This document shows positions 1 to 44,304 of a DNA stretch of 44,304 nt, piece by piece. A program made the position numbers and the translations under genes. Below the pieces are notes generated by a model that saw only the letters and a program-made list of their open reading frames with translations, was not told the DNA's origin and did no database searches. The stretch's first letter is position 1. The number at the start of each line of letters is the position of its first letter. This DNA comes from Cladosporium sp. IMV 00045 (lineage: Eukaryota > Ascomycota > Dothideomycetes > Cladosporiales > Cladosporiaceae): the NCBI GenBank assembly GCA_001931905.2, contig MSJI02000264.1, positions 1-44,304 on the forward strand. The letters are read 5' to 3'.

Positions 1-564
1 GCCCTTTGCAATGGCCGTAGAAACTGCTTGGATGCCATTCTGGCTGTCCGGTGGATTGACAGAATCACATTTCGCGTGACAATGGATGATAAATACCTAG
101 GTGGGTAGAGAGGAGTTGTGTTGTGTCGGCTTAACAGTAGCCCGATAGTATGCGATGGCGGCTCAGGGACAGGAAGGCGCGTTCTGGGGTAAGTGAAACC
201 TGGGGCCGAGGTCCAATATTAAATGAAATGTGACGTATACTCCTGATGAATTGAATCGGTTTCTCAGAACACTAGAATGATATGAGAAATACGCACATCG
301 CCGTGAACACACTCCGTCCATAGCCAATGCGATGCTTGAAGCCAAGTCAATTTCTTATTTTTCTCCCATTGCTCCCCTGTATCACGAAGCAGTCATATAC
401 GGCTTTCAAGATTGCCCTTCGTCTGCCTAACCAAGATTGAAATGCCATACATGTATCCAGCCTGAAGAGCGAAAAGCAGCTTTTGGAACCAGACCCCAAG
501 GCAAGGCCAACGTACTACCGACATGACATCCCAAATTGCTCAGCATCTCACTAAATATTCCTAT
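1..564. other. left-edge region without a supported gene
   Basis: Frames are closed or give only short unconvincing ORFs on both strands. It is downstream of the four-TM gene on the minus strand and probably holds its 3' flank. No RNA gene or repeat is seen. Confidence 0.5.
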
Positions 565-1388
565 TTAAGTTGATGAAACACTTTTTCTGCTCTCCTCCAG
601 TTCCACCTGATCGACTTCTTTTGCGGGACTGGATCTGGATTTCACCGCTAACATACCAAGACCGGTCAGGAAAAGGAGAAACAAGAATAGAGGAATCATA
701 AGCCATCTTACAGCTCGCTATAAACCCAAACATTAGCATCAATAAGACCGGAGAACACAACTCTTCCAACACTCACCGCTTCGGTACACTTGTCACCCCA
801 CCAAGGCTCATCAACAAGAATCCCGGACATCTGGCAAACCCACGACTCTGTCGTGAATTTCTGCCCACTCGAGGTCTCATCGGTATGTCTCCAGGTCGAG
901 CTGGCGTTCAATTTGACGTTAGCATTTATCAAGGCTGCCAGGGCCACGATGGTAGACACAGCCGAAGCCGCGAGGGAAACGAGATTGGATCGCTTCGTGA
1001 TGCGGTCCTGATGCCGTATCAGCACTGACATGTCAAGCTAGGTCGAGGATCTCTTCCATACCTTCTCTTCGGCGGACCTTGATCTGCACCAGTAAGGGAT
1101 CACGAAAGTACTGCCAACCCATAATATCGCTGCAATAATTGCAATGGCTCCTGCGGCGACGAGTAATTTCGAAACTCTGCCATCGAGCCCTTCAGGGACG
1201 AGGTGGAAATAATCGCATTTGATCTGGGAGCCTGGCGGCCAGCACTGCATCCATGGATAAGCTTTCTCCTTCAAGGCACGCGCGACGCTGTTCTCGAGAG
1301 CTGTTGTGCTGCAGCCCAGGGCGAAAACTAGTACTGAAAGTGCTAACAAGGCCGTTTGGCGAGGGTCTTTGAGTGTTGCAGGTGTCAT
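565..1388 (-). CDS. four-transmembrane membrane protein, unknown function
   Basis: Three exons (1388-1062, 1007-777, 717-565) give about 236 residues. Intron 1 (54 bp) starts GTATGG and ends CATCAG. Intron 2 (59 bp) starts GTGAGT, has a GCTAAT branch site and ends TATAG. Both joins keep frame, and the last exon is open in a frame giving a strongly hydrophobic segment. Topology: an N-terminal hydrophobic segment (about residues 11-30), a loop with two Cys around CWPPG, TM2 ending before CRSRS, TM3 just after the first intron, a second extracellular-type loop with Cys at SWVCQM and DKC, then TM4 and an acidic/basic tail. This layout resembles SUR7/claudin-like fungal proteins, but I see no diagnostic motif and do not name the family. 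The ATG at 1388 was chosen; the codons just upstream give no other ATG. Confidence 0.6.
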
Positions 1389-2027
1389 GTTCAAGTTAAT
1401 GGGGTTGGTGATATCTCATGAGTCTCAATGACACAGAAGCAGAAGACGATGTAGGTGAGTATTGCGCGACATGTAGGTATGTGGAGGAACATGCTCTGTA
1501 CTTGTCCATCAACATTGTAGCTCGGCGCCATCTGCGGCATTTTGATATCGCTACAATGCAGTGATGCGGCGTTGTCGTATATTTATTAAGCGAGAGTTTT
1601 GAACTCCTTGTTATATCGATGCCGCGATCCTGCAGCGTTGGTCAGGGGATGCTGGGTGGCGTCTTGAAGCGCGCGCTTGCGAGACTTGGCCTACTTCAAC
1701 TCATTTGCATCGATACAACACGCCCACTTGCTCAACGTATTGAGGTGCAATACTATGCTTTGATTGATACATCTTATTTTGCCGTCTAGCTGCGCATGCC
1801 GAAAATCGCAGCCATTGAACAATAACATCAACACACCTGAAATATCTCTAAGCATTTATGGAAAGGATGGCAGAATAAAGGGATCCTACAAGTACTTTGG
1901 ACGACTACGAACTTGAAACAAACATTGACGCCGCAGATCCCTGACAGTCTGGAGCTCCTGCGGCTCTTGCCCTTCTCTCTGCCACGATACCTTGGCGTGC
2001 ATCAACTGCGGTGTGTTCATCCAGCCA
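1389..2027. other. intergenic region between two minus-strand genes
   Basis: It holds the probable promoter of the four-TM gene and the 3' flank of the small secreted protein gene. An AT-rich TATATTTATT element lies near 1578-1587. No ORF here has coding character. Confidence 0.5.
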
Positions 2028-2388
2028 TCAACCTTCATGGACAAATTAGCAGCGTGGCACAGATAGGAAGAGATGAAATGACTTACTACACTCGCACACC
2101 GTACCGTACGAGAAACGACTTGTCAGATTCGGGACGCATTTGCCTCGACACCTGTAAAGCACGACGAACATCAGTGAGCGGCCCTTTCCATGAAGAAGAC
2201 AAGACATACATGTCATTCGATGGACTCGCCGCACAGTAGCACTTTGTGATGCAGTCTGCGGTCTCGCTGTATGATCCACCGCCGTCGAGACGCTGCGCAT
2301 CGCCGGTGCAATCTTCGATCACTTTGGCTGAGGTAAGGATGAGATGGGTGAGTTGAAAAAGACCAGCGAAGATCAACTGCAGTCTCAT
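2028..2388 (-). CDS. small secreted cysteine-rich protein (candidate effector)
   Basis: The spliced product is 82 residues. It starts with a clear signal peptide (residues 1-21, hydrophobic core LIFAGLFQLTHLIL, Ala before the likely cleavage site). The mature part of about 61 residues carries 8 cysteines, including the pairs KCYC and VCEC. Exon 1 is 2388-2210. Intron 1 is 2209-2152 (58 bp, GTATGT..TTTACAG) and removes the in-frame stop. Exon 2 is 2151-2087. A second intron 2086-2033 (54 bp, GTAAGT, GCTAAT branch, GAAG end) places a Ser and then TGA at 2030-2028. If the second intron is retained, the protein runs 13 residues further to a stop at 2046 and gains one Cys. Size, signal peptide and even Cys count fit disulfide-stabilised secreted proteins of plant-associated fungi. 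No named family is recognised and the function is unknown. Confidence 0.6.
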
Positions 2389-3163
2389 GATGGCTGAAGA
2401 GTGGTGCGGGTTGATGATTGTCTGAAGTTGAAGCTGTCTGACGAATTCGGTCTCGATGGACTCGTGAACAGAATGTTATCAATCATTTGGATGAATGCGC
2501 CTTATTGCCAGTTCTTAAAGCAAAACCCTGTGCTATGCCGCAAAAATTGATCTGGACAAACCAACACCAATGCAACTGACATTGACGCTGCTTCCGAGCA
2601 CTGTACCGCAATATACACATCGTTGGTGAACGTGGGACAGTCTCTCAAAATATCCGTCCGAAAGAGCAGGCGTGTAAACCCTGCCATCTGGTGTAGCAGA
2701 CATCAGCCTATCGCTTGGTTCTGTACGCCACTCACTCCGAGTCACCGGTTCGCTAAACGCAAATATACCATGGCCAACATCGCTGCGGTGGGCTTGACTG
2801 CTTGGCCAAAGTGACCAGTTCGGACGATGTCGAGGCTGAGTTTGACCAAGTTGCGATACAACATCTCAATCTCGAATATTGAAATGCAGGGCAAACTCGT
2901 TTCGAGTTCATCGCTTCCCACCGCGCCGAAAATTTGCAGAGCATCCTACGGATCCCTTCGCAAGGACCGAGAGAAGTCTATCTCTAGTTGCGCTGTGCGG
3001 AGATGTTTTCGTGCTTCATGATGGTCAATTTTGGGCCAACGAGGGGGATATAAGAAGTTCATGACATTGCAAAGACACATACTAATAGCACCATTTTGAG
3101 TCCAACTCACAAGTCGGCAATCAATCACTTTTCTCTCTTTTTTTTTCTTATTGACCATACAAC
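2389..3163. other. divergent intergenic region
   Basis: It lies between the starts of the small secreted protein gene (-) and the unknown gene at 3164 (+). A pyrimidine-rich tract at about 3129-3150 precedes the plus-strand ATG, as is usual for fungal promoters. Several 60-70 codon ORFs overlap here on both strands, but none has a signal peptide, domain or believable splice partner. Confidence 0.45.
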
Positions 3164-4326
3164 ATGCGCTCCGGACAGTGGCAGGAAAGCGATGTGTCGG
3201 GCACTCAAGTCACAATTGGGGTGAATCGGGAAGACGACGGTGGTGATGATTTTGTAAGGCTTGCTGCAAAGCATTGCGAAACAGTTGCACTGACGTGATG
3301 GCAGTATGGTAAGGTCAGAATTATATGGGCGTTCGACGTGTTCAATAACGTGTTGGGAAGTTCCGATCTTGGTAATGTTTCCTTCGTCTTGCTGTCATCA
3401 TCTATCACTTACTGGCTGCTCCATAGATATCAAGGTCAACGATGGCAACAAGGAGAGCCAGACGGACATCATCGTCCACCAGGTAATGGGTGAAGGAGCA
3501 CAAGCAGCGTTCGTCGACATCATTGCGAGCGACGACGAGCTCTGCATCACGCACGTTGGTCAGTATCCGATCGTTCCCACCGTGTATAGAAGATACTGAC
3601 AGGCCATTAGTCGCACGATTCCCCGAGGGAGGAGAGCCATGGAGCTGGACCGGGGACATTGCAGCCGCCTGCGGCCAAGCCTGGCATTACGGCACACGAC
3701 AACGAGGCACAACCGAGTCCGGCGAGCCATACTATCCAAAGTGCACCGGATGGACACGGACCACGGAGAGGATATCGATAAAGATCCCGTCGCCATCACC
3801 AATCGCCAGATGAAGATCGACATTATGGCTTACGGCGCGAACGCAGCGGACAAGGGCCTGGACTATTATTGCGGCGCAAACCATCTTCACCCACGACAAT
3901 GCGGACCCGATCGCAGGCATGCCGCCGAGAGGACCTTTATGTCCTGCATGCACCCAAGAGAAGAGGGACATCGAGAACCAGGTCTTCGAGGAGAAGCGCA
4001 GCGCGACTGTGCCCAAGCCCAAGTCGCCACGTCAAAGATCAGAGCGAGAGGCGCAGAACCTGATCGTGAACTCCCGCCCACAGCAATCAGCCGTGAAGCT
4101 CTGCAATTCGCCGACTTCGCAAGGCTCAGACTTTGCTTCTGTGGACGAAGGTCTGTTCTGTGACATGGACGCGAAGACGTTGTATCCGCTGTGTCATGGA
4201 GATGTCCAAGCCGGCTGTTTTGATCTTGAAGCAGACGAGCTGCAGCTACGAAAGCGTGATGGGCCTGGTCTCGTTTCGCGCGATGCGCCTGTTAAGAAGT
4301 ACAAGAAGACCAGCTATTGGGATTGA
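3164..4326 (+). CDS. conserved fungal protein of unknown function, with two compensating frameshifts
   Basis: Four exons: 3164-3253, 3305-3371, 3427-3558 and 3611-4326. Introns of 51-55 bp (GTAAGG, GTAATG, GTCAGT donors) all join in phase. The total is 1,005 nt, or 335 codons. The order of features (acidic N-terminus, FPEGGEPWSWTGDIAAACGQ, a Cys-W-x-D-x-D type segment, a DYYC segment, a C-terminal LCNSPTS and FCDM..KTLYPLC region) recalls a family of ascomycete hypothetical proteins. Within exon 4 the reading frame shifts near 3745 (after TGCACC) and shifts back near 3880 (at GCAAACC). The roughly 45 codons between read well only in another frame; the main frame stops at 3811-3813. No GT-AG intron that I tried repairs this. 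It is either a decaying gene, a locally altered allele, or two sequence errors. No signal peptide is visible from this start. Confidence 0.55.
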
Positions 4327-4729
4327 GGTGTGACAGATATCAGTTGGCGTTGATTTTGTGTATATGCGGCTGTATCATTCATCGCGTGTTCTTAAATTTC
4401 CCAAAAGCAAAGGTTCGGTGAAGACTTTGTCTGGTCGGATCGAAGTCATCAATGCACAGGCAACGAATTTCATCCTTTGACGATATCGGTGTCTCGGATG
4501 ATGTTGTGAAGAAGAAGACTCGAAGACGTGGAAATGCCTCTCAGCCTCCTCCTAGCGCAAGGGTTGTGGCTAAAGTGGTGGATGACGTTGAAGCCCACGA
4601 GGCTGTGCTAGCACCACTTGACCCCAAAGCCAAACACCAAGGCAGCGTCCCAAGGCGGCAGCAAACTTGAACTCTCTCCCCTCCCACAACTATACTGAAC
4701 TCTTCTGCCTGCTGCTGTCAGGAAATATC
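4327..4729. other. intergenic region upstream of HSE1
   Basis: It contains a 72-codon ORF at 4452-4670 that looks random (basic and Pro-rich, no homology recognised). A C/T-rich stretch at about 4674-4710 just before the HSE1 start is the likely core promoter or 5' UTR. Confidence 0.5.
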
Positions 4730-6857
4730 ATGTTTCGCACACAGCAGAACCCCATGGAGGAAGCCGTTGGTATGCCACCACATCGCCACTTGTAACCAGC
4801 AAAACACACCTCACTAACACGCTCCGCCCTCCAGTCAAAGCAACCGCAGACGACCTCGTCAACGAGGACTGGTCGCTGATTCTAGACGTGTGCGACCGCG
4901 TCGCCGCCTCACCCTCCGGCCCTGCACAGGCAGTCTCATCCCTCATCAAACGCCTCGCTCACCGAAACGCCAATGTCCAACTCTACGCCCTCGAGCTCGC
5001 GAATGCGCTGAGCCAAAACTGCGGACCCGAACTTCACAGAGAACTTGCTTCGAAGGCTTTCACCGATGCACTGCTGCGCCTTGCTGCAGACCGCAACACT
5101 CATGGCCAGGTGAAGCAGAAGGTGCTGGAAAGGATGGGCTCGTGGTCGGAGATGTTCAAGGGCAGTCATGAGCTAGGCATTATGGACCAGGCATACCACA
5201 AGCTACGGCAAACGCAACCAGGACTCATGCCACCGAGCAAACCTGGAAAGAGCGCGATCAGCTCAGAGGATCGCAGAAAGGAGGACGAGGAATTGCAGAT
5301 GGCTCTCGCGTTGAGTGTCCAGGACTCGAAAACCACCGCGGCACCAGCTCAAGCGAACGGATCGGTGGGCGATGATAGCGAGCCACAGCCTGCGCAAGCG
5401 GGACCTGGCGCGCAGGCTTCGGCTCCTGGGACAACTGCTGCGACTGTGAGCCGCGTCAGGGCACTCTACGACTTTACACCATCGGAGCCTGGAGAGCTGG
5501 CGTTCAAGAAGAATGACATAATTGCGGTGTTGGAGAGCGTCTACAAAGATTGGTGGAAGGGAAGTCTGCGAGGACAGACCGGCATTTTCCCGTTGAATTA
5601 CGTGGAGAAGCTGCAGGATGCGACCAAGGAAGAGCTAGAGCGCGACGCTCAGATGGAGTCGGAAGTATTTGGTGAGGTGCGCAGTGTCGAGAAGCTGCTT
5701 GCACTTCTCAGTGTTGAAGGTGGAAGTGGCAGACGGGGCGAGCGTGAGGAAGATGAGATCGCAGAGTTGTACCAGCGTACTCTGAGCATCCGACCGAAGT
5801 TGGTGGAGTTGATTGGGAAGTACTCGCAGAAGAAGGGTATGTTTACGCCGATGATCTTGACAAGGCTCAATCAGGTTATACTAACATGCACGCAGACGAC
5901 TTCACCCAGCTGAACGAGAAGTTCATAAAGGCCAGGAGAGACTATGAGGCGCTCCTTGAATCCTCCATGTCACAGCCGCAGCAATACCAACAATACCCAA
6001 TGCGACACCACCAGTCGTCCTACCAACTCCCTCAACAGCAACAGCAACCCCCGTACGGCGGCCAAGTACCACCCGCCGGCTACCCTCCACAAGGACCACC
6101 GTCCGCTGGATACCAACCATACTCCGCGCCAAATGTCCCTCAACAGCAAGATCCTCAACGCTATTTCTCTCCCGGTCCATCTTCCGAGCAGCCAGGTCAA
6201 CCCGGTCCTGGGTACTCCAGCCCTTACCCTTCCAACACAGCCCCATCCAACGGACCAGCACCCTTCCACTTCATCCCAGGCGGTGTACAAGACCAACAAC
6301 CACCCACCCAACCCGCCGTAGTAGGTCGCAAACCCACGCCCCAGCAAGCGGCCTCAGACCCCTACGCCACTCCCAGCGCACCACCTCCCGCCGTCGGCAA
6401 CCCAGGCGGCTTCCAGGGCCAAATTCGCCCCAACAGCATCCACACGCTGAACTCCGGCAACCCGCAAGAACTCGCCGGCGGTGGCTACGAATCGCCCATC
6501 GACAACAGACACTCCATGGCAGGCATGCCGCCACCCCAGCAGGGCCAGCCTGGTGGCTACGAGCCTTACTCCCAGCCGCCGCCGCCACCCCATCTCCAGC
6601 AGCAACAGCAGCAGCAGCAGAGACCAGACCTCCCCCAGCAAATGCAGGGCATGTCCCTCGACAGTCCCAGCAGCGTCTACTCCCCTCAACACCCGCAAGT
6701 CCCTGACGGAAGTGCCCCGCCGCCTCCCCACCCGCAGCACCAGCCTCCGCAGGCGCCGGTGCAGAGCGCCTACCAGGCTTATCAGCCTTATCAAGCACCG
6801 CAGCCGCATGCGCCTCAGGGGACGGCGGGTGGTGATCCGGGTGATTTTTATCGGTAG
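4730..6857 (+). CDS. HSE1: Class E vacuolar sorting protein HSE1 (ESCRT-0 subunit, STAM homologue)
   Basis: Three exons (4730-4769, 4835-5836, 5896-6857) give 667 residues. The intron branch sites are CACTAAC and TACTAAC. Domain order matches HSE1/STAM: a VHS domain (about 20-150), a ubiquitin-interacting motif (about 157-178, with EELQMALALS), an SH3 domain (about 219-277, ALYDF.. to GIFPLNYVE), a GAT-like helical region (about 290-400) crossing the second intron, and a long Pro/Gln/Tyr-rich tail with poly-Gln and poly-Pro runs. In the family, HSE1 pairs with VPS27 to form ESCRT-0, which binds ubiquitinated cargo on endosomes and starts sorting into multivesicular bodies. The first exon codes only 13 residues and was fixed by the in-phase GTATGC donor and the conserved continuation into the VHS domain. 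The tail is repetitive and likely disordered. Confidence 0.95.
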
Positions 6858-7867
6858 ACGGATGTTTTGAAAGGTAGAGAGGGTTAGGTAGGGCGGGGTT
6901 TGAATTTGTTTGGCTGTAAGTTTATGCCAGTCTAGCCTGGAACAGCAGTGGGATGGAGGAATGGAGGTGGATTTTGTACATACATACATGCACGCATACA
7001 TTTATTCTAGGCTAGGCTAGGCTTTGTGTTTGGCGTGCATTGCAATACCCGACGATGGATGTATTCAGATCAGATATCTTGACCATCGTGCGGCAAACTC
7101 AAGTCCCCGCTTGTGTTCCCAGCCATCAATTTGTTCATTGTACTGCTTTCTTGATCGGTCCCTTCTCATCATCTCATGTGTGCTTGGCTCACGAGCCTCG
7201 CGAGTCAAGGGAAGCTGAACAAAAAACAGACGGCAATTCGGTAAGAGGAAGATGAAGATAATTTGCGCATCAGCTCTTTCACCATTGGCTTCCCCACTCG
7301 TCTTCAGAATCCCAAAGCACTGAGATCTCCTACCTGGAAAACCGAAAACGAGGTCTCACGTAAGCATGGGGCTCGTGCAACTTGCGTGCGCATAGGCATA
7401 GACACGTATCATCATCATCTTTCACCGTTGGAGCAACATAGTGTGCGTGTTGCAGCTCTGCCCTCACTGAGGTAGGTGTTGATGGTATGAGAGAAAAAGG
7501 AACATCTGATTCTTTCCCTGAAAACACTTCGTAAATCCCGTTCTCCATACAACGCAAGAATGCGACTTTCTTTCTGTTTCTCGTTTGCCCACCCTGTTGC
7601 TGTCCCTTCTCGCTGCTCGACTCTCTTCTTTCTTCTTGCCTCTTTCCGCCACAAATTCGCGCGCGCAATGTCAAGAAAGCTGTCGTGATGTATAATAACA
7701 TGGTATTGGAAAACGTTCTTTTTCTTTCTTTCACTTTCTTTCCTCTTTCTCTTCTTTACAACTTTACTTTAAAATTGGAAAATTCGTCCTCGTTAAGAAT
7801 ATAAAACACACACCGAATGACCCCCATCAACACCAAGAAACATGACATGTATCCCTTTCCCCTTTTT
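6858..7867. other. convergent intergenic region (HSE1 and cytochrome b5 3' ends)
   Basis: It holds two 3' UTR regions. A short CTAGG triplicate is near 7006-7021. A long C/T-rich stretch at about 7500-7770 is purine-rich on the minus strand and so probably lies in the cytochrome b5 3' UTR. Low-complexity ORFs here on the minus strand are artefacts of that composition. Confidence 0.5.
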
Positions 7868-8659
7868 CTATGCCTTCTGCAAGTACTGGAAAGCCAAGAA
7901 AGCAAGCACGCCGCCGACGAGGATGATGGCGTAGAGGCCGACGCCCATGTTGGCCTGGCCGGCGCCGCTGGAGCCGGTTTGGGAGGAGGTCGCGGGGGCG
8001 GAGGTCTTTGCGGGGGGGTCGTTGGCCTGTTTGTTGTAATGTGTCAGCGTTTGTAATTTCGCCAGAAATTGTGTGGATTTGTTGGAGGGAATGGGCAGGC
8101 AGGCAAACTTACACCACGCTTGAGAGTGCCGACGAGCAGACCCTCGAGGATCTCGCGGGCCTCGTCGCTGTGGCCGACGTCTTCGAAGGCTTCGGTCGAG
8201 TCTTGCCCGCCGACGTCGAGGAGCACTTCTTCACCGCCGGGGTGTTCGTCTACGAAGCCTGGTGTTGCGCGAGAAGTGGTTAGCTGGTGGTTGGGATTGT
8301 GCGATTTGTGTCTTGTGCTGTGGTTTGCTCTTGCGCGCGCGTCTTTCTTTGTTGTTTTGGCATGCTCGGCTATATGGTCTTGTCTTCCTAACTCTCGAGT
8401 GGGGTTTGGATTGTCTCGTTTGGTGGGGAGAGCGGTGGGCGCGGCGCAGGCGGGGATGAAGGGTGAGAGCTGAGGAAGGATTGTCACATACTGGTGCAGT
8501 CGTAGACCTTGTCGTGGATGACCATGTAGAGGTCTTTCTTTAGGAGGGGTTAGCATTCCTTCTTGGGTGAGATTTGTATGGATTGCCGGATTGGCTGAAG
8601 TGTTTACTTGCCTTGGAAGTGTGCTCGGACACATCGCTGAAGGTGAACTCCTTGGACAT
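7868..8659 (-). CDS. cytochrome b5 (microsomal, tail-anchored)
   Basis: Four exons (8659-8612, 8537-8492, 8258-8113, 8026-7868) give 132 residues. The heme domain has the two axial histidines at the expected spacing: His37 in DEHPGGEE and His61 in DVGHSDEA. A Pro/Ser/Thr/Ala-rich linker (about 80-108) leads to a single C-terminal TM segment ([17 protein letters not shown]) and a short tail, as in ER tail-anchored b5. The protein passes electrons to fatty-acid desaturases, sterol enzymes and P450s. Intron 1 (8611-8538) begins with GC, not GT (AAG|GCAAGT), and ends CTAAAG with a GCTAACC branch site; this splice is needed to join the N-terminus to [14 protein letters not shown]. Intron 2 is 233 bp, the longest found in this window, and intron 3 is 86 bp. 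Confidence 0.95.
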
Positions 8660-9554
8660 TTTTGCTGGGATTGAAAGAGGTGATGTGGTGAGGATGTGTT
8701 GTGGTGAGAAGTGCTCGCTCTTCGTAGATATAGGTATGTGGTGGTATTGGGAAAGACTGGAGAAAGACGTTGGCGGGCAGCAGGGCAGGTAAGTGAAGTG
8801 AAATGGCGCCAGATAGCCGTAAGTATATCAGATCACAGTCAGGGCTTCGCTCTCACTCTTCGGTCAGCAGTTCGGTGATAGGCTCAGGATGAATTTGGTG
8901 GGGGAGAGCGAAAGAAGCGGGTACTGGCTTCGGCTGAGGGACTGGAGGAGCCTCGCATGAATTATTATTTCCACATTTTTATTATTCTTACGCCAGACGG
9001 CGGGCAGGTCGGCATTCTTGAGCTGTTTCTGGAAGTAGACTCCGAGTGTGTGAGATACTCATTGTCTTGCTACTACGGCTTGATCTTACCCCATCCATCC
9101 ATTCACTCACCACTGCTACCTCACTGTCAGATAGCGGCTGAGAGAGGTGTCACGTTGCCCACTTGCACAAACAGTAATAGTCATTCCTAACAACATCATC
9201 AGGGTAAGTGCTGCTTGTACTTTCCGCACTCTCTGCATAACTCCCCCTCCATACACCGCGGAGGCCGTTCCATGTCTCGGAAAGGCAATTGACTTCGGTT
9301 GCAGACCCTTCCGCTTTCCACCAACTCTGTCACTCTCACCCACCTCCCACATCCCACCTCTCGTCAGCATTCCCTGCCTCAGGTATTCAGGCTGCCATCA
9401 ACACGTGAGCTGCTGCTGCAACCACACCCTACCGCCGGTGATCCATCATTACCTGCAGAAACAAGCAATCTGTCGCCGCCTTCACTTCCCTGTTCCTGCT
9501 ATTGCTGCTACTGCTGCCATGCATCATCTCCCCACCTCCAGATAACCGCGTGAC
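8660..9554. other. divergent promoter region between cytochrome b5 and PAN2
   Basis: About 0.9 kb separates the two start codons. The PAN2-proximal half (about 9240-9550) is C/T-rich with CTG/CTGCT triplets, consistent with a 5' UTR. No coding feature is supported. Confidence 0.5.
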
Positions 9555-12500
9555 ATGGAGGCGGATTGGAATGAGGTATGCTCCACCTCCTCCTCCGCTA
9601 TTCGCGTACCATTACCTACTTGCCACTACTGCTGTTTATCATCTATCACTCCTCTTCCACATGTCCGTTCTTGTCTCGTTCCGACGATGCTGACAATCCT
9701 CTTCCGTCTTCTCTAGGCCGCGAGGACTCCTTTGCCTGGCCCCTCGCCAAATGCGCCACCAACTCTTGTAACAACATTCGCTTTTGATCCCCAGGAGGAG
9801 TTGCTGTGGGCTGGTAACGAATATGTAAGTTTTGTGTCTTGTTCGTGGCTTCTTACCTCGAAGACTTCCCTTTGAAGACGCGTCCTCTTTCATGTCTCTT
9901 CACTTTCTCATGCTCGCCTAGGGACGCGTCACCTCATTCTACGGCTCCGAATTACAAAAGTACACATCCTATCGCGGTCACACCACCCGCGATACTCGTA
10001 CTTCCTCCAACAATGCACCGGTAAAGCAGCTTCTCTTCTGCGATCGAGGTGTCATCTCGGTGTCCCTCGAGAGCGTTCATCTGTCCTCGCGGCGAGGTCT
10101 TACCCAATGGCATATAAGTTTGCCAGACATGGAGAACCTCCGCTGTATGAGCTTCACCGGAAAGGGAACAGATGAACTCGTCGTTGCCGGCTGTCAAAAG
10201 CAGCTATACCGGATCGATGTCGAAAAGGGCACTGTCACCGAGACGCTCACGCCCACGACGCCAGTCCCATACACCATGATGAAACGTGCTGGCAATTGCA
10301 TCTGTGCTGCTGCTCATGATGGATCAATCTACCTACTCGATCTCCGGACGCTGGCTGTCCTGCACAGCTGGAAAGCGTATGCCGGGTCTATCAACGACAT
10401 GGATGCCAGAGGCGACTACCTTCTCACCTGTGGTTGGGCTCCCAGGCATTACCAGGGTCTGGCGCTTGAGCAACTTGTGCGAGTGTACGATCTCAAAGTT
10501 CAGAAACCCGCCCCTCCCATATCCTTTCCTCCCGGAGCTGCTTTCGTACGCATGCACCCAAAGCTGTCGACAACATGCACTGTTCTTTCCCAGGCTGGTG
10601 CCATCTACTCCATTGACATTCTCAATCCTGACGTCCCGATGATGCGCTTCGCCCAGACTTTCGACGCTCAGCTTCGCGGACTGGATGTCATGCCTTCAGG
10701 AAAAGGCTTTGCGATGGCCGACAGCCATTGCCAGCTTGTCTTGTGGGGATCAACCTCGAAGATGCAATTCGTCGAGTATGGCAGACCAACTGAGTTTGCC
10801 GATCCTCAGTTGCCGGCTAGACAATTAGATTGGTCGCCTGACACCGCATTGAACTTGATCGGAATGCCCTATTACCGCGACATGCTGTTGTCCGTCTGGC
10901 CGAACAACCTAGTACACGAGGTTGGAGCACCACCACCCAAGGTTGACCCTGCCGTTCTAGCCTCACTTCAAAAATTCCAAGCTGGTGTCATATCGGGCGA
11001 TGTTGGCGTCAACCCGCGCAAAGGAAGACGCTATCACAAAGAAGACACTCGTACGACGCAGAAAAGTCGACGACCTCTGGCGCCGCCGAAGTTCCTGAGT
11101 GAAAAGCCTCGTGACGAAACACCGGAACCTGAGTCCCAGAGGAGAATGAGCGAAGATGTCGCCAAAACCTTCGCGGACCTCACTGTCAGCGGGTCGACTG
11201 TTGCCTCACATGTCCCGGTCTGGTATCAACCTGTCGAGATCAAATACAGCAAGTTCGGCATTGAGGACTTTGATTTTGGGTATTACAACTACACCAAGTA
11301 TTCTGGGCTCGAGACGCACATTGTCAACTCGTACGCCAATGCTCTCCTGCAACTGTATCGTTTCACACCAGTCGTGCGTAACCTAGCCTTGCATCACACT
11401 GCTAGAGATTGCGGTTACGACAATTGCATACTGTGTGAGCTTGGGTTTCTGATTGATATGCTTGAGAAAGCAAGGGGCAAGAGCTGTCAGGCGACGAATT
11501 TCTTCAAGTCACTAAGCAAACTGTCCAGCGCGACTGCACTTGCGGTGCTGGAAGAGCACACGGTCAACACACCCATGACCGTCATGATCCAAAATCTCAA
11601 TCGATTCCTTCTGAACACAATGGAAGAAAACAATCGACTGATCACCGGCAGTTCAGAACAGACGCAGTTTGCGTTTGGCACCACTGGATACGCCTTGAGC
11701 CAATGCGGACATTGCAACTATGAAGCCTCCCAGCCGAAGATATCATATTGCCACGATCTGGTATATCCACCAAAGATGCCACCCAAGCAATCTCCCCGTG
11801 CAATGCGACAGTACTTCTCCCAGGTACTGAAAGCATCTATTGAACGATGTGACATACAACGCGGCTGGTGTTCAAGATGTCAAGGCTACAAGCCCATCAC
11901 TTCACGCAGGGTCGTACACTCTGTGCCTGCGGTATTAATGTTGAACACTGCCATACACACACCCGAAGCCAAACAGCTCTGGGCCATGCCGGGGTTCCTA
12001 CCCAAAGAAGTGGGCGTAATCGTTAAGGACGGTTTGCTCTACTGCTATGAAGGTCAAGACCTGCGCACGCACCTCCAGCGCCGAGCCTTCGACATCACGG
12101 TGTATGAGCTGGTGGGTACGGTTGCCGATATTGCAGCCGGAGACACGAAGAAATCACACATTGTGTCGACCATCGATACCAACATATCCGAGACAGATGT
12201 TCAGCATGCCGAAGACTGGCATCTGTTCAACGACTTCATGGTCCGCAAGATCGGGCCCGAGGATGGACTTGGATTCGACGCGCGCTGGAAGCTGCCGGCT
12301 GTAATCACATACCAGGTCAAATCGATGTCCCACGCGATCGACAACAGCTGGAAGTCCCAGATCGATCCGAGAGCGTTGTATCGCAGCGTCGCTCAGCCTG
12401 GCCTTGAAACGCCTGCTCAATTCCGACCTTTCTTTGCGAGCGATTCTCTCCCTAACGCGGCAACGCACTGCGCAATCGATGCCGAGTTTGTACGCTTGCT

Positions 12501-13278
12501 GCGAGAGGAAATCGACGTCGGGGCCGACGGAGCGCGCACAATCACTCGACCTCACAGATCCGGCCTCGCTCGTGTATCTGTGCTGCGAGGCGACGAGCCA
12601 GAACTCGGCGTCCCTTTCATCGACGATTACATATCAATCGACGACCCCATCGAAGACTACCTCACCGAATTCTCCGGTCTCCGACCCGGCGACTTGACCC
12701 TCGGATCGAGTCGCTACGTCCTCGTCAACCTCAAAGCAGTCTACAAGAAACTCTGGGTCCTGCTCAACCTCGGCTGCAAATTCATCGGCCACGGCCTGAA
12801 GAGCGATTTCCGCACCATCAACATCCACGTCCCGGAATCGCAAGTCATCGACACGCAGGAGCTCTTCTCCCTCGGCTCGCGCGCAAGACGCAAGCTCTCC
12901 CTGCGCTTCCTCGCCTGGCTACTGTTGCGCGAGGATATTCAGTCATCTGGCCCGGAGGCTGGACACAATTCGATTGAAGATGCCGCCACGGCTCTGAAGC
13001 TGTGGCGGAAGTACCTCGAATTCGTCGACGCGGGGATTTTGGAGAGCATGATTGACGAAATCTGGGTCAAGGGCAAGGCGTGCGATTTCAAGGTGCCGGC
13101 GGAGAGGCATGGGAAGGGGAATGGTGGGTTGGAGGTCAATAATGGCAGTAGTGCGCCTGGCACTCCGAAGAGACGCTTGAGCGGTGGTTCGAGGACGGGG
13201 ACGCCTGGGGGGTTTGTGGGTGGTGGTGGAGTTCACAATAATGGTGGGAGAGAGATTTTTGGGAGCCCTCTGAGGTGA
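9555..13278 (+). CDS. PAN2: PAN2, catalytic subunit of the PAN2-PAN3 poly(A) deadenylase
   Basis: Three exons (9555-9575, 9717-9824, 9922-13278) give 1,161 residues, the usual size. The start MEADWNE and the following LLWAGNEY and GRVTSFYG match the PAN2 N-terminus, which fixes the small first exon. Domains: WD40 propeller (about 20-340), a linker for PAN3 binding, a USP-like domain without a catalytic Cys-box (about 500-870, with a Cys-pair finger region), and a DEDDh exonuclease (about 890-1,077). All exonuclease residues are visible: Asp and Glu in AIDAEFVR (about 896 and 898), Asp in GHGLKSDF (about 1,000), His and Asp in HNSIEDAA (about 1,058-1,063). It trims mRNA poly(A) tails in the cytoplasm. 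The tail after 1,090 is Gly/Ser-rich and variable. Nothing is missing. Confidence 0.96.
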
Positions 13279-13872
13279 GTGGTGAGTATGGCACTGGATG
13301 TGCGGTACTGGATATGTGGAGTAGGTTTTTGTTTTGTTTTGGCTTTTCTTGTTCAGGGGGTTTGTTTGCGGGGATGTGGTGGTCTGAGTGCATAGAAGAC
13401 GTGGTGTACGCATGGTATAGAGTTGATAAGCAGTGACTTTTTCCTGTTATTATCGGCTCCTCTCTTGATCACGAGACTTCCATGAGAAGCTCTAATCAAT
13501 AAGAATATACATGTAATATTGTGGCTGGTGGCGCATCTGCAAGGTGACGACGTCCTTCCGCTGCGAACAGCTTCCTCGCCCATCAACCTCTTCCTTTCCT
13601 TAGCGCGTGCATTGTGCAGATGCGATCACCGCTGCTTGCCATCTCCACCCAGGATTGACCGTTAGCCTCGCTCGCTTGCCCTGTTTGCCTTCTCGCTTCC
13701 TCACACCTTTTACCTTACCTTGTCCCCGTTTTTGTCTTGTCGTGGATTGTCAATTCCCAACATCAACCATTCTTACTACTTACACCTACCCAACCATTGG
13801 ATACTGATGATTGACTAGAAATAACCGGAAAATACTCAAGCAACACTTCATATCATACATGCAGACGGAATC
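13279..13872. other. intergenic region between PAN2 and the large coiled-coil gene
   Basis: PAN2 3' flank followed by a C/T-rich stretch (about 13620-13800) that is a plausible promoter and 5' UTR for the gene starting at 13873. No ORF is supported. Confidence 0.5.
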
Positions 13873-16800
13873 ATGGACAAGAAGCAGCAGCAAGCTGCCC
13901 TAGCTGCGCGCCTCAGTGCGCCTAGGAGGCCTTCTTCGCGTCTTTCCACCGGCGGTGCTGCTGCATCGCCCACGACGAAGGATAAGGAAAGCAACTCTAC
14001 CACTACTAACAAAGACTCTAGCACCACCACCACAACTCCAGACAAACCCACCTCAACCCCCAAGAGCGCTGCGAAATCCGCCTCTTCCAGCACCACCGCC
14101 CGGCCCAGCACGCCTGCGAAATCTACAACCACCACCCCATCTGCCACAGGCCGAAGAACAAGCACCATCACCCCCTCCAGACCAGCCAGCAGCAGCACCA
14201 CCACGCCCGCCCGACCGCCCACGCGCTCTTCCGCCTCCTCCTCCACGACCAAATCGCCCACATCCCCCGCGAAATCCAACACCAGCACCGGCTCCCCCTC
14301 GCAGGTAGCCTCCATCAAAGAATCCCACGAAGCAGAAATCAAACAGCTCAAAGCCGCGCACCACGCGGAACTCGAGCGCGTGCGCGAGGAGTCCGCTTCC
14401 TCTCAATCCGGCAGCGGAGGCCACGAACGCCGCTCCTCCCAACTCGACAGCGTCGAGGAGAAAATCGCCACCGTGCAGGCCGCTCTGCAGGCTAGCAAGA
14501 CGCAGTCTTCGGCGACGGAAGAGCAGATGAAAGCGCAGATCGAGGAGAAAGAGGCGGACCGCCTGGAGTTGGGCCGCGTGGTCAAGGAGCTGCAGGAGGA
14601 GATTGATCGGTGTCAGTTGAAATTGGACCGAGAGGCGAAGGTTCAGGCGGAGGAGAAGAAAGTCGCTCTTGCGAGGGCGGAGGCGCTGGAGGGGAAGTTG
14701 AGGGTTAAGGAGGGGGAGGTGGAGGATTTGAAGAGGGCAAGGGAAGAGGTGGAGGGTTTGCGCGGTGAGCTGGAGGTTTTGAAGCAGAGTGCCGCTGCGA
14801 GGGATGAGGAGATTGAGCGCCTCAAGCAAGCTGCGCAAGACCACGCGGACTTGCAGACGGAACTGGACAAGCAGCGCCGCGTGGCGCAGACGCGCTATGA
14901 TGAGCTTCGCGTTATTAAGGAAGCCAACCACGTCTTGCAGAGGGAAATCAAAGACGTCCGCGCCGACCATGGCATTCCGGAAATCGAGACGCCAATGACT
15001 GAAACTTCAGAACGGGAATTGGGCGCCGCTGCTCCTGCCACTCCTACTGCTAAGGGCGGTGAGGATGTGGAAGATGCGACTTCGATCGAACCCCAATCCG
15101 ACGCTCTGAAACTCTTGGGTCTGCAGCTGGAGCATCAGAAGAGGGAGGCGGGTGAGTTGCGCGACACTATTGCCGAGTTGAAGGAGAGGGCGGAGGGTAC
15201 CGAGAGGGAACTTGACGATGAGAAGAAGAGGGGTGGGGAGTCGAAGGGGGAGTTGGAGAGTGTTAAGAAGGTTCTTGAGGAGCAGCAAGCTACGAATTCA
15301 GGCGCTGGGAAAGAGCGCGAGGAGTTGCTGCAAAAGGTTGGAGGGTTGGAGAAGGACTTGCTGCAAGCGAAAGAGCAGGCTGAGGAGCTGGAACAGGTCA
15401 AGAAGCAGCTTAGTGAACAGCGCGAGGCTAGTGCTGGTGTTGAGGGTGAGCGTGATGGGTTGCAGACGAAGATTGATGGACTGGAGAAGGACTTGAAGCA
15501 AGCGACAGAGCAAGCTCAGGAACTCGAACAGGTCAAGAAGCAGCTTGAGGAACAGCAGGAGGCTAATTCTGGCTTTGAAAACGAGCGTTCTGAGTTGCAG
15601 AAGAAGGTTGAAAAGCTGGAGAAAGACCTCAAGCAAGCAACGCAATCGCACGATGAAGCCACCCAGAAAGCCTCAGAGGAGCACACCAGCCGCATCAACG
15701 ACCTGACCAAAGAGAACTCCTCCCTCACCACAAAACTCTCCGAGCTACAAACCTCACTCACATCCGCCGAGAGTGAGCGAGCATCATTGGAAGAAGACCT
15801 CACCGCCCAACTCGAAACCCTCAAGAAAGATCACCACCTCGCACTCACAGCCAAAGAAAGCGAAGCCGCTGAAAAGGTAAACGACGCCACGCGCGAGTAC
15901 GCCGAGAAAATCAGCAGCACGAACGAAGAGCACCATGCAGCGCTCGAGGATCTCAAGAAGGCGCACGCTGACAAGCTCGCGGAGTTGAGTCAGGACCAGG
16001 AAGGCGCTGAGGAGTTGAAGAAGGAACATGCGAAGATTATTGGTGAGCTTAAGGATGAGCATGAGAATGCGCTTGAGGAGTTGAGGAAGGAGCTTGGCGA
16101 GGGTAAAGACGCGGCTGAGAAGGCTAAGGAAGAGATGCAGGGGAAGATGGCTGATCTCACGACTGAGCATGAGCGGACTGTCGAGTCTCTCAAGTCTGAA
16201 CATAATGAGGAGAAGGAAAAGTTGTCGAGTGGTGGGTCGGAGGAGGTCGAGGCGGTGAAGAAGGGGCATTCTGGTAAGATTGAAGAGATGAAGAGTCAGC
16301 ATGCTAGTGCGCTGGAAAGTTTGAAGGAGGAGCTCGAGGCGGAGAAGCAGAAATTTGCTTCTGGCCAGGAGGAAGTTGAGGGATTGAAGAAGAAGCATGC
16401 TGCTGAGGTTGAGGGATTGCAGAGCGAGCATTCTTCTAAGATCGAGGCTGTTCAAAGTGAACACTCGGATGCTTTGGAGGCCTTGGAGAAGGAGCATGCT
16501 GCTGAGAAAGAGAGCCTGGTTTCCGGTCAAGAGGATATCGAAGAGCTCAAGAAGCAGCACACTTCTGAGGTTGAGAGACTGCAGGGCGAGCACGTCACTG
16601 CTTTGGAGACCCTCAAATCAGAGCACACCAAGAGCATCGGCGATCTCGAAGGCAAGCATGAGAAGGCAGACACTCTCAAGCAGGAGCACGCACAGAGCCT
16701 TGAACAGCTCAAGAGCGAACACGATGCTGCTCTTGAGAGTCTCAAAACCGAACATGCCGATGCCATCTCATCTGAGCGCGAGAAGGCTAGCTCTCTTGAA

Positions 16801-19413
16801 AAAGAGCATGTCGAGAAGCTGGAGGAGCTTCGAAAGGAACATGTTGAGGCTCTTGAAGACCTCAAGAACCGCCATGCTAAGGAGACTAGCGAGCACGCGG
16901 CTGCTTTGGAACGCTTGAATGGCGAGCATGCCGAGAAGATCGCTGAGCTCACAAAGGGTCATGAAGATGTCTCCGCACTCAAAGAAGACCAAGCGCAAAA
17001 ACTCGAGGAGCTCAAGAAAGAGCATGCCGATGTGCTTGAGAACCTCAAGACCGAGCATGCCGCGAAGGTTGAAGATCTCACCAAAGGCTCAGAAGAGATC
17101 GAAGCAGTCAGGAAAGAACACTCCGACCGCATCTCCGAACTTACAAGCGAGCACGAAGCGGCCTTGCAGACGCTGAAAAAGCAGCACGAGAAGCAAATCA
17201 CCGAACTCGGCCAAGGTCAAACAGACGCGGAAGAGCTCAAGAAATCCCACGCCGAGCTGATCGACAACCTCAGCAAATCCCATAGCGACGCTTTCGAGTC
17301 TCTCCAAAAGGACCACGGCGAGAAAACCGATGAGCTCAGCGCAGCGCAGAAATCTCTCCAGGAAGCCGAGAAGGCGCACGAAGAGAAGATCGCCGAGCTC
17401 CTCACTTCCCACTCTGAATCTCTCGAGCAGCTTAAGAAGCAGCACGCCGATGAATCTGGCGAGGCTTCTTCCGAGAGCGAGCGTGCCGTCGAGGTGTTGC
17501 GCAAGGAGCACGATGAGATTCTTAGTAGCTCTAATTCCGCGCACGCTGAGGCGCTGGAGAGGCTTAAGACCGAGCATGCGGATGCTACGAGGTCGTTGAC
17601 GGAAGAGCATGAGCGCGCTTTTGCAGTGCTGAAGGATGAGCATGAGGCAAAACTTGGCGAGGCAATGAAGGGGAGTGAGGATGTTGATGCGCTTAAGCGG
17701 GAGCATTCTGAGGCTTTGGAGAAGGCTAGGCGGGATCTTGACGCTGAGCTGGAGAAGGCTTCTACTGCGAACGAGGCTCAGGTGGCTGAGCTGAGGGAGC
17801 AGCATGCTGCCGAGCTTGAGAGGCGTGCTGCTGAGGTCGCGGAGTTGCGCAGTCAGATCGATGCTGCGGGTGCGGATTCCGCTCAGGTTGGAGAGAAGCG
17901 TGCTGCTGAGGTTGCTGAGCTTCAGAAGAAACTTAGTGATGCTGAGGCTAACGTTAAGCAAGTCGAGGAGAGGCACAGCGCTGAAATTGCTGGACTGCGG
18001 AGTCAGTTCGAAGAGGCGAAGAGCGAAATCAAGCAGCTTCACGACAGCCACGCTGCCGAGGTCGCTGATCTGAAGAGTCAGATCGATGCCGCCTACGGCG
18101 AGATCAAGCGACTCCAAGACAACCACAGCGCGCAGGTCACTGAGCTTCAGAAGGAAATCGATGCAGCCAACGGCGACATCAAGCAGGAGCTTCAAGTCCA
18201 GCACAACCGCGAGTTGGAAGAGCAAGCTCGCCACCACGACGTCGCCATGAAAGACGCACAGGCTCTGTACGCCCAGCGCTACGAGAACTTTGAGAAGCAG
18301 GTCGAGACCTCGCTTGCGCGCCAGCGCTCGGAGCTGCAGGCTGAGCATAAGAGGGCCTTCAAAGACGAGCAGGAACGCCATCGGGAAATCTTGCACGAGG
18401 AGATTGGCGAGCTTTCGAGACAGCTCGAGGCGGCCAATGACCAGGAGAGCGCCCTTCTCGACAAGATTGAGAAGCTCAACGCGGAGAAGGAAGCGGCTGA
18501 GCAAAAGCGTATCAACGAGCAGGACAAGCAGCTCCAGATGGCTATTGCGGCCGAGAAAGAGAAGTACGAGCTGCACGTGCAACAGCTCGAAGACGAACTT
18601 TCTCAGCTCAAGAGCAGCCAAGAAGACATCCTTAAGGCAGCCAGGGACGAGGTCGCAGAAAGCCACGAAGCAGAGAAGAAGTTGCTCGAGGACTCTCTCG
18701 CCAAACAGACGGCTGGACAAGGAGATGCCATGCAACAGGCCCTAGACGAGCTGGTGCAGAAACACAATGCCGAGAAGGAGTCCCTGGACGCAACCTTGTC
18801 CCAGCTAAAGGAGTCCCACGAAAAGCAATTGCAGCACGCAGAGCGCCACACCGCCGAGCGTCAATCTCTCGAACAAGCGCTCTCCCAGCGCGAGAGCGAG
18901 CACACCACCGCCCTGCAAGCCGCTCTGGAGAAGCAGCGCCTCGAGCTCGCAGAGAAATACCGCGCAGACCTCATGCGGCACCGCGCTCTCGCACAGCAGT
19001 ATCCCCAAGCAGAGTACGAAGAAGGAGGATCCCTCGCCTCAATCCAAGAAGACGCTTCCACCGCAACTCCCACCTCTCCCACCCAGGACGGGCAGCGCGC
19101 GCGCCACCTCAGTCCCAGCGCGACTTTCCACTCTGCCAAACAGGAAGATACCGGCGCTTCCTCCTCCTCGTTTTTCAATTCCAGTGGTCTCACTCTTGAG
19201 GGTACTCTGGAGAGTATCCGCATTCAAACAGAGCAATTGCTCGAGCTGAATGACGATTTCATCGCCGAGCGCAGACGCTGGAGTAGTAGGCTGAGTACTG
19301 CGAGGAGTAGTAGTGGCACTGCTAGTGTGGCTGGTAATGGTAGTGGTGGGGTTAATGGTGTTGTTGGAGAGCAGACGGGTGCTGGTGCTGGTGCTGTTAG
19401 GGCGGCTTCTTAG
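13873..19413 (+). CDS. very long coiled-coil protein with three repeat types, function unknown
   Basis: A single uninterrupted ORF of 1,846 residues. Residues 1-150 are Ser/Thr/Pro-rich and basic (likely disordered, possibly microtubule- or nucleic-acid-binding). Residues about 150-1,690 form an almost continuous charged coiled coil. Inside it are three repeat arrays: three 45-residue units (about 464-598), a long series of 11-residue units starting with His (about 650-1,320), and five 25-residue units (about 1,319-1,443). The C-terminus has a Ser-rich linker and a conserved-looking helix (ESIRIQTEQLLELNDDFIAE) followed by Ser/Gly-rich sequence. No transmembrane segment and no motor or enzymatic domain is present. 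The composition resembles fungal 'M protein repeat'-type or cytoskeletal scaffold proteins, but I cannot assign a function. The absence of introns over 5.5 kb is notable in this intron-rich window. Confidence 0.9.
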   Translation: MDKKQQQAALAARLSAPRRPSSRLSTGGAAASPTTKDKESNSTTTNKDSSTTTTTPDKPTSTPKSAAKSASSSTTARPSTPAKSTTTTPSATGRRTSTITPSRPASSSTTTPARPPTRSSASSSTTKSPTSPAKSNTSTGSPSQVASIKESHEAEIKQLKAAHHAELERVREESASSQSGSGGHERRSSQLDSVEEKIATVQAALQASKTQSSATEEQMKAQIEEKEADRLELGRVVKELQEEIDRCQLKLDREAKVQAEEKKVALARAEALEGKLRVKEGEVEDLKRAREEVEGLRGELEVLKQSAAARDEEIERLKQAAQDHADLQTELDKQRRVAQTRYDELRVIKEANHVLQREIKDVRADHGIPEIETPMTETSERELGAAAPATPTAKGGEDVEDATSIEPQSDALKLLGLQLEHQKREAGELRDTIAELKERAEGTERELDDEKKRGGESKGELESVKKVLEEQQATNSGAGKEREELLQKVGGLEKDLLQAKEQAEELEQVKKQLSEQREASAGVEGERDGLQTKIDGLEKDLKQATEQAQELEQVKKQLEEQQEANSGFENERSELQKKVEKLEKDLKQATQSHDEATQKASEEHTSRINDLTKENSSLTTKLSELQTSLTSAESERASLEEDLTAQLETLKKDHHLALTAKESEAAEKVNDATREYAEKISSTNEEHHAALEDLKKAHADKLAELSQDQEGAEELKKEHAKIIGELKDEHENALEELRKELGEGKDAAEKAKEEMQGKMADLTTEHERTVESLKSEHNEEKEKLSSGGSEEVEAVKKGHSGKIEEMKSQHASALESLKEELEAEKQKFASGQEEVEGLKKKHAAEVEGLQSEHSSKIEAVQSEHSDALEALEKEHAAEKESLVSGQEDIEELKKQHTSEVERLQGEHVTALETLKSEHTKSIGDLEGKHEKADTLKQEHAQSLEQLKSEHDAALESLKTEHADAISSEREKASSLEKEHVEKLEELRKEHVEALEDLKNRHAKETSEHAAALERLNGEHAEKIAELTKGHEDVSALKEDQAQKLEELKKEHADVLENLKTEHAAKVEDLTKGSEEIEAVRKEHSDRISELTSEHEAALQTLKKQHEKQITELGQGQTDAEELKKSHAELIDNLSKSHSDAFESLQKDHGEKTDELSAAQKSLQEAEKAHEEKIAELLTSHSESLEQLKKQHADESGEASSESERAVEVLRKEHDEILSSSNSAHAEALERLKTEHADATRSLTEEHERAFAVLKDEHEAKLGEAMKGSEDVDALKREHSEALEKARRDLDAELEKASTANEAQVAELREQHAAELERRAAEVAELRSQIDAAGADSAQVGEKRAAEVAELQKKLSDAEANVKQVEERHSAEIAGLRSQFEEAKSEIKQLHDSHAAEVADLKSQIDAAYGEIKRLQDNHSAQVTELQKEIDAANGDIKQELQVQHNRELEEQARHHDVAMKDAQALYAQRYENFEKQVETSLARQRSELQAEHKRAFKDEQERHREILHEEIGELSRQLEAANDQESALLDKIEKLNAEKEAAEQKRINEQDKQLQMAIAAEKEKYELHVQQLEDELSQLKSSQEDILKAARDEVAESHEAEKKLLEDSLAKQTAGQGDAMQQALDELVQKHNAEKESLDATLSQLKESHEKQLQHAERHTAERQSLEQALSQRESEHTTALQAALEKQRLELAEKYRADLMRHRALAQQYPQAEYEEGGSLASIQEDASTATPTSPTQDGQRARHLSPSATFHSAKQEDTGASSSSFFNSSGLTLEGTLESIRIQTEQLLELNDDFIAERRRWSSRLSTARSSSGTASVAGNGSGGVNGVVGEQTGAGAGAVRAAS
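15262..15666 (+). repeat. three tandem 135-bp (45-codon) repeats in the coiled-coil gene
   Basis: Units at 15262-15396, 15397-15531 and 15532-15666 begin VKKVLEEQQ, VKKQLSEQR and VKKQLEEQQ and share LEKDL(L/K)QA near position 29-36. The length is exactly 45 codons each time, without gaps. Confidence 0.9.
15822..17830 (+). repeat. hendecad (11-residue) histidine-phased repeats
   Basis: Many consecutive units follow H-A-x-x-L-E-x-L-K-x-E, with His recurring every 11 residues, e.g. the run from about 16558 to 17060. Occasional insertions such as SGQEDIEELKKQ interrupt the phase. Eleven-residue periods are typical of hendecad coiled coils rather than 7-residue heptads. Confidence 0.85.
17827..18201 (+). 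repeat. five tandem 75-bp (25-codon) repeats in the coiled-coil gene
   Basis: Units start at 17827, 17902, 17977, 18052 and 18127 with AAEVAELRSQ, AAEVAELQKK, SAEIAGLRSQ, AAEVADLKSQ and SAQVTELQKE. The first four are exactly 25 codons; the fifth is slightly longer. A 25-residue period equals 7+7+11. Confidence 0.88.
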
Positions 19414-19968
19414 AGTGATGCCGTCCGGGCTGAGGTTGCTGATTCAACTGGACAAAACTTCAGTGTCGGATTCGACGCCCATTGCACAGCAGCACACCTC
19501 ATGTTGGATCTTGGTCTATTTTTTTTTATTTTTTTTTTATTTTTTTTTTATTTTTTTATTTATTTATTTTTTTTTTTCGATTCTTTGGCAGCGTTATAGC
19601 GTTATAGCGTTGTTACTCTTGGACTCTGTTGTACTTATTGAAAAGAGAGGCACATATAGATATCACGAATTTGTATTTTATCGTTGTACATTGGCTTGCG
19701 GACCAAACTTAATTTTCCCGTCACATTGTCGTCCTTCCAATGTTCTATGATCAATTTGTTTCGGGCCACAGTCGAAATGTGCCAGGCAAGTGGACGAGGT
19801 TTGGCTAGCTTTGCATTGTCTCAATATAGCTAAGTGATACTATGTATCATCGATCGTCGCGCTCTCATATGGGCGAAACGCGAACAGCTACTTCTCCATC
19901 ATCCGAGCTAAGATTTTCTATCATCGAGCATAGGCTCCTTTCGAAAATGCACCATCACACGTGAGCCA
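19414..19968. other. convergent intergenic region
   Basis: It lies between the 3' ends of the long coiled-coil gene (+) and the nuclear-type protein gene (-). It holds a poly-T/A tract and otherwise AT-richer sequence with no ORF of note. Confidence 0.5.
19519..19577. repeat. poly-T tract with spaced A residues
   Basis: About 59 bp of nearly pure T broken by single A bases every 7-12 nt. It sits about 105 bp after the stop of the coiled-coil gene and may influence 3'-end formation or mark a poly(A)/slippage-prone tract. Confidence 0.9.
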
Positions 19969-21787
19969 TCATCCTCCCGACATCTCGCCCGGCGTAGGAT
20001 TCGTATATATCCCCGCGACATGCTCGACATCCCCCCAATCCGCCTGCCAAATACTCAATATCTCCAACCGCCACTCCGCACCATCCCTCTTCATCTTCGC
20101 GATCATCCGACACATCACACCCTCCGCCCCAGCTTTGAGAAACGGCCTACTATCCTCCTCCCACAGCCCACTCTGATCCCACAGCTCAAACGTGCCATTC
20201 AGAAAAGGCGGCCTGTCATGGTACAAATCGTGAATGACAAAGTGCTGTTTCCGACTCGGCTTCGCTTCGCGCCAGGAGTGCGTCACGCGCGCGTACAGCT
20301 CGAGGATCACGTTCTGGTTGCTCCGCGCTGCTTGGCTGCCGGTGTTGAGGGCTTCGCCTACGCGGAAGCAGGTGCGGAGGACGGTGGTGTTGGACAAGCC
20401 GGTGAGGGAGGTGCGGTCTTGGATGAGGGCGGGGAAAGGGAGGCGGGCGATTGGTCTGGGGTGGGTGGGTGGTTTGAGAGTTTCTGGGTGAGGTTAGGTT
20501 TTTGGGTTGATGGGTTGGTGGGTTCGGGAAGCGGACTTAGCAGGTTTCTTTCTTCTTTGCTGAACAAGGCGCCGCCGTAGTCTTCGTTTTGGTCGACTTC
20601 GCGGACGTTGAGTTTCCAGTCTCGTGAAGTTGGTGGTTTTCTCGACCACGTGGACTCCTCCAGTCTTTTGGTCAGCTCGATCATTTCGTCTTCGTCGATG
20701 TAATCGTCAGATATAGCCCGGGATAGCTCTCGGTGCTTGCTTAGATTATTCCGCCGATCGTGCGGTGGTCCTTGAGGGGTTTGTCGAGCGCCGTATCCTC
20801 CTCCATTGTTGGTGGGCGTGGACGGTGCATGCATAAAAGTGGCGGAGGATGCTTGGTCTGAGCCACTGCCATGAAGCGCGGGGTTTCTCACTGGATGTAC
20901 CAATGGATCTGAGTTGGCAGGTGTCGGGGTCTGGGCGACTGATCTCGATGGCATCTCAATCATTGCCTTGGCTTTCTTAGGGAAGACCGGTGAGCTCAGG
21001 GGTGGCTGGTTGATTTCAGTGACATTGCCAGGCTCTGGTAGAGTTGCTGAGCTTGAATAGAGAAGTGATCTTCCCTGTGATGATTTTGCCACAGCTTGCA
21101 TGGTTGTTTGAAGTTGCGATTGCTGAGACTAGTGGATTCTCTCGTCAGTGTTGATTCCCTGTTAAAGAGGGATACAAATGTGGCATTGTCCGGATGGATT
21201 GACATGACTCCAGAAGCTAGCATTCAGAACAGTCTTGATTAATGAACGAATTTTGAACGACTTACTATGCTCATGGGAGTCTGAGATGTGTATACTGGCA
21301 ATGCCTGAGCCCAGTCTGTCCGAGTATCTTGGGGTTCTCCGGATTGCTTTGCATTGTAACGAAATCCATCAAGCTTAGCTTTGGAGGTTGCAGATAAGCC
21401 GCCAGTAAGTGTTGAAGAACTGAACGGCTCATCCGCTTTGGTAGTCGGGCTTTCATCTGGTATCGCGGTTGTGTTGACACCAGGTTTGGAGGTAGCCATG
21501 CCTGACTGAACCCTTCCATTCTTGCGACGTTTTGGCTCTGCGCTATCACGTGAGGGAGTCTTGCGCTTCCTACCTTCACCACTGATACGGTTGCGAGTTA
21601 TCGCTTCAGTGGGCACCGTGTCACGAACTTCAGTCGGGTCATTTGATGCCTCGGCGGTCCTCCGAGCTGCCTGTCGGCGTTTGGGCTTTTGTTGGCCAGT
21701 CTTGGAATCATTGATGGCTGATGGTTCGCTTGCTGCGGACGGCTGCGCACCAGCAGATCGCGCATTGATGGCTGTAAAGCCCGGCAT
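19969..21787 (-). CDS. conserved fungal nuclear-type protein with a C-terminal globular domain, function unknown
   Basis: Three exons (21787-21266, 21122-20537, 20483-19969) give about 540 residues. The first ATG (MPGFTAINARSAG) was chosen because the open frame upstream begins with GTG. Residues 1-180 are low-complexity with basic clusters that look like nuclear localisation signals (KPKRRQAARR, RKRKTPS, EPKRRK). A conserved motif follows (DDYIDEDEMIELTKRLEEST; RDWKLNVREVDQNEDYGG). The C-terminal 150-170 residues form a globular domain containing LIQDRTSLTGLSNTTVLRTC, ILELYARV and RMIAKMKRDGAEWRLEIL, which recalls an OB-fold-like conserved domain in Pezizomycotina hypothetical proteins. Intron 1 (143 bp) is canonical (GTAAGT). 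Intron 2 (53 bp) has a weak donor (GTCCGC) but a CTAAC branch and is the only phase-consistent join I found. Confidence 0.7.
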
Positions 21788-22632
21788 CTCCAAAGACAAG
21801 GGTGTTGTTGCAAGGGTCGGGTTTATGTAAATTGTCACTCAGTCTTGCGGCATGTCTGAGCCAGAAGCGGAGTCAGATCCTCAGTCGACAGGTCATTTGT
21901 CATCATCCTGTCACTTTGACGATCTCCGCGGAGAAGTTGACATAATGAGATTGTACGAACGTTGATGACTTTTGAGTGCGAACATGTGAAGAGAGGAGGA
22001 AGTGAGGTTGACAGGATGCTTGGCGTAGGAGCTTCCTTCCATTGGTGAAAGCCGACAGATGGAGGGGTAGAGGGGCAGGCAGATGTCACGTCCATCTATA
22101 CAAAACATACAACACACTTCATAAACAGGTTCTTATACAACACGTGCTGCTTCCTCTTATCGCGAGCATTCTCCGTGCAAGCGCCAAGACGCCGTCGACA
22201 GCGACATCTGGCTCGTTGGCAGCTAGAGGGAGCCTCCACAGCCTGATCCGGCGCAGCGCAGTGTCAAGTTCCCACCAGCCCCCAACCACGTCATCACGCG
22301 ACCCCCCAGTCTTCTGAGAAACAAACACCAACTTGCTGCCTCTCGCAAAGCTTGGAGCGCATATTCCCCATATCACCCACCTACTAACCGCAAAAGCTGT
22401 CTCGATCGTGTCAGCTCTCCCGCGGCTTCTTCTTCTTCTTGCACGAAGGATTCCTTCCCCTTGGCAGATCAACAGATCGACATCTTCTCCAGTCTCTTAC
22501 TGCGGCCCGGTCTCGTCACGGTATTTCACGCGCAGGCGAGCGGGAGATAGGGTATTTCGTATAGTCTAGCTTTTGAATAAAGCATTCTCTGGCTATTGCA
22601 TACTCTCCTGAGCGGAGAAGCTCCCAATCGCC
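21788..22632. other. divergent promoter region
   Basis: It separates the start of the nuclear-type protein gene (-) from LSB5 (+). ORFs up to about 117 codons overlap on opposite strands with no recognisable product or splice partner. No RNA gene was seen. Confidence 0.45.
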
Positions 22633-24089
22633 ATGTTCAGCAGCTCAGTAAGTGACTCCCAATGCAGCACCGCGGCTTCCAGCAGGCTACTGGTCTCGTA
22701 GAGCTGCGGCAGCCTGACCAGTGCCCTGTGTTGTCTCGGAACTGCACCTTCTAAAGGCGATCGTGCCCTGTTGTCAAGTTGATTGTAGTCGCTAACAATG
22801 CATCACAGAGAAAGCCGTATTCGGCCATCACGGTCCAGATTGACCGCTTGACAAGCGAGCAATTCGAAGAAGATGACTTCAGTGGCATCATTGACCTCAT
22901 AGAGGTCATCCGTATTCAGGCCTCGGGCCCGACTGAGGCAGCGAGAGCCATTCGCAAGAAACTGTATGTCAGGGTTTGAAGCACTCCAAACGACGAATAC
23001 TCACCAGGTTCCAGCAAATATGGCAACCCACACCGTCAAATCCGAGCCCTCGTCATCTTGGACGGCCTGATACAAAACGCCGGACCTCGCTTCCAACGTG
23101 CTTTCGCTGATGAGCCACTGCTTGAGCGACTACGCATTCTCGCCCGTGACGATGTTGCTGATGCCCAAGTTCGCCAAAAATGCAAAGTCCTCTTCATCCA
23201 ATGGGCAAATGCATACAAGAACACGCCCGGCCTTGAGCGTATAGCTGTTCTGTACAAAGAGCTGCCCAAATCCTCACGCCCAGTGGCTGCAAGACAGAAG
23301 GTCCTGCAAGACGACGCAGCTCACGATTCTGACAATGACAACGCCCCATCTCCAGCCCAGGGTCGATCTCGTGCATCTTCCAGCGTAACCCCAGCAGCTC
23401 CACCACACCGTCCAGTCACTCTCACGCCGACCTCGTCTACTGGCTTCTCGTCCAAGCTCTCGAAGAGCAAGAATAAGGATAGAAATAAGGGACCTTTCAA
23501 TCTGGCCAAGGAGAAAGAAAACATGACCAGCGCGATTGCCAAGTCTTCAATGGCATCGACCAACCTTCTCAATGGACTGCAGCTCGTCAATCGTGAATCA
23601 GAACGCGTCTCAGAGAATGAAGAAGTGCAGCGGCGTTTCCAGGCTTGCAAGAAGTTGCGAAGAGAGATCCTTCGCTACATCCAGCACGTCGAGTCGGATG
23701 AGTGGATCGGCAGCTTGGTCAACGCCAACGATGAGCTCGTGAAAGCACTCACAGCGTACGAAATCATGGACCGCAGTGTCGACGACGATAGCGACAGCGA
23801 TGCATGGGAGCACGCACCCGAAGAGGCCATGCGCCCACAGCCGTCTGCCGGGCCCGGGGCGAGCTCTGACGGAGCTGACGATCTTCGAAACCTATCTTTG
23901 AACGAGGCTCCTCCATCCAAGCCTCCACGTCCAGGCGCCATGGCTATGCCACCTCCCCCCACGTTCTCTAACAAGCAAGCTGCAGAGACGCCTGCAGAGG
24001 AAGAAGATGAGGACGATCCCTTTGGAGACAGCAACGCAGTTGCCACTCCTGCCAACGAGCGTTCTGGCATGACTTGGAGAGAAGTGTGA
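22633..24089 (+). CDS. LSB5: LSB5-like VHS-GAT endocytosis adaptor
   Basis: Three exons (22633-22647, 22809-22963, 23015-24089) give 414 residues. The five-codon first exon (MFSSS) is supported by its GTAAGT donor and the conserved continuation RKPYSAITVQIDRLTSEQ. The VHS domain spans about 8-150 (EVIRIQASGPTEAARAIRKK, LVILDGLIQNAGPRFQRAF). The GAT domain spans about 205-280 (FQACKKLRREILRYIQHVES). The tail is acidic and Pro-rich with a DDPFGDSN segment. In yeast, Lsb5 binds Las17/WASP and Arf3 and links cortical actin to endocytosis and ubiquitin sorting. The second intron's acceptor is the CCAG at 23011-23014 rather than the nearer CAG, because only that choice gives KYGNPHRQ. Confidence 0.9.
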
Positions 24090-24597
24090 GGTGTTGAGGG
24101 GCAAGTAAGTCGCAGGAGGCTGAGAACTAGCAATTACGATTGATGCTTGAACTTTGCGGACTTCATTTACTCGATATCAATAGCAGTTTCGGACGTCATA
24201 TCATTTTTCAATGCCAGAGACTTCTTACGATCAAGACTTGCAAACAGTCCATTCCATTCATCAAGCTTCTCATAGGTCGAGAACAACCAGTGACTTCCGA
24301 CCGAGCAAAGACGCCAATACAGTCACCTTGTTTGTTCCAAAACACCAATGCGAGAACCTGCGTCAATGTCTGGCACGACGACATCAGCATGCACCATTCA
24401 CTACTTCACTTCACTTCACCTCCCTACCTCTTCTCAGCGTCGTCATAAGTGATCACTCGCGTTGCACCTCCGGTACATTCTCTACATACGCCACCACCAT
24501 AAATACCCGCTTCTACCCACGAAGGACCTTGTCTAACTCTCAACAACTCTTCCTACCGCCAACTTCCCTCTCCCCCCACGCCTACGCCTGCGGAAAC
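24090..24597. other. intergenic region / 5' UTR upstream of the gene at 24598
   Basis: The frame is open from 24211 into the next gene, but this part is C/T-rich with TTCAC repeats near 24396-24424 and reads like 5' UTR. No domain is seen in its translation. Confidence 0.55.
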
Positions 24598-26016
24598 ATG
24601 CTACCTCCCAGACCTGCCACGCCAGAGGAGCCTATGCCCAAAGTCTACTACGATCCTTCTCTCGGCAAGGATTCGGTCGTCGATGTGGGTTTGAGAGAGT
24701 CTGGCCATTTGCGAGATGATATTGCAGTCAAGGCTTCGTTGGACGCCGCTGCAGTTACGGCTAGAGTAGAATCTGAGAAGGAGAAGGCCACTGGTGTGGA
24801 GAGTCAGACTGTGATCTCTTCGCCGTGTGATTTCCAGAGCGCTCGTCCGGTCGAGACTTTCGAGTTTCGGAGAAACGTGGTGGTCGAGTCTGATGGAGGC
24901 TTGAAGGGTGCTACTCAAGAGGCATCTGTGACGGAGGAGAAGGCTACGGACAAGAAGGCTCAGACGGAGATCTTCTCGCCGTTCGATTTCCAGAAGGCTC
25001 AAGAGGCTCAACGCAAGACGTTCGAGTTCAAGCGGGATGCTTTCATCAAGTCTGATGGAGGCTTGAAGAACGCCGCCCAAGAGAAACAGCGCCTGGCAAA
25101 CGCACCGAATCTGCAAAACCTTGACGCCACACTGAAGAACGATGCTTCAAAGACAGTCAACTCGTCTAAAGAAGCCGTTGACTCGCCTGCGAAGGCCGCT
25201 ACGACAACCCCCAAATCCGCAAGTCCTCATACCACTGATGCCGCTGATCTGGTTACTTCTACTGCTGGTTCCACCGAGTCGGCATATCCGGATTCTTTCA
25301 GCAAAAACGACAACACGTCCACCGCCGTCGACTCGAGCGGAAGAAAAGTCATCAAGCCCGTCTCACGCCGCTCCGCCAAAACTTCCATCGATCCAGCACA
25401 TACCGCACAAGGCTACTTCGCTCCCAAGAAAGCCCTTTCTTCTACTCCCATCACCGCCGCGTCGCCCTTCTCCGCAACCTCCAAAGACCTTTCAACCAGC
25501 GCCTTCAAACCCCCAGTCCCAGAAAGGCAAGCCGCGTCCACACCAAATCCCACCACGCCAACCAACCCCTTCTACGCCACCAACATGACCCTCCCCATCG
25601 CCGCCGGCAATATCATCGCCTACTTCCGCGAAGCACACCAATGGCTCGCTTTCTGGCGCGACACACTCTCCACATCTGAGCTCGCCGATCTGCTCCGCGC
25701 CAAATGGGACCCGAAACTGAAGCAGATCACGTGGCATTTCGCTTGCACGGTCGAGTTCTTGGAGAAGGGAAGGGAGGGGTGGAAGTTGACGCGTTTGCCG
25801 GAGGAGTTTTTTGTGGATGCTTTGGTGTTGGTGGAGGGGGTGGGGGGTTTGTGCAAGGAGATGGAGGAGAGGAAGCGGTGTCAGGGGATTTTGGAGGGTG
25901 TGAGGGGGGATGTTGAGAGGGTGGGGAGGTTGTTGGAGGGGATCAGGGAGGCGAGGTGGGAGGAGGGGAGGGCCAGGTGGGAGGCTGGTTTGAAGGCGAA
26001 GGGGGAGTCTGGTTGA
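24598..26016 (+). CDS. unrecognised protein with an internal 49-residue duplication
   Basis: Intronless ORF; with the ATG at 24598 (preceded by AAAC) it gives 472 residues. The same frame is open further upstream, but that part is C/T-rich and UTR-like. Residues about 62-109 and 114-162 are two copies of a motif ending in FEF(R/K)R and SDGGLK. The middle (about 165-340) is Ser/Thr/Ala-rich and disordered. The C-terminal 130 residues are likely folded and helical: a hydrophobic aromatic stretch (IIAYFREAHQWLAFWRDTL, ITWHFACTVEFLE) followed by a charged coiled coil (EEGRARWEAGLKAK). No signal peptide or known domain is recognised, and the function is unknown. Base composition shifts to strongly G-rich in the last 250 bp. 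Confidence 0.7.
   Translation: MLPPRPATPEEPMPKVYYDPSLGKDSVVDVGLRESGHLRDDIAVKASLDAAAVTARVESEKEKATGVESQTVISSPCDFQSARPVETFEFRRNVVVESDGGLKGATQEASVTEEKATDKKAQTEIFSPFDFQKAQEAQRKTFEFKRDAFIKSDGGLKNAAQEKQRLANAPNLQNLDATLKNDASKTVNSSKEAVDSPAKAATTTPKSASPHTTDAADLVTSTAGSTESAYPDSFSKNDNTSTAVDSSGRKVIKPVSRRSAKTSIDPAHTAQGYFAPKKALSSTPITAASPFSATSKDLSTSAFKPPVPERQAASTPNPTTPTNPFYATNMTLPIAAGNIIAYFREAHQWLAFWRDTLSTSELADLLRAKWDPKLKQITWHFACTVEFLEKGREGWKLTRLPEEFFVDALVLVEGVGGLCKEMEERKRCQGILEGVRGDVERVGRLLEGIREARWEEGRARWEAGLKAKGESG
24781..25083 (+). repeat. in-frame tandem duplication of about 48-49 codons
   Basis: Copy 1 at 24781-24924 and copy 2 at 24937-25083 both start GAGAAGGC and end with SDGGLK(G/N)A.QE. Shared parts include QT.I.SP.DFQ.A and TFEF.R. 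DNA similarity is still visible, so the duplication is not extremely old. Confidence 0.85.
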
Positions 26017-26739
26017 TTGACCGTCTGAGGGATGAAAATGGTTGACGGGTCGAGTGGTGGGAGTCTTTGTGGAGGGTTTTGCACCTTTGGTGGATTGGAT
26101 CGGTTGCTGGACTGGTATGTACTGTTTGCTTTCCATGATGGAGGATTTTTGCTGGCTTTGTTTGGTTCGCTCGCACGCAACGATGAGGTTCTTCGGGTTT
26201 TCCATTGTATCCTTCTCACACCAGTCAGTCACTTTTGTGGGTGATGTCTCGAGCTTCTTCTAGTCTCGCATACCATTCGGCTTAGACTGCCTGTGCAACG
26301 ACTTACCCTCTCTGTCATTCACTTACCCAATGCATCGGCTTCCCGGTCAGTCGCAGCTGTGCGTAAGAAGTGCCTAGACCGTCTAATACCGCTTGACACA
26401 GGAGTGAGGTCAAGATCATGGAGAATTACTGGATAGCATTGGTCGCAGTCGTACCGCTCCCGCGACGACTTCACTTCATCAAACGGGCCTTTGCCGCTCC
26501 CGCCACCAGCTTTTTGTCTTGGATAAAACCCACGCCCACGAGCAATCCTACAAACACCCACAAACGATCTCGACACCGACAACCCGCCAGACTCGAAGTC
26601 CGAACGAAGACGATATCGCTCCATCGTTGACGAGCACGCCGCCAGCTTGACACTGCTCGAGCGATTAGAGCTTTCACGCCGTCGAGTCTATACCACCAGA
26701 ACCTCCTCCTCCTCCTTCTTCTTCTCCTCCACCACCACC
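26017..26739. other. intergenic region
   Basis: 3' flank of the previous gene, then a C/T-rich run with CTC/CTT/CCA triplets (26700-26739) directly before the next ATG. Short ORFs are not convincing. Confidence 0.5.
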
Positions 26740-27924
26740 ATGGTCTCGCGCGTCACCAAGCACCGTCGCCGTTTGGGCCTCGGCCAGTACATGCTCAAGG
26801 GAAAAGCAGAAAGCACTTCGCCGTCCAAAGTACTTCCTCCCCACGAGAGCCCAAGTCATTACTCGACCACAATCTAACCTCAAACCCAATAGCTCAAACT
26901 CTCTCGCAGCGGCAGCAACATCTCCGCTCTGACGCCTGCGTCCTTCGCTCCGGCGAGGAAGGTCTTAACTCGGTCTCGCCGCTACGCTACTCGCGCGTTC
27001 AAGCGTGCCAGGGCGCTGAGCTTGTATTCGTCCGCTCGCATGGCGAGTGAGAGGTTCTTGCGCAAGTACAATCTGGCTTACAAGATTGACGAGATTGTCG
27101 AGTCGGAGTATGTCGTTTGGAGCTGGCTTGATGAGATGGAGGCGACGATTGTTGGGGCCGAAGTTGCTGCTCTGTCTCTTGAGGATGAGGACTTGGGGCT
27201 CATGGACGTTGATGGTGGGGTTGCTGAGGGAGATGGCCAGGATGGTGACCAGCCGGCTTCATTGGTGGGAGAGGGAGCAGAGTCAATGGACGTCGACGGG
27301 GTGGTTGAGGACGATGACGGCCAGGAAGAAGAGCAAATGGTCAAGATCAAGATCGAGCCTGTCACTGAGATGGATACCAGCACCGGCGGATCTGACGACG
27401 ATCTCATCTTCATGAGATCGAGGCCTGTCCGCGCCGACGCATCTGAGGACGAAGTCACCGTCGTGTCAGAGAGCCGTGTCCGTCTCGACGCATCTGTCGA
27501 CGAAGTCATAATGTCAGACGCTCCGACCAGCATCGACGGATCTGAGGATGCCGAGATGACCGGAACAGAGCCAGAGGAGACCACCTTCGCCATCTCATCA
27601 CCACAAGATCTCGCCACCCTCTTCGAGCCGCGCATCGAAAAGGGCGCCCGCTACACCAAGCCCATCACCAGGAACCGCGCCCTCGAGCGTTCTTCCATCA
27701 ACGAGGAGCGTGACAGCAAGATCTCTCGCCCCAACAACTACATCCCGCCGGCACAACAGCACTTGAACATCGCGAGCGCCGTCCCCGCTTGGATTTCGCT
27801 GGCGAGTTCGATGATCGAGCCGATGCGCGACATCGTTGAGTTCGCTTTCTCCACGGTCGTGACCCAGCATGTCATGCCGATTTTCTCTGCGCTCTCCTTC
27901 CCGCCGGGGGCTTGGGAGATGTAG
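26740..27924 (+). CDS. charge-segregated protein with SIM-like acidic repeats, function unknown
   Basis: Two exons (26740-26829 and 26893-27924; intron 63 bp, GTACTT..AATAG with CTAAC branch) give 373 residues. The ATG has an ideal ACCATGG context. Residues 1-75 are very basic (KHRRRLGLG, RSRRYATRAFKRAR), resembling a nuclear localisation or nucleic-acid-binding segment. Residues 120-240 are very acidic. They include two MDVDG copies, an IKIEP site that fits the psi-K-x-E sumoylation consensus, and four 16-17 residue repeats (starts at 27385, 27436, 27487, 27535) with an acidic run next to a short hydrophobic stretch (DDDLIFM, DEVTVV, DEVIM). These resemble SUMO-interacting motifs. The C-terminus is amphipathic and hydrophobic. 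No known domain was recognised. Confidence 0.7.
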
Positions 27925-28149
27925 GCGAGTATCTTCAGACGCATCTGCGGAGGACTTTGGGTATTGGATGGGGTGGAACGGACGACGTCGGTGGAGTGAA
28001 CTGGATCTTTTCGGATTGGATTTGCCGCATTGAAGGAATTTCGACTCATGCTGTTTTCGAAGGAACAACACATCGCAAGGGAGTTTGGAGGGATTCTGAT
28101 CAGGGAATTACGCTGCATACGGCAAACGCCGGCGCGTTGGAGGAAGTCT

Positions 28150-28510
28150 CGAGGACTCGGAAGGACGGATGAACCAGAGGACGACACGCGCTCGATAGCA
28201 CTGTGAGGGAGGTATGGGACAAATTGGAGGGACGAGTGAATCTACGCTCAACGCGCGCACGACACCCAAGAGCGCTGCGGAGCAGATTTCGAGAACTGTG
28301 AAGAACACCTTAACGAAGTGACAACACGCGCACGACATTGAAGAGCGCTGTGAACGAGATTTCGAGGACCTGGGAGGACGACTGAACCAGAGTACAGCAC
28401 GCGCAAGAGCGCTGTAGAGACCTCGAGACACCGGAAGGACGACTGAACCAGGTGACAACATGCGCACATCCACCGAGAGCGCTGTGAGGGACTTTTCGAG
28501 AGATTGGGGA
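28150..28510. repeat. degenerate tandem repeat, five copies of 64-74 bp
   Basis: The core AAGAGCGCTG or a variant occurs at about 28194, 28268, 28341, 28405 and 28475. Each copy also carries a CGCGCACGACA-like segment before the core and a TTCGAGGACC / GGACGACTGAACCAG-like segment after it. Copies are diverged but in the same order and orientation. Confidence 0.75.
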
Positions 28511-29192
28511 GATTGTATTCGGAGGAACGATTTTCGGTCGCAGGGAGTTTTCGGGGCTTTCATGACATGGACATCGCCAGGGGACAGGGGCGCGGAGCCA
28601 CTGGCTGGAGGGACTTCTTTTCATTTTTCTTCTTTCTGTCGGTTTTCTTTTGGTCGGTCTTCTATTCTTTTCCTTTCACTGATTCTGTCTTTCTTTTCTG
28701 CTTCTCGTATGGGTTTCTCGACGGCGTTAATTCGATAAGACATTCAAATTATTCGAAATCAGCTCCCATTTTCGCTCGTTTGATGACATGTTTGATTGCG
28801 TCGGCGCGTTCTTTCCTGCGAAGTGGAAAGGCACGGAAATCGCCTCGTCGCATCTTTAGCCACTTGGCATTTCGATGGAGCTGCCGTGTATCTGTGGTAA
28901 TGCCCTTTGATCATAAATGTAAGATATCGTGAACTCTTGTAGTCTGGTTGACAGGTAAGTTGTCGTGCTGTAACATGACGCGGGTGACAACCCGCTTGGA
29001 AGACTTCTAGGCTGGATGTACAAAATGAGGTCACATTTGCATAAGGGCACTGTGAAGCACATGGAAGGGCATAGAAAAATAGCGGCATACTCTCCAGGCA
29101 AGTATCTCAGTACAATATGCGAGCCCTTGGAATGTAGGAAGTGAGGTTGCCCGCCTGTGATGCTCATTTATGCAGGGGCGATTTCGAAGCGC

Positions 29193-29205
29193 TAGGGTTA
29201 GGGTT
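29193..29205 (+). promoter_or_regulatory. telomere-repeat-like motif (telobox-like)
   Basis: The sequence TAGGGTTAGGGTT gives nearly two TTAGGG units inside the gene-poor region. It could be a binding site for a Tbf1-type factor or a remnant of interstitial telomeric sequence. No gene start lies close by. Confidence 0.5.
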
Positions 29206-29837
29206 GGAGTTAGCTTGCCAGAATGGCATGTCCTACGGAGGTAGCCGACCAAAGCATGTCGCAACATGACAATTCCACAAAAGGGTGACAGGTTCATACC
29301 TTATACACTCGCAAATCAGCTCTCGCCACCCTCTAATAACACGGCTGCTTGTTCATGCTCTTCACTTCTGTACTCGACACTTCCCCAACTTCTCTAATCT
29401 TCGCAGGGCTCAATTGCAGGCGCATGCGCATCAACGAAGAGAAAATGCTAGACGTACTGTCTCGAAGCTCTTGGACGAGCTTCTCCACCCTGTGTATCAA
29501 TAACTCAACAGATCTGCACATTGAAGCAGGTTTTCAGAACCCATTCGTCGTGTCGAGAATGATAAGCATCCGCCTTCACACAAAGCGAGAAGCAAAACTT
29601 GCTGCAGATATGTCTTTGAAACTTTTTGATTGCAATACCATACATTCTTTGAACCCCAGTATCCCTTTTAATCTTTCCCCCATCTAGTAAGACAAACAGC
29701 AAAGTATTTTTCTTTTCTCCTTCCAATTTTTCCATCCTTCACTGTCGCAATTCGAACGCCAGACTCCATCGCTAAATGCCAAATCGGTAGGCAGGCAATT
29801 GGTTTTTTTTCTCACATTGCGCCTTTCTTTTCTTCGT

Positions 29838-30165
29838 CTAGGAAGAGCCAAGGGGCTTCTGGTCCTCTGTTGCAAAGTTATTAGCAAGACCGCATCGGTG
29901 AGCGCAAAGCTAGTGTTGATGCTTACTCTTCAGCTGGGTGAGGAGGAGACCGTAGCGCTTCTTGATGGTGACGCGCTGCCTGGTAGACTGTCAGCGATTT
30001 CGCTCCTTGTCATTGATCCTGCGGTGTTCATGCGCCTTACCTGGAGTACTTGTCGTCGGGGGAGAAGCGCGCAGGGTGGGCGGACTTGGTGACCTCGCCG
30101 TGGTTGACCTTCTTGAGGGTGTAGATGCGCTCGCCGGAGGGCGACATGGTGTACATCAAATGCAT
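29838..30165 (-). CDS. NOP10: H/ACA ribonucleoprotein subunit NOP10
   Basis: Three exons (30165-30041, 29979-29927, 29866-29838) give 68 residues, near the usual size of about 64-66. The start MHLMYT and the core [21 protein letters not shown] and [13 protein letters not shown] are diagnostic. NOP10 joins CBF5/dyskerin, GAR1 and NHP2 in H/ACA snoRNPs, which pseudouridylate rRNA and help process pre-rRNA in the nucleolus. Intron 1 is 61 bp (GTAAGG..CCAG) and intron 2 is 60 bp (GTAAGC, GCTAATAAC branch, ACAG). The last exon adds only nine codons (ending PLGSS). It is divergent from LCL2 across a 361-bp promoter with a telobox. Confidence 0.95.
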
Positions 30166-30526
30166 GGTGGCAGTTGTGGGGGCTGTGTTGTTTTGGTTGG
30201 GTTTTGGTGTTGTAGCGAGTGCGTGGGTCGGGATGTTTTGTCGTCGTCGTCGAGTTCGATTTGCGATTTCTTTCTTTCACATGAACCTTGCTCAAGCTTC
30301 AAAGTCGGAGTGAAAGTCTGAAAATGCGGCGACTTGCCGGAGATGCCAAGACAGTCGGCAGTCTGTGAGACCCGATGGAGACTCGAGTTGCGCTTTAGGG
30401 TTAGGGTTGACATTTGGGCCAGCTGGACTACTACGACATCACTGCCAGGAAGCAATTCACAGGTCGCGCGAACTGCGATAGATACCAATAAATCGCAACG
30501 ACAAACCTCACTTCCAACAAGCAACC
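30166..30526. other. bidirectional promoter of NOP10 and LCL2
   Basis: The two start codons are 361 bp apart and face away from each other. The only strong element seen is the telobox at 30394-30408. No ORF is supported. Confidence 0.6.
30394..30408 (-). promoter_or_regulatory. telobox (AACCCTAACCCTAAA on the minus strand)
   Basis: Plus-strand TTTAGGGTTAGGGTT, about 230 bp upstream of the NOP10 start and about 120 bp upstream of LCL2. Telomere-repeat motifs of this kind occur in promoters of ribosomal-protein and ribosome-biogenesis genes in many fungi and are bound by Tbf1/Myb-type factors. NOP10 is the likelier target. Confidence 0.65.
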
Positions 30527-30963
30527 ATGCTCCTCCAATCGCTCCTCAGCGCCCTGCTCCTTTTCATCCTCCCCGCCTCAGCACAGTTCCAATTCTTCGA
30601 GCAAATGTTCAACCAAGGCGGCCAGCAACAACAAAGACCACAGAACGCCGCGTCCGACTCTTCCTGGTATCAGCAGCGCTACGAAGATGGTAAGACAACA
30701 CCTCCCTCTGACTTCAATCCACAAACATACATAGGAAGTAAATCGTACTAATCAAACTCCCAATCCCAGCCCACTGCGACAAATACCTCTGCCCCCACAC
30801 CCTCAGCTGCGTGCACTTCCCGCACCACTGCCCCTGCGCTTTCCCCGAAGTCGAGGATAAGGTCGAGTTCGGAGATGGGAGCATGGCGTGCGTGAGCAAA
30901 GGCGGGTTCAAGGCTGGCGAGGCGGCGAGGAAGGTTGAGCTTGCTAGGAAGGGATTGTTGTAA
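30527..30963 (+). CDS. LCL2: LCL2, long chronological lifespan protein 2 (secreted/ER)
   Basis: Two exons (30527-30689 and 30770-30963; 80-bp intron, GTAAGA donor, TACTAAT branch) give 118 residues. A signal peptide (residues 1-19, [14 protein letters not shown]) precedes QFQFFEQMF and a Gln-rich stretch. The C-terminal part has the family's cysteine pattern ([25 protein letters not shown]) and the conserved end [20 protein letters not shown]. Yeast Lcl2 is linked to ER-associated degradation and lifespan, but its biochemical role is not known. The length is normal for the family. Confidence 0.93.
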
Positions 30964-31462
30964 AGAATGAGAGAGTAGAGAGGTATGCGCCTCGGTGGAG
31001 AGGACGAGGATAATGAATGTTTCCTTACATTTGCTTGAAGATGTGCTTCTCAGTGGCTGGCAAATGGTGAGCGATTCTCGTTATGATACGAGGCTGTGTG
31101 ATTGCTGGAACACGGCCTGACACTTCCCACTGGACCTACGCATGGCACGAGGGAAGATAACGATCAATATTTCCAGGGTAACGTTCATGATGCATACAAA
31201 ACTCGTAAGAATTCGTTAAAGGCGCCACCGCAATGCCGCTCATATCATCCAATTTTCCCGAGCTTTTTTTCATGACCGAATCCCAAAGCCCCAGCTCAAC
31301 CCGTCCTGGGGAGCATGTATGCAAGTCTGGTTCCCAAAGAGAAATCCAAACCAAAGACCCAGAAGAACGCCACGCTCATCCCATAGAATCCCGCTCTGGC
31401 GAGCAAATAATTCCCAAACACTCCCATGTGCAAGAATAGAATCAAAAGAGGCAATCAAGTCC
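30964..31462. other. convergent intergenic region
   Basis: 3' flanks of LCL2 (+) and the 483-residue coiled-coil gene (-). Nothing else is seen. Confidence 0.5.
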
Positions 31463-32914
31463 TCACGCCGCCACTTCCGCCTTAGCATACTTGTAGCGGT
31501 ATTTCTGCTTCGCTCCGGTATCGCCAAACTCCTCACGTCCCCAAGCTCTCATGAGTTCATTGCCTAGGTTGCGATTCCTCTTTTCCAGACTTTCGATCTT
31601 GCTTCGAAGCTCCTGGATCTCCGCGTCTCTGTCCGCGAGTTTCGCGTCCCTGGCTGCGATCTTCTCTTTGTAGCGCGTTTCTCTCATGCGTACCTTCTCG
31701 GTAATTGCTGCGTCTGTTGAGGCGTTCGCGGACTTGTGCTCGGCAATCATGTTTTGTATCTCTTCGTCGTGCGCTAGCTCCAGAGCACGTGTGGCTTCTC
31801 GCGTGGTTTGCATCTCATCGGCGTGCTGCTGTCTCAGCTGCGCTATCTCAGCGTCGCGGGAAGTATTGCGTGTTCCAGCAGCTGTCGCAGCTCTCAACTC
31901 TGATCTGAGCTGCTCGATCTCGGTGGAGTGGCTAGACTTCAGGCTGTTGATGGTTCTTGTGGCATTCTGCTTCTCCTGAGCATATTCGGTGTGTAGTCGC
32001 GCCATTTCAGCAGCATGCGCGACATTGTGCGTATTCGAGGTGTTGACAGCAGCTCGTAGTTGCTCGGCGTGTTGTGCTTTGAGTTCGTTGATCTCGGCAT
32101 GATGTGTTGCACTGTCTTGCGACTGATCGACGACCTTGAGAGCTTCTTTGTGCTGCGACTTGAGGTGCTCCATCTCTGCGGCGTGAGATGCTTTGAGGCT
32201 TTCAGCATCGCGGGCAGCAGCTTCGAAAGTCGCCTTGAGCTGCTGAGAGTACTCCACAGTAATCCGGCGAATCTCATTGGTATGCGTCTCTCTTGTTGCG
32301 CGAAGCTCGCTGGTAGCCGCCTGGAGTTCTTTGGCATGTTGTGTACCGAGTCGCTCTATTTCCGCCGCATGCGACGCCTTCTCTGCAGCCCGTCCCTCCT
32401 TTTCTGCTGCCAACTCTGAGCGCAAACGCTCAATCTGGCTCATCAGGTATTGCGATGCGCCTCCGTGGGCCTGTACTGGCGAGAGCATGGCGGAGTTGTT
32501 GGCGGTGCCGTGAGGGCTGCGCTCGCTATTAGGAGTGCGGCCACCAAGTGGTGTAGGGTTGCTTGGACGAGCAGGGGAGCTGTAGTCTTCCACGGTAGGC
32601 TGCCTGTCCATTTCGTTCGTGCGGAAGATCGAAGGAGTGCCAGTGGTAATTGCTGCGCCGCCGTCTGTGTTGTTGCGCCGAAGTGCGCGACGGCCTTTCA
32701 TCCAGTCCATCATATTGATTGTGAAATCAGTCGGGCCGTCGATGTCTTCGCTCATGATGCGCGGTATCGAGCGTTCGGCTATAGGTGAGGATGCGTTGCT
32801 GGAAGGTCCAAAGGCATCTAAATCTAGAGAATATCTCGATTCCGCCGGTGATGATGGTAAGGGCCTGGGAAACGCGCTTCGCGGCGGAGACGACTGTATC
32901 CTGTTGGAGTCCAT
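31463..32914 (-). CDS. coiled-coil protein with histidine-phased repeats, function unknown
   Basis: Intronless ORF of 483 residues from the ATG at 32914. Residues 1-150 are Ser/Pro-rich, with one motif that looks conserved (DGPTDFTINMMDWMKG, about 59-74) next to a basic cluster (RRALRR). Residues about 155-470 form a coiled coil. It repeats HAAEIERL, HAAEMEHL, HAEINELK, HAEQLRA and HAAEMARL, i.e. the same H-A-x-x-(L/I/M) hendecad phrase as the 1,846-residue protein at 13873. The C-terminus (GNELMRAWGREEFGD, then Lys/Tyr-rich) also looks conserved. It has no TM segment or enzymatic domain. A cytoskeletal or septal/spindle scaffold is possible but unproven. It is divergent from the ceramide glucosyltransferase gene. 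Confidence 0.85.
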   Translation of the reverse strand: MDSNRIQSSPPRSAFPRPLPSSPAESRYSLDLDAFGPSSNASSPIAERSIPRIMSEDIDGPTDFTINMMDWMKGRRALRRNNTDGGAAITTGTPSIFRTNEMDRQPTVEDYSSPARPSNPTPLGGRTPNSERSPHGTANNSAMLSPVQAHGGASQYLMSQIERLRSELAAEKEGRAAEKASHAAEIERLGTQHAKELQAATSELRATRETHTNEIRRITVEYSQQLKATFEAAARDAESLKASHAAEMEHLKSQHKEALKVVDQSQDSATHHAEINELKAQHAEQLRAAVNTSNTHNVAHAAEMARLHTEYAQEKQNATRTINSLKSSHSTEIEQLRSELRAATAAGTRNTSRDAEIAQLRQQHADEMQTTREATRALELAHDEEIQNMIAEHKSANASTDAAITEKVRMRETRYKEKIAARDAKLADRDAEIQELRSKIESLEKRNRNLGNELMRAWGREEFGDTGAKQKYRYKYAKAEVAA

Positions 32915-33377
32915 TTCGCGTAGTCTGGTGATCGTTTGCGCAATGCTGTCTGTGCGCTAGTATCCTGGTCCACAGTGGGTTGTTCTTAATACATTCGCTC
33001 GATTCGATGCTCGGCTGTAGTAATGGGTGTTTTTGTTGCTACGCGATGCCTGAATGCGATCGCACTGATGCGTTCGTTCGTGGCCGAGGTCAGAGTGAGT
33101 TGGTAAGGCGAATGCACCCAATGATCATACTGGTGCTTACGCGCAAGAAGACCATGAATCGTAGAAGTCCGCGTGTGTATTTTATTAGTCGAAGGAAACG
33201 AGCCAGCGAGCGGTGTGTGTGCTTGTGTTTACGGCTTTGTTGACATTCGCGATAGTCAGCCGATAAGTCCGAGGATCTAATTCCGCACTTTCTGCCAGCC
33301 CAGACGAGACATCTTTCAAGAATAGACAGAATCTCCGCCAAGACTCATCAGGAGAGGCGATATACCAGGATAACCGC
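32915..33377. other. divergent promoter region
   Basis: It lies between the starts of the 483-residue coiled-coil gene (-) and the ceramide glucosyltransferase gene (+). No ORF or RNA gene is supported. Confidence 0.5.
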
Positions 33378-35051
33378 ATGACAGACGGAAAACCTGCTGC
33401 CGAGGCATTCGGCTCGGACACGGGTGTTCAGAGACATTCGCAGGTCGTGTTACTGCTGGCCACAGTCTGCCTGGTCTGGTATGTCGCTGTGACCCTCGTC
33501 TCGACGTTGGGATATGTTCAAATGTAAGTTTTAAATTGCGTGTATGAACAGGAAAAGTGTCACTAACAGGTATGCAGACGTCGGTATTTCTCCAAGACTC
33601 CACGAGAGGTCAACTGGTCAGCGGATGCGCCTCATGTAAATATCATTCGACCCATCAAAGGCCTGGAGCCTTCACTCTACGATTGTTTGGCCTCGACTTT
33701 CCGGCAGAATTATCCCAAGGATAAACTCCATATTCGGTTCTGCATATCAGATCGCGGCGATCCTGCTCTTCCGATTCTGGACCGCCTGATCAAAGACTTC
33801 TCATCCTTCGATGTACAGATCCTGGTGGAAGATGAGGACGTGGCGCTTCAGGATGGGAAGGTGCCACTTGGCCCAAATCCCAAAATCCGCAACATGAGTC
33901 GCGCCTACAGAGAAGCTGTTGGCGACTTCATCTGGATTATTGACTGCAATGTGTGGGTTGCAAAGGGAGTATGTGGTCGTCTGGTTGCCAAATTAGAAGG
34001 CCGGGGCGAAAAGCGCAAGAACAAATTCGTGCACCAATTGCCGCTTGTGGTCGACACCATGGGCACGACCACTCAAGAGGAGACTCGCGGGCTACTGGAC
34101 GACTCGGACAGCCAGATCCGCACTACGAGCTCTGCAAGCCACGCGCTTCTATCCGGAAATGGCAACCAGCGTACAGCCTCTTCTATCGGCGGTGGCAGAC
34201 TCGAAGAGCTTTTCCTGTCATCTGCTCACGCGAAATTCTACACCGCAATCAATACAGTCCTCATCGCCCCCTGCATCGTTGGCAAGAGCACCATGTTCCG
34301 CCGCCGCCACCTTGACAGCCTGACAGACAATGCCGGCATCAACTACTTCAGTGAGAACATTTGCGAAGACCACTTGATCGGCGACATGCTTTGGAGAAAA
34401 TCAGTGCCGGAGGAAATTGACGGCGAGAGCTGGGGCAAGCATGCATGCTGCTTTGGTGATCTAGCCGTCCAACCGATGGCAAACATGAGTGTTGTCGAGT
34501 ACTGGCGTCGGAGAGTGCGCTGGTTGCGGGTGCGCAAATATACAGTCACATTGGCCACACTTGTCGAGCCTGGAACGGAGAGTTTCTTGTGCTCTTTGTA
34601 TGGTGCCTTTGCTATCACCACGCTGCCGTTCTTCCAATCGCGCTTCGGCGTTCCGCCAACTTGGTCGACGTTCGCGATTTTCTGGCTCTGCAGCGTCTCG
34701 GCCTGGTGCATGCTCGACTGGACTCTCTACCTACTCCTCCACTCCGGCAGATCAATCGATGTCGACGACGAGACTCCCGCTTTTGCAAGACCACCAAAGA
34801 ACGGGCAAAGACGTCCTTTCGCGGAGTGGCTGTTTGCCTGGATCGGTAGGGAGTCTCTGGCATTCCCGATCTGGTTCTGGGCTATTTACGGCGGTGCTAG
34901 AGTAGAGTGGCGGGGTAAAGAGTTCTGGGTGGGAATGGATATGAAGGTTCACGAGCTCAAGAGGAATGATGAAGATGCACCCCATGGCGAGGCGAGTCAG
35001 AACGGTGACATCTCTCGCTCTTCTTCAAGGGGAAAGGATCGGTTGGACTGA
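33378..35051 (+). CDS. ceramide glucosyltransferase (glucosylceramide synthase, GT21)
   Basis: Two exons (33378-33523 and 33578-35051; 54-bp intron, GTAAGT donor, ACTAAC branch) give 539 residues. It moves glucose from UDP-glucose to ceramide on the cytosolic face of the Golgi. Visible features: an N-terminal TM (about 23-47), the start of the GT domain ([15 protein letters not shown], about 73), the first Asp region ([10 protein letters not shown]), the D-C-N motif (about 169-171) in place of the usual D-S-N, the third Asp in [11 protein letters not shown] (about 311), and the R-x-x-R-W motif (RRVRW, about 360). C-terminal TM segments follow (about 380-410, 415-440 and 475-495). A fungal-type insertion with Ser/Thr-rich sequence separates the second and third motifs. 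Glucosylceramide is important for hyphal growth and virulence in several fungi. Confidence 0.93.
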
Positions 35052-35867
35052 GCACATAAGCGATTATAGACGCATCGAATACGAGTTTCTGTATTCTAAC
35101 ATTAGGATGACACAGATAATCTGCTCTCTGCGGATTGAGATGTTCTTCTGGTTGAGGCTGTGCTGTCCTTCGGCGATCCTTCGCGTGATCCATCTGCGCC
35201 CATCATTTGTGACTGATCTCAAAATATATCAAATCTACTCTCCGAGATGCATGTCCACTCCACTTCTATTGGTCCACCATGCGTGCGCGTAATGGTTCAA
35301 CACACTTAAGCTCCATGGGCCGTTCCCGCTAGCCTTCAACCTAATTCCTACTCCTACTCTTTCGTATCCACATATCACGCACAACCAGGTCCAGAGACAA
35401 GTGCATACGAGCATTTGAACCTCATTTGGGATTTTTTGACGAGTAACAATCGATGGTCTTGAAGAAGAGATGACAACTGCCATGATCCTGCGCTATGAGC
35501 GGCACATAATTGCGAGGTCTCAGTTCTATCAACGGCGAGCGTTGACTTGGAGAGCATGTGATTCGCCAACGGCACCCTATCCGTTTTCCCCATCACAAAA
35601 GCCGATGAACATCCATCAGGATTCCCTCCATCTGTGCGTATGCGACTAGGCGTCCTGTCTTATACGAAAGCCCATCCGTCAGTATTAGTGCCATCAACCG
35701 TTCCTCTGAATGATGATCGACCCGCACACCTCCACATGTCACTCTGCAACCGTTCCGTCAACATCCCATGGAGAAGAAAGAGGCACACTTATACTTAGCC
35801 TCGATGCCGTCTGTCTGAATCTCGCCCTTCCACTCTCTGGTTCTCACGCGGCCTACTCGACTTCATC
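35052..35867. other. intergenic region upstream of the secreted hydrolase
   Basis: 3' flank of the ceramide glucosyltransferase gene, then the hydrolase promoter with a C/T-rich part at about 35815-35867. An ORF from 35710 overlaps the hydrolase in another frame and is a shadow. Confidence 0.5.
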
Positions 35868-37050
35868 ATGGCTATTCTCTCAGGTCTCTTTCTCTCTTTG
35901 CTATCCGTCTCTTGGGCACAGCAGTTCCAGGGCGATGTCGTCAGCGGCACCCTTCCTTCACAGGATGGCTCTGAGGTCGCGTACTTCAAGATCGACGACC
36001 CGTCCGGAGCCAATGATCACCTGACCCTCGTCAACTACCAATCGCTCGGTAGCGATGGTCGGCGATTGAACAACCAGAATGTCGAGAGAGCTGTCATCAT
36101 GATGGCTGGTCTGTTCAGAGATGCTGGAGATTACATGAACCACACGCTCTCTGCTCTGTACAAAGTCCCCGCTGGAGCCGGACCAAGCCGTGACAATGTC
36201 GCAGTCATCACACCAGTCTTCGCGAACGAGCAGGACGAGGGGGTCGCGTGGACCCAGGGTTCAAACGTCCTCGTATGGCATGAGAATGACTGGGCGTACG
36301 GCCGCAACAACATTTATCCTTCCTCGAGCACCAACACCTCCAGCTTCTCCGTCTTGGACCAGCTCGTTGCATACTACAATGATCAAAACACTTTCCCGAA
36401 CGTCAAGGAGATCGTTGTCGCCGGACACAGCATGGGATCTCAGGTATAAACACCCAAAACGATGTCCAATTCAAATCACTAACGATTCCCAGATGATCCA
36501 GCGCTACGCCACTCTCACCGACGTCAAATCCGGCCGCATCCCCATCACCTTCTGGCCCGCCGACCCGAACTCGATGGTCTGGCTGAGCACCTACAGGCCC
36601 ATCGACTACCCCAACTGCCCGGGATACGACGACTGGCCCGAAGGCTTCGCCAACTACGCCTCCGACAACCAGCAGTACGGTCAAGCCATGGTCGCCCGTG
36701 GCCGCGAAGCCCTTCTCGAGAACTACCAGAGCAAGCAAGTCTCCTACCTCCGCGCCATCCAGGACCACGGTGACTATACTGTCACCGGCTGTGGCGCGTA
36801 CACCACCGGCGCTGACCGTGATGCGCGCTTCTTGAACTTCATCGATTGGTTCCGTCCCACTTGCGAGTCTCCGTCGAACGGGAACTGCGATACTGTCGAT
36901 TACGTCGACTTGGGGCACGATGCCGCCGCTGCCTTCAGCTCAGCTGCTGGACTTTCGCGTTTGTTTTATGACAACTTCGATGGTCAGGGTGGCAGGGCTC
37001 CTGACTATGGAGCGAGGAGGCAGGAGGCTGATGATCCTTACCCTCGGTAG
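35868..37050 (+). CDS. secreted alpha/beta hydrolase
   Basis: Two exons (35868-36443 and 36493-37050; 49-bp intron with CTAAC branch) give 377 residues. A signal peptide (residues 1-18, ILSGLFLSLLSVSWAQQ) is followed by an alpha/beta-hydrolase fold. The nucleophile elbow is GHSMGS (Ser about 189), directly before the intron. A preceding strand (EIVVAGHS) and a late His in LGHDAAAAF are candidates for the catalytic set. Cys residues at NCPGYDD, GCGAYTTG, TCES and NCDT suggest disulfides in the secreted form. Possible N-glycosylation sites include NHT and NTS. The substrate cannot be predicted; the family is seen in filamentous ascomycetes. An esterase is the broadest safe guess. Confidence 0.85.
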
Positions 37051-37469
37051 AGGATGAGGCTTCATCTTTTCTCCTTCTTTCTTATTCCTTATTCTTTCTA
37101 ATTAATATTTCGTAGAATTTTCTTCTTCTTAGGTAATACAGAACATACTCATTTACACTCATGAGACATTGAGATTTTTGACCTGTAAATTGAAGAATTG
37201 CAAGTTTCGATACTGGTTTTACTGTCCTTGATCTGAAGCCAATTTCATTCCCTGATCCAAGAAGACACTTGTAACACTTTCCAATGGCGCTTGTATCGCT
37301 CTGAAGGAGCTTCATTCCACAACTAATTGTGCAGTCTGAATACCCTGAATCGCCAAGAAGTCCTCCGATGCTTTTTTTCCAATCGATGTGTTTTGTCCAA
37401 GGGATTAGCATACACCTTAACCAAAGATTCTCCATGAGGATTGTGTTTTTGGCTTTTCCCCAGCCATGA
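37051..37469. other. convergent intergenic region
   Basis: 3' flanks of the hydrolase (+) and zinc-finger (-) genes. A 138-codon minus-strand ORF (37082-37498) crosses the zinc-finger stop in another frame and lies in its 3' UTR; it has no recognisable feature. Confidence 0.5.
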
Positions 37470-39158
37470 CTACTCCTCCGTGTCATCGGCACTGTCATTG
37501 AGGAGCTTCATGCTCATACCAACTTTCTTCTGCATCGGGCCCTGAAGTAGCCCAGCGATAGCCATGAATGCGTCGTCTCCATCGCCACAGTGTCCATTCT
37601 CGATATGCTGGACAAGACCACTGAGGGAGGTGAACTTGCGATCCGGGATGTTGACTTCAGTGACAGGACCCGCAGCTCCGGTCGGGCAGTGGAAGAGCTT
37701 GGGACCGTGAACACCAGAATTGATGTGTTGACGCAAAGCGTGATCGCTCATGAAGGTACGCTCGCACTTTGAGCATGAAGGGAGACCGGAGTCCGGGTCG
37801 GCGCGCAGGGTTGGGACGGAAGAGCCTTCGCTGGATGTCGGGCTTGGAGTAGGCTTGTGGGAGGAGTCTAGGAAAGACCACTCGCATGAAGCGGTGGTGG
37901 AAGCAGATGGAGTGAGGTTGGCGCTGACGGCGCTCGACGCACTTGGTGTAAAGGTAAGACCCCTGCCTTCGCTCTCTATGATACTGGCGGTGGGAGTAAA
38001 CAGGACACCAGAGTTGCTCGAGATGTTGGAGCTTGCGGTGTCCACAGTGACGCTGGCGGGTGGCGTCCAAATGACACCCTCGTCACCTAGGGTGCTTGCC
38101 GTGTCACTTGCCTGGGGAGTCAGGACAACGCCGCTGCTGATGCTGCCACTACTCGATCCACTCACGTCAGGAGTGCACATGTGGTAGCTCTCCGAGTCGG
38201 ATATGCTTGCAAGATCGCCGTCCGAAGCGAGACCCTGATCGTTAATCTCGGAAACGCGGCTGCTGTTGAGGGAGAGATTGCTCAAAGATTTGGCAAGGTT
38301 CGAAGCCGAGTCAAGGGGGGCGACTGAAGACTGAGATTGACCACCAGTAGTAATCGAGCCGACGAAATCGGCATGCTCGGACATGGTGATGGTGCGGTCT
38401 TGATCGTACTTGTAGACGGTAGCATTAAGCTTGTCGCGCGACATTCCACCGGACTTGCATGTTGAGCTCTCCAAGTGCGCAACGAAGCCAGAGACCAGGT
38501 CGAATGTTCTACCGCAGGTGCATCTAATGGACACCAGGGGGTTACGGTGAGCCTTGGAGGAGCGTTTGTGAGCGTGCAAACCATCGAGGGTCGCGCAGAC
38601 TTTGTCGCATTCTTCGCACCAGAGGTTGGCTTCCTCTGCGCGAGCGATCTCGAAGGTAACGTTCAATTCATGATCCTCATCGGATTGTTGACCTGTTTCG
38701 TGACCCACGGAGCGGATGTGATCCATAAGGCTTCTTAAGGTCTTGAAAATGATGTTGCACTTTATGCAGCAGCAGTGTTCGGTGGTCTGTTGGTGTTCAT
38801 CGCGCTCGACGTTTGTGGCGAACGTCTCATAGCACACCGGGCAAGACTTGTGGTATTGAAGAAGATGCTTGTCTCTCGTTAAGGGAGAACGAAAGCGCAT
38901 GTCAGAACATATGCCGCACCAGACTCGCTTTCCATCGGGAGGGTGAGGATAGTCGATTTCGAGTTGCTTGCTCTTCCCGGAAGTGCAAAAAGATGTTGGG
39001 TCGTTTTGTTCCGAGTCTTGCTGGTGCTCTTGGAGTTCGTGGAATTTGCCAAAGATTTGCTCACAGTAGCACTGATAGTAGTGACCGTGGAGCACTGCAT
39101 GATTGCGAAGGGCTGTGTTGGAGCCGAAGACGGTCCCGCAGAGACAGATAGGCGCCAT
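37470..39158 (-). CDS. multi-C2H2 zinc-finger protein
   Basis: Intronless; the ATG at 39158 (MAPICLCG) gives 562 residues. The frame is open for 42 codons upstream, but that part is UTR-like. The N-terminal third has about seven C2H2-type fingers, some irregular: CLCGTVF..H..H, CYCEQIF..H, CGICSDM..H..H, CPVCYETF..H..H, CIKCNIIF..H..H, CEECDKVC..H..H and CTCGRTF..H. A Ser/Thr-rich disordered middle contains several near-repeats of the type (V/F)xTPxAS. Two more fingers are near the C-terminus (CSKCERTF..H..H and FHCP..H..C). It probably binds nucleic acid in the nucleus; the target is unknown. Similar multi-finger proteins are common and poorly characterised in Pezizomycotina. Confidence 0.85.
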   Translation of the reverse strand: MAPICLCGTVFGSNTALRNHAVLHGHYYQCYCEQIFGKFHELQEHQQDSEQNDPTSFCTSGKSKQLEIDYPHPPDGKRVWCGICSDMRFRSPLTRDKHLLQYHKSCPVCYETFATNVERDEHQQTTEHCCCIKCNIIFKTLRSLMDHIRSVGHETGQQSDEDHELNVTFEIARAEEANLWCEECDKVCATLDGLHAHKRSSKAHRNPLVSIRCTCGRTFDLVSGFVAHLESSTCKSGGMSRDKLNATVYKYDQDRTITMSEHADFVGSITTGGQSQSSVAPLDSASNLAKSLSNLSLNSSRVSEINDQGLASDGDLASISDSESYHMCTPDVSGSSSGSISSGVVLTPQASDTASTLGDEGVIWTPPASVTVDTASSNISSNSGVLFTPTASIIESEGRGLTFTPSASSAVSANLTPSASTTASCEWSFLDSSHKPTPSPTSSEGSSVPTLRADPDSGLPSCSKCERTFMSDHALRQHINSGVHGPKLFHCPTGAAGPVTEVNIPDRKFTSLSGLVQHIENGHCGDGDDAFMAIAGLLQGPMQKKVGMSMKLLNDSADDTEE

Positions 39159-39635
39159 GATGCGGGTCCTTTGCTTTGGCGGAAGAGATGATGCGAGGGG
39201 TAGAGATTGCTTTGAGGATGAAAAGGACGACAGGTTCATGCAAAGAATGACTAGGTGTTGGACGCGGTGTAGAAGAGAAGGCAAGTCGTGGAAGGCAGCT
39301 TTGCAAACAGGCTAGTGATTGCTTAGCCGACCGTGCGTTGGAGGTGAAGTGAATGCGATTGCCAGCTGCGAGCTTCCCTGCGATGCGTTGATCAACGAGC
39401 AGAGATCTTCGATTTCCGTTGGCTGGTACCTACATCCTCTGACCGCATCGTCTACACCTCAATCACTGCATCATCATATTTGGAAGCTGTAACATGTAGC
39501 CCTTGCCCCACCTCACGCAGTTGTTCTTGGGAGGACTCGAGCAGTGAACATGATGAGATTTGTCCTTCAATTCCGTCCAATCGTCCAACAAACATCCTGA
39601 ACCTCAATGATCTACGCAATCAAGATCGAAATACT
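39159..39635. other. intergenic region upstream of the zinc-finger gene
   Basis: Promoter side of the zinc-finger gene and 3' flank of the fused glycosyltransferase-phosphatase gene. A plus-strand ORF that begins here (39480) is a shadow of the phosphatase exon. Confidence 0.5.
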
Positions 39636-41483
39636 TCACTCACAAAGCAAGTTCGCTTTCACAGCCATAATGACCTCCTCGCTCAGTTCCAGATGACCCC
39701 TCAAGTACGCCCACACGCCTCCAAACTCCCTCTCCACCATCTCCAAAGTGGCAAGCATATACTCACCCCGAGCGCGAACGACATTCGTAGCCGATTGCAC
39801 ATTTCCGTTCAGACCAGGTTGAGCCAGCAGACGCTGTACGGCACCAGCACGCCAGTCAGCGTCAAGATCGTTGAGCGCGTATTCGTAGGCGATTGTGGCG
39901 GCGTTGCAGCCGGCGAGTGACAGGAGGAGCATGCTGATGACGCCGGTTCGATCTTTGCCCGCGGAGCAGTGGACGAGCATGGGCTCTGGGTTGGGTTGAG
40001 CGAGGTGTTGGAAGATCAGGCGGTATGCGGATGCTCCTTGGATGAGGGTCTTCTTGTATGCTTCGGCGTAGCCCTGTAGAACATGTCAGATTTTGCGTTG
40101 GAAGTCGGAAGTGGATGGTACACTCACCTCAGCTGCACTTGCATATTTCTTCAATCGATCGTCTCGCTGTTGAGGCAGCCACTCGCTCTCCTCGAAGACG
40201 GGGCACAAGATCTTCTCGATTCCAGCGGTCTTGAACATCCCGTCAACTTCGTCGAGTCGCTTTGGTGTCGCCACGCCACTATCAACAGGCTTATCGTGAA
40301 AACCTCCGTTGATCTCAATGTGGCTGCGCAAGTCGAAGACCTTCTTGACACCAAGTTGCAGGAAATTCTGCTGTCCGGCGAGCGTCATCTGGGAAGGCTC
40401 TCCGCTGCGGAAAACAGGGCCAGAGCGTACCGATCGTCCGTCCACGGTCTGGTAGCCACCAATGTCGCGGAACATGCGTACACCTTCGATGTTGACAAAT
40501 GGCGCGCCGGGATAGGGTCCGATCTCGGGGCTCTTGATGTTGGCGATTTGTCCATTCTTCCACTCGCGGACTGGCGGCCTCTCAGTGCACGCAATATCAT
40601 GATAGCCCTCGGTCCAGGGCAGGAACATGCGCATCATGCTCAGCGTAGCTTTTCCTGAACGGCGCATCGCCGTACACATGATCTCTTGCGCCATGACTGT
40701 CAGCTTCCTCAGCTCCTGGTGGTTGTTTTGTCGTGACCCCACATCAACTTGTGCGATGCCGCCAAGTCCGATCAGGTTGTATGTGTCGATGAGAGTACCA
40801 ATCTCGATGCCGTAGCTCACCGGGAAGGAGAGTTGTTCGAGAAGCCCGCGGCGAGCAGCAAATTCGCCAGCGAGAGGTTGACTGAATCCGGCCAAATCAG
40901 GCCAGAAGCTATTGAGAAGCGGCCGAGCTAGAATTTCAGTGACTCGGCCTCCATTGTGGCAAATGACATCTCCGTTGGCAGTCTTGAAAGGACGATCGAA
41001 GCAAGCGCGCACCATTTGGATCTCTTCGTTGAGAAGTAGCGGTCCGAGAATACCAATAAGATGTGCTGGAGACGGATCCTCGGTGTCGCCGTCCAAGAAA
41101 GCGACAATGTCGCCGTCGGTAACAAGGAGAGCACGCCACAAGGCATCGCCCTTACCGCAACTCGGACCCAATTCTGCGGCTATGGTCTTGCGTTGGATCA
41201 CCTCTGCGCCATGTTCGGCGGCAATCCTGCCTGTACCATCTTCTGATGCTGCATCGATGACGACCAGTCGAGAAACGACTCCGGCGTTGATGAGCGGCTG
41301 AACGGTGTTGGTGATCACGCCCGCGATCGAAGATGCGACTTCTCTCCCAGGTATGATGACCGTGACCTTTGTTTTGGTGCGATCGACGGCGTCGCGAAGG
41401 TCCTGAATGGGAAATTCTTGATGTGTGAAACGACGCTGTTCGAGCCAAGTTGGCAACGCATAAGGCGCCTTGGACGAGGCCAT
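39636..41483 (-). CDS. fusion: glucosyl-3-phosphoglycerate synthase-like GT (GT81) + PTP-fold phosphatase
   Basis: Two exons (41483-40128 and 40073-39636; 54-bp intron, GTGAGT..CTACAG) give 597 residues. The open frame before 41483 starts with TTG, so the ATG of MASSKAPYAL was chosen. Residues about 18-305 match bacterial GpgS: VTVIIPGREVASSI, LVVIDAASEDGTG, CGKGDALWRALL, a metal-binding DGD (131-133), HNGGRVTEILARPLL, PLAGEFAARRG, YGIEIGTLIDTY (Glu227) and a His in SRQNNHQEL (about 255). Such enzymes join UDP- or NDP-glucose to 3-phosphoglycerate. Residues about 325-590 are a Cys-based phosphatase of the PtpB/Y_phosphatase3 type: FRDIGGY, SGPVFRSGEP, VFDLRSHIE and the P-loop HCSAGKDRTG (Cys488, Arg494). 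Both active sites look intact. The natural reading is a two-step glucosylglycerate synthase on one chain, but the phosphatase substrate is inferred. Confidence 0.88.
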
Positions 41484-42047
41484 TTCGTATGTACCGGGCG
41501 AGAGGCTGTGTTCCCTCGATGTTGTGGGTGCTTCTTTTTCTCGTTGAAATGTTTGATCTGTCAAAGAAGCAGCGATGTATAATGATGAGTGTTATTGATC
41601 ACTAGACCAAATGCAGTGAATCCACCTGTATGCGCTGTTCGATAGTTGCCTGCTGATCGACGGTGAAACCTACATGTGAATGAAACACTTCCCTTGACTG
41701 AATCTGTCAACATAGCTGGGTGTTGCACATGTTGCCTCGACATGGTAGAGTCGGCATACCTGAGGAGCGCAAGCACAAGCCTGAGGGCCCAGGCTGCCGC
41801 CGATAAGACTTCACTTATCTCTCGCATTCCATACCTCACTTGAGTTGCTATACTGGCTCGAGCGGACCCCTTGCAGTATGCATATGCATGCTGTAACACG
41901 TGGCAACCTTATCTTTCATCGTGCAGTCAGTAGCCCAATTGGGATGTCGCAAAATCAAATACATTCGCTGGGGTATCATAATACTTGTGAAAACCGAGAA
42001 TCAACAGAATCTCAAACTTCCGGAGTTCGAGAGCCTCAACCCACGCA
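41484..42047. other. intergenic region upstream of the fusion gene
   Basis: Promoter side of the fused glycosyltransferase-phosphatase gene and the 3' flank of the AT-hook gene. The C/T-rich run usual in this window is weak here. No ORF is supported. Confidence 0.5.
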
Positions 42048-44304
42048 TCATACCTCGATAGCATCCTCCGCCGAATTAACCCTTCTTGGCCCTACCCACC
42101 GTGGGATCCTCTCGAGCCATAGCTCAATGTCCTCATCTCTCTCTAGGCGCATGCTTATGAAATTATCCCTCATCTCATTGGCAGTGATCACAATCTCCAG
42201 CACATTTCTGTTTGCCAGTGCCCCACCAGGCCGACATGCTTTGTCAATGGTCGTTTCGAAGACCTTGCTTTGACATGGCGGCACGCTGTCACTGTCCGGG
42301 AAATTCTTCAGGCAGTTTTGAAGCGCCGCCAACTCGGGCATAGTCCATTGGGCTTGTTGAACATGCGCTTCGTCTCGCAGGTATGGCATGCCATCCTCCA
42401 TAGTTTCGACAAGGCTCGCAGGGCAAGATCTCAGATGCAGCAACTTTTGTCGGTTGAAGGTATTCGCGACGCGGACGCGCATAAGGTTGAGATGGTTCCA
42501 ATGGCTGTGATTGGCATCCGAGAGCTTTCTGTGGCGCGCACGTCGTTCCATTTCCTGGGTTTGCGCTTTCACATCACGGACAGCCTCCTCCCTGGCGGCT
42601 CGCGCTTGTCGTTCCGCGATTTCTGCCCTGTGAACTCTACTAAGGAAGTCCAGAATTGCGCGTAACGGAACTGCGATCCCTTCATGGATTTTTCGTTTGT
42701 TGGCCTTCTCACTCAATTTCAGGAACCCGTCGTGCGCAGACTTCTCGCTGTCCTTAATGGCGACCATGATGTCGAGGACAGTACGAAGATGCTCCAGAGA
42801 AATTTGTTGGTTGCCTGCAGCTTCCACATCCAAGCTTTCAAAGCCCCTTACAATCGCATACAGAAGCAATGCGAGCGCCGGAATCAAATGCTTAAAGATA
42901 TAAAAACCCAGCTTCTTGTCTGAGAAGTCAACTTCAGAGCCACCGTGTCCACAGATCTTTTGAGAGCGCTTGAGAATCGACGTGCATCTACTGACAAAAC
43001 GGTCGAGTTCCCCTGGGCTGACGTCCGAAGCAGTAGCGCGGATCGAGCTGGTCAACATCTCACAATCCTCTAACAGCTTCTTGAGACCTGGGTTTTTGAC
43101 GCGCACCTTTGCACCATGATATCTTTTGGCGACAGTGACAATTTTGCGGAATCTGTCCCAGTGGCCGTATAGCCGATGTTGATCAGCTTCGTTGGATGGT
43201 GCTTCGTCATCATCGTCGTCGTCGCTCAGGGCCTCTTCTCCATGCGCTTCCTCCATCTCTTCATCGCCCTCGTCATCCTCCTCTTCCTCATCATCATGAT
43301 TCTCATCGTCTTCATTATCTTGAAACGAAGGATCCGTGGCTTGAAGATGACCATCCATCGCTTCAATGGCATCGGTCTGCTGCTGAGAGCCAGCAACAGC
43401 GTGCGCCTCCGAAATCGTAACAGGGGACTTCAGAGCTGCTTGAGAGCGCACAAAAGATTGCTTTTGTCGCTTAGATGGTGGCGTAGATTCTTCACGCTCG
43501 CCATCACCCCCCTTGGTCTCCACAGAAGACTTTGGCGCATGTCGTGTACTCTTACGACGGAAACCCGCATCCTCATGTGCATCAAGGGTATTGGAACCCC
43601 CCTCCTTCGCTCTAGCACTGTCCGCTTGCTTGGCAGCATTCTTTGATGGACGTCCACGCTTTTTCTTCTCACCCGTAGGTTGCTTCTTCTCACCTTCGGT
43701 AGCGGCTTTGGATGGTCTGCCTCGCTTCCTTTTGACCACGGGTTGGGGTTCGTCATTGGATCGATCCTGATGTACATTTGCGTCCTGTCCCTCAGCATTG
43801 GCGGCATGATCCAGTGTGACATCGTTGTCGGTGGTTTGGTCTGGTGGTTGGGCGCTGGATCCACCGACCTCAATTGTGTCCTCTTGATCAGCCTCGGCCT
43901 GGTCATCCTGTGCCGTTTCTATTCTTTCCGCACTCATACGCATTCTACGCGACTCCTTTCGCGCGCGAATCTTTGCTCCGGCAGAACAATTATCTTCGGC
44001 AATGTCCTCCACCTGCTGCATAAACTGTTGGTACTGACCCAGCTGCGCATCCGCCAACCGCTGGTCTTCTCTGGCTGCTTCTTCAAGGGTTCGAGACGTC
44101 TGCCTGGCATGTCTCTTTAGCGGAGAGAATGGTCGGGCACTCGAAGTATGTCTCCTTCTCCGTGGTAGTTCGTCGTCAGAAGGAACATCGTAGACATTGG
44201 GCCTAGATAAGGGATTCGGTGCCAGTCTCCGCTGTCCAGAACTGGTCTGCGGTTTGCGGGCGGAATAGCTTGGAAGGGTGCCTCGCTTTTTGCTATTCGA
44301 TTGC
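42048..44304 (-). CDS. AT-hook nuclear protein (5' end outside the window)
   Basis: The frame is open from the right edge to the stop at 42050-42048: 752 codons are visible (751 residues plus stop), with the N-terminus missing. The visible start is basic and Pro-rich and contains NVYDVPSDDELPRRRR. About residues 185-230 hold two AT-hooks (KRGRPSKAA, KRGRPSKNA) in a Lys-rich setting, so binding to the minor groove of AT-rich DNA is likely. A long Asp/Glu run follows (about 330-375). The C-terminal half is helical (LYGHWDRFRKIV.., ILDFLSRVHRAEIAERQARA) and ends with a W-x-x-x-E-L-x-x-L segment and ELWLERIPRWVG, which looks like a divergent Myb/SANT-type region. A chromatin or transcription role is inferred; no precise family is recognised. 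Confidence 0.8.
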   Translation of the reverse strand, partial: QSNSKKRGTLPSYSARKPQTSSGQRRLAPNPLSRPNVYDVPSDDELPRRRRHTSSARPFSPLKRHARQTSRTLEEAAREDQRLADAQLGQYQQFMQQVEDIAEDNCSAGAKIRARKESRRMRMSAERIETAQDDQAEADQEDTIEVGGSSAQPPDQTTDNDVTLDHAANAEGQDANVHQDRSNDEPQPVVKRKRGRPSKAATEGEKKQPTGEKKKRGRPSKNAAKQADSARAKEGGSNTLDAHEDAGFRRKSTRHAPKSSVETKGGDGEREESTPPSKRQKQSFVRSQAALKSPVTISEAHAVAGSQQQTDAIEAMDGHLQATDPSFQDNEDDENHDDEEEEDDEGDEEMEEAHGEEALSDDDDDDEAPSNEADQHRLYGHWDRFRKIVTVAKRYHGAKVRVKNPGLKKLLEDCEMLTSSIRATASDVSPGELDRFVSRCTSILKRSQKICGHGGSEVDFSDKKLGFYIFKHLIPALALLLYAIVRGFESLDVEAAGNQQISLEHLRTVLDIMVAIKDSEKSAHDGFLKLSEKANKRKIHEGIAVPLRAILDFLSRVHRAEIAERQARAAREEAVRDVKAQTQEMERRARHRKLSDANHSHWNHLNLMRVRVANTFNRQKLLHLRSCPASLVETMEDGMPYLRDEAHVQQAQWTMPELAALQNCLKNFPDSDSVPPCQSKVFETTIDKACRPGGALANRNVLEIVITANEMRDNFISMRLERDEDIELWLERIPRWVGPRRVNSAEDAIEV

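What the first reader, a model, noticed from the sequence alone, without database searches (positions are those of the whole stretch)
39636..41483. One-chain fusion of a GpgS-like glucosyltransferase with a cysteine-dependent phosphatase in a fungus
The sequence shows a complete GT81/GpgS-type domain (GKGDALWRALL, DGD, GGRVTEILARPLL, YGIEIG) joined in frame to a phosphatase domain with an intact C-x5-R loop (HCSAGKDRTG). In bacteria GpgS makes glucosyl-3-phosphoglycerate and a separate phosphatase, GpgP, releases glucosylglycerate, a compatible solute and stress protectant. A bifunctional synthase-phosphatase is known for the mannosyl analogue in Dehalococcoides, but with a HAD-type phosphatase. 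A GpgS plus PTP-fold fusion would be a new solution. I infer one-enzyme production of glucosylglycerate, perhaps for osmotic or desiccation tolerance. I am not aware of a description of such a fungal protein.
Basis: partly seen in the sequence, partly recalled or inferred. Interest (0 to 1): 0.87.

Follow-up and report, generated by a model that had tools for sequence, protein, structure and literature searches.

The report
Fungal sugar-glycerate synthase fused to phosphatase
A fungus carries one protein that joins a bacterial-type enzyme for linking a sugar to phosphoglycerate with a fungal phosphatase, and so could make the stress-protecting compound glucosylglycerate in a single chain; no assay has been done.

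Summary
On the minus strand, 41483..39636 encodes a 597-residue protein with one 54-nt intron. The junction between the halves lies inside exon 1, so the fusion does not depend on splicing. The N-terminal half passes NCBI's GpgS model (320.8 bits, cut-off 262); the C-terminal half is Pfam PF13350 (189 bits) with an intact HCSAGKDRTG loop. A syntenic second copy keeps frame, splice sites and both domains (dN/dS about 0.08). Eleven named ascomycetes among the listed hits have the fusion. Fungal GT halves form one clade (100/99), joined (100/100) with Patulibacter-type Thermoleophilia; the phosphatase halves sit among fungal PF13350 phosphatases. So a bacterial synthase was probably captured and joined to a fungal phosphatase, perhaps once. 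Most likely function: bifunctional glycosyl-3-phosphoglycerate synthase/phosphatase. Donor sugar is open: the closest solved enzyme is Rubrobacter MpgS, and NCBI's model does not separate the two, but 42 of 42 fungal rows carry the Arg that mycobacterial GpgS has in place of MgS's guanine-binding Gln, which favours UDP-glucose. That the phosphatase acts on the synthase's product is inferred from the fusion alone. New variant of a known kind (MgsD-like one-chain synthase/phosphatase).

The parts
39636..41483 (-). Whole gene, 597-residue fusion protein (start ATG at 41483, stop at 39636)
40128..41483 (-). Exon 1: GT half, linker and first part of the phosphatase half in one open frame (residues 1-452)
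   Evidence: (second copy)
40074..40127 (-). 54-nt intron inside the phosphatase half
   Evidence: 59% identical to the other copy against 90% for exons; same site in relatives
39636..40073 (-). Exon 2: rest of the phosphatase half with the catalytic loop
40560..41450 (-). GpgS/MpgS-type glycosyltransferase domain, residues 12-308
41190..41192 (-). Arg98, at the place of M. tuberculosis GpgS Arg101, the proposed base-discriminating position
   Evidence: R in 42 of 42 fungal rows; codon re-read; role of Arg101 from PMC2581804 (passages)
41085..41093 (-). DGD (DxD) metal/nucleotide motif, residues 131-133
   Evidence: Both Asp in 42 of 42 fungal rows; re-read
40938..40952 (-). GGRVT acceptor-binding loop, residues 178-182
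   Evidence: R180 in 41 of 42, T182 in 38 of 42 fungal rows; Val186/Thr187 bind the 3-phosphoglycerate carboxylate in GpgS (PMC2581804)
40494..40559 (-). Linker, residues 309-330; pLDDT under 50 at residues 317-320 of the orthologue
39645..40493 (-). PF13350 Y_phosphatase3 (PtpB-like) domain, residues 331-595, interrupted by the intron
39942..39971 (-). Catalytic P-loop HCSAGKDRTG, residues 487-496
   Evidence: Re-read; C488, K492, D493, R494 invariant in 12 of 12 aligned fusions

Best explanation
It is a bifunctional enzyme, probably cytosolic. The N-terminal GpgS/MpgS-type domain transfers a sugar, most likely glucose from UDP-glucose, to 3-phosphoglycerate. The C-terminal Cys-dependent PF13350 domain (Cys488 nucleophile, Asp493 acid/base, Arg494 phosphate-binding, by analogy with PtpB-like enzymes) removes the phosphate and pulls the pathway to free glucosylglycerate. 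The GT gene came into an ancestor of these ascomycetes from a Patulibacter-like thermoleophilian bacterium and was joined to a fungal phosphatase. Shown here: domains, intact active sites, continuous frame, selection on both halves, the fungal GT clade and its bacterial neighbours. Inferred: acceptor from the family, donor from one residue, phosphatase substrate from the fusion alone, cell compartment and physiological role from analogy.
For: Family models; model of the C. fusiforme orthologue, mean pLDDT 91.0, both halves matched to solved enzymes; active-site residues conserved; dN/dS 0.034/0.405 overall, 0.027/0.494 GT half, 0.042/0.316 linker plus phosphatase, differences by codon position 24/15/140; phosphatase match in 35 of 42 ORFs that I put in the fungal clade, among them all 11 named fungi of the list; Arg98 in 42 of 42 fungal rows as in M. 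hassiacum and M. tuberculosis GpgS, against Gln in 6 of 6 Patulibacter-type rows (5 distinct) and Glu in 8 of 8 Rubrobacter rows; no PF09488 (GT55 MpgS) match in a six-frame search of the genome; precedent of the one-chain synthase/phosphatase MgsD (PMC8490865, passages).
Against: The closest solved GT by score is Rubrobacter MpgS, named for mannose; the family model does not separate the two sugars. PtpB-like enzymes in the passages seen act on phosphoinositides and peptides or broadly; none is reported there to act on a sugar phosphoglycerate. No PF13350-like frame was found in 80 bacterial GT loci (no independent positive control for that profile, and many loci are shorter than the 8-kb flanks), so bacteria give no context support for this pairing. 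Seven of the 42 fungal-clade ORFs, and 5 of 7 further ORFs looked at in the same call, show no phosphatase match; most look cut short, but stand-alone fungal GT genes are not excluded. pTM is 0.68, so the placing of the halves is unsure. No transcript, assay or metabolite data.
Confidence: 0.6

Rival explanations
1. Same bifunctional logic, but the donor is GDP-mannose (or both sugars), so the product is mannosylglycerate or a mixture.
Against: Arg98 in 42 of 42 fungal rows, as in mycobacterial GpgS; Rubrobacter rows have Glu. Arg101 of M. tuberculosis GpgS replaces the guanine-binding Gln66 of MgS (PMC2581804). Bacterial rows of unknown donor have mostly Glu or Gln there, so the residue is a hint, not a rule.
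Confidence: 0.2
2. The phosphatase half works on something else (a phosphoinositide or phosphoprotein) and regulates or tethers the GT, so the protein releases glycosyl-3-phosphoglycerate or needs another phosphatase.
For: HCXXGKDR[TA]G is the signature of atypical lipid phosphatases, with tested members acting on phosphoinositides (PMC3091653, passages). PF13350 domains also occur beside alpha/beta-hydrolase families in other fungi (precomputed Pfam), so the domain is not tied to sugar phosphates.
Against: [quoted passage not shown] the fusion is kept across ascomycete classes; no lipid-binding family among the Pfam hits.
Confidence: 0.14
3. The enzyme makes free glycosylglycerate not as a stress solute but as the starter of a larger glycan or as a nitrogen-starvation metabolite, as in mycobacteria.
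For: GpgS is a key enzyme of methylglucose lipopolysaccharide synthesis in mycobacteria (title of PMC2581804); glucosylglycerate accumulates under nitrogen starvation (start of abstract of PMC6608630; passage of PMC3918151). Named hosts include ordinary moulds as well as lichen fungi.
Against: Among nine other frames of this window scanned with Pfam, the only transferase is a Glyco_transf_21 match; no glycan-building cluster was recognised.
Confidence: 0.15
4. Assembly, annotation or contamination artefact, or a decaying gene.
For: Only that some relatives' gene models lack parts (P0022, P0023, P0029, P0059).
Against: Junction inside one exon; syntenic second copy, about 90% on both sides; low dN/dS; shared intron site.
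Confidence: 0.01

Closest known systems
Glucosyl-3-phosphoglycerate synthase GpgS (Mycobacterium; PDB 7pdo, 4y6n)
   Different: About 34-37% identical in those alignments; stand-alone; ribose-binding Glu54 is Val here, and His258 is Asn with a His two residues on
Mannosyl-3-phosphoglycerate synthase MpgS, Rubrobacter xylanophilus (PDB 3f1y, 3o3p)
   Same: Best-scoring solved relative (40% identical in the alignment of the orthologue's model); shares the RQNxH loop and Val for Glu54
   Different: Glu instead of Arg at position 98; stand-alone
Patulibacter-type bacterial proteins (Thermoleophilia)
   Same: Nearest bacterial neighbours of the fungal GT half, 55-56% identical
   Different: Six of six scanned proteins of this and neighbouring groups carry a second GT2-type stretch and no phosphatase family
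Fungal solo PF13350 phosphatases and PtpB-like atypical lipid phosphatases
   Different: Not fused to a synthase; tested PtpB-like members act on phosphoinositides and phosphopeptides
MgsD, bifunctional mannosylglycerate synthase, Dehalococcoides mccartyi
   Same: One chain that joins NDP-sugar:3-phosphoglycerate transfer with phosphate removal (PMC8490865, passages)
   Different: Its halves are GT55-type and HAD-type (recalled, not tested here); this one is GpgS/MpgS-type plus Cys-phosphatase
Other fungal sugar-phosphoglycerate synthases in print: GT55 MpgS in Phomopsis longicolla; SMAC_02065.3 of Sordaria macrospora
   Same: Same reaction type in ascomycetes; the Sordaria one was speculated to come from Actinomycetales (PMC5584002; PMC6794485; passages)
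   Different: P. longicolla's are GT55; the Sordaria passage gives neither family nor fusion state, and its source (Borges 2014) is not held. No listed hit of mine was named as Sordaria.

Membership tests
GpgS/MpgS family (CAZy GT81 by recall) | Score above the curated cut-off of NCBIfam NF010496 | tested here: met
   320.8 bits against 262; also 4 of 4 other fusions tested, 307.6-315.5 bits
GpgS/MpgS family (CAZy GT81 by recall) | GT-A fold with DxD, Lys114-Asp134-Glu232 network and 3-phosphoglycerate loop | tested here: met
   (orthologue's model); residues
GpgS/MpgS family (CAZy GT81 by recall) | Transfer of glucose (GpgS) or mannose (MpgS) to 3-phosphoglycerate | not testable with these tools
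   No assay; the family model does not separate them
GpgS sensu stricto | Arg at the Arg101 place instead of a guanine-binding Gln | tested here: met
   42 of 42 fungal rows; a hint only, since 0 of 63 bacterial rows there have Arg and their donors are mostly unknown
GT55 MpgS (PF09488) | Score above the Pfam cut-off | tested here: not met
   10.4 bits against 27
PF13350 phosphatases / atypical lipid phosphatases | PF13350 score above cut-off and HCXXGKDR[TA]G loop | tested here: met
   189 bits against 22.2; HCSAGKDRTG. The His is Asn or Tyr in 4 of 11 other fusions
PF13350 phosphatases / atypical lipid phosphatases | Activity on phosphoinositides | not testable with these tools
   No assay
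MgsD-type bifunctional glycosylglycerate synthases | Synthase and phosphatase in one chain | tested here: met
   Architecture only
MgsD-type bifunctional glycosylglycerate synthases | GT55 synthase half (recalled feature of MgsD) | tested here: not met
   PF09488 below cut-off. So it may work like MgsD but is not filed as one
GpgP, the mycobacterial glucosyl-3-phosphoglycerate phosphatase | Histidine-phosphatase family (recalled) | tested here: not met
   The domain is PF13350 with a Cys loop; no histidine-phosphatase family in the Pfam hits up to E = 1

The most novel reading that the evidence does not exclude
Many leotiomycete-lineage fungi carry a one-chain glucosylglycerate synthase built from a horizontally acquired thermoleophilian GpgS and a fungal PtpB-like phosphatase recruited to a sugar-phosphoglycerate substrate; glucosylglycerate would then be an unrecognised metabolite of moulds and lichen fungi, and PF13350 a third phosphatase type for the last step of this pathway, beside the HAD and histidine-phosphatase types (recalled).
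Probability: 0.4. Interest if true: 0.8.

Novelty: new variant of a known kind. Interest (0 to 1): 0.66.

Why it matters
Glucosylglycerate is known as a microbial osmolyte (abstract of PMC11009771) and, in mycobacteria, as a nitrogen-stress metabolite. A conserved fungal enzyme for it would extend the pathway to moulds and lichen fungi, give a single-gene route to the compound, show a new phosphatase type on this chemistry, and be a clear case of bacterial gene capture followed by domain fusion. Each step can be assayed with one recombinant protein.

Tried and rejected
Rejected: assembly chimera or contamination (second copy with about 90% identity on both sides; shared intron site). Rejected: fusion created only by my splice choice (the junction is in exon 1; the next-best splice gave 569 residues). 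Rejected: GT55-type MgsD homologue.

Led nowhere: bacterial neighbourhood as a clue to the phosphatase. My PF13350-type profile, built from the window's domain and solo proteins, found nothing at E <= 1 among 5875 frames of 80 bacterial loci; it had no independent positive control, and many loci are shorter than the flanks asked for. Naive gene picking in the high-GC flanks of four loci gave overlapping frames, so I did not identify the bacterial phosphatase.

Led nowhere: naming the organism. The assembly (49,867,185 bases, 954 contigs) does not match the assembly figures in PMC5502844 for two Rachicladosporium strains (part 1 of 2 read). I call it only a probable Cladosporiales dothideomycete, from the 83% match to C. 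fusiforme.

Against a single fusion event: the first, quick phosphatase tree (116 rows) put the fusions in two groups joined by weak forks. The later careful tree (48 rows) made them one clade, but only at 82/81, not starred. Between the two I dropped FUS_P0025 and FUS_P0023 and most solo rows, and counted P0122 as a fusion piece because the first tree put it there; its sequence, seen afterwards, begins with GT residues. One fusion event is likely, not shown.

Row choices: the GT trees used 105 of 202 rows and then 66. P0038, P0039, P0040 and P0043 were first labelled bacterial and moved to the fungal set. P0026 and P0059 count among the 42 fungal-clade ORFs but were not in the GT trees. One search looked at 49 ORFs in all: 37 with a phosphatase match, 12 without; the seven outside my 42 (P0046, P0077, P0221-P0224, P0226) were not placed on a tree. 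All three protein searches list only the best 120 (of 725, 264 and 1077), and searches scored only about 8000 candidates, so the survey is a lower bound.

Fold search: Foldseek matched 861 chains, 219 at E <= 0.001; VIA-align is a second look at these only. Both used the orthologue P0001, not the window's own protein.

Literature: ten searches, seven of them on this question (the others were). I judged them from the listings and term searches inside a few papers, and saw no GpgS-phosphatase fusion and no glucosylglycerate in a fungus. In several of them loose term rules let unrelated papers fill the list. The library lacks most subscription papers, so this is weak evidence of absence. PMC11009771, a 2024 review of glucosylglycerate synthesis (term search only), has no hit for 'fung', 'eukaryot' or 'phosphatase'. 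PMC3918151 mentions it only for Mycobacterium in the passages shown; PMC11985526 reports a glucosyl-3-phosphoglycerate synthase transcript in desiccated roots without naming a fungus in the passage.

Full report
What is in the sequence. The minus strand from 41483 to 39636 encodes a 597-residue protein with one intron of 54 nt at 40127..40074. Of the splice pairs tried, this one gave the longest frame (597 residues against 569 for the next). Exon 1 (1356 nt) holds the whole glycosyltransferase half, the linker and about the first 120 residues of the phosphatase half without a stop, so the join between the two enzymes does not depend on the intron call.

Active sites. Numbering against M. tuberculosis GpgS (residue roles from passages of PMC2581804): Lys114 = K111, Asp134/Asp136 = D131/D133, Val186/Thr187 = V181/T182, Leu209 = L204, Tyr229 = Y224, Glu232 = E227, Met269 = M264. 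In 42 fungal rows K111, D131, D133 and Y224 are invariant; E227 is in 41, with one Asp, which is the second genomic copy (MgS has Asp there); R180 and L204 are in 41, V181 in 40, T182 in 38 (three Asn, one gap) and M264 in 38. Glu54 is Val and His258 is Asn, as in the Rubrobacter rows. In the phosphatase half C488, K492, D493 and R494 are invariant in 12 of 12 aligned fusions; the His before the Cys is Asn in three and Tyr in one of the 11 other than the window's. PMC3091653 (passages) assigns the P-loop Asp to catalysis and the Lys to substrate binding in the HCXXGKDR family.

Donor sugar. This is open. NF010496 gives 357.8 bits to a Rubrobacter protein that the tree places beside R. xylanophilus MpgS, so it does not tell glucose from mannose. 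One residue speaks for a uridine nucleotide: Arg98, at the place of GpgS Arg101, which replaces the guanine-binding Gln66 of MgS (PMC2581804). It is Arg in 42 of 42 fungal rows, Gln in 6 of 6 Patulibacter-type rows (5 distinct) and Glu in 8 of 8 Rubrobacter rows; the 55 other bacterial rows, which include those 6, are Glu 29, Gln 23, Asp 2, Pro 1. Arg is thus most simply a change on the fungal stem. It is a hint, because the donors of most of those bacterial enzymes are unknown.

Selection. The genome (49,867,185 bases, 954 contigs) holds a second copy on contig C747. The window aligns to it over 33144-37242 (90.6%) and 39269-44304 (89.6%), so this is a duplicated or hybrid region rather than a tandem copy. 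The coding parts are 90.0% identical, the proteins 93.3%, the introns 59% with the same GT...AG places. dN/dS is 0.034/0.405 overall, 0.027/0.494 for the GT half and 0.042/0.316 for linker plus phosphatase; differences fall 24/15/140 by codon position. Both halves are kept. The same genome also has PF13350 matches over cut-off on contigs C604, C804, C842 and C370, not followed up.

Who else has it. One search lists 11 named fungi with GT sequence and PF13350 in one protein: Cladosporium fusiforme, Neodothiora populina, three Aspergillus (nanangensis, lucknowensis, heteromorphus), three Penicillium (sp. IBT 18751x, atrosanguineum, maclennaniae), Pseudevernia consocians, Lecanora helva and Psora crenata. 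Seven of the 11 have both catalytic cores complete; P0022 and P0029 stop before the Cys loop, P0023 lacks the GGRVT stretch and P0059 lacks GKGD, probably gene-model faults. Of 42 ORFs that I put in the fungal clade, 35 have a phosphatase match and 7 do not; two of those seven (P0033, P0036) end in residues that look like the start of the phosphatase half, and five end in or near the linker. Of the 35, 13 reach the Cys loop. Seven further ORFs gave 2 with and 5 without a match. So a stand-alone fungal GT gene is not excluded. An intron site after 'YASAAE' shows in the relatives: of 40 ORFs searched with a pattern, 30 gave the site, 19 of them leaving the spliced text just there and 11 reading through as spliced models; 10 gave no match. 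The 19 include rows that group with the Dothideomycetes, with Aspergillus/Penicillium (P0029, P0034) and with the lichen fungi (P0122). Taxonomy was looked up for C. fusiforme, N. populina, Psora crenata and Patulibacter minatonensis; other placings are recalled.

Origin. In a careful tree of 66 GT halves the 22 fungal rows are one clade (100/99), and together with eight Patulibacter-type rows they form a clade at 100/100; in a quick tree of 105 rows the fungal rows are also together, beside six such rows. Six of six bacterial relatives scanned carry a second GT2-type stretch and no phosphatase family. The phosphatase halves group with fungal solo PF13350 proteins. In the careful tree of 48 rows the 15 fusion rows are one clade at 82/81, which is not strong; the earlier quick tree of 116 rows split them in two over weak forks. 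The most economical reading is one transfer of a thermoleophilian synthase into an ancestor of these ascomycetes and one fusion with a resident phosphatase, with much later loss; fungus-to-fungus transfer is not excluded.

How it probably works. Sugar transfer to 3-phosphoglycerate, then removal of the phosphate by the second half. The first step rests on the family: five of the seven solved sequences that match the GT half are named as sugar-phosphoglycerate synthases and the other two bear no functional name. The second rests on the fusion, on the known need for a phosphatase in this pathway (PMC2581804) and on the MgsD precedent (PMC8490865). Against it, tested PtpB-like enzymes act on phosphoinositides and peptides. 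One soil PtpB-like enzyme, Pho16B, was active on all ten substrates tried, glucose-6-phosphate and glycerophosphate among them (PMC6409689, passages), which makes recruitment to a sugar phosphoglycerate plausible.

What is not there. A six-frame search of the genome shows no PF09488 (GT55 MpgS) match. No PF13350-like frame was found near 80 bacterial synthase genes at E <= 1 (no independent positive control). There are no expression, metabolite or assay data. No printed description was seen in the listings of seven searches on the question, in a library without most subscription journals. GT55 synthases in fungi are in print (PMC5584002).

Verdict. Real, conserved, and a new variant of a known kind: a one-chain sugar-phosphoglycerate synthase/phosphatase made of parts that I did not see together in any bacterial protein of the capped hit lists. 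Most likely product glucosylglycerate; mannosylglycerate and a phosphatase with another substrate remain live rivals.

Noticed in passing
window 33144-44304 against G000 contig C747:113500-124647: Syntenic duplicated region about 10% diverged; with a 49.9 Mb assembly this suggests a hybrid or duplicated genome.
   Followed up: partly
window 37470-39284 (-): C2H2 zinc-finger frame of 604 aa lies in the one stretch between 33144 and 44304 (37243-39268) that does not align to the duplicated region at E <= 1e-10, though about 2 kb stands in its place there: a fast-changing or replaced gene.
   Followed up: no
P0041, P0042, P0045, P0053, P0063, P0075 (bacterial), L012: GpgS-type domain joined behind a second GT2-type transferase stretch, most in proteins of about 550 residues; function of the pair unknown, perhaps a disaccharide-glycerate.
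   Followed up: no
L002 (second copy): The catalytic-network Glu (YGIEIG) is Asp (YGIDIG) in the second copy, as in MgS; the two copies may differ in donor handling.
   Followed up: no
P0138, P0145, P0186, P0200 and others: PF13350 phosphatase domains beside alpha/beta-hydrolase families in other fungi (Myxozyma, Ambispora, Ogataea, Rhizopus).
   Followed up: no
window 33687-35051 (+): Frame matching Pfam Glyco_transf_21 (ceramide-glucosyltransferase-like by recall).
   Followed up: no
window 10060-13278 (+): PAN2 deadenylase-like frame (PAN2_N, UCH_1, RNase_T).
   Followed up: no
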